Source: Carnobacterium iners
Lineage (GTDB): Bacteria > Bacillota > Bacilli > Lactobacillales > Carnobacteriaceae
Assembly (NCBI RefSeq): GCF_900177385.1
Contig: NZ_FXBJ01000002.1
Location: 1,926,001 to 1,990,000 of the forward strand
Direction: 5' to 3'
Length of the DNA: 64,000 bases
Shown: piece by piece, positions 1 to 64,000 of the stretch
Layout: each line of letters starts with the position of its first letter
How positions within the stretch are numbered: position 1 is the first letter of the stretch
Program-made: the position numbers and the translations under genes
Notes under the pieces: model-generated
Seen by the model: the letters and a program-made list of their open reading frames with translations, nothing else
Told to the model about the DNA's origin: nothing
Database searches by the model: none

Positions 1-1806
1 GTCACCTTTTTTAGCAGCCTCAGTCATTTCGTCTTTTGCTTGTTTCAGTTTTGATTCTAACAATGCCTTTCTTGAGATAACATCAATATAATCTTTAATT
101 TCTTGTGGAACAACCTCCACACCAAGAGATTGAAACTCGATTTCAACGATTTTATTTTTTAAATGTGTTTCTTTTACAAAATCAATAAAAGCCTCGATGG
201 AAGTATCTGATAAAGCATGCTCTGCATGTTCTTGAAAGTTTTCATAGTACAAATACACCAATTGATAATCGTCATGCACAAAATGAAATTCTTCTGGTAA
301 ATTTTTGAGTTGGATTCTAACTTCTTCGAAATGAAATAAGCGATTAAGTAATAATTGTTCCGCTCGTTCTATTGAATCCAATTTCCCTCTTTGATTGTGA
401 ACTTGAGGAAAAGTTGTAGAGCGAACCTCTGGAATCGGTAGCGTCCTTTTGGGCTCTTTAGCACGTTTCTTTTGTTGTTTATAAAAACGTTGTTGAAACT
501 GCTCGTTTAAAGAATCAATTGAGATATCAAATTCAGCTGCTAGTTGCTTCATGTACATTTCTCGTTCAACCGCAGAAGTAATAGTCAACATTTCGGTTAA
601 TATTTTTTCAATATACCCAAGCCGCTCACTTTCATTTTTCAAATTCATATCACGACGATAGTAGTTCATTTTGAAACTAAATAAGGTATCTCTTCCGTGA
701 GAAATAAGTTCTTTAAAGGCTGGTGCTCCTTTTTCTTTAATAAAATCATCGGGATCCATACCTTCAGGAAAAGATAAAATAGCTAAATCAAAATCTGTTT
801 GATCTATTAATAAATCAGCTGCACGTTTAGCAGCCTCAATACCTGCATCATCACCATCATAAGCAACCAACACTTGATCTGTTATTCGTCCGAGCATATG
901 AATTTGTTCATTTGTCAGACTAGTTCCCATTGAAGCAACCCCATTTTGTATCCCTACTTGCCAAGCAGCAATAACATCCATGAAGCCTTCAAATAGAATA
1001 ACCTCTTTTTCTCGTCTAACAGCAGGGCGCGCCTTGTCAAAATTAAATAAGACATTTCGCTTGTTAAAAAGATAGGTCTCAGGACTGTTTAAGTATTTGG
1101 GCCCTGTTTCGAAGTCTGAGGCCTCAAATAACCTCCCAGAAAAACCAACAACTTTTCCTTGTTGATTGCGGATAGGAAATACAATTCGATTGGAAAAACG
1201 ATCTAGTAGATCGCCATTTTCTTTTTCAACAAATAAGCCCGTTTCGCTTAACAACTCTTTTGAATAGTCTTTACCAACTAAATATTGTTGCAATAAGGTA
1301 CGCTCATATGGAGCAAATCCGATACCAAATGTTTCAATGGTTTCTTGTGTTAATCCCCTTTTCAACAGATAAGCCAAAGCTTTTTCACCAGCAGTTGTTT
1401 GCAACAAGATGTGATGGAATAATTCAAGACTCTCTTCATGGATTTTGAGAAGAAAGTCTTTTTTAGAATCTTTATTTTGTGAGTTTGTTTGTCCCCCATT
1501 AAATAAAGTTTGATCAACTTCAATCTGACTTAGTTCAGCTGTCTTCAATACAGCCTCTGGAAAACTTAATCCATCGACTTCCATCAAAAACGAGTAAACA
1601 TTTCCTCCTCGACCGCAACTAAAACAATGAAAAATCTGTTTTTCTTCTGTCACAGAAAATGAGGGTGTTCGCTCATCATGAAACGGACAAAAACCAAAAA
1701 AATTCTTTCCCTTTTTTTTAAGTTGTACGTACTGACTAACAATATCTGTAATATTGGTTTCTTGCCTGATTTTATTAACCATTTCTTCAGGAATCCTTGT
1801 TGCCAA
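1..1806 (-). CDS. dnaG: DNA primase DnaG (3' end outside window)
   Basis: Synthesises RNA primers for lagging-strand replication and works with the DnaB-type helicase. The 602 visible codons begin at a TTG; the nearby ATG four bases upstream is out of frame, and an AGAGGTG ribosome site lies 6 bases before the TTG. The N-terminal CHC2 zinc ribbon is visible (C40, H43, C61, C64 within CPFHDERTPSFS and CFSCGRGG). The TOPRIM acidic motifs follow: EGFMD near residue 271 and YDGDDAG near 315. DnaG is usually 600-630 residues, so only a short C-terminal piece is missing. In relatives rpoD follows directly, presumably just outside the window. Confidence 0.96.
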   Translation of the reverse strand, partial: MATRIPEEMVNKIRQETNITDIVSQYVQLKKKGKNFFGFCPFHDERTPSFSVTEEKQIFHCFSCGRGGNVYSFLMEVDGLSFPEAVLKTAELSQIEVDQTLFNGGQTNSQNKDSKKDFLLKIHEESLELFHHILLQTTAGEKALAYLLKRGLTQETIETFGIGFAPYERTLLQQYLVGKDYSKELLSETGLFVEKENGDLLDRFSNRIVFPIRNQQGKVVGFSGRLFEASDFETGPKYLNSPETYLFNKRNVLFNFDKARPAVRREKEVILFEGFMDVIAAWQVGIQNGVASMGTSLTNEQIHMLGRITDQVLVAYDGDDAGIEAAKRAADLLIDQTDFDLAILSFPEGMDPDDFIKEKGAPAFKELISHGRDTLFSFKMNYYRRDMNLKNESERLGYIEKILTEMLTITSAVEREMYMKQLAAEFDISIDSLNEQFQQRFYKQQKKRAKEPKRTLPIPEVRSTTFPQVHNQRGKLDSIERAEQLLLNRLFHFEEVRIQLKNLPEEFHFVHDDYQLVYLYYENFQEHAEHALSDTSIEAFIDFVKETHLKNKIVEIEFQSLGVEVVPQEIKDYIDVISRKALLESKLKQAKDEMTEAAKKGD

Positions 1807-1933
1807 ACCATTCACCTCTTTAGTCAATTAAAACGTACTTTCTGACTCTCTCTGCAAGGTGGTAAGAGCCGCACTAAATAAATCAGTGCGACTCAGTTTT
1901 TCCATTGTCTGTAGACAGAAATATTCAAATTTA

Positions 1934-1962
1934 ATTATACCATAAAAAAAAGGGACAAACAA
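1934..1962 (-). promoter_or_regulatory. Probable dnaG promoter
   Basis: On the minus strand TTGTTT (1957-1962) is followed after 17 bases by TATAAT (1934-1939), with a TG one base before the -10 box (extended -10). It lies within the niaX terminator region, 128 bases upstream of the dnaG TTG. The leader between them contains a small hairpin (CGCACT 1870-1875 / AGTGCG 1885-1890) of unknown role. Confidence 0.55.
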
Positions 1963-1978
1963 CTAATTAGCCCCTTTT
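1948..1978 (-). terminator. niaX terminator
   Basis: AAAAGGG (1948-1954) pairs with CCCTTTT (1972-1978) around a 17-base loop. On the minus strand the second arm runs into a T tract. The hairpin overlaps the niaX stop codon. Confidence 0.55.
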
Positions 1979-2546
1979 AGTTTTTAACTTTCGTAATAGA
2001 GGTACTAAAACTTTTTCTTCTATTCAATGACTTCCAAATAACAGAAGCAATACCGAAATCAATCATGCTGTGTATCACTGTCCCAATGCCTACCATCAGA
2101 AAAACAGATTGTAAGAATCCTTGGTTATAGTACGTATCCGTTACATTTCCACCAAAATAAAAGAGAGAAACGACTGCTACTTCTGCTAGCGCATGAACTA
2201 CACCGATAATAAAAGAGAAAAATTGAGCTTTCAATGGCTTCTCTATTATTTCCGGGTGTCTTTGTACCCAAAAAGCTCCTACTAGAGCAAATATCACATG
2301 AGTTAAAGCTCTTAACGCAACAATTAAAGGAAATCCACTAATCATAAAGCCAACAGCTGTACCTAATGCCACAAAAACTGCAATAGCTGGTGATATAAAT
2401 AAAGCAATAAAGATTGCTACATGACTTCCTAACGTAAAAGAAGCAGGTTCTAAAATAATTTTAACAGGTGAAACAATAGGAATCATAATGCCGATTGCTA
2501 TTAGTAAAGCCGATATTGTTAATCTATGGACACTTTTTTTTTGCAT
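1977..2546 (-). CDS. niaX: Niacin ECF transporter S component NiaX
   Basis: Substrate-binding membrane subunit predicted to capture nicotinate/nicotinamide for the shared energy-coupling-factor (EcfA-EcfA'-EcfT) module, which is not encoded in this window. At 189 residues it is typical of S components: five or six hydrophobic segments and a short basic N-terminus (MQKKSVHRLT). GGAGATG lies 5 bases before the ATG. The function rests mainly on context: the gene directly follows niaR, and two NiaR-type operators flank the promoter between them. S components diverge strongly, so the substrate is inferred from this linkage rather than from residues. Confidence 0.85.
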   Translation of the reverse strand: MQKKSVHRLTISALLIAIGIMIPIVSPVKIILEPASFTLGSHVAIFIALFISPAIAVFVALGTAVGFMISGFPLIVALRALTHVIFALVGAFWVQRHPEIIEKPLKAQFFSFIIGVVHALAEVAVVSLFYFGGNVTDTYYNQGFLQSVFLMVGIGTVIHSMIDFGIASVIWKSLNRRKSFSTSITKVKN

Positions 2547-2577
2547 AAGAACATCTCCAATTGGTTATAATCGCCTA

Positions 2578-2591
2578 GGTGTCAAGACACC
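2578..2591 (-). promoter_or_regulatory. NiaR operator, downstream copy
   Basis: Perfect inverted repeat GGTGTC-AA-GACACC; the symmetry nearly extends to TAG/CTC outside. It lies just downstream of the predicted niaX transcription start, where bound NiaR would block elongation. It matches the GTGTC/GACAC palindromes known for NiaR in Firmicutes. Confidence 0.85.
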
Positions 2592-2602
2592 TCTACCAAT
2601 AT

Positions 2603-2630
2603 AGTATAACCGAATAAAAAAAGATGTCAA
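2603..2630 (-). promoter_or_regulatory. niaX promoter
   Basis: On the minus strand TTGACA (2625-2630) is followed after 16 bases by TATACT (2603-2608). The -35 hexamer is part of the upstream NiaR operator, so repressor and RNA polymerase should compete directly. Confidence 0.8.
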
Positions 2631-2636
2631 GACACT
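2623..2636 (-). promoter_or_regulatory. NiaR operator, upstream copy
   Basis: Inverted repeat with TGTC-AA-GACA core (outer bases GA and CT imperfect). Its centre is 45 bp from the downstream copy. It overlaps the niaX -35 box and ends 4 bases before the niaR stop codon. Confidence 0.8.
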
Positions 2637-2639
2637 CTT

Positions 2640-3161
2640 TTAGTCTTGATACAATAAGTTTTCAGAAGATAATTGTTGAATGATTTTGTTAAAGACAAAT
2701 TCATCTTTACAGGCAATCGTATGCAAGTGAATGCCTTTTGTTAAGCCTGATAATAGGTTTGCTTTTAAACTTGTAATTTTTTGAAGAAATTGATCTGCAT
2801 CATGTCGTGAGCCAATATTCAATTGTCCTTTTAACTCGCCATAAACTGGGTGCTCTACAATGACATCTAGCAGCTCTCCACCATTATCCACTATTGCATA
2901 CAATTCTTTCTGAGTTTCATCAAGTTGATGTACACAAGCAATTTTTCGTATATAACGATCATCAGGACTCTCTTTACTATTTAAAACGTATCCTTTGGGT
3001 GTTGCTGTAATATCAATTCCTGTTGCTCTAATTAAAGCAACATCGCCAACAATGATTTGGCGACTAACCGCTAATTTTTTTGCTAATACTGAAGCGCTTA
3101 TTGGCTCTTTTGCCTTTTGTAACGCTGCAACAATTTTATTTCTTCTTTTAATAGGCTCCAT
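2640..3161 (-). CDS. niaR: Niacin-responsive transcriptional repressor NiaR
   Basis: Repressor of niacin uptake and NAD synthesis genes that uses nicotinic acid as corepressor. The 173-residue protein has an N-terminal helix-turn-helix (roughly residues 5-55, ISASVLAKKLAVSRQIIVGDV) and a C-terminal 3H domain with the conserved histidines in VEHPVYGEL, GSRHDADQF and GIHLHTIAC. Length and domain order match B. subtilis NiaR (YrxA). It lies upstream of niaX, separated by the two operators. The ABC exporter gene upstream is only 62 bases away with no terminator between, so some co-transcription is possible. Confidence 0.95.
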   Translation of the reverse strand: MEPIKRRNKIVAALQKAKEPISASVLAKKLAVSRQIIVGDVALIRATGIDITATPKGYVLNSKESPDDRYIRKIACVHQLDETQKELYAIVDNGGELLDVIVEHPVYGELKGQLNIGSRHDADQFLQKITSLKANLLSGLTKGIHLHTIACKDEFVFNKIIQQLSSENLLYQD

Positions 3162-3223
3162 ATTCCCATTCCTTTCAACTTTAAAAAAGCAACTTTTCTC
3201 TCTTTATTGATTTAAAAAATAAC

Positions 3224-4939
3224 TTAGTTTAAGAATTGAGCTTCATAAAGACGACGGTAGGTTCCATCTAAGGCCATTAATTCTTTATGGCTACCCTCTT
3301 CAGCTATTCCTGTCTCATTTACAACAACAATTCTTGTCGCATGCTTAATTGTCGCTAGACGATGTGCAATAATAAGAGTTGTTCTACCAGCTGATAATGA
3401 GTTTAATGAACCTTGAATAGCTTGTTCTGTTTCAGTATCCAGTGCTGAAGTAGCCTCGTCTAGTATCAAAATGGCGGGATTTTTCAAAAACATTCGAGCA
3501 ATTGATACACGCTGTTTTTGTCCTCCAGATAATTTAACGCCACGTTCTCCAATAATCGTATCCAATCCTTCAGGCATGTCTAAAACGACTTGTTCTAGAT
3601 GCGCCAAGCGAACTACTTCTGTTATCTCCTCTTCACTCGCATCCAATTTACCGTATCGAATGTTTTCTCGAAGACTTCCTGGAAATAAAAAGACATCCTG
3701 TTGAACGATACCGATTTGTTTTCTTAATGACTGCATGGTTACATCTTGAATATTTATTCCATCAATTAAAATTTCGCCTTCATTTATCTCATAAAAACGA
3801 GGCAATAAGTTACAAATAGTTGTCTTACCTGCTCCACTTGGTCCAACAAAAGCAATTGTCTCTCCTTGAGTAATAGATAAATCAATACGCTCTAAAACTT
3901 TATTTGTTGAATCATACCAAAATGACACATTCTTATATTGAATCGTACCTTCTACCGGTGGTAAGTCTTTTGCGTCTAACTTATCTTGGATGCTAGGCTT
4001 TTTACCTAACTCTTCTCGGAAACGTTTGAAACCTGCTATACCTTTAGGGTAACTTTCAATCATTGTATTCACTTTTTCAATTGGACGAACAAATATGTTA
4101 GCTAATAAAATAAATGCAACAAATTCTCCATAATTAATCTCTCCTCTAATTGTATAAAACGCTCCAAAAAATAACGCAAATAAATTAATTAAGCGAATTA
4201 AAAAATAATTATAAGAAGAACTAATGCCCATCATTTTGTAAAATAATATTTTTGATTTTCGATACGTTTGATTTAACATTTCAAAACGTCCGGCTTCATA
4301 TTTTTCATTAGCGAAAGCTTGCACTTCGCGAATACCACTTACAGAAGCTTCAATTCCAGCATTAAAATTTCCTAAATTTCGAAAAATTTCGATATTAACA
4401 TGAGTCATTTTTTTATTAAAAATAATCAAGGCAATCATAATGAACGGAATCATAATAAAAGTTGCAATGGCTAATTTGACATGAATGGTTAACATGATAC
4501 CAAAAGCCCCTATTAAAGTAATCAATGTAATAAAAATATCTTCCGGTCCATGATGAGCAACTTCTGATATTTCAAATAAATCCGTTGTTAACCGTGCCAT
4601 CAACTTACCTGTTTTTTTATTATCATAATAGCCAAACGGTTGTTTTTGGAGGTGAGAATAAAGTTCTCGACGCATATCTGTTTCAATGTTAACGCCTAAT
4701 GTATGGCCAAAATAAACAACTATGTACTGTAGTACCGTATTCACCATATATAAAAGTAAAAGTAAAAGCGATACGATAACAATTAATGACCAATTTCCCG
4801 AAGGTAATAAGCGATTAATCACACGATTGACAACAACCGGAAAGGCCAATTCTAATGTTGCAGCTAAAATAGCGCAACCAAAATCAAGATAGAATAACTT
4901 TTTATAAGGGCGATAATAACTAAAAAACTGTTTTAACAT
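3224..4939 (-). CDS. ABC transporter, fused permease and ATPase
   Basis: Half-transporter of the multidrug/lipid exporter type, acting in the cytoplasmic membrane as a homodimer or with an unlinked partner. About 320 residues of six-helix membrane domain precede a nucleotide-binding domain. Visible motifs are Walker A GPSGAGKT (about 366), Q-loop VQQDVFLFPG, signature LSGGQKQR (about 468), Walker B ILILDEATSA (about 490) and the switch histidine in IIAHRLAT. All catalytic residues are present, so it is not the degenerate half of a heterodimer. The substrate cannot be read from the sequence. It has a candidate -10 TATAAT at 4969-4974 but no good -35. Confidence 0.93.
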   Translation of the reverse strand: MLKQFFSYYRPYKKLFYLDFGCAILAATLELAFPVVVNRVINRLLPSGNWSLIVIVSLLLLLLYMVNTVLQYIVVYFGHTLGVNIETDMRRELYSHLQKQPFGYYDNKKTGKLMARLTTDLFEISEVAHHGPEDIFITLITLIGAFGIMLTIHVKLAIATFIMIPFIMIALIIFNKKMTHVNIEIFRNLGNFNAGIEASVSGIREVQAFANEKYEAGRFEMLNQTYRKSKILFYKMMGISSSYNYFLIRLINLFALFFGAFYTIRGEINYGEFVAFILLANIFVRPIEKVNTMIESYPKGIAGFKRFREELGKKPSIQDKLDAKDLPPVEGTIQYKNVSFWYDSTNKVLERIDLSITQGETIAFVGPSGAGKTTICNLLPRFYEINEGEILIDGINIQDVTMQSLRKQIGIVQQDVFLFPGSLRENIRYGKLDASEEEITEVVRLAHLEQVVLDMPEGLDTIIGERGVKLSGGQKQRVSIARMFLKNPAILILDEATSALDTETEQAIQGSLNSLSAGRTTLIIAHRLATIKHATRIVVVNETGIAEEGSHKELMALDGTYRRLYEAQFLN

Positions 4940-5256
4940 GAAATCCTCATCTATTCATTACTTTATCTATTATAAGCAACAAGCAGATTAAATGAAAGGC
5001 AAAATCGTAGTCCTTCTGCTTACGCAACTTATTCTTTTAATAAATTAAGTCTATCTTCAAGTAATTGACTCATTTTCATAGTATTAAGATTTCACTTCAT
5101 TTATTACTTGTGAAACAAGATAGTCCGATAACATTAACCTAATTACGTTATTTAGCTTTTCATCTTATTAAAAGAGTTAAACCCAACTAAACAGAACTCC
5201 CACTAAAGAAAATTTATCTCTAGTGGGAGGATAAGCAAAAATTAATGCCTGCATTT
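4940..5256. other. Intergenic gap between glyS and the ABC exporter
   Basis: No gene seen in 317 bases. It holds the glyS terminator (5197-5229) and a possible exporter -10 box (4969-4974). AAGCAGA/TCTGCTT arms around 4980-5022 could form a weak hairpin. Confidence 0.6.
5197..5229 (-). terminator. glyS terminator
   Basis: Perfect 9-bp arms CTCCCACTA (5197-5205) and TAGTGGGAG (5221-5229) with a 15-base loop, 28 bases after the glyS stop. The T tract is short, so termination strength is uncertain. Confidence 0.6.
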
Positions 5257-7341
5257 TTATTTAACGACTAACTTATCTATACTTGCAAAGGAAAGAGTAA
5301 ATAGAGCAATTTGGCTCAGTAAAGATAAGCGATTATTTCTAACAGCCTCATTATCTGTCATGACCATATTTTCATCGAAGAAAGCATCAATATAAGGTTG
5401 TAAACTTTTTAATTCTCTGAATTTTTCTTGTGTTTCTAATGTACTGAAATCAACACTTATTTTTTCAATTTGGTTTGCTAAATTTATCTCAGAATCTGTT
5501 TCAAATAGTGCTTTATCTATTTTTTGATTTACTGAATCAATCTTCTCTTTATTTTTTCTAGCTAAGTTTAGCACACGTGTTAAGGATTCAATTGTTAGTT
5601 TAAATGAATGATCTGCTACGTGTTTTTCTAATTCACGACCAGCTCCAAGCATATCGACTAAATTTTCTTGATCTGAATTTAGAGCTGCTTCAATAACATC
5701 GTAGCGTATTTTTTCATTACGCATAAATTGTTGCAAGCGAGCTTTTATAAAATCAACTAATTCTGAACTGCTCTTTTCGTAACCAGATAGTAAAGAATTT
5801 GAGTCAGAGGATAAAGTACTAAGAATATCTCTTCTAAGTGTATTCATTGGGAAGAACCAATTTTCATTCTCTACAATGCGAACTAATCCATAAGCTTGGC
5901 GCCTTAAAGCAAAGGGATCATTAGAACCTGTTGGGACTTTTCCAATCGCAAAGAAAGACATCATACTTTCTAGCTTATCTGCTAAAGCTAACACAGCACC
6001 AATTGAGCTCTTAGGTAAGTCACCGTCACTTGAGATGGGTAAATAGTGTTCGCGTATCGCTGTTGCTACAGCAGGTGTTTCGCCTTGCAACAAGGCATAT
6101 TTTTCTCCCATTACTCCTTGCAATTCTGGAAACTCTCCAACAATATTTGTGACCAAGTCAAATTTATATATTTCTGCTGCACGATTTAAACTAATCTGTT
6201 CTTCGCCAGTTAAACCAACTGTTTTTCCGATAATGGCTGCAAAAGAACGAACACGTTGCATTTTTTCATATACAGATCCAATTTTTTCATGGAAGGTTAC
6301 TTGTTTTAATTGTTCCACACACGTTTCAATCGTTAATTTTTTATCTTCTTTATAGAAAAATAAACCATCTTCTAATCGAGCAGTTAAGACTTTTTCATTT
6401 CCTCTAACAACATTATTAATAAACTCAGCATTTCCGTTTCGAACAGAAATAAAGTAAGGCAATAAGTTCCCAGCATAATCAGCAACATCTATATATCTTT
6501 GGTGATCTCTCATAGAAGTAATTAATATTTCTTCCGGTATTTCTAAATAAGCTGGATTATAATTGCCATAAAAAGCTGTAGGGTATTCGACTAAATTATT
6601 GATTTCTTCTAACAAATCTGGAACGATTGAAACAGCCCAGTCGTGTTCTTTTGCGATAGCGTCAATTTGGGAGACTATCATATGTTGACGTTTATCGCTA
6701 TCAGCAATAACAAACACTTTTTCTAATACCTGTTCATAATCTAATGCTGTTTTAAAGGCAACATCTTTTCCTAAGAAGCGATGACCTCTACTAGTATTAG
6801 ACGTTTTAATATCTAATAAAGTGAACGGAATAATTTCATCATCCAACATCGCTGTAATCCAGTGAATAGGTCTAATGTAGTTAAAATGATAATCAGCCCA
6901 GTTCATACTTACTGGAAACGTCATTGCTGTAATAAGTTTATCTAAATTTGTTAAGATAGATTTCGCTGGCAATCCCTCAATAAACTTGTCTACATGGACA
7001 TACTCTATCCCATTTATTTCTTTAAAATAAATATCCTCTACAGTTAACTTTTGTCCACGAACAAATCCTATAGCCGCTTTACTCCAATTTCCTTGTGCGT
7101 CTAGTGCGATTTTTTTAGCTGGTCCCTTAGCTGATTCTTCAATATCTTCTTGCCTTTCAGAAAGGTCTTTAATAATAACTGCTAATCTTCTAGGCGTAGA
7201 AAAAGGCAAAATTTCGCCATAGCTGAGTCTATTCTCGTCTAGAAACTGCTTCATTCTTTCAACTAATTGCAGCCTACTTGGTGCTACAATATGAGCGGGT
7301 ATTTCTTCTAAGCCAATTTCTAACAGTAAATTTTTAGTCAT
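5257..7341 (-). CDS. glyS: Glycine--tRNA ligase beta subunit
   Basis: Beta chain of the bacterial alpha2-beta2 glycyl-tRNA synthetase; it supplies tRNA recognition for the catalytic alpha chain. At 694 residues it has the usual full length. The N-terminus (LLLEIGLEEIPAHIVAPS) and the FSTPRRLAV segment are typical, and the C-terminal 150 residues match the helical DALR-type anticodon-binding region. The gene begins one base after the glyQ stop, so the two are translationally coupled and share the upstream T-box control. Confidence 0.97.
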   Translation of the reverse strand: MTKNLLLEIGLEEIPAHIVAPSRLQLVERMKQFLDENRLSYGEILPFSTPRRLAVIIKDLSERQEDIEESAKGPAKKIALDAQGNWSKAAIGFVRGQKLTVEDIYFKEINGIEYVHVDKFIEGLPAKSILTNLDKLITAMTFPVSMNWADYHFNYIRPIHWITAMLDDEIIPFTLLDIKTSNTSRGHRFLGKDVAFKTALDYEQVLEKVFVIADSDKRQHMIVSQIDAIAKEHDWAVSIVPDLLEEINNLVEYPTAFYGNYNPAYLEIPEEILITSMRDHQRYIDVADYAGNLLPYFISVRNGNAEFINNVVRGNEKVLTARLEDGLFFYKEDKKLTIETCVEQLKQVTFHEKIGSVYEKMQRVRSFAAIIGKTVGLTGEEQISLNRAAEIYKFDLVTNIVGEFPELQGVMGEKYALLQGETPAVATAIREHYLPISSDGDLPKSSIGAVLALADKLESMMSFFAIGKVPTGSNDPFALRRQAYGLVRIVENENWFFPMNTLRRDILSTLSSDSNSLLSGYEKSSSELVDFIKARLQQFMRNEKIRYDVIEAALNSDQENLVDMLGAGRELEKHVADHSFKLTIESLTRVLNLARKNKEKIDSVNQKIDKALFETDSEINLANQIEKISVDFSTLETQEKFRELKSLQPYIDAFFDENMVMTDNEAVRNNRLSLLSQIALFTLSFASIDKLVVK

Positions 7342-7342
7342 A

Positions 7343-8254
7343 TTATTTTACCTCCTCAGTTAAATTTAGATGATCTTTTAGCAATGGATAACCAAGTTTT
7401 TCTCGTTCAGTAACAAAAGCAAGTGCGATAGCTCGTGCCATCTTACGAATGCGGGCTAAGTAACCAGCTCGTTCAGTAACCGAAACCGCTCCTCGTGCAT
7501 CTAATAAATTAAAGGTATGGCTACATTTTAAAACATAATCGTATGCTGGATGAACTAAACCCGCTTCAATTTGAACAGTAGCTTCTTTTTCGTAGTCTTC
7601 AAATAGGTGCAATAATAATTCTTGATTGCTATTTTCAAACGCATATTTAGAGTGTTCGTATTCGGGCTGAATGAAAATTTCCCCGTATTTCACTCCTTTT
7701 GTCCACTGAATATCGTAAACACTATCTACTTCTTGTATATAAGAAGCCAAGCGTTCTAAGCCATAAGTTAGTTCACTAGTGACAGGGAAACAGTCTAATC
7801 CGCCAACTTGTTGAAAATAAGTGAATTGCGTGATTTCCATTCCATCAAGCCAAACTTCCCAACCTAAACCTGCACAGCCCATTGAAGGGTTTTCCCAGTT
7901 GTCTTCAACAAATCGAATATCATGTTTTAATGGATCAATACCTAAGAGAACTAGACTATCTAAATAAAGTTCTTGAATATTTTTTGGTGAAGGTTTCATG
8001 ACAACTTGAAATTGGTGATGTTGAAATAAGCGGTTAGGATTTTCTCCATAACGGCCGTCGCCTGGACGTCTTGAAGGTTCCACGTAAGCTGCATTCCATG
8101 GTTCTGGTCCAATAGCTCTTAAAAAAGTATAAGGACTCATCGTTCCAGCTCCTTTTTCAGTATCATAAGATTGCATTAATAAGCAACCCTTATCTGACCA
8201 GTAATTTTGTAATGTTAGAATAATTTCTTGAAATGTCAACGGCTCTTTTTTCAT
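7343..8254 (-). CDS. glyQ: Glycine--tRNA ligase alpha subunit
   Basis: Catalytic class II subunit that activates glycine and charges tRNA-Gly together with GlyS. At 303 residues it is full length. Hallmarks are the N-terminal [20 protein letters not shown], the [15 protein letters not shown] segment and the [17 protein letters not shown]-like active-site region (here [19 protein letters not shown]). It is first in a two-gene operon with glyS. Expression is predicted to be switched by the glycine T-box directly upstream, which reads through when uncharged tRNA-Gly accumulates. Confidence 0.98.
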
Positions 8255-8288
8255 TTAAAACACTCCTTTTAGTTATTTAATATAAAAT

Positions 8289-8501
8289 AAAAAAGTCGTC
8301 CCTATGTTGATAATTATCAACATAGGGACGACTTTCATCGCGGTTCCACCCTAATTCCAGTATATAACTACTAGCATCTTTATTGGACAGCTCCAGAATG
8401 CCTTTCGATTTCTCTCTCGTTCTGGCTTTCACTATCCCAGATTCGCTAAAAACAAGAGCATAAAATCTACTTTTTTCTTTCTACGCTGTTTTATTCTATT
8501 G
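8289..8501 (-). promoter_or_regulatory. Glycine T-box riboswitch of glyQS
   Basis: The conserved T-box AGGGTGGAACCGCG lies at 8339-8352 on the minus strand. It is followed by a terminator, a perfect 38-base palindrome (8295-8332) plus a T tract. Stem I runs from CAGC (8485-8488) to GCTG (8388-8391). Its AGUA/GAA internal-loop pair is visible, and the specifier reads GGC (8400-8402) followed by A, a glycine codon. Only about 35 bases separate stem I from the T-box, so this is the short form without stem II, as usual for glyQS leaders. Confidence 0.95.
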
Positions 8502-8506
8502 ACACT

Positions 8507-8536
8507 ATCATATCTCTCTAGAGAAACGTTTGTCAA
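8507..8536 (-). promoter_or_regulatory. glyQS promoter
   Basis: TTGACA (8531-8536), 18-base spacer, TATGAT (8507-8512) on the minus strand, placing the start just upstream of stem I of the T-box leader. Confidence 0.8.
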
Positions 8537-8562
8537 TCCTTTCTTTTAAAAATCTAACATAT

Positions 8563-9351
8563 TTAATCTGTCGGATTTGGCTTTCTATCTAATAGTAAAT
8601 CGCCCCATTGATACATTTGATCAATAAATCGCTTACTTTTTAATTTTATCCCAACGGATTCATCATAAATCATATCCAAAACAACTCTAATTTCTTTTTT
8701 TGTTTCATCTTTTACTTTAATTGTTCCTAAGTGATCCATTGAAACTACTGAAAATAAACGTAAAAAATAAATCGCTCTTTGACTCGCATGGTAACGATAT
8801 TTGTCTAAGTCCCAATGTTTTTGACAAAGCAAGCCACCGTAGCTTCCTGAATAATCAAATAGACCCGTCGTTTCACCACATTCGCGACAACCTCGCCATT
8901 CAGGCGCAACTCCAAAATAAGGTAAAATTTGAACTTCAAAAATATTAACTAAAATTTCAGGATCTGTCCCATTGTCTATTTCTATAAGTAATTGTTTCGC
9001 TTTATGAAATAACGTTGGATCAGACACACCATCCTCAATTGCTACGTCAACTAAGCTCAATATATAAGTAGCATATGCATTTAAAAAAATATCCGTATGC
9101 AACTGATTTAAATGGATTAAGTCCTTGGCATCACGAATAAATCCAAGACCGGTATCTTTAATATCAGTTATATAGGTTGCCATAGTGAAAGGAAGTACAG
9201 CAGCTTTCAAATTACTATTTGATTTTCGAGAACCTTTGATAAAAAACATTCTTTTACCAAGTTGGGATGTAAAAATTTTAACAAGTCGATCACTTTCTCG
9301 GTAATTACGGATTGAGATAACAATCCCTTCTGTTTCTTGTAATTCTGACAA
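8563..9351 (-). CDS. recO: DNA repair protein RecO
   Basis: Mediator of the RecFOR pathway: it anneals ssDNA and helps load RecA on SSB-coated gaps. The 262-residue protein starts with the typical OB fold (ETEGIVISIRNYRESDRLVKI). A C-terminal zinc-binding segment carries CRECGETTG and LLCQKH, giving the four ligands found in Gram-positive RecO. It follows era, from which an intrinsic terminator separates it, so it is probably transcribed by read-through or from a weak promoter of its own. Confidence 0.96.
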   Translation of the reverse strand: MSELQETEGIVISIRNYRESDRLVKIFTSQLGKRMFFIKGSRKSNSNLKAAVLPFTMATYITDIKDTGLGFIRDAKDLIHLNQLHTDIFLNAYATYILSLVDVAIEDGVSDPTLFHKAKQLLIEIDNGTDPEILVNIFEVQILPYFGVAPEWRGCRECGETTGLFDYSGSYGGLLCQKHWDLDKYRYHASQRAIYFLRLFSVVSMDHLGTIKVKDETKKEIRVVLDMIYDESVGIKLKSKRFIDQMYQWGDLLLDRKPNPTD

Positions 9352-9406
9352 GCTACCTACTCCTTTCTTAACTTTAAACTCTAGCTGATAAATGAAATAG
9401 AAAATA

Positions 9407-9432
9407 AAATCTCACTAAAATAAGTGAGATTT
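9407..9432 (-). terminator. Terminator between era and recO
   Basis: Perfect 10-bp arms AAATCTCACT (9407-9416) and AGTGAGATTT (9423-9432) with a 6-base loop. T-rich sequence follows on the minus strand. Confidence 0.8.
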
Positions 9433-9455
9433 CTCTTCATTCCATTCAAAACTAA

Positions 9456-10363
9456 TTAATAATCTTCTTTACGGTAACCAAAATCTTGTAAGTTTGTTTG
9501 ACGATCACGCCAATCTTTTTGTACTTTTACCCAAAGATCTAAATAAATTTTATCGCCAAGGAGCACTTCAATATCACGACGAGCACGAATGCCAATATCT
9601 TTTAGCATCTTGCCACCTTTACCAATAATAATCCCTTTTTGACTAGATCGTTCAACAATCACTGCTGCATGTACTTGAACTTTTCCAAGCTCATTTCTTT
9701 GCATACTTTCAACAACTACTGCAACTGAATGAGGTACTTCTTCACGTGTTAATTGCAATACTTTTTCACGTATCAATTCAGAAACAATAAAGTATTCCGG
9801 GTGATCCGTTACTTGATCTTCTGGATAGAACTGAGGTCCTTCAGGTAAATACTTGAGGATCTCAGAAAGCAATGTGTCGACATTATTTCCTTGGGTAGCT
9901 GAAATTGGAATGATTTGTTCAAAATCCATTTCTGTCCGGTAATCATCAATGATTTCAAGTAATTTATCTGGATGAATTTCGTCGATTTTATTAATCAATA
10001 AAAAGACGGGTGTTTTTTGTTCTTTTAATTTATCAATAATAAAGTTATCTCCAGGACCACGTTTTTCGACTGCGCTGACCATAAAAAGAATCGTATCGAC
10101 TCCTCTTAGACTACTTAATGCAGATTCTACCATGAAATCACCTAAGCGATGTTTAGGCTTATGAATTCCTGGAGTATCAATAAAAACGATTTGCGAATCA
10201 TCCGTTGTGTAAATTCCTTGAATTTTATTTCTCGTCGTTTGAGCTTTATCGCTCATAATCGCAATCTTTTGGCCTACTACTCTATTTAGTAAAGTTGATT
10301 TACCTACATTTGGACGTCCCACAATTGAAACGAATCCTGATGTATGCTCTTTATTATTTTCCA

Positions 10364-10364
<1 letters not shown>
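9456..10364 (-). CDS. era: GTPase Era
   Basis: Essential ribosome-assembly GTPase that binds the 3' end of 16S rRNA. At 302 residues it shows G1 [10 protein letters not shown]3 DTPGI and G4 NKID. The C-terminal KH domain includes [14 protein letters not shown]. The ATG overlaps the cdd stop codon by one base (TAATG), so translation is coupled. Era acts in the same 16S maturation step as YbeY, encoded three genes upstream, which fits the operon's role in ribosome maturation. Confidence 0.98.
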
Positions 10365-10777
<413 letters not shown>

Positions 10778-10790
10778 TTAATTCTCCTTT

Positions 10791-11192
10791 TCAAGTAAGT
10801 AATATGAAAATTTTAGGTAAAAAAATAATAGTCGCCGTAACAATTGAAAAACATGCCGTGCTTAAAACAGCCGCTGCAGCCATATCTTTCGCTTTTTTTG
10901 CTAATGGATGATAGTGATTCTCTGTTATTAAATCAACAACATTTTCAATAATCGTATTTAAAATTTCCATAACTAAAACCAAAAAAATACTTAGTATGAT
11001 CCATAGCCATTCATTTTTTTCAATTCCTAGAAACCAAGAAATAAAGAGAGTAATAATCCCTAAAATGAGATGGGTGCGCATATTTCGTTCTTCTTGGAAT
11101 ACCGTTTGAATACCTTTGAAAGCATATTTAAAAGAATCGATAAAGCATGAGTTTTTGCACGCACCTCTATTATCTTTCGAGTCCATAGGCAT
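10791..11192 (-). CDS. dgkA: Undecaprenol/diacylglycerol kinase DgkA
   Basis: Small integral membrane kinase. Gram-positive members mainly phosphorylate undecaprenol to recycle the cell-wall lipid carrier. The 133-residue protein has three hydrophobic segments. The family active-site region EILNTIIENVVDLI is visible, followed by HPLAKKAKDMAAAAVL. It overlaps the end of ybeY by 23 bases in another frame. The start could instead be the in-frame ATG two codons later (11186), which gives MDSKDNR, the form seen in relatives. Confidence 0.95.
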   Translation of the reverse strand: MPMDSKDNRGACKNSCFIDSFKYAFKGIQTVFQEERNMRTHLILGIITLFISWFLGIEKNEWLWIILSIFLVLVMEILNTIIENVVDLITENHYHPLAKKAKDMAAAAVLSTACFSIVTATIIFLPKIFILLT

Positions 11193-11646
11193 CTAATATC
11201 TCTTTCTGCAAGCCGAACATTTCTTTTTCTTCAACTGGCTCCATATGATTGTAACCATTTAAATGTAAGAAACCATGAAGAGCAAGAAAACCTAACTCAC
11301 GATTAAGTGAATGCCCATACTCATTAGCCTGTTCTATTGCTTTATCAACTGAGATGACAATATCCCCAATATTTCTAGGTACTACCCCTTCAAAATCGGC
11401 TAGATTTAAGATAAAATCATTTTCAACCTCATCTTCAAGAGCAAAACTAATAACATCTGTTGGTTGATCTTTGGAACGAAATTCTCGATTAATCTCTTGG
11501 ATTTTTTCATTGTCGACAAATAAAATGGATAATTCAGTTTCTTTTTCTAAATGAATATAATCTCCAGAAAAATCTAAAATAGCTTGAACCATTTCTTTTT
11601 GTTCTATCGTAATTTTATTTGTTTCATCAAACAAGTCTATTTCCAT
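11170..11646 (-). CDS. ybeY: Endoribonuclease YbeY
   Basis: Single-strand endonuclease involved in 16S rRNA 3'-end maturation and ribosome quality control. The 158-residue protein carries the three-histidine zinc site HGFLHLNGYNH near residue 125-135, with the upstream RSKDQPTDVISF segment. It lies between pgpH and dgkA, overlapping dgkA. The linkage phoH-pgpH-ybeY-dgkA-cdd-era is the classical Firmicutes arrangement. Confidence 0.97.
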   Translation of the reverse strand: MEIDLFDETNKITIEQKEMVQAILDFSGDYIHLEKETELSILFVDNEKIQEINREFRSKDQPTDVISFALEDEVENDFILNLADFEGVVPRNIGDIVISVDKAIEQANEYGHSLNRELGFLALHGFLHLNGYNHMEPVEEKEMFGLQKEILDAYGLER

Positions 11647-11679
11647 GTTGTATTGTGCCTCCTAAGTGCAATAGAAAAA

Positions 11680-13902
11680 TTATGCATCGCCTTTATTCAA
11701 GTTTTTATCTTCTAAACTTGGGTATTCAATCCTAGAATGAAACGTACCATTTAGTCCTTCACAGATAGATTTTTCTACTATTTTTAATTCTTTGATAGAA
11801 ATTGTGCACTCATCAAACTGCCCATCAGTCATTCGACTATTAATTAGTTGATGAATAAAACACTCTATCGTTACTTTTGTCGGCTTTGTCATTGAACGAA
11901 CAGCTGCTTCTGCACTGTCTGCTATATTAATGACAGCGGCTTCTTTTGATTGCGGTTTTGGTCCTGGATACCTAAAATCTGACTCTTGAACAGTTTCATC
12001 TAATTCTTTTGCTTTAATATAAAAGAACTTCATTAGCGTTGTTCCATGGTGTTGAGCACAAATATCAATAATCGATTGCGGCATTTTTGCTTCTTTTAAT
12101 ATCTTTACCCCTTCACTGACATGTCCAAAAATAATGTCTCTACTTTCATAAGGTGTTAATAAGTTATGCGGATTATCCATACCTGAAGATAAGTTTTCGA
12201 CAAAGAAAAGAGAATGCCTTAATTTACCCACATCATGATAATAGCAAGCGACTCTTGCAAATAAAGCATCGCCACCTATTGCCCCTACAGCGTTCGCGCT
12301 TAAATTGGCAACCATTAAACTATGATGGTATGTACCTGGTGTTTTTGTGACGAGTTCTTTCAACAAAGGATTCGTAGGATTTTCTAATTTCATTAAAGTT
12401 AATACCGCATTATCTGTAAACAATAATTCGAGATAAGGTGAAAATAAAATCGCTAAAAAGTACGAAATTAATCCACTCCCTAATGCAAATAAGTTAATCA
12501 AGATAGAGTCACTAGAGAAAAACGATAAATTCAAGTAGAAAATAAGTGAACCGATAAATAGCGCATTAAAAAAGGATACCCACATAAATGTATTTAAAAA
12601 TTGATCAACAATTCTTTTCTTTGTTATCATTGTCCCCATCATACCACTAAATAAATAAAATAAAGATAAAATAAAGGTACTATTTGAACCGGTATTTTCT
12701 CTAAATAAAAACAGAGAAAATGCCACTAAAAATCCATTTGAAACAATACCATATCTTCTAGAACTAAATGTTGTTAACAATATCGGAGCTAACGCAGCTG
12801 GAAATAAAAGACTGATATTGGCTAATCCTGATTCTTGCATTAACGAGAGAGCTTTTAAAACTAGTAGTGTGCTAGTCATTATTAATGCATACAAGGTTAG
12901 TTCCTGACCTTTTTTTAACAAAGAATCTTTTTTTGTCCTTCCTAAATAAAACAAAACTAGTGCTTGTGCTAATAGGATTAAAAATAAACTGTAAAAAAGA
13001 TGATAGGAAGATTTGTTATCCAGTAAACCAAGTAATTTAACTTGTTTTATAACATTACTATCAACGACATGTCCTTCTTGTACGATTACTTGGCCTTGTA
13101 AGATTAATGCAGGCTGAACAGAAGCTTTCGCACTTTCACGTTGCTTTTCTGTTACTTGCTCGTTATAAACATTGTTTTCAATTAAAGAATTATCTAAAAT
13201 TAAGCTGGCTACTCGCTGTTGGTCAGCAGTAAATTCCCAATAATCTAAACTAGCGATAGCCTCTTGCTTTTTTTTACTAAGTTCGTCAACTCTAATAGAA
13301 ACAGACATTACATCAGAAAGAGTTTTTGTCGTTGCTTTTTCAATTTGAATCGCTATTTCTTCAGTTGCCCCAAGCAATTCAAGAACAGACCACTCAGGCA
13401 ATGAATTGACAAATTCTTTTGTTTCCTCATCGTTATTTATTAATTTAGCATTAAATAGAGTGAGTTTTTCTTTTGGTGTTAATCTTTTTGCCGCGACACT
13501 TGCTGTTTTATTTTCTTCTTTTTCATTTGAATCTGCTTTACTTTTCTCATCTTTTACTACTTCTTGAAACTGCTCTTCTGCTAATTTATTAGCTTCTTTA
13601 ATAATCGCAAACAATAAATGGATTTTTTCTGTTTGAATACCATTTAAGTCAGCTTTATAAGAGTAAACTGGAGCAACATTATCAGCTGCTGTCTGTTTAT
13701 TTTCAATCGTTTTTTCTAAATCTTCAACAGTTGACTGAGCACGAATTGTTTCATTAGAAACTTGATAAAGCTTGATATCTAGTACTCTTGGTTTCAAATT
13801 GCTATATAAAATAAAGAAAAGAGCAATAGAAAAAATGAGTAGTAAGATAGGGATATAGAATTTCCCCATTTTATTTTGTATAGTAGTCAAGTATCTACGC
13901 AT
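11680..13902 (-). CDS. pgpH: 7TM-HD cyclic-di-AMP phosphodiesterase PgpH
   Basis: Membrane phosphodiesterase that degrades the second messenger c-di-AMP. At 740 residues it has an N-terminal signal-anchor helix (about residues 15-35), a roughly 250-residue extracytoplasmic region, seven hydrophobic helices (about 295-490) and a cytoplasmic HD domain. The metal site is visible in TYHHSLMVANL, CYYHDVGKL and QHHGTT. Parts of the extracytoplasmic region are rich in Lys and Glu. It sits between phoH and ybeY, as in Listeria and Enterococcus. Confidence 0.96.
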   Translation of the reverse strand: MRRYLTTIQNKMGKFYIPILLLIFSIALFFILYSNLKPRVLDIKLYQVSNETIRAQSTVEDLEKTIENKQTAADNVAPVYSYKADLNGIQTEKIHLLFAIIKEANKLAEEQFQEVVKDEKSKADSNEKEENKTASVAAKRLTPKEKLTLFNAKLINNDEETKEFVNSLPEWSVLELLGATEEIAIQIEKATTKTLSDVMSVSIRVDELSKKKQEAIASLDYWEFTADQQRVASLILDNSLIENNVYNEQVTEKQRESAKASVQPALILQGQVIVQEGHVVDSNVIKQVKLLGLLDNKSSYHLFYSLFLILLAQALVLFYLGRTKKDSLLKKGQELTLYALIMTSTLLVLKALSLMQESGLANISLLFPAALAPILLTTFSSRRYGIVSNGFLVAFSLFLFRENTGSNSTFILSLFYLFSGMMGTMITKKRIVDQFLNTFMWVSFFNALFIGSLIFYLNLSFFSSDSILINLFALGSGLISYFLAILFSPYLELLFTDNAVLTLMKLENPTNPLLKELVTKTPGTYHHSLMVANLSANAVGAIGGDALFARVACYYHDVGKLRHSLFFVENLSSGMDNPHNLLTPYESRDIIFGHVSEGVKILKEAKMPQSIIDICAQHHGTTLMKFFYIKAKELDETVQESDFRYPGPKPQSKEAAVINIADSAEAAVRSMTKPTKVTIECFIHQLINSRMTDGQFDECTISIKELKIVEKSICEGLNGTFHSRIEYPSLEDKNLNKGDA

Positions 13903-13941
13903 TTATTCACATCCTAACGACTATCAATCATACTTAAATGA

Positions 13942-14913
13942 TTAACTAGGTTTCTTTTTTTCATCATAAGCTTCTATAATGCTTGCAACAACTGGATGTC
14001 TTACAACATCTTTTGAGTCAAAATAAACAAAGTTGATATTTTTAATATGATTGAGAATACTTTCAGCATGCGTTAATCCACTGGTAGCTCCTTTTGGTAA
14101 ATCAATTTGAGTAACATCGCCATTAATAACCATCTGTGACCCAAATCCTAGACGAGTCAAAAACATTTTCATTTGTGAAACGGTTGTATTTTGGGCTTCA
14201 TCTAATATTACAAATGCATCTTCTAGCGTACGACCACGCATATAGGCAAGAGGAGCTATTTCTATCACACCACGTTCCATTAGACGAATAGTATGTTCTA
14301 ATCCGAAAAGATTGTACAGTGCATCATAAATAGGTCTCAGATAAGGATCTACTTTCTCCTTCAAGTCGCCTGGTAAAAACCCTAAATGTTCTCCCGCTTC
14401 AACAGCAGGTCGTGTTAAAATAATCTTTTTAACTTCTCCATTTTTTAAAGCATTGATTGCCATAACAACAGCTAAATAAGTTTTACCTGTTCCAGCAGGT
14501 CCGATGCCAAAAGTAACCGCATGATCTGTTATAGATTTAACATAGCGACGTTGCCCAAAATTCTTTGCCCGTATCAGATTTCCTGCAAAATTTTTGCCGA
14601 CTTCTTTATCATACATACTTACAAAGTAATCTAACGTTCCTTCTTGTGCCATTTTAACTGCAGTAACAACATCTGGTTCGCTTATAGAAATTTTTTTATT
14701 AATTAATTCTTGTAATTTATTTAAAATAGTTTCAATTTTTTGACCTATTTCGTTTGAGCCGAGAACTTCTATTTTATTGCCACGACTGTTAATAGTTAAT
14801 TCCATTAGATCTTCGATTAACTGTAAATTTCTATCTTGAGAACCAAATAATACCTGTATATCTTCTGTTTCATTTAATTCAAAGCTATAAGATTCCACTT
14901 TTTTACTAGACAA
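13942..14913 (-). CDS. phoH: PhoH-family ATPase
   Basis: Cytoplasmic P-loop ATPase of the PhoH (YbeZ) type, genetically tied to YbeY and rRNA/RNA metabolism; its exact reaction is unsettled. Walker A GPAGTGKTYLA and Walker B FVILDEAQNTT are visible. I place the start at TTG 14911-14913, preceded by AGGGGTG at 8 bases. This gives 323 residues, close to the usual 320. A longer in-frame extension to an ATG at 14985 would add 24 residues unlike the family. First gene of the pgpH-ybeY-era run. Confidence 0.95.
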   Translation of the reverse strand: MSSKKVESYSFELNETEDIQVLFGSQDRNLQLIEDLMELTINSRGNKIEVLGSNEIGQKIETILNKLQELINKKISISEPDVVTAVKMAQEGTLDYFVSMYDKEVGKNFAGNLIRAKNFGQRRYVKSITDHAVTFGIGPAGTGKTYLAVVMAINALKNGEVKKIILTRPAVEAGEHLGFLPGDLKEKVDPYLRPIYDALYNLFGLEHTIRLMERGVIEIAPLAYMRGRTLEDAFVILDEAQNTTVSQMKMFLTRLGFGSQMVINGDVTQIDLPKGATSGLTHAESILNHIKNINFVYFDSKDVVRHPVVASIIEAYDEKKKPS

Positions 14914-15108
14914 ACATTCGACACCCCTTTTTATTCCTCTATTAAATAAATATGCTAGGATTTTCATAAGTATTATTGAATACATTATTATTTTACCACA
15001 AGTATGATACTAATTTATAGTTTTGATTCTTTATCTGAAAGAAAATTATGTAGTATTCTGACTGTTGTACATCATTAACCTAAATTTAACGATAGGAGAG
15101 TAAAAATA

Positions 15109-15138
15109 AAAAAGCAAAGGAATAAACCTTTGCTTTTT
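15109..15138 (-). terminator. yqeY terminator
   Basis: Perfect 12-bp arms AAAAAGCAAAGG (15109-15120) and CCTTTGCTTTTT (15127-15138) with a 6-base loop, ending in a T tract on the minus strand, 10 bases after yqeY. Confidence 0.9.
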
Positions 15139-15147
15139 TATAAGGAT

Positions 15148-15591
15148 TTAATTCAGTTGATCTTTAACTAGGCGATTAATTACGTTTCCTTCTGCTTTGC
15201 CTTTGATTACCGGCATAACAATACCCATAACTTTACCAAAATCTTTCATTGAGGTAGCATTAACTTCAGAAACAGCATTTGATATAATCACTTGTAGTTC
15301 TTCTTCAGAAAGTTGTTGAGGTAAATATTTTCCGACGAGTTTGATTGCTTGATTTGTTTGTTCAACCAAATCCTCTCTATTAGCTTTTTTAAACTCTATT
15401 AGAGATTCACGTCTTTGCTTCATCTCGCGAGAAAGAAGTGTTAATTCCTCATCCTCACTCAACTCATTACCTGTTTTAATTTTTTCATTTTGAAACGCAG
15501 CTTTTAGCATGCGCAAAACAGCCAAAGTATTTTTATCTTTAGCTTTCATAGCAGTTTTAATATCATCGTTTATGATTGTTAGAAGTGACAA
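15148..15591 (-). CDS. yqeY: YqeY/GatB-tail domain protein
   Basis: Small helical protein of 147 residues, homologous to the C-terminal tRNA-binding tail of GatB. Family features are the N-terminal DIKTAMKAKDKNTLAVLRML and the C-terminal KDFGKVMGIVMPVIKGKAEG. No enzymatic role is established. It directly follows rpsU (35 bases) and shares its promoter and the terminator downstream; this rpsU-yqeY pairing is conserved in Firmicutes. Confidence 0.95.
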   Translation of the reverse strand: MSLLTIINDDIKTAMKAKDKNTLAVLRMLKAAFQNEKIKTGNELSEDEELTLLSREMKQRRESLIEFKKANREDLVEQTNQAIKLVGKYLPQQLSEEELQVIISNAVSEVNATSMKDFGKVMGIVMPVIKGKAEGNVINRLVKDQLN

Positions 15592-15626
15592 AACTTTCTC
15601 ACCCTCAATTCCTATGCGTTATCTGA

Positions 15627-15800
15627 TTAGAACTTACGTTTTCTAGCCGCCTCAGATTTCTTCTTACGTTTCACACTTGGTTTTTCGTAGAATTCGCGTT
15701 TACGGGCTTCTTGTAAAGTACCAGTTTTGGAAACGGAGCGTTTGAAGCGACGAAGAGCATCATCAAGAGATTCATTTTTCTTAATAACTGTTTTTGACAT
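15627..15800 (-). CDS. rpsU: 30S ribosomal protein bS21
   Basis: Small basic ribosomal protein of 57 residues ([20 protein letters not shown]...), bound near the 3' end of 16S rRNA and important for initiation. The ATG at 15798-15800 is preceded by a very strong GGAGGGAGGG ribosome site. The in-frame upstream extension to 15842 has no family similarity and would put that site inside the gene, so I exclude it. The C-terminus is Lys/Arg rich, as expected. Confidence 0.98.
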
Positions 15801-15889
15801 TGTAAATTCCCTCCCTCCGTGCTTGTAAAAGTAACAATTCATTAGTTAAACAACATTATTTTTGTGGAAACTAAGAACAGTCCTTCCTT

Positions 15890-15918
15890 ATTATATCGAA
15901 TGTATTTTTTTACGTCAA
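15890..15918 (-). promoter_or_regulatory. rpsU-yqeY promoter
   Basis: TTGACG (15913-15918), 17-base spacer, TATAAT (15890-15895) on the minus strand, 90 bases before the rpsU start codon. Confidence 0.85.
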
Positions 15919-16002
15919 CAAAGTATTTGCTTTTTATTGAAAATACTGTAAAAAAAGCATTAAAATAGCTTTATCTTGACACTATTTTTCTATTAAAGTT
16001 GC

Positions 16003-16443
16003 TTATAAGTTATTTATATCCGAACATTCTTTGCATTTTCCAAAAATTTCGAACCGATGCGACTCAATTTCACAGCCACTTAGTTGCTCTTTAAAAAAAT
16101 CCATTGGACACATTTGGATATTTTCGGTCATCCCACAACTTGTACAAATAAAATGGTGGTGATGTCCTTGATGCATACATCCAAAACGGAACATCTTTTC
16201 TCCATTTAATTCGGTTTCTTCTAAAATATCTACTTTAACGAAGCTATATAAATTACGATATATCGTATCATAACTAATCGTTGGATAAGATTCTTTTAGT
16301 AATAAATGGACTTCTTTTGCAGTTAAATAACGATCTTCATTAACAAATATCGACAACATTTGTTCTCGTTTGTCTGTATACTTATACCCATTTTTTTTCA
16401 AAATAACAATAGCTTTTTCAACTGCACTCATGTTTTTAAGCAT
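16003..16443 (-). CDS. zur: Fur-family regulator, zinc-uptake type (Zur)
   Basis: Metal-dependent repressor. The 146-residue protein resembles B. subtilis Zur over its whole length (KNGYKYTDKREQML, DRYLTAKEV, YDTIYRNLYSF). It has the CTSCG and CKEC pairs of the structural zinc site and a HHHH stretch in the sensing region. PerR or Fur are less likely because of the NGYKYT and CPMD signatures. Two starts are possible: the ATG at 16443 directly abuts AAGGGGG, while the ATG at 16431 is 12 bases from it. No zinc-transport genes are adjacent. Confidence 0.88.
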   Translation of the reverse strand: MLKNMSAVEKAIVILKKNGYKYTDKREQMLSIFVNEDRYLTAKEVHLLLKESYPTISYDTIYRNLYSFVKVDILEETELNGEKMFRFGCMHQGHHHHFICTSCGMTENIQMCPMDFFKEQLSGCEIESHRFEIFGKCKECSDINNL

Positions 16444-16638
16444 CCCCCTTGAATGATTCCTACAATCTATTATAGCGTATCTCTATTCTAGAAGGCAAGA
16501 AGCCTGTTTATCGACCACCCGGCTAAACTTGTTTATTAGGACCTTCCTTCTTTTATTACAAAAAATCGGTTATAATTAAAAGGGCACCTTTAAAAATTGT
16601 TTTATTGACGTTTCTATTCAGAAAAGAGGGGTAACCTA

Positions 16639-17469
16639 TTGGAAAAACAAAAAAAGATTAACCTATATATTATTTCAGATTCTGTTGGTGGAACAGCCAA
16701 CAACTTAGGACAAGCAGCTATGTCTCAATTCCCAGGCGTCGATGCAAATGTCTCAGCCTATCCTTTTATTAGGGGAGAAGATACACTTTATTCAATTCTT
16801 GAAAAAGCTCATAAAGATAATGCCTTAGTTATCCATACCTTAATATCTCCTACATTAACTAATCTGATTATTTCCTATTGTGAAGACCATGATTTATTTT
16901 GTTTTGATGTCATTAACCCGGTCGTTAAAGAAATTGAACAACGGACAAGTACTAAACCTTTGGAAGAACCAGGAATACTGCATCAATTAAATGACAATTA
17001 CTTTGATCGTATCAGCGCAATTGAATTTGCCGTTAAATACGATGATGGTCGAGATCCAAAAGGCTTTTTAGAAGCTGATATTGTCTTATTGGGTATTTCG
17101 CGTACCTCTAAAACACCTTTAAGTATGTTTTTGGCAAATCAAAACTATAAAGTTGCTAATCTACCTTTGGTTCCTGAAGCTCACATTCCTGAGACTTTAT
17201 GGAAAGTTAACCCCAAAAAAATTGTTGGGTTAACAAATGATCGACATGTATTAAATAGTATCAGAAGAGAACGCATGATTGCATATGGATTAAATCCCGA
17301 AACAGGTTATTCAAAAATCGACCGCATTGATGAAGAATTAGTTTTCGCAAAAAAATTATACGATCAACTAGATTGTTTAGTTATTAATGTTGCAACAAAA
17401 TCAATCGAAGAGACTGCCGCTATTATCGTTAACACATTACAGTTGGATTCTAAAAAAAGAACATTTTAA
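16639..17469 (+). CDS. Pyruvate, phosphate dikinase regulatory protein family
   Basis: Bifunctional kinase/pyrophosphorylase family (YqfL, DUF299) that controls pyruvate phosphate dikinase or PEP synthase by ADP-dependent threonine phosphorylation and phosphate-dependent reversal. The 276-residue protein starts at TTG with AGAGGGG 6-7 bases upstream. Motifs are YIISDSVGGTANNL at the N-terminus and the P-loop-like GISRTSKTPLS near residue 153. One of the few plus-strand genes. No dikinase gene is in the window, so its target must lie elsewhere. A strong bidirectional terminator follows. Confidence 0.95.
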   Translation: MEKQKKINLYIISDSVGGTANNLGQAAMSQFPGVDANVSAYPFIRGEDTLYSILEKAHKDNALVIHTLISPTLTNLIISYCEDHDLFCFDVINPVVKEIEQRTSTKPLEEPGILHQLNDNYFDRISAIEFAVKYDDGRDPKGFLEADIVLLGISRTSKTPLSMFLANQNYKVANLPLVPEAHIPETLWKVNPKKIVGLTNDRHVLNSIRRERMIAYGLNPETGYSKIDRIDEELVFAKKLYDQLDCLVINVATKSIEETAAIIVNTLQLDSKKRTF

Positions 17470-17481
17470 TCTATTTATTCC

Positions 17482-17522
17482 AAGCAAAAAGGAGATAATG
17501 TGATATTATCTCCTTTTTGCTT
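17482..17522. terminator. Bidirectional terminator
   Basis: Perfect 18-bp arms 17482-17499 and 17505-17522 with a 5-base loop, A-rich on the left and T-rich on the right. It serves the plus-strand regulatory gene and the minus-strand TPM gene that converge here. Confidence 0.93.
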
Positions 17523-17528
17523 TTTAAA

Positions 17529-18338
17529 TTAAAATCCACGACTAGATCCACCACCGCCAGAGCTTCCTCCACCGCCGAAACCGCCGCCGCCAAAACCACC
17601 GCCTCGACCGCCACCGCCTGCAGACATTCCAATTAGAAATGGCAAAATACTTCTAGAACGACGTCCACCAGAACCGCCACTACCACCGGAAAAGAAGCTA
17701 CTTACAAGGAAAAAAATGATTAAAATAATGAAAACTGTGGACATACCACCGTCATTTTCATCATCATAGGCTGTTTCATCAACTTGATAACCCGAAAATA
17801 TTTCCTCGCTATCAAAATTATACTCTTTATTGACTTTAATAGCTGTCTCAGTAAAAATATTTTTTAAAGCTGCATCAAAATTATCATTTTTTAAATCTTC
17901 AATATTCCGGTCTAAGATAGCACCTGTCCCACTATCTGTCAAAGGACCTTCTAAACCATATCCAACTTCAAAACGAATCTCACGTTCTTTTGCAGCCATT
18001 AAAATTAGTACGCCATTGTCTAATTTATCGCCACCAATACCCCATTTTCCAAATAACTCTTCACTATAATTTTCTATTACATCGCCATCTAAGCTAGTAA
18101 TAGTTGCAACAACAATTTGAGGTTGTTCAGTCGTATCTTCGTAATGTTTATTTGTATCAATGATAAATTTTTCTGTTTCTGGTGATAACAAATTTGCTTC
18201 GTCAAAAACGTAAAAACTTGTTGATGGTTCGGGATATTCAGTAACCGCCATTACTTTTAGTGGACTAAAGTAAAGGCAAGTTAAACCGAATACGACTAGA
18301 AAGTATAAAAATTTAGTACTCTTCTTGTCTATTTCCAC
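17529..18338 (-). CDS. TPM-domain membrane protein with Gly-rich tail
   Basis: YgcG-type protein of 269 residues. A signal sequence (about residues 10-31) precedes an extracytoplasmic TPM/DUF477 domain (about 40-170, with FVFDEANLLS-like YVFDEANLLSP and GVLILMAAKEREIRFEVGYGLEG). One membrane helix follows (about 200-216), then a tail of Gly, Ser and Arg (about 217-269). Function is unproven; in other bacteria TPM proteins are linked to membrane protein turnover or stress. The gene lies 49 bases downstream of lemA, a pairing seen in many bacteria. Confidence 0.9.
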   Translation of the reverse strand: MEIDKKSTKFLYFLVVFGLTCLYFSPLKVMAVTEYPEPSTSFYVFDEANLLSPETEKFIIDTNKHYEDTTEQPQIVVATITSLDGDVIENYSEELFGKWGIGGDKLDNGVLILMAAKEREIRFEVGYGLEGPLTDSGTGAILDRNIEDLKNDNFDAALKNIFTETAIKVNKEYNFDSEEIFSGYQVDETAYDDENDGGMSTVFIILIIFFLVSSFFSGGSGGSGGRRSRSILPFLIGMSAGGGGRGGGFGGGGFGGGGSSGGGGSSRGF

Positions 18339-18387
18339 ATATTTTCCTCCTTTAAATAAACGATACGATTGAATAAAATAAAATAAT

Positions 18388-18954
18388 TTAGTCGAAATTT
18401 ACTTCTGGAGCTACTTCAGCTCCAGCTACAGCTTCAAAATATGGTTTTGAATCAAAACCAGTAATACTTGCAATAATAGATCCAGGGAAACGTTTAACTT
18501 TGTTATTGTATCCTTGAACAGCTTCATTGTACCTTTTTCTCTCAACTGCTACTCGATTTTCTGTCCCTGCTAATTCATCCATTAGTGCTGTAACATTTTG
18601 ATTCGATTTTAAATCGGGATAATTTTCAACAACAACTAATAAACGAGATAAAGCTGAAGACACTTCATTATTTGAATCTATTGTTTCTTCAACTGAGCCA
18701 GCGCCAGCTAACTTAGCTCGTGCATCAGCAATATCTCCAAAAACAGTTTGTTCTTGTGTCATAACACCTTTTACTGAGTTAACAAGATTAGGAATCAAAT
18801 CGTTTCTTCTTTGTAACTGTGATTCCACTTGGGACCATGCAACATCAACATTACTTTCTTCTTGTACTAAACCATTATATGAACCAATAAAGGGCACAAC
18901 TAGTATTACTAAAGCTAGGATAACACCAATAGCTATTTTCATTCCTTTTTTCAT
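18388..18954 (-). CDS. lemA: LemA family protein
   Basis: Short membrane-anchored helical protein of 188 residues of unknown biochemical role. The N-terminal hydrophobic helix (about 5-25) is followed by the family segment YNGLVQEESNVDVAWSQVES and LQRRNDLIPNLVNSVKG. The conserved VERKRYNEAVQGYN and FPGSIIASITGF motifs lie further on. It probably forms an operon with the TPM-domain gene downstream. Confidence 0.95.
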   Translation of the reverse strand: MKKGMKIAIGVILALVILVVPFIGSYNGLVQEESNVDVAWSQVESQLQRRNDLIPNLVNSVKGVMTQEQTVFGDIADARAKLAGAGSVEETIDSNNEVSSALSRLLVVVENYPDLKSNQNVTALMDELAGTENRVAVERKRYNEAVQGYNNKVKRFPGSIIASITGFDSKPYFEAVAGAEVAPEVNFD

Positions 18955-19182
18955 ATAAAACTCCCTCTTTCTATTAATCTAATATTTTTGAATTTTACTT
19001 ACTATTAACACTCTGCCATTATACGTTAAAAAAATAAAAAGTAGATGAGACTTTAGTCGGAATATGGTTTTAAAACTACTTATTAAGGCCTTCCTACTAT
19101 ATTAATTATGCCATAAAGTTCGTCATAAAAAATTGGAATATCAACCTTTTTATTATCAAATTACTAAGATTTATTTAACAGT

Positions 19183-20085
19183 TTAATAGTCTCTTTGCTT
19201 TAAAATATCTTCTAATAAATCAGGATTAAATTCTTGTGATCTTAACATCTTTATTTCGTGTCCATAAGGAGCTAATTTATTTTTTTTATCTTCTCCAACA
19301 AAGGGAGTTTCTAATATTTTTGGTAATAACTTTAGCTTTGGGTGGTGGACCACAGCATTTAAAGCCTCGAAGCCTATTGTTCCAAAACCTATATTCGCAT
19401 GGCGATCTTTATGGCTACCTTGTGGATTTTTTGAATCATTTACGTGAATAACCTTTAATTTATCTAGCCCTATAACATCATCAAACTCTTGTAAAACACC
19501 ATCGAAATTAGTTTTAACATCATATCCCGCATCGCTGATATGACAAGTGTCCATCGTGACCGACAGCTTATCACTCATCGTAACTCCAGAAATAATCTCA
19601 GCTAACTCTTCAAAAGAACGACCTATCTCTGTCCCTTTTCCAGCCATTGTTTCTAAAGCAATTTGTACCAATTGATCTTTATGAAGTACTTCATTTAACC
19701 CTTTAATAATTTGTTTGATTGCTGCTGGAGCCCCTTCACCAACGTGAGCGCCAGGGTGCATCGTAATTTGTCTAGCACCTAAAGCTTCTGCACGTATTAT
19801 TTCTGCTTTCAAAAATTCGATACCAAAAGCAAAATTTTCAGGTTTCAACGTATTTCCTAGATTAATAATATAAGGAGCATGAACAACTATATTCGATATT
19901 CCATGTTCTTGCATATAAGCGGTGCCTTCCTCAATATTCATCTCTTCTATTGATTTTCTTCTCGTATTTTGTGGTGCACCAGTATAAATCATAAAGGTAG
20001 TTGAATGATAATTCGCAGCATCTTGTGCGGAACCTAACAACATTTTCTTACCACTCATTGATACATGCGATCCTAATAAATCCAT
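19183..20085 (-). CDS. nfo: Endonuclease IV
   Basis: Zinc-dependent AP endonuclease of base-excision repair that cleaves 5' of abasic sites. The 300-residue TIM-barrel shows the three-zinc ligands in [57 protein letters not shown]-type segment and KILETPF. N-terminal [14 protein letters not shown] is typical. The gene stands alone between lemA and the RDD gene. It may partly cover for the decayed glycosylase further right only downstream in the pathway, since it acts on abasic sites, not alkylated bases. Confidence 0.97.
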
Positions 20086-20172
20086 ATTCTTTAATCCCCA
20101 ATCTTCTCTTTAAACTCTTATTCATTGTAAGGTAGTTCAGCCAAAAGAACAAACCAAAATGGTCGTTTTCAT

Positions 20173-20883
20173 CTATACGTGAATGAAATTTTCAGATTTA
20201 TACCAGTCTTTTACATATAACGTGTTCTCTAATACAACTGATGTATCAGTAAATAAATCGACAACGTGTTGCTTTCTTTTTGTAAAGAGAACGGATAAAT
20301 ATAAAAAACTGATTGTCTTCAAAACATAACGACCAAAACCTTCACGAATAATAACCGTCATCCAGCTTAATTTTTCTTCTTTAAAACAAACAACTCTTAA
20401 ACCAAAAATCATTTTCCCAATTGTTTGTCCGTTAGTTAATTTCGTTATAAAAATAAAATAGAGAAGAAATACAGCTAATTTACTAATTGAATATAAAGAT
20501 AAATAATTAGTGCTCATTGGTGCTTGAGTTAACACAAAGTAAGAACGGACAATTAAACGGTTCAAGCTACTAATAACTAATAAATCAATAAGATAGGCAA
20601 AAAAACGAAGCCAAAAGCCACCATAAAAAAAAGTAGGGTAATAATTAAATGGTGTTTTTTCCAACTGTTTTCGCTTATTTTGTTCCTTCCAATAAAGTCT
20701 ACGTTCGTTTCTCAATTCTTCAAGATTCTGAATTTTTTCGTCTTTTTCATCATCTTTATCTGGTTGAATTAAAGGCCTTTCATTTTGTACATCGGCTTCT
20801 TCTTTTGCTAGGAAGAGTTTTAATTCACTTAAATCTAATTCTCTTGTTGTACCTTTTTCAGTTGACTCATTTTTATTAGCCAT
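20173..20883 (-). CDS. RDD-family membrane protein
   Basis: Protein of 236 residues. A charged cytoplasmic N-terminus (about 1-85, many Lys and Glu, probable coiled coil) leads into an RDD domain. The domain begins FWLRFFAYLIDLLVISSLNR and has three or four membrane helices and NGQTIGKMIFGLRV. Role unknown. I start at ATG 20881-20883, one base after the sppA stop and 7 bases after GGAGGT, which lies in the end of sppA. An upstream ATG at 20898 has no such site. Coupled to sppA. Confidence 0.9.
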   Translation of the reverse strand: MANKNESTEKGTTRELDLSELKLFLAKEEADVQNERPLIQPDKDDEKDEKIQNLEELRNERRLYWKEQNKRKQLEKTPFNYYPTFFYGGFWLRFFAYLIDLLVISSLNRLIVRSYFVLTQAPMSTNYLSLYSISKLAVFLLYFIFITKLTNGQTIGKMIFGLRVVCFKEEKLSWMTVIIREGFGRYVLKTISFLYLSVLFTKRKQHVVDLFTDTSVVLENTLYVKDWYKSENFIHV

Positions 20884-20884
20884 C

Positions 20885-21922
20885 TTATTTACCTCCATAA
20901 AGGTACATCATTCTAGGAGTTTGAATATCGTTAAGCTGTTTTGTCAATTCCGTAATCATTTCTTCTGACATGGATTTTTGAGTAGTCAACTCACTTACTT
21001 TAGAAGTTAAAAGTGATTTAAATGACAATGAATCAGACGAGTACTGAAAAACTTCTGCATCTTCAATTTTATTTTCTTTTTTTAATGCCTCTAAAGCATT
21101 TTCTTGGTAACCAATTTGGTCAACTAAACCAATTCCCTTTGCTTGGGCACCATCATAAATTCTTCCATCTGCAAGTGATTTTACTTCATCAGTCTTTTTG
21201 TTTCTACCTTCCGCTACAACTGTTACAAAACGATTGTATGAATCATCAACTAAACTTTGTAAAATTTGTTCTTCTTCTTTTGACATTTGTTTACTTGTAG
21301 AACCAATATCTTTGAATGGACCACTCTTTATAGTTGTATCCTCAATGCCAATTTTCTTATATAACTCACTTACATTAAGGTTACTCATAATCACACCTAT
21401 TGATCCCGTTAACGTTTCATTTGATGCGAAAATCTTATCTGCAGAGGCTGCTATGTAATAACCGCCACTAGCTGCAACATTGCCCATTGAAACATAAAGT
21501 GGAATCTTTGTTGTTTTTTGAATTTCATCTATTTTATCTTTTATTTGAGCACTTTCATAAGTGCCGCCACCTGGAGAATTAATAGATAGCAAAATTCCTT
21601 TTATTGAGTCATCTACTTTTATTGCTTCTAACTGTTCTATGAAAAAAGTATGATTGTAACCGGATGTATCTAATAAACTAGCTGTTTGATTGGCTACAAT
21701 TGCTCCGTTAACTTCAAGTAGTACAATTCGTTCTTTTTGATTTCCTTTAGAAACAATCGTTTCACTTAATGCTTGTTGTCCTAAAAATAGATTGGCTGTT
21801 TCCATCATTGCATTATCTGATTCCCCAGTCGGATTAGCTTTCAACGTTAAATCACTTATAATGATTGAAAGTATAAAAAGTCCAATTGCTATAGAAATAG
21901 CCGTCCATCTTTTAGTTGTCAT
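20885..21922 (-). CDS. sppA: Signal peptide peptidase SppA
   Basis: Membrane-anchored Ser/Lys protease that degrades leftover signal peptides. The 345-residue short Gram-positive form has one N-terminal helix (about 5-25). The peptidase S49 domain includes LSINSPGGGTYES, the conserved YVSMGNVAASGGYYIA (catalytic Lys replaced in this loop in the short form by a later Lys), and the nucleophile region TGSIGVIMS. It overlaps its RDD partner only at the ribosome site. In Bacillus SppA is also linked to lantibiotic resistance; nothing in this window supports that role here. Confidence 0.94.
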   Translation of the reverse strand: MTTKRWTAISIAIGLFILSIIISDLTLKANPTGESDNAMMETANLFLGQQALSETIVSKGNQKERIVLLEVNGAIVANQTASLLDTSGYNHTFFIEQLEAIKVDDSIKGILLSINSPGGGTYESAQIKDKIDEIQKTTKIPLYVSMGNVAASGGYYIAASADKIFASNETLTGSIGVIMSNLNVSELYKKIGIEDTTIKSGPFKDIGSTSKQMSKEEEQILQSLVDDSYNRFVTVVAEGRNKKTDEVKSLADGRIYDGAQAKGIGLVDQIGYQENALEALKKENKIEDAEVFQYSSDSLSFKSLLTSKVSELTTQKSMSEEMITELTKQLNDIQTPRMMYLYGGK

Positions 21923-21997
21923 AATTTTTTTCCTCCTTTTAATTCTCTTCCTTTAATTTTACAACTATTACAATCTATTTCAAGTAGCGATTTAAAA

Positions 21998-22044
21998 AAA
22001 TAAGCACTAAGAACTTTTTTGAAAAAGTTTCTTAATGCTTATTT
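21998..22044 (-). terminator. aspS terminator
   Basis: Long hairpin: outer arms AAATAAGCA (21998-22006) and TGCTTATTT (22036-22044), with an inner stem of AAGAAC/GTTTCTT type. A T7 tract follows on the minus strand, 37 bases after the hisS-aspS operon. Confidence 0.88.
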
Positions 22045-22080
22045 AAAAATGAGCTAAGATAAACACATATTTCCTATCGC

Positions 22081-23859
22081 TTACTCTTCTATTTTTAATG
22101 TTCTAATCGAAATATCTTTTAATTGTGCCTCACTTACTAGATTCGGAGCTTTTGTCAATGGATCGACTGCTCGACCATTTTTAGGAAAGGCAATAACTTC
22201 GCGAATATTTTCTTCTCCTGCTAATAACATTGCGAAACGATCTAATCCTAAAGCAATCCCTCCATGAGGTGGGAAACCATACTCCAATGCCTCTAATAAG
22301 AAACCAAATTGCGCTTGTGCTTCTTTTTTTGTAAAACCTAATGCTGAAAACATTTTTTCTTGAATTTCACGAGAATGAATTCGCAATGATCCACCACCTA
22401 GTTCGTAGCCATTTAAAACAATATCATAAGCTTGTGCATGGACTTTTTCTGGTGCTGTTTCTAATAATGCAATATCTTCTTGTCTAGGCATGGTGAAAGG
22501 ATGATGAGCAGCACTAAAACGTTTAGCTTCTTCATCGTATTCTAATAACGGCCAATCAACAATCCATAGGAAAGCAAATACAGATTTATCAATTAAGTCT
22601 AATTCTTTTGCTAACTTAGAGCGAAGTGCTCCTAATGCATCTGACACAACTGATTTTTTATCCGCAACAAATAATAATAAATCACCAGGTTCCGCTTCTA
22701 AACGACGGATTAAGTCTTCTGGATTCTCTTTAAAGAATTTAGCGATAGGCCCTTTTAATTCATCTTTTTCTACTTTTAACCAGGCTAAACCTTTTGCGCC
22801 ATAGATGGAAACAAACTCTCCCAGAGCATCGATATCTTTTCGGGAAAATTTATCTGCTAATCCTTTAACATTAATAGCTTTAACTTCTCCACCGTTAGAT
22901 ACAGCTCCACTAAAGACTTTGAATTCAGAATCTTTAACTAAATCACTGATTTGAATAAGTTCTAAACCAAAACGAACATCAGGTTTATCGCTACCAAAAC
23001 GATTTACCGCCTCTTCATAGCTCATTTGTGGAAAAGGTCTGGGTATATCAATGCCTTTTGTATCCTTCATCACTTTAACTAACATTTCTTCTGTAAAACT
23101 TTGAATTTCATCCGCTTCTAAAAAGCTTGTTTCGATATCGATTTGAGTAAATTCTGGTTGACGATCCCCACGCAGATCTTCGTCTCTAAAACAACGAACG
23201 ATTTGATAATAACGATCGAAGCCTGCTCCCATTAATAATTGTTTAAATAATTGTGGAGATTGAGGCAAGGCGTAAAAATGACCCGGATGCACACGGGAAG
23301 GAACTAAATAATCACGAGCACCTTCAGGAGTTGATTTTGTCAAATAAGGTGTTTCGATATCAATAAATTCTTTGTTATCTAAATAGTTACGAACAGATTG
23401 AGTCATTTTGTGTCGTAGCATGAAATTTTTAGTCATTTCTGGACGTCTTAAGTCTAAATAGCGATATTCTAGCCTTTTATCATCTGAAACAGATACACCA
23501 TCTTCAATATAAAATGGTGTTGTTTTTGATTCATTTAAAACAGTTATTTCTTCTACTTCAACTTCTAATTCTCCAGTAGCAATATTTTTATTGATAACAT
23601 TCTCATCACGTGCGACTACTTTTCCTTTTATTTCAAGAACGTATTCATTACGAACAGATTCTGCAATAGCTAATGCTTTTTTTGAAAAAACAGGATTAAA
23701 AACAACTTGAATAATACCTTCTCTATCTCGTAGATCGATAAAGATTAAATCACCCAAATCGCGTCTCTTTTGAACCCAACCTTTTAAAATTACTGTTTGG
23801 CCTAATAAATCTTTTGAAACTCTTCCGCAATATTCTGTGCGTCTTGCCATTTTTTTCAA
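22081..23859 (-). CDS. aspS: Aspartate--tRNA ligase
   Basis: Class IIb synthetase of 592 residues, the bacterial-type length including the GAD insertion domain (about 290-420). The N-terminal OB fold binds the anticodon ([20 protein letters not shown]). Motif 2 is visible as [17 protein letters not shown], and motif 3 as [12 protein letters not shown] near the C-terminus. It lies 13 bases downstream of hisS in one operon under a shared T-box, and the operon ends at a strong hairpin. Confidence 0.98.
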
Positions 23860-23872
23860 CTCCTAATATCGT

Positions 23873-25198
23873 CTATTTTTCTTTATTAAAAAAATCGTTA
23901 AATGCTGTCATGTCTGTTGTCTTCACATTAAACACTTTTTCGAAATCTTTATAAATCTCTTTTAATTTTACACTTGATTCCGTATTGTTTTTCATCACTT
24001 TAAAGTTAACTTCCCCATTACTTAACTCATCTTCACCAATTGTCAAAACAACTTTAGCATTTAACTTAGAAGCTGTTTTAAATTGAGCTTTTGCTTTTCG
24101 ATCAAAATAATCCCGATCTGCAGAAAATCCTGCTTGACGAATCGTTTGCACTAATTTTAATGTCTCAATACTTGTTGATTCTCCTAAGCCAACAACGTAA
24201 ACATCTACTTCGTGTGCATTAGGTATCTCAATTTCTTCTGCTTCTAAAGTTAAGATTAATCTTTCTAAACCTAAAGCGAAACCAAATCCAGGAGTAGTAG
24301 GTCCTCCAATTTCTTCTACAAGACCATCGTATCGCCCACCAGCACAGATCGTTGTAATGGCTCCAAATCCAGGCGCATCACTCATGATTTCAAAAATAGT
24401 ATGGTTGTAATAATCTAATCCCCTTACCATATTGCTATCAATTTGGTAAGGAATGGCTAATACATCTAACATTTTTTTTACCGCTTCAAAGTGATTTTTT
24501 GATTCTTCGTTTAAATAATCTAAAATAGAAGGAGCATCTTTAACGATCTCTTGATCATTTTTATTTTTACTATCTAACACGCGCAAAGGATTTTTATGCA
24601 ATCTAATTTGTGACTCTTCACTTAATTGATCAAAATGTGGTTCCAAATAAGCAATTAGTGCTTCACGGTAAGCTTTTCTACTTTCTTTATCTCCAAGCGA
24701 ATTAATGATTAAAGAGAAGTGTTTTAAACCAAGCTCATTAAACAAATCCATTGCTAGCGACATCGTTTCAACGTCAATCGCCGGATTCATGCTACCGAAT
24801 ACCTCAACACCTAATTGATGGAATTGCCTCATACGACCGCCTTGTGGTCGTTCATAACGAAACATTGGTCCCATATAATAAACTTTATAGGGTTTTGCAT
24901 ATTCTGGTCCAAATAATTTATTTTCAACGTAAGCACGAACAACTGAAGCTGTCCCCTCTGGACGAAGAGACATATGGCGTTTGCCTTTATCGTGAAAATC
25001 ATACATTTCTTTAGAAACAATATCACTTGTCTCCCCTACTCCTCTTGAAAATAGGTCATAACTTTCAAAAATTGGTGTTCTAATTTCGCTAAATTGATAA
25101 TCTCCTAAAATGACTTTTGCTGTTTCTTCTATATACTGCCATTTTAATGAATTAGACGGCAACAAGTCAGCTGTTCCTTTTGGTCTTTGAATTTGCAT
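23873..25198 (-). CDS. hisS: Histidine--tRNA ligase
   Basis: Class II synthetase of 441 residues. Motif 1/2 region [14 protein letters not shown] and [16 protein letters not shown], the histidine loop [14 protein letters not shown] and AGGRYDGLV, and motif 3 [11 protein letters not shown] are all present. The C-terminal anticodon domain begins about residue 330 ([11 protein letters not shown]). First gene of hisS-aspS. The leader directly upstream is a T-box whose specifier appears to be an aspartate codon (see finding), so HisS synthesis may follow tRNA-Asp charging. Confidence 0.98.
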
Positions 25199-25244
25199 GT
25201 TATACGCTCCTCAGTTTAATAAGTAAATTAATTTAAAAGTAAAA

Positions 25245-25489
25245 ATAAAAAAAGCCCTTATTCCATAACGGAATAAGGACGAGTTTAATTTATTTCTCGT
25301 GGTACCACCTTTTTTCGAGAGCAAAGCTCTCCTCAACGATTAACGCTCGCAACGTAATAGCTTTTCACCATTAACCCTCAAGAATGTCATTCAGATTTAT
25401 AATGGGAACCATTTTCAGCCAAGATGGTCCTTTCTGTTTGCACATTATTAAACTTACTATTTCTCTCAACGGGTATTTATGTTCTAATA
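25245..25489 (-). promoter_or_regulatory. T-box leader of hisS-aspS, aspartate specifier
   Basis: T-box AGGTGGTACCACG lies at about 25298-25310. The terminator arms are CCTTATTCC (25256-25264) and GGAATAAGG (25270-25278), followed by a T8 tract on the minus strand. Stem III is GAGAGC-TTT-GCTCTC just before the T-box. In stem I the AGUA and GAA loop elements are visible. Aligned to the glyQ leader (GAA, one base, specifier, A, TTCT), the specifier is GAC at 25386-25388, an aspartate codon. Confidence 0.9.
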
Positions 25490-25494
25490 GGGTT

Positions 25495-25523
25495 ACATTA
25501 CAAGAAAGCTTTGTACTTGTCAA
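25495..25523 (-). promoter_or_regulatory. hisS-aspS promoter
   Basis: TTGACA (25518-25523), 17-base spacer, TAATGT (25495-25500) on the minus strand. Confidence 0.8.
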
Positions 25524-25586
25524 GTTCTCTAAAGTAGGATTTTCTAATAAGTCTTTCATTTCTCAAGTGAATTAGCAAATCTTTGA

Positions 25587-25616
25587 TTGCATAACAAGTC
25601 ATTTAATTGTTATAAT
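25587..25616 (+). promoter_or_regulatory. Amidase gene promoter, extended -10
   Basis: TATAAT at 25611-25616 preceded by TGT (extended -10). The best -35 candidate is a poor TTGCAT at 25587-25592 with 18-base spacing. It lies 62 bases before the ATG. Confidence 0.55.
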
Positions 25617-25677
25617 TAAAGAAAATCTAAATCAAACGGTTGCATTTATTTGTAATAAGAAGGTAGTGAGTGATTAA

Positions 25678-27000
25678 ATGAAAAAAATTGATAAATTAAA
25701 ACGACCAAAAAACTTATTTTTTTTTCTAGCCGTTCTTTTATTTATTAGTATGACAACTTTTTCCACATTTGTCCTTGCTAACCAAAATACGATTAGAGTT
25801 GATGCAAGTGTTGTAAATATCCGTACTGGTCCTGGTTTATCTTATGATATTATGACACAAGTTGTTGGCGGAGAAAAAATAAATATTCTATCCGAAGAAA
25901 ATGAGTGGTACAAAATCCGCTTAAGTAACGACCAAATTGGCTGGGTTGCCAGTTGGTTGATAGGAAATACAGAGTTCAGTGTTGCGTCAAATAAATTAGG
26001 TGTTATTTCTATTGAAACAGCTAATATTAGAAGTGAAGGAAATCTAGAGGCCCCTATTTTAGGGGAGGCTGTTAAAGGTACCGAGTTAACAGTTCTTTTC
26101 CAGCAAAATAATTGGACTCAAGTACAATTTAATGGACAAGTTGCCTGGGTTAGTTCTGATTTAATTGAAATAACAGCCGAAAAAAAATCAATTATTCCGA
26201 TAGCTACTTCGACCAAAAATACTGAAGATAGTTCTATTGAAACCATTACTGCACGATTCGAAGACACAAATATTCGAAAGGGCCCTTCTACTAATGAAAC
26301 CATCCTTTTTAAGGCTTCTAAAGGCGATAATTTCACCTATTTAAGTACGGATGGTGAATGGTATAAAATTAAAAATAGTGATGGTCAAACCGGTTATATC
26401 GCTAACTGGGTAGTAGATTTATCAGAAAATCAAACGGCTGCACCTCCAGCTAATATTTCCTCCTTAGCTGAAGCTACAATTGTCATTGATGCTGGACATG
26501 GTGGCGAAGATCCTGGCGCTCCTGCACCAAATTATAACGAGAAAGAAGCTACTTTAGAAACAGCGAGTGCCCTTTCTGGTAAACTGAAACAAGCTGGTGC
26601 TAATGTTATCTTAACTAGAAGCTCAGACGAATTCGTTAGTTTAGACCAACGTACCGTTATAAGCAATCAATCTTCTGCAGATGTATTTATTAGTCTACAT
26701 TATGACTCAACAGAAATCCCTAACGAAGTTAGCGGGACAACAACTTACTATTATCATGAAAAAGATAAGGGTTTAGCTGAAACTATCAATAAACAACTTG
26801 GGATTAACAACCCATTACCAAACAATGGGACTCGATTTGGTAATTTTTATGTCTTACGTGAAAACACTCAGCCTGCACTATTATTAGAACTAGGCTATCT
26901 AAATAATACGGTCGATCAAGCGACTGTTTACACAAATTCTTATCGTGCATTCGTTGTTGAAAGTATTTACCAAGCCTTGAACAACTATTTCTCTTCTTAA
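25678..27000 (+). CDS. N-acetylmuramoyl-L-alanine amidase with three SH3b domains
   Basis: Secreted or wall-bound zinc amidase that cuts the bond between N-acetylmuramic acid and the peptide stem. The 440 residues comprise a signal peptide (about 1-35, ending near VLANQN), three bacterial SH3 repeats (about 38-98, 102-165 and 178-245; each with a NIRxGPxx- or NIRSEGN-type start) and an Amidase_3 domain (about 262-438). Zinc and catalytic residues are visible in IDAGHGGEDPG, NEKEA, ISLHYD and LLELGYLNN. Plus strand, divergent from hisS, with its own promoter and terminator. Confidence 0.95.
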   Translation: MKKIDKLKRPKNLFFFLAVLLFISMTTFSTFVLANQNTIRVDASVVNIRTGPGLSYDIMTQVVGGEKINILSEENEWYKIRLSNDQIGWVASWLIGNTEFSVASNKLGVISIETANIRSEGNLEAPILGEAVKGTELTVLFQQNNWTQVQFNGQVAWVSSDLIEITAEKKSIIPIATSTKNTEDSSIETITARFEDTNIRKGPSTNETILFKASKGDNFTYLSTDGEWYKIKNSDGQTGYIANWVVDLSENQTAAPPANISSLAEATIVIDAGHGGEDPGAPAPNYNEKEATLETASALSGKLKQAGANVILTRSSDEFVSLDQRTVISNQSSADVFISLHYDSTEIPNEVSGTTTYYYHEKDKGLAETINKQLGINNPLPNNGTRFGNFYVLRENTQPALLLELGYLNNTVDQATVYTNSYRAFVVESIYQALNNYFSS

Positions 27001-27002
27001 CT

Positions 27003-27051
27003 AAAAAAAGCCTCTTTATCCTTCCTAGGAATGAATAAAGAAGCTTTTTTT
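27003..27051. terminator. Bidirectional terminator between amidase and dtd
   Basis: AAAAAAAGC (27003-27011) pairs with GCTTTTTTT (27043-27051), extended inward by CTTTAT/ATAAAG. Both strands end in T tracts; it serves the two converging genes. Confidence 0.85.
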
Positions 27052-27502
27052 ATTTATTTTTACTATCAATCATAATTGTAACTGGACCATCGTTTATTAA
27101 AGAAACTTGCATATCTGCACCAAAAACACCCTGCTCAACGTGTAAATCATTTTTTCTTAATCCTTCATTGAATAATTCATACAAAGGAACAGCTATTTCT
27201 GGTTTCGCTGCTTGAATAAAACTCGGACGGTTTCCTTTTTTTGTTTCTGCATGTAATGTAAATTGAGAAATAGATAAAATAGAACCGTTAATATCTCTAA
27301 CAGACAAATTCATTTTATCCGATTCGTCTGAGAAAATACGCATCATTATTATTTTTCGAACCAAGTAATCAACATCTTCTTTCGTATCATCCGATTCAAT
27401 TCCTATTAATAATACTAAGCCATATTCAATAGCTGCTATCGTTTCATTGTTTACCCTTATTTCTGCTTGTCTACTTCTTTGGATAACAATTCTCAAATTC
27501 AA
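27050..27502 (-). CDS. dtd: D-aminoacyl-tRNA deacylase
   Basis: Proofreading enzyme that removes D-amino acids (and misacylated glycine) from tRNA. The 150-residue protein has the two catalytic cross-subunit motifs SQFTL and GPVTI (NDGPVTIMI near the C-terminus), and the N-terminal MNLRIVIQRSRQAEIRVNN is typical. It lies 20 bases downstream of rel, a conserved rel-dtd pair in Firmicutes. Confidence 0.97.
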   Translation of the reverse strand: MNLRIVIQRSRQAEIRVNNETIAAIEYGLVLLIGIESDDTKEDVDYLVRKIIMMRIFSDESDKMNLSVRDINGSILSISQFTLHAETKKGNRPSFIQAAKPEIAVPLYELFNEGLRKNDLHVEQGVFGADMQVSLINDGPVTIMIDSKNK

Positions 27503-27522
27503 CCTCTTTTCTATGTGTTTAG

Positions 27523-29733
27523 TTAAGATGATATTCTTTGAACATTATAGACGTCAGGAATCATTTTTATCTTATCTATGATTCTTTCTAGCTGATTTAG
27601 ATTGGGAATTCCAACAGTCAACGTAATGGTTGCCATACGATTATTATCTACTTTGCCACTGACATTATTTAAATTACGTGTCATACCATTCACAACTTGT
27701 AAGACCTCATTTAATAATCCAGAACGATTATATCCTTCAATTTGAAGATCTGCATCGTATTCTTGTCCTTGTGATGAGGTATCTTCCCACTCTACATCAA
27801 TTAATCGATTTTCAACGTCTTTTGCAGCTTTTACATTTGGGCAATCCGCTCTGTGAATAGAAATACCTCTTCCTTTTGTAATATACCCTACAATTGGATC
27901 CCCCGGAACCGGGCTACAGCAACGACTAATTCTTACTAATAAATTGTCGACGCCTTGAATCACAATTCCGCCTTCGTGACGAACTTTAATTTTATCTGTC
28001 TCTTTTTTTGATTTTACTTCGATAGTCTCAATTTCTAATGCTTTCTTTTCGGTCTCTCTCACTCGTCTTTCTTTTTCAGTTAAACGGTTAGCAACAGCAA
28101 GTGCGGTAACTTCACCAAAACCTATCGCTGCGTATAAATCTTCTTCAAACGTAAAATTAAATCGATCCAAAAGAAGTTTCATATTTTGTTTTGTTAAAAA
28201 TTCTTTTGGTACAAATTGCATGTCGTTAAGTTGTTTTTCAAGAGCTTCTCGACCTTTTATAATGTTTCCTTCACGATCTTGTAATTTAAAGAAACGTTTA
28301 ATTTTATTTTTTGCTTTACTCGTTGAAACGACACTAATCCAATCTCGGCTCGGGCCAGATGAATTTGGTGACGTTAAAATTTCAATAATATCGCCCGTTT
28401 TCAGCTTATAATTCAAAGGAACTATTTTCCCGTTTACTTTAGCTCCAATCGTTTTATTGCCAATCTCTGTATGGATATGGTAGGCAAAATCTAATGGACC
28501 AGCTTTTGATGGCAATTCACTTACATCCCCTTTAGGAGTAAACACATAAACTTTATCCCTAAGAATGTCACCTTTTACACTTTCCATAAAATCACTTGCA
28601 TCATGAGATTCACTTTGTAGTTCTAAAATATCTCTAAACCAAGATATTTTTTCCCCTACATCTGAACTTTCCATTTTCTTGGTTATGCCTTCTTTATATG
28701 CCCAATGCGCAGCAACACCATATTCAGCTACTTGATGCATTTCTTCCGTTCGTATCTGAACTTCTACCGGCCTTCCATTTGGACCGATAACTGTCGTGTG
28801 AATAGATTGGTACATATTAGATTTTGGCATCGCAATGTAGTCTTTAAATCTCCCGGGCATTGGCTTCCACCTTGTATGGACGGCACCTAAAACAGCGTAA
28901 CAGTCTTTAATTGAATCGACAATCACACGAATAGCTAGTAAATCATAGATTTCATTAAATTGTTTCCTTTGATCTTTCATCTTAATGTAAATAGAATAAA
29001 TATGTTTTGGACGTCCGTAAATATCAGCATGAATACTCAACTCGTCAACTGAATCTTGGATAATTTGAATAGTATTTGAAATATATAATTCTCGTTCGTC
29101 TCTTTTAGAATTCATTAAATGTACAATTCGATAATATTGTTGTGGATTCAAATATCGTAAAGAAGTATCTTCTAACTCCCATTTCACTTTGCTAATCCCT
29201 AAACGATCAGCTAATGGCGCGTAAATTTCTAGTGTTTCATTTGCAATGCGTCTTTGTTTATCTGGTCGATGAAATTTTAATGTCCGTAAATTGTGAACTC
29301 TATCCGCTAATTTGACCATAATAACACGTAAATCTTTGGCCATTGCCAATAGCATTTTACGATGATTTTCTGCTTGTTGTTCTTCGTGCGATCTAAATTC
29401 AATTTTCCCTAATTTTGTCACACCATCAACTAACATGGCTACTTCTGGTGTAAATTCCCTAGCAATATCTTCAAATGTAATATCGGTATCTTCAACTACA
29501 TCATGTAAAAAACCGGTTGCGACAGTTACTGGATCCATTTTCAGTTCAGCTAATATGCCTGCAACTTGAATCGGATGAATAATATAAGCTTCTCCAGATT
29601 TTCGTAATTGTCCTTCATGAGCTTTAGTAGCATAATCACATGCTTTTTTAACAAAGGCAACATGGTTACTGTTCATGTAAGCAACGGTCAAGGCTATAAC
29701 CTCTTGAGATGTATAGATTTTATTTTTTGGCAT
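27523..29733 (-). CDS. relA: Bifunctional (p)ppGpp synthetase/hydrolase Rel
   Basis: Stringent-response enzyme that makes and degrades (p)ppGpp according to ribosome-bound uncharged tRNA. The 736 residues carry an HD hydrolase domain (about 30-180; IIHPIQVAGIL, FLHDVVEDTD), a synthetase domain (about 230-350) with RFKDYIA, the charge form typical of bifunctional enzymes, and NMYQSIHTTV. TGS follows (about 390-450), then a zinc-finger region (ISRCCSPVPGD) and a C-terminal ACT domain. Both active sites look intact. Own promoter upstream; dtd follows in the same operon. Confidence 0.97.
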   Translation of the reverse strand: MPKNKIYTSQEVIALTVAYMNSNHVAFVKKACDYATKAHEGQLRKSGEAYIIHPIQVAGILAELKMDPVTVATGFLHDVVEDTDITFEDIAREFTPEVAMLVDGVTKLGKIEFRSHEEQQAENHRKMLLAMAKDLRVIMVKLADRVHNLRTLKFHRPDKQRRIANETLEIYAPLADRLGISKVKWELEDTSLRYLNPQQYYRIVHLMNSKRDERELYISNTIQIIQDSVDELSIHADIYGRPKHIYSIYIKMKDQRKQFNEIYDLLAIRVIVDSIKDCYAVLGAVHTRWKPMPGRFKDYIAMPKSNMYQSIHTTVIGPNGRPVEVQIRTEEMHQVAEYGVAAHWAYKEGITKKMESSDVGEKISWFRDILELQSESHDASDFMESVKGDILRDKVYVFTPKGDVSELPSKAGPLDFAYHIHTEIGNKTIGAKVNGKIVPLNYKLKTGDIIEILTSPNSSGPSRDWISVVSTSKAKNKIKRFFKLQDREGNIIKGREALEKQLNDMQFVPKEFLTKQNMKLLLDRFNFTFEEDLYAAIGFGEVTALAVANRLTEKERRVRETEKKALEIETIEVKSKKETDKIKVRHEGGIVIQGVDNLLVRISRCCSPVPGDPIVGYITKGRGISIHRADCPNVKAAKDVENRLIDVEWEDTSSQGQEYDADLQIEGYNRSGLLNEVLQVVNGMTRNLNNVSGKVDNNRMATITLTVGIPNLNQLERIIDKIKMIPDVYNVQRISS

Positions 29734-29841
29734 ATTATCACCTTCTTTTTTTAGTTAATCCTACGTTTAGTTGTATTGGTTTTATTCCATTTAAAAATAA
29801 ACCGTTGATAAAACAAGTTTTATGATTAATAACTTTCTGTT

Positions 29842-29870
29842 ATTATACCGATAAAGATTGCTTTATTCAA
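29842..29870 (-). promoter_or_regulatory. rel-dtd promoter
   Basis: TTGAAT (29865-29870), 17-base spacer, TATAAT (29842-29847) on the minus strand. The untranslated leader would be about 100 bases. Confidence 0.7.
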
Positions 29871-29951
29871 TGTTTAGAAGATTCTTCTTAGTTAGTTTGC
29901 CAGCCACTAACTCTTAAATTAACACTACATTCGATTTATTATCTACTTAGT

Positions 29952-29999
29952 AAATAGTAAAAAAAGTGCCATTAAAAAAAGACACTTTTTTCACTATTT
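29952..29999 (-). terminator. rsmE terminator
   Basis: Long A/T-rich hairpin with arms 29952-29968 and 29983-29999, one mismatch, core AAAAAAGTG/CACTTTTTT, starting within the rsmE stop region. Confidence 0.85.
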
Positions 30000-30755
30000 A
30001 TTTAATTCAAAATGATAAGAAATAGCTGCCAGTGCATATAAAGGAGCTGTTTCTGTTCTTAGTATTCTTGGTCCTAGCGAACAAGTTATCATTCCTGCTT
30101 CGGTAAGAGAGTCAATTTCTTCTCGACTTAACCCACCTTCAGGTCCAAATACGAGTAGAACTCTATCGTTAGGCCGCAACTTGTTTACTACTTTTGCAAA
30201 ATTTGTCATTTCGCCTTTTTTAGCACTCTCCTCATAAGCTACTATACAAGCATCGTAAGAGGTTGCTAAGTTCACTAATTCTTTAAAAGATACAATTGGT
30301 GTTACTCCCGGAATCCTAGTTCTGTGAGATTGCTCGGCTGCTTCCTGAGCTATTTTATTGAGACGCGTAATTTTTTTATCACTCTTTTTTTTATCCCATT
30401 TTGTAATAGAAAAGCTTGCTTGAAAAGGAATAAAAAAAGAAGCACCCAATTCTGTTCCTTTTTGAATGATATAGTCTAACTTATCTCCCTTTGGCAATCC
30501 GCTAGCAACCGTTACTTCTAATGGCAATTCTTTTTTACTTGTTTCATCTGATACCCATAATAGACTAACAAAATCACTTTCTATTTTTGTTAGTTTTGCT
30601 ACAATGGCTTTTTGATCAGGAAAGACTAAGTAGACAGTCTTTCCAACTTCCATACGCATCACACGAGTCATATGGTGGTGTTGCTCACCAGTTAATCTGA
30701 TTTCTATTGTCTGGTAACTATCCTTACGATTTTCAGTAATAAAGTAGCGTTGCAT
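29994..30755 (-). CDS. rsmE: 16S rRNA m3U1498 methyltransferase RsmE
   Basis: SPOUT-class methyltransferase that modifies U1498 of 16S rRNA in the assembled 30S subunit. 253 residues from the ATG at 30753-30755 (MQRYFITENRK). A longer reading to 30794 would overlap prmA and lacks family similarity. The N-terminal PUA-like part includes GEQHHHMTRVMRM. The knotted SAM site shows VFGPEGGLSREEI and LGPRILRTETA. It starts one base after prmA, so the two rRNA/ribosomal-protein methyltransferases are coupled. Confidence 0.97.
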   Translation of the reverse strand: MQRYFITENRKDSYQTIEIRLTGEQHHHMTRVMRMEVGKTVYLVFPDQKAIVAKLTKIESDFVSLLWVSDETSKKELPLEVTVASGLPKGDKLDYIIQKGTELGASFFIPFQASFSITKWDKKKSDKKITRLNKIAQEAAEQSHRTRIPGVTPIVSFKELVNLATSYDACIVAYEESAKKGEMTNFAKVVNKLRPNDRVLLVFGPEGGLSREEIDSLTEAGMITCSLGPRILRTETAPLYALAAISYHFELNK

Positions 30756-30756
30756 C

Positions 30757-31707
30757 TTATTCGTCCTCTTCAGGTTTCTTAGCAATAATTGCAACCCAAT
30801 CTTTCATTTGTAATACTTGAATGATTTCAAATTCTTGTTCTTTCAGTTGCGTTAGAACGGTTTCTTTTTTTGTTTCAATAATTCCAGACGCCAAAAACAG
30901 ACCTCCTGGTTTTAAAACGGACCAAGCTTGGGGAATCAAAGGCAAAATAATTTCAGCTAGGATATTAGCAACGACAATATCTGTTTCTATTTCAATTCCT
31001 GCTAATAAATTATTTGCAACAACTTCAACATCTAATGCGTAGTCGTTTAATAAAATGTTATCATACGCTGACCTAACAGCTACATCATCTAAATCATATG
31101 CACGAACTTTTCCTGCACCCAAAGCTTTAGCAGCGATGCTCAATACACCCGAACCCGTTCCAACATCCAGTATAGTCTCATTGCCTCTAATACAATTTTC
31201 TAATGACTGAAGCGATAATATAGTTGTAGGATGTGTTCCTGTTCCAAAAGCTAATCCTGGATCTAATCTAATGATACGTTCATCTGTATGTTCTGTTTCA
31301 TAGTCTTCCCAGTTAGGAACAATTGTTAAAAATCGTGTGATTTTTAATGAATGATAGTATTGCTTCCAAGCGGTAGCCCAGTTTGTTTCAGCAACTTCGG
31401 AAATAGTTAGAATATTTGGCTCAATAGATAAACCAACTACTTTCAAGTTAAGAATTTGTTCCTTGATACTAGAAACAATCTCTGGGGAAAATAATGTTTC
31501 TAAAAAGTAAGCTTTTACTAGTGCCCCTTCTTCTAAAAAATCGCTTCTATCCAGCTTCCATATTTGTCCAAATCCATCATCTGGAACATTAAAAAAGTCT
31601 TGACTGTCTTCAATAGCAACACCTTCAGAACCTGCTTCAATTAAAATGTTCGAAACAGCATCGACAGATTCAGTCGCTGTCTGTACGCTTACTTCAATCC
31701 AATTCAT
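30757..31707 (-). CDS. prmA: Ribosomal protein L11 methyltransferase PrmA
   Basis: SAM-dependent enzyme that trimethylates ribosomal protein uL11. The 316-residue length is typical. The small N-terminal domain (about 1-95) precedes the Rossmann methyltransferase domain with RLDPGLAFGTGTHPTT, ILDVGTGSGVLSIAA and VVANILAEIILPL. It follows the DUF3013 gene by 40 bases and precedes rsmE with a one-base gap. Confidence 0.97.
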   Translation of the reverse strand: MNWIEVSVQTATESVDAVSNILIEAGSEGVAIEDSQDFFNVPDDGFGQIWKLDRSDFLEEGALVKAYFLETLFSPEIVSSIKEQILNLKVVGLSIEPNILTISEVAETNWATAWKQYYHSLKITRFLTIVPNWEDYETEHTDERIIRLDPGLAFGTGTHPTTILSLQSLENCIRGNETILDVGTGSGVLSIAAKALGAGKVRAYDLDDVAVRSAYDNILLNDYALDVEVVANNLLAGIEIETDIVVANILAEIILPLIPQAWSVLKPGGLFLASGIIETKKETVLTQLKEQEFEIIQVLQMKDWVAIIAKKPEEDE

Positions 31708-31747
31708 TTTATTCGTTACCTCCTTTTATTTAATCGTTTATTCATTA

Positions 31748-32239
31748 CTAGAATTTTGGATATAAAACTTTTTCTGTATTGTAGCGATTAGTCTCTTTTA
31801 ATGTTTGAATCGTCTGATCAAAATTAGCTTGATTCCATTCCATTTCAAATGTTTCAATAGTAGGATCTGTAGTAAAATCTAATAGATCTGATTGTCCTTC
31901 TGTAACAATGATTCTGAGCATTTTTACAAAAGTATTTATATAACCCTTTTCGATTCCTTGCTTAAAATCAAAAGGAATCGTTGCTAAATAGTCCTCTGCT
32001 ATTATTTTTGATTTTTCAGGATTATAAAAACAAATCGCATCCTCAAACTGAATAATATTTTCTGTATTTACTTTTCCTTCAACATCTTGGATAACTAAAT
32101 TAGAATCTATTTGTGCATAAATCGTAAAGGAAACTTCAATTGCATGTTGTCTTTTTTTCCATTCAATAGACCAATCAAAGTCTAAGTTAGCCTCACTCAT
32201 TTCACTATCTAGGTAATCAATCATATCTTGTTTTGCCAT
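31748..32239 (-). CDS. DUF3013 family protein
   Basis: Cytoplasmic protein of 163 residues without membrane segments, acidic (many Asp/Glu), beginning MAKQDMIDYLDSEM and ending RYNTEKVLYPKF. It resembles the DUF3013 family of Lactobacillales, which is commonly next to prmA, as here. No function is known. It is the last intact gene before the disturbed segment; the decayed mpg gene ends 57 bases upstream. Confidence 0.75.
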   Translation of the reverse strand: MAKQDMIDYLDSEMSEANLDFDWSIEWKKRQHAIEVSFTIYAQIDSNLVIQDVEGKVNTENIIQFEDAICFYNPEKSKIIAEDYLATIPFDFKQGIEKGYINTFVKMLRIIVTEGQSDLLDFTTDPTIETFEMEWNQANFDQTIQTLKETNRYNTEKVLYPKF

Positions 32240-32546
32240 TTCAATTCCTCATTTCTCTTAATTGCATGCTCAAAAGTTGTTTTTCAACCAGATCATTTAT
32301 CTAACTTTTCTTTTTTCTGAAATGTAAGGATTTCCAGACACAGTATAACGTAATATTTGTTCATATCCTTTTATTAGGAATACCATTTCGAGCAGATCTC
32401 CTTTATTTTTTCAAGGTTTTTCTCTTAGTGAGCTAGATGCAAGGGATTTCTTGTGATTAATGTACCGTTATCGGTTTGAGCTTTTCCCATTACTCTTATT
32501 AACTTACTTGGGCTATTCGTCAGCAATAGTCCCTTTTTATTTTATC

Positions 32547-32555
32547 AGTTCAGTT
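32547..32555. repeat. Target site duplication, left copy
   Basis: AGTTCAGTT immediately outside the left inverted repeat, identical to 33942-33950. Confidence 0.85.
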
Positions 32556-32575
32556 CACTAGTGTTGCATAAACAT
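32556..32575 (+). repeat. Left terminal inverted repeat of the IS
   Basis: CACTAGTGTTGCAT followed by AAACAT; matches the complement of the right end except for one inserted G. Confidence 0.88.
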
Positions 32576-32712
32576 AGCTTAATTTGACCTCATTTCTTGT
32601 TTTTCTGAAAAAAGGCAAAAAAAGGGAGTGCTTACGCAAAAGATGACTATTTCCAGAAAATTTTGCTTATTCAATTGATTCCATTACCAACGGACACCCT
32701 TTCTTTAAGGAT

Positions 32713-33819
32713 CTAAGTCGGTATCAAAAGATTAAACCATTCTTCTGCCGGTTGAAATAACAGATAACGAAAAAATCGTTTGATTTGGAAAACAGACTGG
32801 TTACTTTTTGTTTTTAACTGAATCAAATAGGTTAATAAACTGGCAATCATGGCTAAAATCAGCTGATTGACAACCCCTTTTTCACTTCTTGAAAAAAACT
32901 TTTTAATCGTCATATGTTGTTTAATATGCTTGAAGAACAGCTCTATTTGCCAACGTGCTTTATACATTTCTGCAATGTCAGTAAAGGAGCAGTCAAAACG
33001 ATTGGTAATAAACTGGAGAGTTTTCCCCTTTTTATCTTGAACGGTTACTAAACGAAATCTGGACGTTAGATGGTTCTGAGCACCTAATGCGACCATTTGG
33101 TCGCTGATAACGGACTCACTCTTGGAAGCTACTAATGGTTCTAAAACATGAACTTTTGTATTCTTTTTGATTCTTGTCACAAAGAAGTAGCCCTGCGAGT
33201 GCATCGTATCTAATCGTTCAAAATCAAGGTAACCGCGATCAAACACATAAGTCGCTTCAGGTTGATTAACCAATACTTCTAACTGATTTGTATCGTGCTC
33301 GACGGCGTTAGTCAGTGTAAATTCATCTGGGTAAAGATGGTCATTATCCATAAAGCAGAGTTTTAAGTGAAGCTTAACTCCTGATTTTGTTTTACGAAAA
33401 TCAGCCCATTGATAAAGGTTTTGGTTAAGTGAAAACGTCGAAGAATCAATTAGGTAGAGACTATTTCGTTTCGTTACGGGCCTTTTATTTTTAGCCTGAC
33501 TAACTAGCTGACTAAAAATGGCTAAAAGAATCTCTGAATCTATTTTTGAGAGAGTTCTAGAGAGCTGAGAATAACTGATACTAGTCATACCCATTTCTTT
33601 TTGAAGTTCTTTCGAAACAAAAGCCGCATCCATCTCTCTAAGACTTTCTTTTTCGTCATTGATTCCATGAAGAAAAAGTTGAAGAGCTTGAGAGAAACTA
33701 AGTTTCTTATGGTATTTATCAAAGTCAACAATCTTTTTTTGAATAGGGCTTGGTAAAAGATTTAGCTTAATGGAAGAAAACCATTTATTAAAAGCAGAAT
33801 TTGTTTTATACTTATCCAT
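32713..33819 (-). CDS. IS4-family DDE transposase
   Basis: Transposase of 368 residues with the complete IS4 catalytic set: Asp in YLIDSSTF, Asp in VFDRGYLDF, and Glu in the Y-(2)-R-(3)-E-(6)-K signature YKARWQIELFFKHIK. The start is taken at ATG 33817-33819, preceded by AAAAGGA at 8 bases. A 12-residue upstream extension exists but lacks a ribosome site. No frameshift or stop is present, so it may be active. I cannot name the IS subtype from sequence alone. Confidence 0.93.
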   Translation of the reverse strand: MDKYKTNSAFNKWFSSIKLNLLPSPIQKKIVDFDKYHKKLSFSQALQLFLHGINDEKESLREMDAAFVSKELQKEMGMTSISYSQLSRTLSKIDSEILLAIFSQLVSQAKNKRPVTKRNSLYLIDSSTFSLNQNLYQWADFRKTKSGVKLHLKLCFMDNDHLYPDEFTLTNAVEHDTNQLEVLVNQPEATYVFDRGYLDFERLDTMHSQGYFFVTRIKKNTKVHVLEPLVASKSESVISDQMVALGAQNHLTSRFRLVTVQDKKGKTLQFITNRFDCSFTDIAEMYKARWQIELFFKHIKQHMTIKKFFSRSEKGVVNQLILAMIASLLTYLIQLKTKSNQSVFQIKRFFRYLLFQPAEEWFNLLIPT

Positions 33820-33920
33820 GTGTTGGGTCCTTTTTATTGGTCTTGGATGAGTCATCTGAGTTCAGTATAAAGGACTTTTTTGCATATTGGAATAATATAA
33901 ACAAATTTGTGAAACACATA

Positions 33921-33941
33921 ATGTTTCATGCAACACTAGTG
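33921..33941 (-). repeat. Right terminal inverted repeat of the IS
   Basis: Read on the minus strand: CACTAGTGTTGCAT, then GAAACAT; pairs with 32556-32575. Confidence 0.88.
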
Positions 33942-33950
33942 AGTTCAGTT
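33942..33950. repeat. Target site duplication, right copy
   Basis: AGTTCAGTT directly outside the right inverted repeat, identical to 32547-32555. Confidence 0.85.
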
Positions 33951-34391
33951 CTAATATAAAGTTCTGCTATCCGGATTAAACTAGTGTATGGTACAACTAT
34001 TTTTTGTAGCACTAAATTTAATATCTAATGAGTTTTCATAGAGTAAGATGGCTTATTCCCGCTCTTTTATACGCAGAAAGTAATCTTGGTCTTTTTTCAA
34101 TACATACTGATGTACTGCTTCGTCAATTTATCCAAAATATGCTTCAGTTTCTACAATTCATCCTGAAGAAGTTCCTTATTTAGGTTTTTTAACCATAAGA
34201 CATCTTAATAAATGTCAAGTACTTTCTTTTGTTGTTTTAATTGAATCAGGCCAAAAATCTATTTAAATTTACACCTATCCAAAATAAATAACTAGTCTTT
34301 CACTTTAAGTATACAACAAATAGCAGACATTCGTAAATAAAACAAAATAGAACGATAATTTCAAGATAAACTCATTAAATCATACAAAAAA

Positions 34392-34418
34392 GGAACAAAA
34401 GGTTTTTACTTTTGCTCC
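34392..34418 (-). terminator. Original terminator of the phosphate cotransporter gene
   Basis: GGAACAAAAG (34392-34401) and CTTTTGCTCC (34409-34418) pair with one G-U, loop 7, and a T6 tract on the minus strand. It lies about 75 bases after the displaced native stop codon (34492-34494) and so is now cut off from the gene by the intron. Confidence 0.8.
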
Positions 34419-34491
34419 CTCTTTTGCACTATTCTAATTTATTTTTCAATAAGAATCGTTACAGTGATTTCTAACTTTATTTATAAAAAAT

Positions 34492-34532
34492 TTAATCGTT
34501 ATCAAAAGAAAAGAATTTTTCTTTTGTTTTTT
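34492..34532 (-). other. Displaced 3' end of the Na+/phosphate cotransporter gene
   Basis: If 34533-36390 is removed, the minus-strand frame at 36391 continues here for 13 further codons (EKTKEKFFSFDND) and meets TAA at 34492-34494. This identifies the segment as the gene's original 3' end and fixes both intron borders. Confidence 0.88.
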
Positions 34533-36390
34533 GTTCGCCCAGCATGGGCAAACTCTAACAGGTGAAAGTCCTGAGTGCGACCGATTAGCGGTAAGCATGT
34601 AGCTAAAAGCAAGGGTGTCCACCGTGAGGTGGAATCTGAAGGAAGCTCGAGGCAAATCTCTGGTCTGACGAACAGAAATCATATAGGAGGCAGTGCACGA
34701 GGATAAGGTTGCAAAAGAAGCTGAAGTCCAATAGCTAATGTATCAATCGTGTGATGTAGATATGGCAGATAGATGGAGAGAAAGAGTTCGCACCTTAACT
34801 GGGGAGGTCTTCTGTTCTTATTTCAAAAACTTGTAGTGATACAAGCCTGAGACAGGAGAAGTCAGCAGAAGCCGTAGTAGTGAAGACAGCTAGTGAAAGT
34901 TAGACAGAGCGAAGGGCTGAACCGTTTTATCGTTATGGAAATCAATATTGGAAGAGGAAATAGACCGCTGGTCAAAAGACGAGAAAGTGGATACCGACTT
35001 CACGAGAAGGAAAGGAAATAACAAACATGTATGAAAGAAAAATCCTTGAGCGTATCTTAGATAAAGAGAATTTGACTGTAGCATTCGAACAAGTAAGACG
35101 AAATAAAGGTGTCGCAGGTGTGGATGGCATGACAATTGACGAGCTAGGAATATATTTTCTTCGAAACAAAGAAGAAGTTATGGCTCAGATTCGTCAAAGA
35201 AACTACCAAACCTCACCCGTTCTTCGAGTGGAGATTCCTAAACCAAATGGTGATGTTCGTTTACTAGGAATCCCGACAGTTAAAGACCGTATGATTCAAC
35301 AAGCCATTGCACAAGTATTGACTCCCTTATTCGATAAAGGTTTTAGTAACTATAGTTACGGTTTTCGACCAAACCGTCAAGCTGAAATGGCGATTAATCA
35401 GGCGTTAGTGTACTTCAATGAAGGATATGACTGGATTGTTGATATCGATCTTGAACGTTTCTTTGATACGGTGCAACATGACCGATTGATGAATTTAGTC
35501 TCTAGAACAATCTCCGATGGAGATGTAATTTCGCTGATTCGTAAATTTCTTGTCAGTGGAGTACAAGTTAATGGGATTATTCAAGATACTAGCATTGGAA
35601 CTCCGCAAGGAGGGAACCTTTCACCGCTATTGAGCAATATCATGCTTAATGAACTTGATAAGGAACTGGAAAAACGAAACCTCCGTTTCGTTCGTTACGC
35701 TGATGATTGTATCATTATGGTTAAGAGTGAAATGTCAGCGAGAAGAGTGATGCGTTCCGTTACAAAATTTATCGAAGAAAAGTTAGGATTGATTGTCAAT
35801 AGTACAAAATCTAAGATTACGAAGCCAAATAATCCAGAAATGAAATTTTTAGGATTCGGTTTTTACCGAGATTTTAATAAGAAAACCTATCAAGCGAAAC
35901 CACATAAAATCTCAGTAGAAAACTTTCGATATAAACTTAAAGTACTTACACGTAAGAATTGGAGTATTGATACGAAATATCAAGTGGAACGACTGAATCA
36001 AGTGATTCGAGGGTGGATAAACTACTATAAAATAGGTTCAATGAAAAGCATTTTAAAGAAAATTGACTCTCATTTGAGAGTCCGTCTCAGAATGTGTATT
36101 TGGCATAAATGGAAAACAGCTAAGAATCGGCGAAAGAACTTAATAAAATTAGGGATGGACAAATACAGTGCCTATAAAAATAGTCACACTAGTAAGGGTG
36201 TCGTACGTATTGCCTATTCTTGGATTTTAACAACGACTATCACAAACAAGAGACTTGCCCAATTTGGCCTAGTCTCTTGTGTAGAGCATTACGATAAAAT
36301 ACATGTTTAGTATAAAATGGAACCGCCGTATACCGAACGGTACGTACGGTGGTGTGAGAGGTCGGAGCCGTGAGGCTCCTCCTACTCGAT
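34533..36390 (+). mobile_element. Group II intron
   Basis: Retroelement of 1858 bp. It begins GTTCGCCCAGC and ends CTACTCGAT. The 5' ribozyme domains occupy about 34533-35026; the protein gene lies in domain IV. Domain V is a hairpin at about 36322-36353 (ACCGCCGTA / TACGGTGGT arms). Domain VI has arms GGAGCC (36364-36369) and GGCTCC (36374-36379), with a candidate branch A at 36384, seventh from the end. It is inserted antisense to the host gene. Immediately upstream lies a CAAAAGAAAA/TTTTCTTTTG hairpin followed by T6, a site like those preferred by class C introns. Confidence 0.93.
35027..36310 (+). CDS. ltrA: Group II intron reverse transcriptase/maturase
   Basis: Intron-encoded protein of 427 residues that assists splicing and copies the intron RNA into a new site by target-primed reverse transcription. 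RT motifs in order: NKGVAGVDGMTI, VEIPKPNGDVRLLGIPTV, YSYGFRPNRQAE, IVDIDLERFFDTV, GTPQGGNLSPLLSNI, and the catalytic FVRYADDCII. The maturase (X) region covers about 300-400. No HNH endonuclease domain follows. The ATG is preceded by AAGGAAATAAC. All catalytic residues are intact, so the intron may be mobile. Confidence 0.96.
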   Translation: MYERKILERILDKENLTVAFEQVRRNKGVAGVDGMTIDELGIYFLRNKEEVMAQIRQRNYQTSPVLRVEIPKPNGDVRLLGIPTVKDRMIQQAIAQVLTPLFDKGFSNYSYGFRPNRQAEMAINQALVYFNEGYDWIVDIDLERFFDTVQHDRLMNLVSRTISDGDVISLIRKFLVSGVQVNGIIQDTSIGTPQGGNLSPLLSNIMLNELDKELEKRNLRFVRYADDCIIMVKSEMSARRVMRSVTKFIEEKLGLIVNSTKSKITKPNNPEMKFLGFGFYRDFNKKTYQAKPHKISVENFRYKLKVLTRKNWSIDTKYQVERLNQVIRGWINYYKIGSMKSILKKIDSHLRVRLRMCIWHKWKTAKNRRKNLIKLGMDKYSAYKNSHTSKGVVRIAYSWILTTTITNKRLAQFGLVSCVEHYDKIHV

Positions 36391-38080
36391 CAAAAGTCTC
36401 TGAAATAGTAAGGAAAGATTGTTTACTATCTACATGACGAGCAATTTTAACAGAATGATCTCCTATACGTTCTAAACTCGAAACAATATCAATAAATAAA
36501 ATGCCGTCACCAGATCGCTCAGTTCCGTTATTTACTGATTCAATATATTTCTTACGCATCTTAATTTCCATTTTATTGATTAATGGATCTTGACTAATCA
36601 CTTTATTAGCTAATTCTTCATCATCTTCTTCGTATGCGAGAATAGCATTTTTCACGATAGATTCTACCATTTCAAACATATCAATGACATCTTGGTCGTA
36701 AAGGAATGGTTTTTCACCATTTGTACGTCCTTTTTCTTTGTTTTTAGATTTCTTTTTCTTTTCTATTTTAATAATAGCTTTTACATTGTTAGCAATATTT
36801 TCACTATGGTCTCCTATGCGTTCTAAGTATTTCATAACATCAATTAAAGCACTTAGCTCATTCGATTCAGCTACCGTTAATTTTTCCGCGGAAATAACCA
36901 TTAGGTATTCAGTCAATCGTCTATCAATATTATTAACAGCTTCTTCTAAATTTACTACTGTACTCAAATCATTATCCTTTTGTTCTCGATAATAACTAAA
37001 GGAATGCTGGAATTCTTCGATAGCAAATTTGCTCATCTGATTGATTTCTAATTTAGCTTGATTTAATGCTAAATTAGGTGAAATTCGGATAAATTTTGTA
37101 TCTAAAGTAGTTGTGTCGTACTCTACTATGGCATCTTTTCCAGGTATAATTCTTTCCATTAACCTAGCAATATTATTAATAAACCAAAATTGAATCAAAA
37201 CATTTCCTATATTAAACAGGCCATGAGCAAAAGCAATTTGCAATGCAGGATTTAAATTAAGCATTTGGCCAAACCAAACAACTAGTCCGGTGAATGGATT
37301 TAGAAATATTAAGAAAATAACGGTTCCGATAACATTAAATAGTACATGCGCACCGGCAGTTCTTTTAGCGGCAGTACTTGCTCCAATTGTTGCTAGAATC
37401 GCTGTAATCGTTGTCCCAATATTATCACCAAATAAAATTGGCAATACAGCATCCAAGGAAACGCTTCCCTGCATGTAAAGTTTTTGTAAAATACCTACCG
37501 TTGCGCTAGAGCTTTGCATGATAAGAGTCATTCCTGTTCCAGTGAAAGCTGCTAGAATAGGGTGGTTAGAAAGATTAACCATTAAATTAGTAAAGGCTGG
37601 TAAATCTTCAAGGGGAGCCATCCCGCTACCCATTAATTCTAATCCATAAAATAACGCACCAAAGCCAAACATAATCTGTCCAGTATTATTGATTAGTTGC
37701 TTTTTAAAGAAAAAGAGCAGGATTGCACCAATTCCTAAAATAGGAAGAGCATATTCTCCAACATTAATTCCTATTATAAATGCAGTAATTGTTGTTCCTA
37801 TATTAGCTCCCATGATAACTCCAATAGCTTGACGAAGCTTCATAAAGCCGGCACTAACTAAACCAACAGTTAAAACGGTTGTTCCAGAGCTACTTTGAAG
37901 CAACACTGTAACAAGTACACCAGTTAAAACAGCTTTTAAAGGGGTAGATGTAAAGCGATTTAGCAAATCTCTTAAACTATCCCCCGCAGTTTTTTTTAGT
38001 CCATCGCCCATAATCTGAATCCCAAACAAGAAAATTCCTAGTCCCCCTAAAAATTGGGACACCATTAATTGTACATCCAA
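36269..38080 (-). CDS. Na+/phosphate cotransporter (NptA type) with intron-derived C-terminus
   Basis: Sodium-dependent phosphate transporter of the PNaS family with a PhoU-like tail. The membrane region (about 1-320) has two inverted repeats, each with the QSSS signature (LLQSSSGTTVLTVG, IMQSSSATVGILQ). A cytoplasmic PhoU-like helical domain (about 345-560) contains YLERIGDHSENIA and SLERIGDHSVKIA. The native protein would be 576 residues. After residue 563 (SETF) the present frame enters the antisense strand of a group II intron and adds 40 foreign residues ending at 36269. The transporter and PhoU core are complete, so activity may persist. Confidence 0.9.
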   Translation of the reverse strand: MDVQLMVSQFLGGLGIFLFGIQIMGDGLKKTAGDSLRDLLNRFTSTPLKAVLTGVLVTVLLQSSSGTTVLTVGLVSAGFMKLRQAIGVIMGANIGTTITAFIIGINVGEYALPILGIGAILLFFFKKQLINNTGQIMFGFGALFYGLELMGSGMAPLEDLPAFTNLMVNLSNHPILAAFTGTGMTLIMQSSSATVGILQKLYMQGSVSLDAVLPILFGDNIGTTITAILATIGASTAAKRTAGAHVLFNVIGTVIFLIFLNPFTGLVVWFGQMLNLNPALQIAFAHGLFNIGNVLIQFWFINNIARLMERIIPGKDAIVEYDTTTLDTKFIRISPNLALNQAKLEINQMSKFAIEEFQHSFSYYREQKDNDLSTVVNLEEAVNNIDRRLTEYLMVISAEKLTVAESNELSALIDVMKYLERIGDHSENIANNVKAIIKIEKKKKSKNKEKGRTNGEKPFLYDQDVIDMFEMVESIVKNAILAYEEDDEELANKVISQDPLINKMEIKMRKKYIESVNNGTERSGDGILFIDIVSSLERIGDHSVKIARHVDSKQSFLTISETFDRVGGASRLRPLTPPYVPFGIRRFHFILNMYFIVMLYTRD

Positions 38081-38239
38081 AACTTTTCCTCCATTCGAAA
38101 AGAAGCTTTCAAAAAAGCGTTTTCAACTCACACTTAAACTTCCTTCTCTATTATCCAGAAACAACCTCTATTAATCAATAGTTATTTTTATTTAAGTTTT
38201 TTATAATATAAAATGTTTTCGTAAAATATTTTAATTCTG

Positions 38240-39418
38240 TTAACTACTTAAAGTTATCTGATTGTTTTCTATATACTCTGTTAATTTTTCCATCGCTGTT
38301 ATTAAAGTCACCATACTAGCAGCATAACTAATTCGAACATACCCTTCACCGCCTGGACCAAATGAGTCACCTGGAATAAGGGCTAGTTTACTTTTTTTAG
38401 CTAGATCTAAACAAAATTCCGTACTATCTTGACTATAGCAATCAGGTATTTTAGCAAATATATAGAATGCTCCATTTGGTTTAGGACAAGTAAACCCAAG
38501 TTTCTGTACGCACTCGTAGACATAGTCTCGTCGTTTTAAATAGTCAACTTTCATTAATTATGCATCATTTTTACCATCTCTGAAAGCGGCTAAGGCTGCT
38601 TTTTGTGTCATAGTTGCAGTAGAAGTTATAAGAAATTGATGTACTTTATTAATTTCTTGAATCAGCTCCGTTGGGCCACAAAGTAACCCAATTCTCCAAC
38701 CTGTCATAGCATGAGATTTAGAGACACCGTTTATCAATAAAGTTTGTTTTGGTAAAAATTTAGCAATTGAAACATGTTTACCATTATAGGTTAGCTCACT
38801 GTAAATCTCATCACTTAAAACAATTAAATCGTGTTTTTTTAGTTCATTAGCTAATTGACTAACCTCATCTCTAGTATAAGTAACTCCTGTTGGATTATTT
38901 GGGTAGTTTAGTACGATAGCTTTTACGCTTTTGCCGTGCTCTAATAAAGCATTTTTTACCATTTCTGGCGATAGGATAAAATGATTACTTGAAGTATCAA
39001 TAAATATAGGGGTACACCTACTTAGTATCGTAACAGGTATATACCCAGGGAAAATAGGTGTTGGAATTAATACTTTTTCACCAGGATTTAAGATTCCAAA
39101 TAATGCAGCATAAATGGCTTCTGTAGCACCTGCTGTAACTAAAATTTCTGATTCCGGATTATAATCTAAATCATATTTTTCTTTTAAAAATGAAGCAGCT
39201 GCTTCTCGCAACGGAAATTCTCCTACAGTTGGTGCATAATGTGTATGATTTTCTTTTATAGCATTTATTCCAGCTGTTTTTATATGTTCTGGAGTATTAA
39301 AATCAGGTTCACCTAAAGTTAACTTTGTTATGCCAGGTATTAATGAGACTTCTGCATCAAACTCCAAAATTGAAGAGGGTTCGATTAAAGATAGTTGTTT
39401 ATTTAAATGATTAGCTAT
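38240..39418 (-). pseudogene. Class I aminotransferase, start lost and internal stop
   Basis: PLP-dependent fold type I aminotransferase of the PatA/AraT-like group. The frame runs 392 codons, a normal length. Motifs: TLGEPDFNTPEHIK, NYPNNPTGV, LSDEIYSELTY and the PLP lysine in NGVSKSHAMTGWRIG. Two lesions are visible. The codon 7 bases after AGGAGG is ATA (39416-39418) where ATG is expected (ATA-Ala-Asn-His-Leu-Asn-Lys). A TAA at 38558-38560 cuts the frame after GKNDA, and the frame continues with KVDYLKRRD. Reinitiation at TTG 39367 or ATG 38554 is conceivable but would give two fragments. Confidence 0.85.
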
Positions 39419-39480
39419 TACTATTCCTCCTAAAAGTTAGTGATAATTTTCTTACAATTAATTTTTGTGAAAATAGATAG

Positions 39481-40215
39481 TTAAATTAATAATAATAGTA
39501 GAGTATATCCTATTACGCCTAATAAAAAACTGATTAAGCTGCTTTCTTTTTCTTCTGGTAATTCTTCTTTTAAAGCATTTAAGACAATTCCGCCAATTAT
39601 AAAAGCTTGTAGGATAGATAATACAAACTCATTTACTTCGGTCAATACACCAATAAGCCAGCCCATTATAGGAGCTAGTATTAAAAAATACCTTCCATAT
39701 TGATCGTATACTTTTATGTGATCTCTTCTGAGCGACCAATCATTCGTTATGAAATGAACACTCAGTGCTAAGAAGTAAAATAGTATTCCATAAGAATTTT
39801 CGAACGGTTCTTTAACTAGTAGATAGCCAATAATTGTATTATAAACGAAAAATGCACTCATATGAATCCAAAAGACAGATAAATCGGCTTTCGTCTTTTC
39901 ATTTAATTGCAAATCATTTTTACTTCTCTTTGCCAAACGTTCTAAGGAGTAGAATAATACTAAGCCTAATAAGGCGATAATATAAATATGATTTTCTATA
40001 TTACGCCAAATACTATTTTCTAAACGAACGAGTAAAATTAATTGGTACTCGTTTAGCTTAGGGAGCAAGTCAACAAAAACATAAGAAACTGCAACGCCAC
40101 TAGAAAAAGATAAAAACTTACTACGGGGCGCTTTATCTGCAAATTGCATATATTTTGAAAAGTAATGAATCAAGGTAAATCCTATAACACAGATAAAACT
40201 AATGAAGAGATCCAT
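39481..40215 (-). CDS. ZIP-like polytopic membrane protein
   Basis: Membrane protein of 244 residues with about eight hydrophobic helices. It resembles the ZIP metal transporter fold weakly: FSSGVAVSYVFVDLLPKL near the N-terminus, HMSAFFVYNTIIGYLL, LSVHFITNDWSLRRDH in the middle and FIIGGIVLNALKEELPEE near the end. The histidines and acidic residues in these helices are where ZIP proteins bind metal. I choose ATG 40213-40215, 8 bases after AAGGA; a reading from 40242 is possible. The metal or substrate is unknown, and family membership is tentative. Confidence 0.65.
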   Translation of the reverse strand: MDLFISFICVIGFTLIHYFSKYMQFADKAPRSKFLSFSSGVAVSYVFVDLLPKLNEYQLILLVRLENSIWRNIENHIYIIALLGLVLFYSLERLAKRSKNDLQLNEKTKADLSVFWIHMSAFFVYNTIIGYLLVKEPFENSYGILFYFLALSVHFITNDWSLRRDHIKVYDQYGRYFLILAPIMGWLIGVLTEVNEFVLSILQAFIIGGIVLNALKEELPEEKESSLISFLLGVIGYTLLLLLI

Positions 40216-40308
40216 TAAAAACATCCTTCCAGGTTTACTCAAAGTTACTTTTTTGATGACTAATCATTTATGAATCCAGACAGCACTTATTTTACCGCAA
40301 TAAAAAAA

Positions 40309-40345
40309 CTTCTAATAAAGATTTACATCCATCTTTTATTAGAAG
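40309..40345 (-). terminator. lepA terminator
   Basis: CTTCTAATAAAGAT (40309-40322) pairs with ATCTTTTATTAGAAG (40331-40345) with a one-base bulge. A T7 tract follows on the minus strand. Confidence 0.88.
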
Positions 40346-40411
40346 CATCATGTTAAAACTATTTCTGTATCTATTCTTTATTTCTTTATTTCTTTCTACC
40401 CATTAAAATCG

Positions 40412-42238
40412 TTATTTCTCGTCATCAATCTTAAGAACGGACATGAATGCCTCTTGAGGAATTTCAACAGATCCAACTTGTTTCATTCTTTTCTTACCAG
40501 CTTTTTGTTTTTTTAGTAATTTTTGGCGACGGGTAACATCTCCACCATATAATTTTGCCGTTACGTCTTTACGTAATGCCTTAATGGTTGAACGAGAGAG
40601 TATTTTACTCCCAATAGCTGCTTGAATTGGAATTTCAAACTGCTGTCTTGGAATGATACTTCTCAATTTTTCAACAATTGCTTTACCCCGATTGTAAGAA
40701 AAATCATTATGGACAATAAAACTTAATGCATCCACGTTTTCTCCATTTAACAGAATATCCATTTTTGCTAAACGACTCACTCGATAACCAATCATTTCAT
40801 AATCTAAAGAAGCATAACCTTTTGTGCTAGATTTCAACTTGTCAAAGAAATCATAAACAATTTCAGATAGAGGTATTTCATAAACAACATTGACTCGATT
40901 GTTATCTAAATAGTCTAATGCAATAAAATTACCACGTTTATGCTGAGATATTTCCATAACGGTTCCTACATAATCATTTGGAACCATAATATTTGCTTTT
41001 ACATAAGGTTCTTCAATTGACTCAATGACGCCAGGTTCTGGCATATCAGCTGGGTTTGAAACAACCAATTGTGTTTGATTCGTCAAGTTAACATGGTAAA
41101 TTACAGAGGGTGCTGTTGTAATCAAGTCTAAGTTAAACTCTCTTTCAAGTCGCTCTTGGACAACGTCCATATGCAGTAGACCTAAAAATCCACATCTAAA
41201 GCCAAAGCCTAACGCTTGAGAAGTTTCAGCTTCAAACTGTAACGCCGCATCATTTAATTCTAATTTCTCTAGCGCTTCACGCAAATCAGTGAAACGTGAT
41301 GAATCAACTGGGTACATTCCACAATAAACCATAGGATTCATTTTTCTATAACCAGGCAACGATTCTGGTGCTGGGTTATTTGCTAAGGTTATCGTATCTC
41401 CAACACGAGCATCTTGAACTGTTTTGATATTGGCTGTTACATAACCAACATCACCTACCATTAAAAAGTCTCTTTTAATGGGTTTTGGTGAGAAAACGCC
41501 AACTTCTGCTACTTCAAATGTTTTATTCGTATTCATTAGTTTCATTGTATCGCCCGGCTTGATAATGCCGTCCATGATACGAACGTTTAAGACAACGCCA
41601 CGGTAAGAATCATAAGCTGAATCAAATATAAGCGCTTTTAATGGAGCGTCTAAATCGCCATCTGGTGCTGGAATTTTTTCGACAATTTGCTCTAAAATAT
41701 CTTCAATTCCAAGACCGATTTTAGCACTAGCTAAAACAGCTTCACTTGCATCAAGGCCAATAATATCTTCAATTTCTTTTCTAACTCTCTCAGGATCTGC
41801 AGCTGGTAAGTCAATCTTATTTATAACAGGAAGAATTTCTAATTCATTGTCCAACGCTAAATAAACATTCGCTAATGTTTGAGCTTCTATTCCTTGTGCA
41901 GCATCTACAACAAGCACTGCTCCTTCGCAAGCAGCTAAACTTCTTGATACCTCATAGGTAAAATCAACGTGACCTGGTGTATCAATTAGATGGAAAGTAT
42001 ATGTTTCTCCATTTTTAGCTATATAATTTAATTCTACTGTATTTAATTTAATGGTTATGCCTCTTTCACGCTCTAAATCCATCGAATCCAATAGTTGTTC
42101 TTGCATATCACGGTCTGCTACAGTACGCGTCATTTGTAAAATACGATCCGCTAAAGTAGATTTACCATGATCAATATGAGCGATAATAGAAAAATTTCGC
42201 ATATTTTTTTGTCTTTGGATTAGTTCTTTTTTATTCAT
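40412..42238 (-). CDS. lepA: Elongation factor 4 (LepA)
   Basis: Translational GTPase that back-translocates or remodels stalled ribosomes and aids 30S biogenesis. At 608 residues it is full length. G1 [13 protein letters not shown]3 DTPGHVDF and G4 NKIDLP are present. The LepA-specific C-terminal domain ends with [21 protein letters not shown]. It lies downstream of dnaJ beyond a strong terminator, a conserved neighbourhood in Lactobacillales, and ends at its own terminator. Confidence 0.98.
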
Positions 42239-42340
42239 CTAATTAATGCCTACTTCCATGTTTTATTCCAAAAAGTGTCACTTTAAATTATAACAGTGAA
42301 ACTGCTGAATTACAATGTTTAGAACAAGTGCTTTAGCGTA

Positions 42341-42376
42341 AAAAAGAAGCCTAGAAAGTTTTCTAGGCTTCTTTTT
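42341..42376 (-). terminator. Heat-shock operon terminator after dnaJ
   Basis: Nearly perfect palindrome: arms 42341-42357 and 42360-42376 (core GAAGCCTAGAAA), followed by T-rich sequence on the minus strand, directly after the dnaJ stop. Confidence 0.93.
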
Positions 42377-43560
42377 TATTTTCTATCTTTTTTAAATACG
42401 TCTTTTACTTTTCCAAAAAGTGACTCATCTTGCTCTGTCACTTCGATACCACTTTCTTTTGCATAATCACGCAAAATCCGTTTTTGCTCTAGAGATAGAT
42501 CTTTTGGTGTAATGAGTTTTATCTTAACGTGTTGATCACCATTACCAGCTCCTCTTAAACGCGGAGCCCCTTTACCTTTCAGTCTAAAGTTGATGCCTGT
42601 TTGAGTTCCCGCTGGAATTTTCAATTTAACTTTTCCATGAACAGTTGGAACTTCAACCTCATCGCCTAATGCTGCTTGGATAAAACTTATAGGTAATTCA
42701 TAGTAAATTTCTGAACCATCGCGATCAAATAAATTACTTGATTTAACATGGAATACAACATATAAATCTCCATAAGGTCCGCCATTTTTTCCTGCTTCAC
42801 CTTGGCCATTCAATCGCATTTGATTACCATCTTCGACACCTGCTGGAACCGTCACTTTTACAGAATGTCTTTCTTTTATCCGTCCTGAACCATAACAAGT
42901 TGGACATTTCTCTTTAATTTCTTTACCTGTTCCTCCACAAACATCGCATGTTTGGCGAGTCATTACCCGGCCAAGCGGTGTGTTGCGTTCTACGTTTAAT
43001 GTTCCTGAACCATGACATTTAGAACAAGTTACTGGGTGACTTCCTGGTTTAGCTCCATCACCATGACACGTTTTACATTCTGCTTCCCTGTTGTATTGAA
43101 TCGTTGACTCTTTGCCGAAAATAGCTTCTTCAAATTCTAAGTCCATTCGATATTGTAAATCTTCACCTTGTCTTGGAGCATTAGGGTTAGCTTTACGACC
43201 GCTTCCACCAAAGAATGATTCAAAAATATCTTCGAATCCACCACCGCCGAATCCACCACCGCCGAATCCACCACCGCCGAATCCGCCGCCGCCGCCGAAT
43301 CCACCACCAAAACCGCCGCCACCATTACCAAAATTAGGATCGGTACTAGCGTGTCCGTATTGGTCATATGCTGCTCGTTTATTGCCATCGCTCAACACCT
43401 CATACGCTTCAGTAATTTCTTTAAACTTTGCATCTGCATCTGCTGCTTTATTTATATCTGGATGAAATTGTTTCGATAGTTTACGGTAAGCTTTTTTTAT
43501 TTCTGGATCTGTAGCACTTTTTGATACGCCTAAAATTTCGTAATAATCTCTTTTTGCCAT
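42376..43560 (-). CDS. dnaJ: Chaperone DnaJ
   Basis: Hsp40 co-chaperone that delivers substrates to DnaK and stimulates its ATPase. The 394 residues comprise a J domain (1-70, HPD in QFHPDINK), a Gly/Phe-rich linker (about 75-120) and four zinc-finger repeats ([32 protein letters not shown]). C-terminal substrate-binding domains follow. The linker contains a tandem run of GGGGF units encoded by 15-bp DNA repeats. It lies downstream of dnaK, separated by an intrinsic hairpin, so its level may be lower than that of DnaK. Confidence 0.98.
43234..43293 (-). repeat. 15-bp tandem repeat in the dnaJ linker
   Basis: Four adjacent 15-bp units (plus strand GAATCCACCACCGCC at 43234, 43249 and 43264; the fourth at 43279 has two changes). 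They encode repeated GGGGF. The unit is five codons, so copy-number change would stay in frame. Confidence 0.9.
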
Positions 43561-43645
43561 AATATCCCTCCATCGTCACAAAGATAACTCTTCATAGAAT
43601 ACGATTACTAAAACTCAACTTCAAGAGCATATCATATCTAGAAGA

Positions 43646-43675
43646 AAAAGCCAAAAGCATTTTGCCTTGGCTTTT
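43646..43675 (-). terminator. Hairpin between dnaK and dnaJ
   Basis: AAAAGCCAA (43646-43654) pairs with TTGGCTTTT (43667-43675), with an inner GC/GC pair possible. It may act as a partial terminator or an mRNA-processing/stability element within the operon. Confidence 0.7.
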
Positions 43676-43697
43676 ACTTTATCCTCTTATTCGTTGC

Positions 43698-45530
<1,833 letters not shown>

Positions 45531-45576
45531 TTACCCCTTTTTATTATAGTTTATTTTTTATTTTACTTTTGAGTCT

Positions 45577-46149
45577 TTATTGAGCAACAATAACCATTGC
45601 CGGTCTTAAAACTCGATCTTTTAAAGAATAACCTTTTTGAAATACATTTACAACTGTATCGGCTTCTTGTCCTTCTTCTAGAGATGTTGTTTGTATCGCC
45701 TGGTGATAATTTGGATCAAAGAGCTGATTTAATGGATCGATAACTTCAATGCCTTCATTCTTTAAGGCTACTTTAAAGGATTCCATCACCATTTCTAAAC
45801 CTTTTTTCAAACTCTCACCTTGATTGTCTGTAACTTCAATAGCCAAAGCACGTTCTAAATTATCTATTACCGGTAATAATTCGGTGGCTAGAGATTGAGA
45901 GCGATACTTAGCGGTGTCTTCTTTTTCTTTTTGGTTTCTTTTTCGCATGTTAGCTAACTCAGCTTGTAAACGAAGGTACTGATCTTCTTTCTCATTTAAA
46001 TCACTTTTCATTTTCTCTAATTCATCTATTTCTTCTAATTCATCTACTTCTTCTATAACACCATTCTCTTGAGATTGAATTTCTTCAACGGTTTCAGGAG
46101 AATCTTCACTAATTTTTTTACTATTTTCTTCTTCTTGATTTTCAGTCAT
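45577..46149 (-). CDS. grpE: Nucleotide exchange factor GrpE
   Basis: Releases ADP from DnaK. The 190 residues have a strongly acidic, disordered N-terminus (about 1-45), a long coiled-coil helix (about 45-100, including LRLQAELANMRKRNQKEKED) and a C-terminal beta domain with FDPNYHQAI and VLRPAMVIVAQ. Second gene of hrcA-grpE-dnaK-dnaJ, 20 bases after hrcA. Confidence 0.98.
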   Translation of the reverse strand: MTENQEEENSKKISEDSPETVEEIQSQENGVIEEVDELEEIDELEKMKSDLNEKEDQYLRLQAELANMRKRNQKEKEDTAKYRSQSLATELLPVIDNLERALAIEVTDNQGESLKKGLEMVMESFKVALKNEGIEVIDPLNQLFDPNYHQAIQTTSLEEGQEADTVVNVFQKGYSLKDRVLRPAMVIVAQ

Positions 46150-46169
46150 CCTACATCGCTCCTTTTTGA

Positions 46170-47207
46170 TTAGTCTTCCATTGTGTGGTAGTAATCAATT
46201 ACTTTTTTTGAAAGTTCATTTCTAAAAACGTCGACTAAGCTAATCATTTTTGAGTATGGCATGCTAGTCGGTCCTAACAAGGCAATCATTCCTGTTCCAT
46301 AACCTATAACGTTATAGCTTGCAGTTATCAAACTAAATCCCTCAAATCGTTCATCGTCTAATTCTTGACCAATCTTTACCTCAATCCCACTCTGAGGAGG
46401 AGTTAATAAATGTGCTAAATCATGTTGATCTTCCATTAAAGAATAAATTAATTTGAATTTCTCAACATTCATTCCATTAGAATAGTCTAGCATATTCATT
46501 TTACCACCAACATGTATCTGATCGCGTCCTGCCTGCAAAATAAAGGTGTCGAGTGCTGAAGAAATCCCTACTGCTGATTTAGCATATTTATTAATTAATG
46601 CAGGGATTTCTGTTTCGAGTTTTTTAAATACTTCGATTAAGGTATGACCCACTAATCGTTCATTAAAAATAGTCACCATTTTTTCTAAGTCCTTAGGCTG
46701 GATTGTTTTCGGTAAGGAAAACATCTGATTTTCTACATGTCCTTTATCTGTCACTAGTATCACCATTACCTTATTTTCAGTTAATGGAACTAACCTAAAA
46801 CCCGTCAATCGACTATCTTTTAACTCAGGTCCCAAAGAAATAGCAGTATAACTAGTTAATTGCGAAAGTAACTCAACAGACTGGATGACAATTTCATCTA
46901 AATGATGAAACTCGTTGCTAAACGATTTTTTAATTGTTATTAAATCCTTTTTCTGAATTTCTATCGGATGGATAAGATGGTCAACGTAAAAACGATATCC
47001 TTTAATTGAAGGAATTCTCCCTGAAGAAGAATGAGTTTTTTCAATAAACCCTAGCACCTCTAAATGGACCATTTCATTACGAATAGTGGCAGAACTATAA
47101 CTTAACCCTGCTTCATTCATTAATGTCTTGGATCCGATTGGGGTACCATAATTTGTGTAGAGAAAAATGATGGATTTTAATATGAGAATTTGTCTTTCTG
47201 TTAACAT
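46170..47207 (-). CDS. hrcA: Heat-inducible repressor HrcA
   Basis: Binds CIRCE operators and represses class I heat-shock genes; GroEL keeps it active in unstressed cells. The 345 residues have an N-terminal winged helix (about 1-75; LTERQILILKSIIFLYTNYG, SSATIRNEM) and a GAF-like dimerisation region. It is first in the operon, so it represses itself from the CIRCE site between its promoter and start codon. The gene's own promoter and operator are visible upstream. Confidence 0.98.
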   Translation of the reverse strand: MLTERQILILKSIIFLYTNYGTPIGSKTLMNEAGLSYSSATIRNEMVHLEVLGFIEKTHSSSGRIPSIKGYRFYVDHLIHPIEIQKKDLITIKKSFSNEFHHLDEIVIQSVELLSQLTSYTAISLGPELKDSRLTGFRLVPLTENKVMVILVTDKGHVENQMFSLPKTIQPKDLEKMVTIFNERLVGHTLIEVFKKLETEIPALINKYAKSAVGISSALDTFILQAGRDQIHVGGKMNMLDYSNGMNVEKFKLIYSLMEDQHDLAHLLTPPQSGIEVKIGQELDDERFEGFSLITASYNVIGYGTGMIALLGPTSMPYSKMISLVDVFRNELSKKVIDYYHTMED

Positions 47208-47226
47208 AGTAACATCACCTCTTTAT

Positions 47227-47253
47227 TTAGCACTTAAGATAGATGAGTGCTAA
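47227..47253 (-). promoter_or_regulatory. CIRCE operator
   Basis: TTAGCACTT-N9-GAGTGCTAA (arms 47227-47235 and 47245-47253). One mismatch from the perfect CIRCE consensus (last base of the left arm). It lies between the promoter and hrcA, 20 bases before the start codon. It is the only copy I see in the window. Confidence 0.95.
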
Positions 47254-47568
47254 CACAAGTATTAATTTACCAAACATATTCATACCTGTCAACGATTATT
47301 ACTTACTTTATGTAAAAAATTTACCGCATTATTTATTTTTACTACTAAAGACTTAGTTTGTTTATGAAAGCTTGCTCACTAAAAATTTAAAATAGTTCGT
47401 TTAGATAAATAATTATATAATTTACTTAACAAGAACACCGTTATAGAATTTTTAATAATTATATGTTTAAACTTTTACTACATACCAAATAAGCCTAACG
47501 CTAAGATTCTATCATCTATGCATTAAGTACACTCGGTTTTAACTACTACTATTTAAAAGAACTGATTC
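47254..47568. other. Intergenic gap between ribF and hrcA
   Basis: Very A/T-rich. It contains the hrcA promoter at its left end. No gene, RNA or clear terminator for ribF seen in the remaining 270 bases. Confidence 0.55.
47264..47292 (-). promoter_or_regulatory. hrcA operon promoter
   Basis: TTGACA (47287-47292), 17-base spacer, TAAATT (47264-47269) on the minus strand, just upstream of CIRCE; a SigA-type promoter. Confidence 0.85.
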
Positions 47569-48516
47569 TTAATTTTTGACTGTTTGAAAGAATTGTCTTG
47601 TATCTTCTTCATCTTTTTTCAACTGAGTAATTAAGGCTTCTACCGAGTCAAATTTCCATTCACTTCTCAAGTAATGTAGCCAAAAAACGGTTACTTTTTC
47701 ACCATATATGTTTTGGTTGAAATCTAAAATATAAACTTCTACGGTCAAAGGACGACTTTTCTCGAATGTAATATTATGTCCGATAGATGCCATTCCTTGA
47801 TAACGCTCATTCCCCACAAGTATTTCAACGACATAAACACCAACGGTTGGTAAACGTATATCTTTTGTCACATCAATATTAGCTGTCGGAAATCCCAATA
47901 ATCTACCTCTTGCATCGCCGTGAATCACGCGTCCAGTTGCTTCATAGGTATAGCCTAACAGGTCATTAGCTTCTTCTACATTTCCGCTATCAATTGCTTT
48001 TCTGATTCGAGTAGAGCTAATTTTAGCATCGTTTGTTGTTTGCTTTTCAATCACAACAATATCAAAACGGTTTTCAGCATATTGTGGCAGGTGTTTCATA
48101 GAAGCAATTTCTTTTTTTCCGTAAGTGTAATCAAAACCTGCAACAACTACCTTTGCATTCAAGCCAACAATGTATAAATCGACAAACGTTTGAGGGTCTA
48201 AAGATGCAAAAGAAGAAGTGAATTCTACCTCATATAAAGTATCTACACCTAAATCTGCCATGATTGCTTCTTTTTTTTCTACAGTAGATAAATAAAGCAT
48301 ATCTTCAGCTGCTACTTTTTTAAAAACAATTGACGGATGCTGGTTAAAAGTCATAACGGCTAATGCATGATTATTCTTTACAGCTAACTGTTTTGCTTGA
48401 TTGATAACTTCTTGGTGCCCTCTATGAACACCATCAAAAAAACCTAAAGCCAAAACGACATTCGCTGAAGGAATTTGACTTTTCATATAAGGGTGACGCA
48501 GTTTAATAATTTCCAT
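47569..48516 (-). CDS. ribF: Bifunctional riboflavin kinase/FAD synthetase
   Basis: Converts riboflavin to FMN and FMN to FAD. The 315 residues have an N-terminal nucleotidyltransferase domain (GFFDGVHRGHQEVI near residue 27; the SSTRIR motif near 165) and a C-terminal flavokinase domain starting about 185 (GDARGRLLGFPTANI). No FMN riboswitch is visible upstream, consistent with a housekeeping gene. It lies 15 bases after truB, a conserved Firmicutes pair. Confidence 0.97.
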   Translation of the reverse strand: MEIIKLRHPYMKSQIPSANVVLALGFFDGVHRGHQEVINQAKQLAVKNNHALAVMTFNQHPSIVFKKVAAEDMLYLSTVEKKEAIMADLGVDTLYEVEFTSSFASLDPQTFVDLYIVGLNAKVVVAGFDYTYGKKEIASMKHLPQYAENRFDIVVIEKQTTNDAKISSTRIRKAIDSGNVEEANDLLGYTYEATGRVIHGDARGRLLGFPTANIDVTKDIRLPTVGVYVVEILVGNERYQGMASIGHNITFEKSRPLTVEVYILDFNQNIYGEKVTVFWLHYLRSEWKFDSVEALITQLKKDEEDTRQFFQTVKN

Positions 48517-48531
48517 AGTAGAAAAGCTCCT

Positions 48532-49455
48532 TTACTGAAATGATCGTAATCCTTTTAATGGTTTGATAAGACCCTCTTTAACAGGATGCTTGCCATAAAT
48601 GCTCCAAGCGACATTTTCGTACATAATAACTAATGGAAAGGTTACTTGCTCACCAAAGATATCAGATGGCAAAACAGCTCCATTTTTTACTCTATTCCAT
48701 AATTCTTCCTCTATTTCAACTGAGTCAAGTTCTTTTACCCCGTATTCTAGTGGAGATAACTTTTCTTGAATTGTTTGATCAATCATTTTTTCAGCTACTT
48801 GCGCTAGAGTTAAGCATTCTTCGGATTTGAACGTTCCGCTTGAAGTACGAGTTAAATCTGACATATGTGCAGGATAACCCAAAGTTTCACCTAAATCCAC
48901 CGATAACGTTCTTACATAGGTACCTTTGCCACAATCTACTTCAAATCTCCAAGATACCGTTTTTTCATTATCGTCAAAAACTGGATTCGTTGTGCGAACA
49001 AATTTTTTGATTATCGCTTTTCTACTAGGTCTTTCAACGGTTTCACCTGCTCTTGCGTATTCATAAAGTCTCTTTCCATTAACTTTTACAGCCGAAAACA
49101 TTGGTGGAATTTGAGTAATAACACCCTGCATATTAGCCATTGCTTGATCAATTTCTTCTATTGAAGGTATTTGCTCCATAGCAAGGCGTTCAACAACTTC
49201 ACCACTTTTATCTTCGGTTGTAGTTGAAAATCCTAATGTGATCTCTCCGATGTAGCTTTTTCCAGTTTCCATCATGTATTCAACCACTTTAGTCGCATTT
49301 CCAATACAAATTGGTAAAACACCATCAACATCAGGATCCAAGGTTCCTGTATGTCCTATTTTTTTTGTTTTTAATATTTTTCTAAGCTTAAAGACACAAT
49401 CGTGACTTGTCATTCCACGTTCTTTCCATAATGGAAGAATACCATCCAATGCCAA
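48532..49455 (-). CDS. truB: tRNA pseudouridine-55 synthase TruB
   Basis: Makes pseudouridine 55 in the T loop of nearly all tRNAs and has tRNA-chaperone activity. The 307 residues start GILPLWKERGMTSHDCV. The catalytic aspartate lies in HTGTLDPDVDGVLPI near residue 40, and KGTYVRTLSVDLGE is present further on. It forms a unit with ribF. In many relatives truB follows rbfA directly; here an unknown gene and a terminator intervene. Confidence 0.97.
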   Translation of the reverse strand: MALDGILPLWKERGMTSHDCVFKLRKILKTKKIGHTGTLDPDVDGVLPICIGNATKVVEYMMETGKSYIGEITLGFSTTTEDKSGEVVERLAMEQIPSIEEIDQAMANMQGVITQIPPMFSAVKVNGKRLYEYARAGETVERPSRKAIIKKFVRTTNPVFDDNEKTVSWRFEVDCGKGTYVRTLSVDLGETLGYPAHMSDLTRTSSGTFKSEECLTLAQVAEKMIDQTIQEKLSPLEYGVKELDSVEIEEELWNRVKNGAVLPSDIFGEQVTFPLVIMYENVAWSIYGKHPVKEGLIKPLKGLRSFQ

Positions 49456-49537
49456 TCCCTACTTTCTTTTTTAACTTTATTCTTTCATTTAAGTTTAATC
49501 AAAATAAAGCGAGTTAAAAGTTATATATACCCTCATG

Positions 49538-50134
49538 TTATCTGTTGACAATAATAAATTCTTTTTCGCGCATCTCAAACAACAATTTATTCTTCATCGC
49601 CACTTCCACGTTTATTTCACGTCGATAATTTTCTTTTTTTAATTCATCGCCATCCCAACAACTGTATAACTCAATTTTATCTGACTCTTTAAAATAAGTT
49701 GTTAAGAAAGATAAAAAGCCTTTTTGTTGAATGCCATTTACCGATCGAGCTTCGTCCATCATTTTATAGTAGTCTGCTACATCTTTCGTAGTGAAACCAT
49801 CTGGAACTACCGTATCGTTTTCAATGGGTTCCCATACTGGAAAATCTGTTGTTTGGTAAACATAAGGAGTACTAAAGTGTTTTAAAATATCTCCTGATTC
49901 AACTAATTCTGAAATTTCAAATGTTCCAACAATTTCTGCTTCTTTATCATAAAAGATAATTTGATTCATCGTTAGAGCTTCATTATTCGTTTGAATACGA
50001 AGGTAAGACAAGACCATTTTATCCGTTACTCCTGCATCTAAAGTGTCACGTGCAATTAAGGCAACAATATTTGGGTCTTCTGATGGGCGAGTAGTTAGTT
50101 TTTTTTCTACACCGATATATGAATATAAACTCAC
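49538..50134 (-). CDS. Conserved-looking protein of unknown function
   Basis: I do not recognise this protein. The 198 residues are soluble in appearance, with no signal peptide or membrane helix. Mixed alpha/beta composition, fairly acidic centre (VWEPIENDTVVPDG) and a basic C-terminus (MKNKLLFEMREKEFIIVNR). Codon use and base composition match the neighbours, so a horizontally acquired origin is not suggested. It lies between the rbfA terminator and truB, an otherwise conserved translation-factor locus. TTGAGG-like GGAGGT precedes the start (GGAGGTTTAACATAGTG region), so it is very likely expressed. Confidence 0.6.
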   Translation of the reverse strand: MSLYSYIGVEKKLTTRPSEDPNIVALIARDTLDAGVTDKMVLSYLRIQTNNEALTMNQIIFYDKEAEIVGTFEISELVESGDILKHFSTPYVYQTTDFPVWEPIENDTVVPDGFTTKDVADYYKMMDEARSVNGIQQKGFLSFLTTYFKESDKIELYSCWDGDELKKENYRREINVEVAMKNKLLFEMREKEFIIVNR

Positions 50135-50194
50135 TATGTTAAACCTCCAATTTTTTTAAAATTCTCCTCTGAACTACTATTCTTAAAAAATAAA

Positions 50195-50216
50195 GACTGA
50201 GACAATTGTCTCAGTC
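50195..50216 (-). terminator. Terminator of the rimP-nusA-infB-rbfA operon
   Basis: Perfect 9-bp arms GACTGAGAC (50195-50203) and GTCTCAGTC (50208-50216), loop AATT, followed by TTTATTTTTT on the minus strand. Confidence 0.92.
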
Positions 50217-50276
50217 CCTTATTTATTCTCGAATAGCTATGTGAAAAGTATTTTCTACCTACTTTTCTTTTAGATG

Positions 50277-50624
50277 TTATTCTTTATTTAAATTACGTAA
50301 CAATTCATCAATTCGGCTACCGTACAGGACGGATTCATCAAGAGAAAAAGCTAATTCAGGAGTTTTATATAACGTCAATCGTTTTCCTAATTCTCTTCGA
50401 ATTAATCCGGTTGCTTTATCTAAACCTAGCTGAACAAGTTCAAGATCTTTTTCTTTTTCAGATAAAATACTATAGTAAATCGTTGCTTGTTGCAAATCTC
50501 CGGTTACTTTTACTTCAGTAATCGTTACATTTGAAACACGTGGATCTTTCACACGTTTGACTAGGATGTCATTCACTTCTTTTTGGATTTCTTGAGCTAC
50601 ACGCCCAGTTCTAAAATTTGCCAT
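50277..50624 (-). CDS. rbfA: Ribosome-binding factor A
   Basis: KH-fold factor of 115 residues needed for 16S rRNA 5'-end processing and cold adaptation. It begins FRTGRVAQEIQKEVNDIL and includes DPRVSNVTITEVKVTGDLQ. Last gene of the nusA-infB operon, 52 bases after infB and just before the operon terminator. Confidence 0.97.
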   Translation of the reverse strand: MANFRTGRVAQEIQKEVNDILVKRVKDPRVSNVTITEVKVTGDLQQATIYYSILSEKEKDLELVQLGLDKATGLIRRELGKRLTLYKTPELAFSLDESVLYGSRIDELLRNLNKE

Positions 50625-50676
50625 AATATTGCCTCACTTTCATCATTGTTTACTTGTTTATTCATAAAGTGAAAAT

Positions 50677-52989
50677 TTATTTGCGTTTAATTTCAACCAT
50701 TTCGTATGCTTCAACGACATCGTCTACTTTTAACTCATTGTAATCTTTAATCATAAAGCCACATTCAAAGCCTTTTTTAACTTCTTTTGCATCATCTTTA
50801 AAACGTTTTAAACTAGCTAATTCGCCTTCAAAAATAACAATGTTGTCTCTTATTAAACGAATACTACTGTTGCGAGAAATATGGCCGTCTGTTACAAAAC
50901 CACCAGCAATTGTTCCAACTTTAGAAACCGCAAATGTTTCACGAACAACAACTTGTCCAGTAACTTTTTCTTCGTACTCTGGGTCTAACATGCCTTTCAT
51001 TGCTGTTTCAATTTCATCAATCGCGTTGTAAATAATACGATGTAGACGAATATCAATTGTTTCTTGACTTGCTTGTTCTTTAGCTTGTGGTGTTGGTCGA
51101 ACGTTAAATCCAATAATAATCGCATTACTTGCTGCCGCTAAAGTAACGTCACTCTCATTGATAGCTCCGACTGCTGTGTGGATGATTTTAACACGTACAC
51201 CTTCAACCTCAATTTTTTGTAAGCTAGAAGCCAAGGCTTCTGCTGAACCTTGAACGTCTGCTTTAATGATAACATTAACTTCTTTTATTTCTCCATCCTC
51301 TAAGCTTGAGAATAAATTGTCTAATGTTACACGATTAGTTATTAAACGCTGGCTAGCCATCGCTTTTTGAGCACGTGTTTCACCAACTGCACGAGCTGAT
51401 TTCTCATCTTCAAAGACAACAAACTGATCGCCAGCTTGTGGAGCAGCATTTAAACCAGTAATCTCTACTGGAGCAGATGGTCCTGCTATTTTAACACGTC
51501 TACCAAGTTCGTTAACCATTACTCGTACACGTCCGTAAGTATTCCCTACTACAATTGGGTCTCCAACGCGCAGTGTGCCTTCTTGGACAAGTAAAGTAGC
51601 AATAGGGCCCTTACTTTTATCTAGACGAGCTTCAATTACTGAACCTAGCGCGGCTCTCTTAGGATCTGCTTTTAGGTCTTCTACCTCTGCGACTAGTAAA
51701 ATCATTTCTAATAATTCATCTAAATTCTTAGCAAATTTAGCTGAAATTTCGACGAAAATTGTGTCTCCACCCCATGATTCTGGGATTAAACCATATTCAG
51801 TTAGTTCTTGCATCACTCGTTCTGGATTAGCTGTAGGCTTATCAATTTTATTAACCGCTACAATAATCGGAACTTCTGCAGCTTTTGCGTGGTTAATAGC
51901 CTCAATAGTTTGTGGCATAACGCCATCATCGGCAGCTACAACAATAATGGTAATATCTGTAACGTCTGCACCACGAGCACGCATAGTCGTAAAGGCAGCA
52001 TGTCCAGGTGTATCCAAGAAAGTAATCGTCTTACCGTTAGATTTCACTTGATAAGCACCAATATGCTGTGTAATCCCACCGGCTTCGCCTAAACTAACTT
52101 TTGTATTTCTTAAAGAGTCTAACAAAGTTGTTTTACCATGATCAACGTGTCCCATAATAGTTACTACTGGAGGACGTGTTGCTAGATTTCCTTCTATTGT
52201 TTCTGTTTCAAAATAAACGTCTAAATCAGATACGTCTACTTTAACTTTTTCTTCTGTTTCAATTCCATATTCTGCTGCAAGAAGTTCAATAGTTTCTTTG
52301 TTTAAACTTTGGTTTAAAGTTGCTACAACGCCAAGCAGGAATAATTTCTTAATGATTTCTGCTGGTTCGCGATAAATTTTCTTAGAAATATCCGCTACAG
52401 TCATTCCGTCGGTGTAGACTAAAACATCTGGTAATTCTTTGAATTTACGCGGAACTGGAGGTGCTACTGGTTTAGTTTCTCCACGTTTACCTTTTCTCTT
52501 ACGTTTGTTAAATCCACCGTGAGTACCTTGTGCTCCACGGTATCCACCACGTTTACCACTTGTTCCAGTAGTCGTTTTTTGCTCCATTGGATTGGTTGTT
52601 CGCTTTACAATTGGCGCTGCTTTCTTTTCAGCTGGTTTTGCTGCTGGACGACTAGTTGTCGAAGTTGGTTTTTTACTACTTGCTGTCTTACTTGCTGATT
52701 TTGATTTTGTTTCAGGTTTGGAACTATTATTGGTTTGATTCTGTTTGTTTACTATACCCTTACCGCCTTTTTGTGTTGTGTGTTTTTGTGTTTCGTCTTG
52801 GTTTTTCGTTGTACTTGTATTCCTTTTGTTGCTTGCAACAAATGCTTCGTTTAGCATCGCAACTTGTTTATCTTCCATTGAAGATAAATGATTTTTGTAG
52901 TTAAACCCTAATTGATTAGCTTTTTCAATTACTTTTTCAGTAGGTAGATCATGTTTTTTTGCAAATTCAAATACTCGCAAATTAGCCAT
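50677..52989 (-). CDS. infB: Translation initiation factor IF-2
   Basis: GTPase that positions fMet-tRNA on the 30S subunit. The 770 residues have an N-terminal IF2N domain (1-50), a low-complexity Lys/Ser/Thr/Gly-rich linker (about 55-175) and a second IF2N domain (about 190-240). The G domain follows (from about 270): [26 protein letters not shown]. Domains II-IV with the C-terminal fMet-tRNA-binding part are complete. It lies between ylxQ and rbfA as in B. subtilis. Confidence 0.98.
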
Positions 52990-53003
52990 TCTAATAACCT
53001 CCG

Positions 53004-53309
53004 TTAATTTAGTAATAATTCCCGGATTTTTTTACCAAAGCCGTTATCCAATGTTGTACATATTGTACGCTCTTTTCCAATTGCGTGACTCAACTCTGCT
53101 TTTGTAAAATAAATAACTATTGGAATATCGTAATAACGACATTTATCCGAGATTTTTTTCTTGGTTTGCTCACTAGCATCCGTAGCAACTAGTACTATTT
53201 TTGCCTGTTCTTTTCTAATTTCTTTTAATGTTAAATCTTCACCTGTTACCAATTTTCCAGCTTTCATCGCTATTCCTAAAAGGTTCAGTGCTTTTTGATC
53301 TTCATTCAT
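53004..53309 (-). CDS. ylxQ: L7Ae-family RNA-binding protein YlxQ
   Basis: Small protein of 101 residues of the L7Ae/L30e/kink-turn-binding family ([28 protein letters not shown]). The precise RNA target of YlxQ is not established. The start at 53307-53309 overlaps the ylxR stop (ATGA), indicating coupling. A longer reading to 53393 would run through ylxR in another frame and is not supported. Part of rimP-nusA-ylxR-ylxQ-infB. Confidence 0.93.
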
Positions 53310-53590
53310 AAACTCATCCGCGCTTTCTGTCGTGTTACGTAATCTAAAAGTTCTTGATAAAAAGGATCTGCTAAAGCTGTTTCGAACGTGCAATCTAAAA
53401 TACGTTTATCCCAAGCAACCTTAACAATTAGTGGATCAATAGAGATATAAGCGCCGCGTCCAGCCACTTTGCCGCTGGGATCAATACTGATTTCACCCTC
53501 TTTATTTTTTACTATTCGAATCATTTCTTTTTTAGGTTTCATTTTATTTGAAGCAATACACTTACGCATAGGAATTTTACGCTTTTGCAT
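53306..53590 (-). CDS. ylxR: YlxR family protein (RNase P modulator RnpM)
   Basis: Basic protein of 94 residues with the family signature RKIPMRKCIASNKMKPK and GRGAYIS. The B. subtilis homologue binds RNase P RNA and modulates its activity. The start is ATG 53588-53590, six bases after AGAGGTG; an ATG three codons upstream (53599) sits too close to that site. It follows nusA by 11 bases. Confidence 0.93.
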   Translation of the reverse strand: MQKRKIPMRKCIASNKMKPKKEMIRIVKNKEGEISIDPSGKVAGRGAYISIDPLIVKVAWDKRILDCTFETALADPFYQELLDYVTRQKARMSL

Positions 53591-53601
53591 ACCATTCACC
53601 T

Positions 53602-54876
53602 CTATTTATTCTCATCTTCAGCTTCAGCTATTTCAATCATTTCTTCGGCTTCTCCTGAAGTTAATATACCTTCTTGAAATTCATCTTCAACTTCTATATC
53701 GCTAGGGAAATCTTTACTGTCTTCAACATTTTCAACAATTTCTGTTGCATCACTTTCTTGTTCGGCACTCATCGTTTCTTCGACAGCAGAAACGTAATCT
53801 TCTGTGCGCTCTAAGCCAGCTTTATCTTTAGTAATCAGCGAATCTTGAATATCTGATTCTGATTTGATATCAATTTTAAAGCCAGTTAATTTAGCAGCTA
53901 ATCGAGCATTTTGGCCTCGTTTACCAATTGCAAGAGATAATTGGTAGTCAGGTACAACGACCACACAACTGCCTTCTCTCTCATTAAAAGTAACATTGAT
54001 AACTTGTGCAGGATTTAATGCATTCGCTATAAACGTTGCAGGATCTGCACTCCATTCAACAATATCCATATTCTCGCCTTTTAACTCGTTTACGATTGCT
54101 TGCACACGTTGGCCTTTGGGACCGACACAAGTACCAACTGGATCGATATTTTCATCTCTAGACATAACAGCTACTTTAGCTCTATCTCCAGCTTCGCGGG
54201 CAATTGATTTGATTTCAACAATGCCATCGTAAATTTCTGGTACTTCTTGTTCAAACAAACGCTTTAATAAGTCTGGGTGACTGCGGCTCACAAAAATTTG
54301 AGGCCCTTTAGACGTATTCTCAACTTTTGTTACATAGACCTTTATACGATCATGAGGTTTATAAACTTCATTCGGTATTTGTTCTTGTTTAGATAATACC
54401 GCTTCAATTTTCCCAAGATTCACATAGATATAACGGTGGTCTTGTCTTTCAACAATTCCCTGCATAATATCATTCTCATAAGTAATAAATTCATTGTAGA
54501 TGATATTACGCTCTGCTTCGCGTACCCGTTGCATGATAACTTGTTTTGCTGTTTGAGCCGCGATTCTACCAAAGTCTTTGGGAGTCGTTTTAAAGCGAAT
54601 AGAATCCCCTAATTCATAAGCACTGTTAATATCTAAAGCTTCTTTTAAACTAACTTCTAAACGTGAATCAAAGACAACATCAACGACTTCTTTTACAGCA
54701 TAAACGTGGATATCGCCTTTTTTCATATCAAACTCAACTTCTACATTTTGCGCTTGTCCGTAATTCTTTTTATATGCTGAAACCAACGCAGCTTCCAAAG
54801 CATCAATGACGATTTCCTTTGCAATGCCTTTTTCTTGCTCTAATGTATCAAGGGCATTTAGCATTTCTTTGCTCAT
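53602..54876 (-). CDS. nusA: Transcription termination/antitermination protein NusA
   Basis: RNA polymerase-associated factor that promotes pausing and hairpin-dependent termination. From ATG 54874-54876 (9 bases after AGGAGA) it is 424 residues; a start at 54897 would add seven unrelated residues. An N-terminal RNAP-binding domain (about 1-125), an S1 domain (about 135-200) and two KH domains (about 230-345; VGPKGQRVQAIVNELKGE, AIGKRGQNARLAAKLTG) are present. A strongly acidic tail follows (about 350-424). Regulation by the hairpin upstream of rimP is proposed separately. Confidence 0.98.
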   Translation of the reverse strand: MSKEMLNALDTLEQEKGIAKEIVIDALEAALVSAYKKNYGQAQNVEVEFDMKKGDIHVYAVKEVVDVVFDSRLEVSLKEALDINSAYELGDSIRFKTTPKDFGRIAAQTAKQVIMQRVREAERNIIYNEFITYENDIMQGIVERQDHRYIYVNLGKIEAVLSKQEQIPNEVYKPHDRIKVYVTKVENTSKGPQIFVSRSHPDLLKRLFEQEVPEIYDGIVEIKSIAREAGDRAKVAVMSRDENIDPVGTCVGPKGQRVQAIVNELKGENMDIVEWSADPATFIANALNPAQVINVTFNEREGSCVVVVPDYQLSLAIGKRGQNARLAAKLTGFKIDIKSESDIQDSLITKDKAGLERTEDYVSAVEETMSAEQESDATEIVENVEDSKDFPSDIEVEDEFQEGILTSGEAEEMIEIAEAEDENK

Positions 54877-54909
54877 TTCAATTTCTCTCCTGTCCACTAA
54901 CCATTTAAT

Positions 54910-55383
54910 TTAAAATTGGATTGCTAATCTAGCTTTTGCAATTTTTTTACGATCAAATTCAATCTCTTTTACTCGAGTTTTAATTCGTACAGATAAAATC
55001 AAAGTTTCATCTGTAATTTGTTTTAATATACCTTCATAAATTTTTTCACTATCAAAAGCTTCGTATAATGAAATATGAATATATTCACCAATAGCTTCAA
55101 TATAATCTTCTTCTTTTTTTAATGGTCTTTCAGCTCCGGGAGAAGATACTTCTAAGAAATAGGCTTGTGGTATTGGATCTGGATTCATTGCATCCATTGT
55201 TTCACTGACTTTTTCACTGACAAAAGCACAATCTTCCAGAGTAATACCTTCTGGTTTATCAACATATATTCTTAAAAACCAATTCTTCCCTTCTCTAACA
55301 AATTCTACATCAACTAGTTCAAATTCAAAACTATTAACTATGGGTTGCACAATATTACTAACCGTTTCAACCACACTTGTCAT
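54910..55383 (-). CDS. rimP: Ribosome maturation factor RimP
   Basis: 30S assembly factor of 157 residues. N-terminal alpha/beta domain with FELVDVEFVREGKNWFLRIY, SPGAERPLKKEEDY in the middle, and an Sm-like C-terminal barrel. AAGGAGG precedes the ATG. First gene of the nusA-infB operon, 33 bases before nusA. Its leader contains the polC terminator hairpin. Confidence 0.97.
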   Translation of the reverse strand: MTSVVETVSNIVQPIVNSFEFELVDVEFVREGKNWFLRIYVDKPEGITLEDCAFVSEKVSETMDAMNPDPIPQAYFLEVSSPGAERPLKKEEDYIEAIGEYIHISLYEAFDSEKIYEGILKQITDETLILSVRIKTRVKEIEFDRKKIAKARLAIQF

Positions 55384-55424
55384 CTATACCGCCTCCTTTT
55401 AGATACACATACCTGACTGCCGAA

Positions 55425-55452
55425 AAAGAGTGAGCGTCGCCGCTCACTCTTT
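55425..55452 (-). terminator. polC terminator / possible rimP-nusA attenuator
   Basis: Perfect 12-bp arms AAAGAGTGAGCG (55425-55436) and CGCTCACTCTTT (55441-55452), loop of 4, then T5 on the minus strand. It lies downstream of both polC and the putative rimP promoter. Confidence 0.9.
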
Positions 55453-55476
55453 ACCAAGATATCTAAATACAGTTAA

Positions 55477-55505
55477 ATAATAACACAATTTCCTAATCAT
55501 AGCAA
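55477..55505 (-). promoter_or_regulatory. Putative rimP-nusA-infB promoter
   Basis: TTGCTA (55500-55505), 17-base spacer, TATTAT (55477-55482) on the minus strand, between polC and the hairpin at 55425-55452. Confidence 0.6.
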
Positions 55506-55593
55506 CAAAACCCGTAGTAAATACAGGTTTTATTTTATCCAAAGAATGATTTTGCAACCCTATTTTTCTATCCATCTTACCTTATTTCACTAG

Positions 55594-58500
55594 TTAAAAT
55601 AAATCAAACAAAGAAAGCTGATTTTCATCTGGCATACCTTTTAAGACACCATTCTCATTCATATACTCAATAACCGTTTTAGATACTTTTCCACGTTTAC
55701 CTAAATCTTCTTTAGATAAAAAAGGTTTATCCAATCTTGCTTCTACTATTTGATTTGCCACGTTAAAACCTAAACTTGGTACAGCTCTAAAGGGTGCAAT
55801 TAAAGAATTACCTTCTATGACAAAATCTTTTGCATCAGATTTATCTAAATCAATCATTTGAAAATTCATACCACGCTCTACCATTTCATTTGCTAATTCT
55901 AGTACTGTTAAAACATTTTTCTCTTTTGTTGATGCATCTAAACCTTTATCAGTTATTTCTTTCATCTTAACTTTAATACTTTCTTTTCCCTGACACATCG
56001 CCGCTAGTTCAAAGTCAGTCGCACGTACAGAAAAATAAGCAGCATAATATAAAATAGGAAAATGGACTTTGTAGTAAGCCACCCGAAGAGCCATTAAAAC
56101 GTAAGCAGCAGCATGGGCTTTAGGAAACATATATTTGATTTTTAGACAAGAGTCAATGTACCATTCTGGTACTTTCTCAGCCCGCATTTCTTTTTGCCAT
56201 TCATCTGGAATACCTTTACCTTTACGCACAGATTCCATAATTTTAAAGGCTAACCCATCTTCTACACCATTATGCATTAAGTAAACCATAATATCGTCAC
56301 GACATCCAATAACCTCAGATAAAGGAATATTTTTTTCACGTATTAACTCTTCTGCATTGCCTAGCCAAACGTCAGTCCCGTGAGAAAGCCCTGATATTTG
56401 AAGCAATTCAGCAAATGTTGTTGGTTTAGTTTGCTCTAGCATTCCTCTTACAAAGCGAGTACCAAATTCTGGAATGCCTAGTGTTCCTGTTTTAGATTGA
56501 ATTTGTTCAGAAGTAACATTCAAAACATCTGTTCCACCAAAAATTTTCATTACTTCTGGGTCATCTGTTGGAATTGTTAAAGGATCAATACCTGATAAAT
56601 CTTGCAACATCCGAATAACGGTAGGATCATCATGTCCCAATATATCTAATTTTAAAACATTATCATGAATAGAATGAAAATCAAAATGCGTTGTTTTCCA
56701 TTCAGAGTCTTGCGCATCAGCTGGAAATTGAATCGGCGTAAAATCATAAACGTCCATATAATCCGGAATAACAATGATTCCACCTGGATGCTGGCCAGTT
56801 GTACGCTTAACGCCAGTCGAACCCTTTGCTAATCGATCAATTTCTGCAGCACGGAAAGTTAAATTTTGATCTCGCTCGTAGGCCTTTACATAGCCAAAGG
56901 CAGTTCGGTCAGCTACTGTACCGATTGTTCCTGCTCGAAAAACATATTCTTCTCCAAAAAGGACTTTTGTATAGTCGTGTGCTTTTGATTGATAATCACC
57001 AGAGAAATTTAAATCGATATCAGGAACTTTATCGCCGTTAAAACCTAAAAAAGTTTCAAAGGGAATATCATGTCCATCTTTGTGCAATCTAATCTGGCAA
57101 TTCGGACAAGTTTCCTCAGGTAAATCATAACCTGAACCAACTGAACCGTCTGTAAAAAACTTGGAGTATTTACATTTTGGGCAACGATAATGTGGTGGCA
57201 TCGGGTTGACTTCTGTAATCCCAGTCATAGTCGCTACAAAACTAGATCCAACTGATCCACGTGAACCAACTAAATAGCCTTCTGAAAGACTTTTGTGAAC
57301 TAGTTTTTGTGAAATCAAATAAATTACAGAAAAACCATTTCCAATAATACTTGTTAATTCTTTTTCAATTCTTTTTTCAATAATATCTGGTAAAGGATTT
57401 CCATATAAACGATGCGCTTCATCGTAACTTAATTTACGAATTTCTTCTTCTGAACCTTCAATTTTAGGCGTATATAATTCTGTTTTCACGGGTGTCATTT
57501 CTTCAACAGATTCAGCTATCATTTGAGTATTTTCGACAACGATTTTGTGTGCTGTTGACTTACCTAAGAAAGAAAAGGCCTCCAACATATCCTCCGTTGT
57601 TCTAAAATGAACTTTAGGCAACTCACTTCTATTCAACGGATTTGCTCCACCTTGAGAATTAATGAGTATTTTCCGATAAATATAATCTTCTGGATTCAAA
57701 TAGTGAACATTACCAGTAGCAACAACTGGCTTATTCAGTTCTTCTCCAATTTGAACTAAATTCCGGATAATGTCTTCTAAATCTTTTTCTGAATTAACTA
57801 ATTCTTGTTCAAGTAAAGGTGCATAAACTTCTTTAGGCATAACTTCTATAAAGTCATAGAATTTTGCTTTTTTTTCCGCTTCTTCAACACCTTTTTGCAT
57901 CATCGCTTCAAATACTTCACCTTGATTGCAGGCGGATCCGACTATTAAGCCTTCTCGCAATTTAATTAACTCTGAACGAGGAATCCTTGCCGTTCTGAAA
58001 AAATATTGGGTCATCGATAAAGAAACTAATTTAAATAAGTTTTTTAAGCCTATTTGCGTTGTAGCGATAATCGTACTATGAAAAGGTCTCGCACGTTTGT
58101 AAGAATCTCCTTCACCAATGCGGTCATTTAATTGATTGTGGTTAACGATTTGATGATCTTCTTCGGCCTCTTTCAAAAATAGCCAACAAAGATAACCCGT
58201 AGATTCGGCATCATAAATAGCTCGATGGTGTTGTTCTAAGGCTACACCATATTTTTTAGCTAATGTATTTAGTCTATGACTTTTTAATTGTGGATGAAGA
58301 AATCTAGATAATTCTAGCGTATCAATAACTGGATTAACATTTTCAGCTAGTTCTTGTCTGGCATTACTAGTATTTAAAAAACCCATATCAAAACTTGCAT
58401 TGTGCGCAACTAAGATATGATTTTTTGCAAAGTCTTCGAATAATAGCAATACTTCTTTTTCAGTTTTTGAGCCTCTGACCATCTCATCTGTAATACCTGT

Positions 58501-59937
58501 TAAGTTGATGGTTGTTTGAGATAAAGGATGTCCTGGATCAATAAAGTGTTCAAACTTTTCAATGACATTTCCTTTATACATTTTAACGGCTGATAGCTCA
58601 ATGATTTTATTGTAAACAGCTGATAATCCCGTTGTTTCTACGTCAAATACCACATATGTTGCTTCAGCTAACTCTCTATCACTAGGATGATAAGCAATTG
58701 GGATACCATCATCAACGATATTGGCTTCTATACCATATAATATTTTTATCCCATGTTTTTGTCCAGCACGAAAAGCATCTGGAAAAGACTGTGCACCGGC
58801 ATGATCCGTAATCGCTACAGCGGGGTGTCCCCATTTAGCTGCTTGAGCGACTAAATCAGTGATATTGTTTGTTGCATCCATTTGACTCATATTGCTATGC
58901 AAATGCATTTCAACCCGCTTATCTCCTTGTGAAGCCAGATCTTTTCGTTCCTCATGAAAGCTTTCAGAAATATCTTGGGCATTTAGTACTAGATCTCGCA
59001 TGAAATTATCTTCTTGGACACTTCCACGTGCTTTTACCCACATTCCTTTTTTAATTGCTGCAAAAGCTGCTTCATCTTCTGGTGTATTAGAGAATTTTTT
59101 AACTGTAAAAGATGAAGAATAATCCGTTATCTTGACAATCAATAATTGTCGTTCAGAACGAAGAACACGAATCTCCACATCAAATACATATCCTTCAATC
59201 GTTACTCGTCTTTCCTCTTCTATAACTTGATCCATTTGCTTTATTTCTTCTTTATCTGCTATCTTACGGCCTAAAACAATTGGTCCTTTGGCTATGTTTT
59301 CAATACCTTTTTCTTTATTATATTTCTTTTCCTCTTCTGCTTTTTTTAGGTTCTCACCTGCTCGTATGCTTAATAATTCATCTGCTTCTTCTTTTTTTGA
59401 TTTAAATTCGGCTATCTTTTTATTGTAGCTTTCTTCATCAATAGTTGGTTCTATTTTAAATAATGGAAATCCCAAACTTTGATAAGCTATTTCTACAGGT
59501 GGCAAATACTGATTGGTTAAATGACCTTTTACTACTTCATTCTCTACTAAAAAGAGAATTTTTTTTCCACTTAGTAAGGGCAATTGTTCTTGAAAAGCAC
59601 GATTGCATAATGGTGAAGAAACGCCACTTTTTTTAACCACCGAAGGCCAATATTGTTCAAGTTTTTCAATCGTTATTTTAGGGTTTATTGCTTCAATCGA
59701 AACTTCTATAGTCGCAATAGAACTAAAAGTTAATTGCAATTTTTCAATAAATAGTTGGTAAACTTCAAAAGGTAAAACATCTTCAAATGAAAGATTAAAA
59801 TGCCATATTTTCGAAGTTTTATGCACCGTTACTTTTTTTATTTCACCTTTTTTAAAATAAGGTTGGTACTCAATTGTATTTTTCAAGCCAATTTGCTCTA
59901 GTAATTTCTGAAATAACTCTTCTGGGTTTAAACTCAT
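55594..59937 (-). CDS. polC: DNA polymerase III alpha subunit, PolC type
   Basis: Main replicative polymerase of low-GC Gram-positives. The 1447 residues carry an N-terminal domain, an OB fold (about 240-325), a PHP domain ([13 protein letters not shown] about 342) split by an inserted DEDD 3'-5' exonuclease ([12 protein letters not shown] about 425). The catalytic palm ([14 protein letters not shown] about 970) is preceded by a Cys4 zinc site ([13 protein letters not shown]) and followed by helix-hairpin-helix and C-terminal domains. All motifs look intact. It lies between proS and the rimP-nusA operon and has terminators on both sides. Confidence 0.99.
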
Positions 59938-59979
59938 GAACGACTGGCTCCTTTCGATTGCTCTTGTCTGCTATAAGGG

Positions 59980-60041
59980 AAATAACAAAGGAAGCACAGA
60001 CAAGTAAAATATATACTTGTGTAGGCTCCCTTTGTTATTTG
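59980..60041 (-). terminator. Hairpin between proS and polC
   Basis: Outer arms AAATAACAAAGG (from 59980) and CCTTTGTTATTT (to 60041) with an inner ACAAGTA/TACTTGT stem. It lies between the proS stop and polC. The T tract is weak, so partial read-through into polC is likely. Confidence 0.65.
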
Positions 60042-60045
60042 TCCT

Positions 60046-61764
<1,719 letters not shown>

Positions 61765-61807
61765 TTATCTCCTTTAGTAGTTGACTGTTTTTGTAGTTAA
61801 CGGTTTT

Positions 61808-63082
61808 CTATTTTAAAAAGTACGTTTGGATATCATTCCATGTGACTAAGACCATTAATAAAGCTAATAGTCCGACTCCAATTAAAGTGATAATCCCTTC
61901 TTTTTCTTGACTCAAAGGTTTCCCTCTGACTCCCTCAACCGCGTTTAATAATAATTTACCACCGTCTAAAGCTGGTACTGGCAATAGATTAATAATTCCT
62001 AAGTTGATACTTAAGATCCCCATCCAATTCAATACGCCGATGTATCCTGTTTTAACAACAGCTTCAGTTGTTGCATAAATAGCTACAGGTCCACCAAACA
62101 TATCAATAGAAAATCCTTTAGTAAAAATAGAGCCTAATGCAGCTAATATCTGCACGATGACCGTCCAAGTATAAGTGAAACCAAAGAACAGTTTAGCAGT
62201 AAAGGATGTATCAACTGGTGCATTTACTCCTATAATCCCGATCTCTGAATCATCATTTCCTTTTTTAGCTTCAGGAATAACATTCAGTTGCTTATCAGAC
62301 CCATCTACTGATTTCAAAGTAAACTTCAGAGATTTCTCTGGACTTTTTTGAATGACTTTTACTATTTCTGTCCAACTAGTCATTTTATTACCATCAATTG
62401 CAAGGACTTGGTCTCCTTTTGCCAAGCCAGCTTCATAAGCCGGAGATCCTTCTACGATTGATCCTAATTCATTTTCATTGCTAATCACACCACCTTGTAA
62501 GAAAGCCATCAGAGTAAACGTAATAATAGCTAAAATAATATTATTCATCGGACCTGCAAAGTTCGTCATCATTCTCTGAGGCAAACTCGCTGCTTGGAAT
62601 TGCACATCAAGTGGAGCAATTTGCACTTCCGTCCCATCTTCTTCAATTAATAGCGTATTTCGTTTAACCGAATAACGAACTAATTTAGTGTCATCACCAG
62701 AAAGGTAACCTTCTATATACAAGTCTTTTTCTAAATCAATCGCGCTAACTTGAATAGGAACAACTTCGAGCAATTGCTTTTTCTTACAGGTATTAATTGT
62801 TGTGACTTCATCGTTTTCATCTAATAAGATCCCAACAGACATTCCTGGTTTAATTTCCGTTTCTTCCTCATAGCCAGCCATTCTAACATAGCCGCCAATT
62901 GGTAAAATCCGTACCGTAAAGGTCGTTTCATTTTTACGATAAGAAAAAATCTTTGGTCCGAAACCGATTGCGAATTCTCTAACTAGTGTTCCTGCTTTTT
63001 TTGCAAAGTAGTAATGCCCAAATTCATGGAAAATGACTAATACACTAAAAACAAGGATAAAGGTAATAATCGTAGTAATCAT
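61808..63082 (-). CDS. rseP: Site-2 intramembrane metalloprotease RseP/RasP
   Basis: Regulated intramembrane protease that cleaves anti-sigma factors and other single-pass proteins. The 424 residues have the zinc motif HEFGH at about residue 19-23 in the first helix. A PDZ domain lies near 200-270 (VEGSPAYEAGLAKGDQVLAI), and the third ligand motif NLLPVPALDGG lies near residue 370. The segment between helix 1 and the PDZ (about 75-165) is long, as in Lactobacillales Eep. Eep also matures peptide pheromones in enterococci, a possible extra role here. Confidence 0.96.
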   Translation of the reverse strand: MITTIITFILVFSVLVIFHEFGHYYFAKKAGTLVREFAIGFGPKIFSYRKNETTFTVRILPIGGYVRMAGYEEETEIKPGMSVGILLDENDEVTTINTCKKKQLLEVVPIQVSAIDLEKDLYIEGYLSGDDTKLVRYSVKRNTLLIEEDGTEVQIAPLDVQFQAASLPQRMMTNFAGPMNNIILAIITFTLMAFLQGGVISNENELGSIVEGSPAYEAGLAKGDQVLAIDGNKMTSWTEIVKVIQKSPEKSLKFTLKSVDGSDKQLNVIPEAKKGNDDSEIGIIGVNAPVDTSFTAKLFFGFTYTWTVIVQILAALGSIFTKGFSIDMFGGPVAIYATTEAVVKTGYIGVLNWMGILSINLGIINLLPVPALDGGKLLLNAVEGVRGKPLSQEKEGIITLIGVGLLALLMVLVTWNDIQTYFLK

Positions 63083-63094
63083 TTTATCTCTCCC

Positions 63095-64000
63095 TTAAAT
63101 CCAACTCATAACTTTTTCTCTAGTCTCTTTATCGACTTCTAAAAGAATAGTCAAGTCTGGTTTTTGTACTTCTTTTTCTTGATAAACAGCTTTATAAACG
63201 AGTGTTTCAATATCTAAAAATGGTAACTTGCCTTCAATAAATGCATTTACAGCTACTTCATTCGCTGCATTCATAACTGTCGGAGCTGTTCCACCTATTC
63301 TTCCGACATCAAAAGCTAATTGCAATAAAGGGAATCGTTCAAAATCCATTTCTTCAAAACGCAATTGTCCAATCATAGCTAAATCAAAAAAAACAGGTTT
63401 TTTAACTGGCATACGAGTTGGGAAACCTAGTGCATATTGGATGGGTTCTCGCATGTCACTGACTCCTAATTGGGCCTTTATTGTACCGTCAACAAATTGT
63501 ACCATAGAGTGTACAATACTTTCACGGTGTAAAAGAACTTTAATTTTATCATAATCCATATCAAATAACCACTTAGCTTCAATAACCTCTAGGCCTTTAT
63601 TCATCATAGATGCTGAATCAATGGTTATTTTCTTTCCCATTGACCAATTTGGATGATTCAATGCATCCGAAACGCTGACATCCCGTAAGTCAGCTCTCGA
63701 GTAATCACGAAAGCTCCCACCTGATGCTGTAATAAGCAATTGACTGACATCGCTGCTATTTTCACCTTGTAAACACTGAAAGATTGCTGAATGCTCACTA
63801 TCTATAGGGAAAACTCTGACATTATTTCTAGCTGCTTCTTCCATAACTAAATCACCAGCCATGACAAGCGTTTCTTTATTGGCAAGTGCAATTTCTTTTC
63901 CTGCCTTGATAGCTGCTAATGTTGGCAATAGTCCGACACTGCCCATTACTGCCGTGACAACCGTTTCTACTTCATCCCTAATAACTAGTTCAGTCAATCC
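63095..64000 (-). CDS. dxr: 1-deoxy-D-xylulose 5-phosphate reductoisomerase (5' end outside window)
   Basis: NADPH-dependent enzyme of the MEP isoprenoid pathway. The visible 301 residues are the C-terminal three quarters of a protein of about 385. LANKETLVMAGDLV, ITASGGSFRD and the metal/substrate site IDSASMMNKGLEVIEA are present, followed by the C-terminal helical domain. The gene continues beyond the right edge. A TTG near 63997 is internal rather than a start, because the frame and family similarity continue. 12 bases upstream of rseP, as in many Firmicutes. Confidence 0.97.
   Translation of the reverse strand, partial: GLTELVIRDEVETVVTAVMGSVGLLPTLAAIKAGKEIALANKETLVMAGDLVMEEAARNNVRVFPIDSEHSAIFQCLQGENSSDVSQLLITASGGSFRDYSRADLRDVSVSDALNHPNWSMGKKITIDSASMMNKGLEVIEAKWLFDMDYDKIKVLLHRESIVHSMVQFVDGTIKAQLGVSDMREPIQYALGFPTRMPVKKPVFFDLAMIGQLRFEEMDFERFPLLQLAFDVGRIGGTAPTVMNAANEVAVNAFIEGKLPFLDIETLVYKAVYQEKEVQKPDLTILLEVDKETREKVMSWI

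Follow-up and report, generated by a model that had tools for sequence, protein, structure and literature searches.

The T-box leader of the hisS-aspS operon in Carnobacterium iners appears to sense tRNA-Asp rather than tRNA-His

T-box-controlled hisS-aspS operons carry GACAC in the specifier loop, according to the relevant part of PMC5313534, which deals with lactobacilli and bacilli and credits Gutierrez-Preciado 2009 with the suggestion that this sequence mainly interacts with tRNA-Asp. The aspartate reading is already published and is contradicted elsewhere, as far as the excerpts of PMC5313534 and PMC7927825 go. In the extracts of PMC2494555, hisS is not mentioned in the main text, and the legend of one figure leaves room for genes in second place whose specificity is not that of the T-box. 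His-specific T-boxes have been described for his operons and his transporters, and tandem His T-boxes are reported in five Enterococcus species (PMC9413887, in part). The leader described here shares with the hisS-aspS T-box of PMC5313534 the operon, the specifier, the His codon overlapping it and the tRNA-Asp proposal, with GACAU in place of GACAC, and nothing essential differs between the two in what that part of the source sets out. The leaders of the his operons and transporters (PMC9413887, same portion), on the other hand, are T-boxes too but have CAC in the canonical register. A literature search beyond Gutierrez-Preciado 2009 and Vitreschak 2008 found no account of GAC leaders lacking a His codon, nor of an asparagine reading of the hisS-aspS leader. 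What is added here, from comparison of sequences, is a set of GAC leaders that lack a His codon in the loop, covariation at the third base of the shifted codon and counts of the base expected to face the tRNA acceptor end.

The leader lies in a stretch of 64,000 nucleotides of the Carnobacterium iners genome (hereafter the window), and its features are collected in Table 1. The first-pass annotation, made from the letters alone, had claimed a T-box upstream of hisS, and this is upheld by an Rfam score above the gathering score and by the NCBIfam matches of the two genes downstream, whose identities as hisS and aspS are certain; the same T-box was recovered in a genome-wide RF00230 search. The listed aspS ORF starts 13 nt past the end of hisS with a TTG, and its true start may be further downstream. 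The second hexamer of the candidate promoter matches TATAAT in three of six positions, and a promoter consensus scan of the window did not return the TTGACA site; TTGACA and TTCTTGTAATNT recur by eye in the leaders of relatives, among those listed. The terminator folds at -16.3 kcal/mol, far better than shuffled sequences (z -6.2), and in the predicted structures the UGGN element sits in an antiterminator that would compete with this terminator, as in a T-box. Elsewhere in the window, group II intron domains occur at 34618-36390 (plus strand) and 32713-33855 (minus strand), close to an ORF that we take to be transposase-like.

Table 1. Features of the hisS-aspS leader and operon in the window
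Feature	Position	Strand	Basis or remark
T-box leader, hisS and aspS	leader 25523 to 25247	-	upstream-to-downstream order, minus strand
Likely promoter: TTGACA 25523-25518, 17 nt spacer, TAATGT 25500-25495	25495..25523	-	by eye
T-box, Rfam RF00230	25272..25478	-	100.1 bits, gathering score 93, E 7.3e-21
Stem I, with specifier loop and apical region	25372..25476	-	Rfam alignment, fold
Specifier GAC (Asp)	25386..25388	-	Rfam alignment, fold, hisS Stem I model
A after the specifier (25385) and first paired U (25384), the third base of the shifted 'CAU'	25384..25385	-	fold, covariation
T-box sequence GGUGGUACC, with UGGU 25307-25304 for the tRNA acceptor end	25301..25309	-	Rfam alignment
Antiterminator	25272..25314	-	Rfam alignment; alone folds weakly, -5.2 kcal/mol, z -0.47
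Intrinsic terminator, which would compete with the antiterminator	25247..25280	-	hairpin 25280-25254 and T run
hisS, histidine--tRNA ligase, first gene	23873..25198	-	TIGR00442, 512 bits, cut-off 287
aspS, aspartate--tRNA ligase, second gene	22081..23859	-	TIGR00459, 831 bits, cut-off 374

The question of which tRNA is read turns on the register of the specifier. The RF00230 alignment fills the specifier columns with GAC, followed by one A, and places GAAUGACA on the 3' side of the specifier loop, opposite GAAauuca of the model, with high posterior probability. An alignment-free fold of Stem I gives the same 8-nt 3' internal loop (GAAUGACA, 25392-25385) and pairs the U of 'CAU'. Because alignment and unaligned fold both give this loop, the specifier is taken as GAC, an aspartate codon; the energy of the fold is no better than that of shuffled sequences (z -0.43), so the fold serves as a placement and not as a test of significance. 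The frame, GAA-U-GAC-A-UUCU, is that of the glyQ leader in the same window (8492-8321, minus strand; E 3e-17 and 86.0 bits, short of the 93 needed), which in the same register reads GAA-A-GGC-A-UUCU and differs from the hisS leader in its GGC, its UGGA and a shorter linker between Stem I and antiterminator. Through the pattern common to both leaders, the first-pass annotation had placed GAC in the specifier position, with no CAC there and CAT only by a shift of two bases. Position and frame proved exact, the loop holds no CAC, and the shifted U falls in a helix. It had also proposed placement by the RF00230 covariance model and had named, as an outcome that would overturn its reading, a fold with CAU in the specifier loop; model alignment and fold both give GAC. 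In the TBDB convention, the specifier occupies positions 2 to 4 from the loop end and frames -1, 0 and +1 are considered (PMC7778990, in part); GAC is then frame 0, and CAU would be frame +2, outside that range. The leader therefore has at the canonical position one of the two codons (GAC or GAU) of an Asp-specific T-box and neither CAC nor CAU, the only candidate for the latter being displaced by two bases and having its U in the stem.

The other T-boxes of the genome serve as a control. RF00230 gave 17 matches genome-wide, 12 over the cut-off and four more at 71 to 92 bits; L017, at 10.9 bits, was not accepted as a real T-box. By eye, the specifiers of the 15 T-boxes other than the hisS leader read Val GUA, Leu CUC, Arg CGC, His CAC, Tyr UAC, Phe UUC, Ile AUC, His CAC, Met AUG, Cys UGC, Ser UCC, Trp UGG, Thr ACC, Gly GGC and Ala GCU, the genes being named mostly from translations read by eye. 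R1, a model of Stem I trained exclusively on hisS leaders, matched the window leader, which is in its training set, at 75.5 bits (E 1.3e-12) and recovered 14 of the 15 others with filters off and E up to 0.14, missing serS. Its codon agreed with the one read by eye in 12 of these 14, with pheS and alaS slipped, and for 11 of the 12 the amino acid is fixed by the gene product (identified by eye), the twelfth belonging to a transporter. The base two after the specifier is C or U in all 16 T-boxes of the genome (by eye), and the argS, tyrS, leuS, pheS and glyQS leaders likewise 'contain' CAC or CAU. Since an NNC specifier followed by A and a pyrimidine produces CAC or CAU by coincidence two bases further along, the 'CAU' of the hisS leader is expected from the architecture.

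CAC is the specifier of two leaders in the genome, those of the his operon (L008) and of an amino-acid ABC transporter (L004), and hisS is present as a single gene at E<=1e-80. With a lone hisS and CAC T-boxes elsewhere, histidine shortage seems to be sensed at the his operon and transporter leaders and not at hisS. Past the his-operon T-box, the HisB ORF (L008, 676-1053, minus strand) encodes 125 aa, against 190-205 positions in most matching HisB models, and is possibly broken. Two tandem T-boxes with a CAC-type loop were seen upstream of a transporter-like gene at four further loci (L288, L289, L290 and L300).

Conservation of the specifier was followed across 192 loci around hisS, of which 52 came from genome searches, 60 were fetched stretches and 80 were named records. 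A T-box regular expression found 121 leaders, of which 91 were left after eight irregular ones were set aside and near-duplicates removed; 60 of these were hand-picked for the alignment A2, which is also the training set of R1, and irregular leaders such as L055, L099, L177, L227 and L229 are outside it. R1 gave 142 matches at E<=1, of which the 134 at E<=0.01 were counted and eight above that value excluded (L099, L105, L131, L137, L156, L165, L176 and L185); at L218 and L233 the upstream sequence was too short. At the canonical position, the 134 leaders have GAC in 85, AAC in 48, ACA in one (L225, GGACAC, a one-base slip) and a His codon in none. The 74 leaders outside the training set divide into 48 GAC, 25 AAC and one ACA, and when two pairs with identical Stem I (L084/L086 and L143/L215) are collapsed, 132 distinct leaders are left, with 83 GAC, 48 AAC and one ACA. 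All 18 leaders from the family of the window have GAC (GACAU in 10, GACAC in eight) and UGGU, and aspS is the next gene in each.

The overlapping CAY, present as CAU in the window, is kept in 67 of the 85 GAC leaders, which counts against an Asp-only reading. On the other hand, a direct search for CAC or CAU found no His codon anywhere in the loop of the other 18 (GACAA 7, GACUU 3, GACCU 2, GACGU 2, GACCC 2, GACAG 1 and GACGA 1). Six of them come from Jeotgalibaca, Aneurinibacillus, Oceanobacillus damuensis, two Paenibacillus and Exiguobacterium, and the remaining 12 from genomes of seven families. These leaders indicate that the Asp codon is retained where the overlapping His codon is lost.

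Covariation bears on the same point, since the third base of the shifted codon is the first base of the lower stem. In the 60 leaders of A2, the seven lower-stem pairs are 93.8% paired, and pairing falls to at most 53.9% when the partner is slid along; cells with both sides changed number 107, against 28.2 in shuffles. The number of pairs with any double change, on the other hand, gives no separation in A2 (7 against 6.1, reached by 170 of 500 shuffles), nor does the same measure on two model-fitted alignments. At the first pair past the loop, where the third base of 'CAY' lies, A2 has GC in 38, AU in 10, UA in one and other combinations in 11. The two larger alignments, which were fitted to the model and so lean towards its structure, have GC 45, AU 17, UA 2, GU 1 and other 10, and GC 34, AU 21 and other 8. 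Written as partner and base, the 85 GAC leaders show G-C 33, A-U 33, G-U 1, A-C 8 and others 10. Because the tested structure was read from the same sequences, most trust is placed in the slid control and the compensatory changes, by which the base after GACA covaries with its predicted stem partner.

The other point of contact with the tRNA is the base N of UGGN, which would face the discriminator. By strict count, 55 of the 85 GAC leaders have U there and 30 have C, and none has G or A. In this genome, the discriminator is G73 in all four tRNA-Asp genes and all three tRNA-Asn genes and C73 in both tRNA-His genes; CCA is not encoded behind the discriminator of these genes (L240-L251), a difference from the AAC-class genomes used for comparison. 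The UGGU of the window can pair with G73 of tRNA-Asp by a G.U wobble only. In the 13 non-His T-boxes besides hisS, N pairs by eye with the cognate discriminator in every case (Ser and Trp by G.U). The His-specifier leaders of the genome carry UGGU on the transporter and UGGA on the his operon, and neither pairs with C73, so that the N base cannot exclude His within this genome; used as an Asp/His discriminator inside one genome, UGGN gave no separation, and it is informative only across many leaders. Judged from these predicted pairings, N of UGGN is compatible with G73 of tRNA-Asp, and not with C73 of tRNA-His, throughout the 85 GAC leaders. Twenty leaders collected by similarity and reading CAC (18) or a slipped ACA (2), among them the his-operon leader of this genome (L285), have UGGA without exception, a count that is biased because most were seeded on letters that include UGGA; L294 and L299, found without the UGGA segment in the seed, have UGGA as well.

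The link of the leader to aspS is close among the loci sampled. All 134 leaders precede a hisS with aspS within 300 nt, and a leader at E<=0.01 is present at 134 of 160 loci with adjacent aspS against none of 30 without. Five of these 30 are streptococci by name and 15 belong to a single genus (g4), so that the count is not independent of phylogeny; at one of the 30 (L236), only 222 nt of downstream sequence is available. At the other 26 of the 160 adjacent loci, the R1 match is weak or absent, but some of these do carry a T-box according to Rfam or to inspection by eye. Rfam matches, below its cut-off, seven staphylococcal loci that R1 missed or scored weakly, and by eye a T-box is present in a few lactobacilli, which makes 134 a lower bound. 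Against a simple adjacency rule, Latilactobacillus fragifolii (L165, 3279-3373) has a weak GAC-like leader (E 0.93, GAGACAG, UGGU) before a hisS that is not followed by aspS within 3.5 kb. Downstream of hisS-aspS, 6S RNA was found at four of 10 loci (L189, L200, L204 and L212) and at all seven staphylococcal ones, some loci being too short for a decision; in the window, it is absent at the Rfam cut-off.

Taken at sequence level, where both the observation and its interpretation hold, the leader is very probably a standard transcriptional T-box of Asp specificity, with HisRS carried along as the product of the first gene. This is the tRNA-Asp rather than tRNA-His reading of the first-pass annotation, which the register, the GAC leaders without a His codon, the covariation and the UGGN counts all favor. 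What is proposed for tRNA binding, read-through and physiological response builds on the anatomy, the specifier register, the conservation and the covariation. The nascent Stem I would bind tRNA-Asp by GAC:GUC pairing in the specifier loop; the GCCA end of uncharged tRNA-Asp would pair with UGGU (G73.U wobble), the antiterminator would form and RNA polymerase would read through into hisS and aspS, and charged tRNA-Asp would leave the terminator to form. Both synthetases would follow aspartate charging, HisRS riding along on a sensor that belongs to aspS. A decayed, functionless leader might explain why the energies of Stem I and antiterminator are no better than those of shuffles and why UGGU pairs by wobble only, but the conserved parts are present with a score above the Rfam cut-off, the terminator is strong and all 18 leaders of the family retain GAC and UGGU, which makes decay the least credible of the alternatives.

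The harder case is a part for tRNA-His. A leader with two codons, in which tRNA-Asp would read GAC and tRNA-His would read CAU within GACAU, and which would make the operon respond to either shortage, would agree with the CAY overlap in 67 of 85 GAC and 48 of 48 AAC leaders. A T-box with two codons that binds two tRNAs has been published (Saad 2013), reportedly from Clostridium acetobutylicum, and is a precedent for one leader serving both. Lax reading does occur, since poor charging of tRNA-Asn partly induces the lysK T-box of Bacillus cereus, a leader made for tRNA-Lys (PMC2916919, in part). Unlike that T-box, the window leader has a second codon that runs into a helix and that is absent in 18 of 85 GAC leaders. 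Both codons would have to be accessible in the loop, but the last base of CAU is paired in the predicted fold and its column covaries, and NNC-A-Y yields a chance CAY in any T-box; we consider such a double sensor highly improbable. The same three points weigh on the reading implied by the name 'histidine T-box', a His sensor whose register is moved by two bases. That reading would suit hisS as the first gene, the name given to the S. aureus hisS-aspS leader (PMC7927825, in the portion concerned) and a general statement in the extracts of PMC2494555 that T-boxes before tRNA ligases invariably had a specifier matching the ligase. It has against it, in addition, that the acceptor base is never G or A in the 85 GAC leaders and that the 20 CAC-type leaders, mostly UGGA-seeded, all have UGGA, and it is even harder to credit than the double sensor.

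The window's leader belongs to the Asp class; the 48 leaders with AAC at the canonical position come mostly from Bacillaceae-type and Planococcaceae genera (for example, L074-L077, L106, L178, L179, L181, L189, L195, L197 from Halalkalibacterium halodurans, and L201). Their acceptor base is C or U in 30, mostly Bacillaceae-type genera by name and also L055, L229 and L234, and A in 18, namely six records of Planococcaceae genera and twelve genomes of family f8, presumably Planococcaceae (these 18 include L109, L113, L118, L121, L125, L203, L204, L207, L212, L214 and eight more). Twelve AAC-class genomes were searched, and tRNA-Asn has G73 in all 11 that were read, so that AAC with UGGC or UGGU fits tRNA-Asn and AAC with UGGA does not. 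In the UGGA genomes G045, G060, G155 and G251, tRNA-Asn and tRNA-Asp have G73, and tRNA-His has C73 where read (G045 and G155); for the AAC leaders with UGGA, no reading appears to fit fully. In Staphylococcaceae, Rfam finds a T-box at all seven loci, each below the cut-off (61.8 to 92.5 bits) and none among the counted 134, and by eye these leaders are compatible with AAC and UGGC. The Rfam alignment of L137 and L153 is one base off the by-eye reading (ACA against AAC), so for staphylococci the claim is limited to the missing His codon in four of the seven leaders (L137, L153, L154 and L155), which by eye have UGGC and no His codon in the loop. The name in print for the S. aureus leader, 'histidine T-box', does not agree with these four.

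The AAC class, perhaps including the staphylococci, may sense tRNA-Asn. AspRS of Bacillus subtilis and B. halodurans, studied by Nair in 2016, reportedly also charges tRNA-Asn. Residues 31 and 81 of AspRS are determinants of tRNA-Asn recognition. By eye, Gly at '81' is commoner at AAC than at GAC loci, but it tracks phylogeny and was rejected as a correlate of specifier class; Halalkalibacterium halodurans (L197) has Ser there. The genome of the window encodes its own AsnRS (529 bits). We put forward, tentatively and as possible rather than probable, that in the sampled Bacilli the hisS-aspS sensor reads the tRNA substrates of AspRS and never tRNA-His, with GAC giving way to AAC in many Bacillaceae and staphylococci because AspRS charges tRNA-Asn.

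T-box specificity is used in gene annotation, and across this widespread operon family the rule that the specifier names the first gene fails. The published names for the hisS-aspS leader disagree, and leaders without any His codon provide a clean sequence argument for aspartate. If the AAC class does sense tRNA-Asn, the evolution of T-boxes would be linked to the set of tRNAs that AspRS accepts. AspRS would then be expected to rise when asparagine runs short and to supply the transamidation route, and HisRS would rise along with it.
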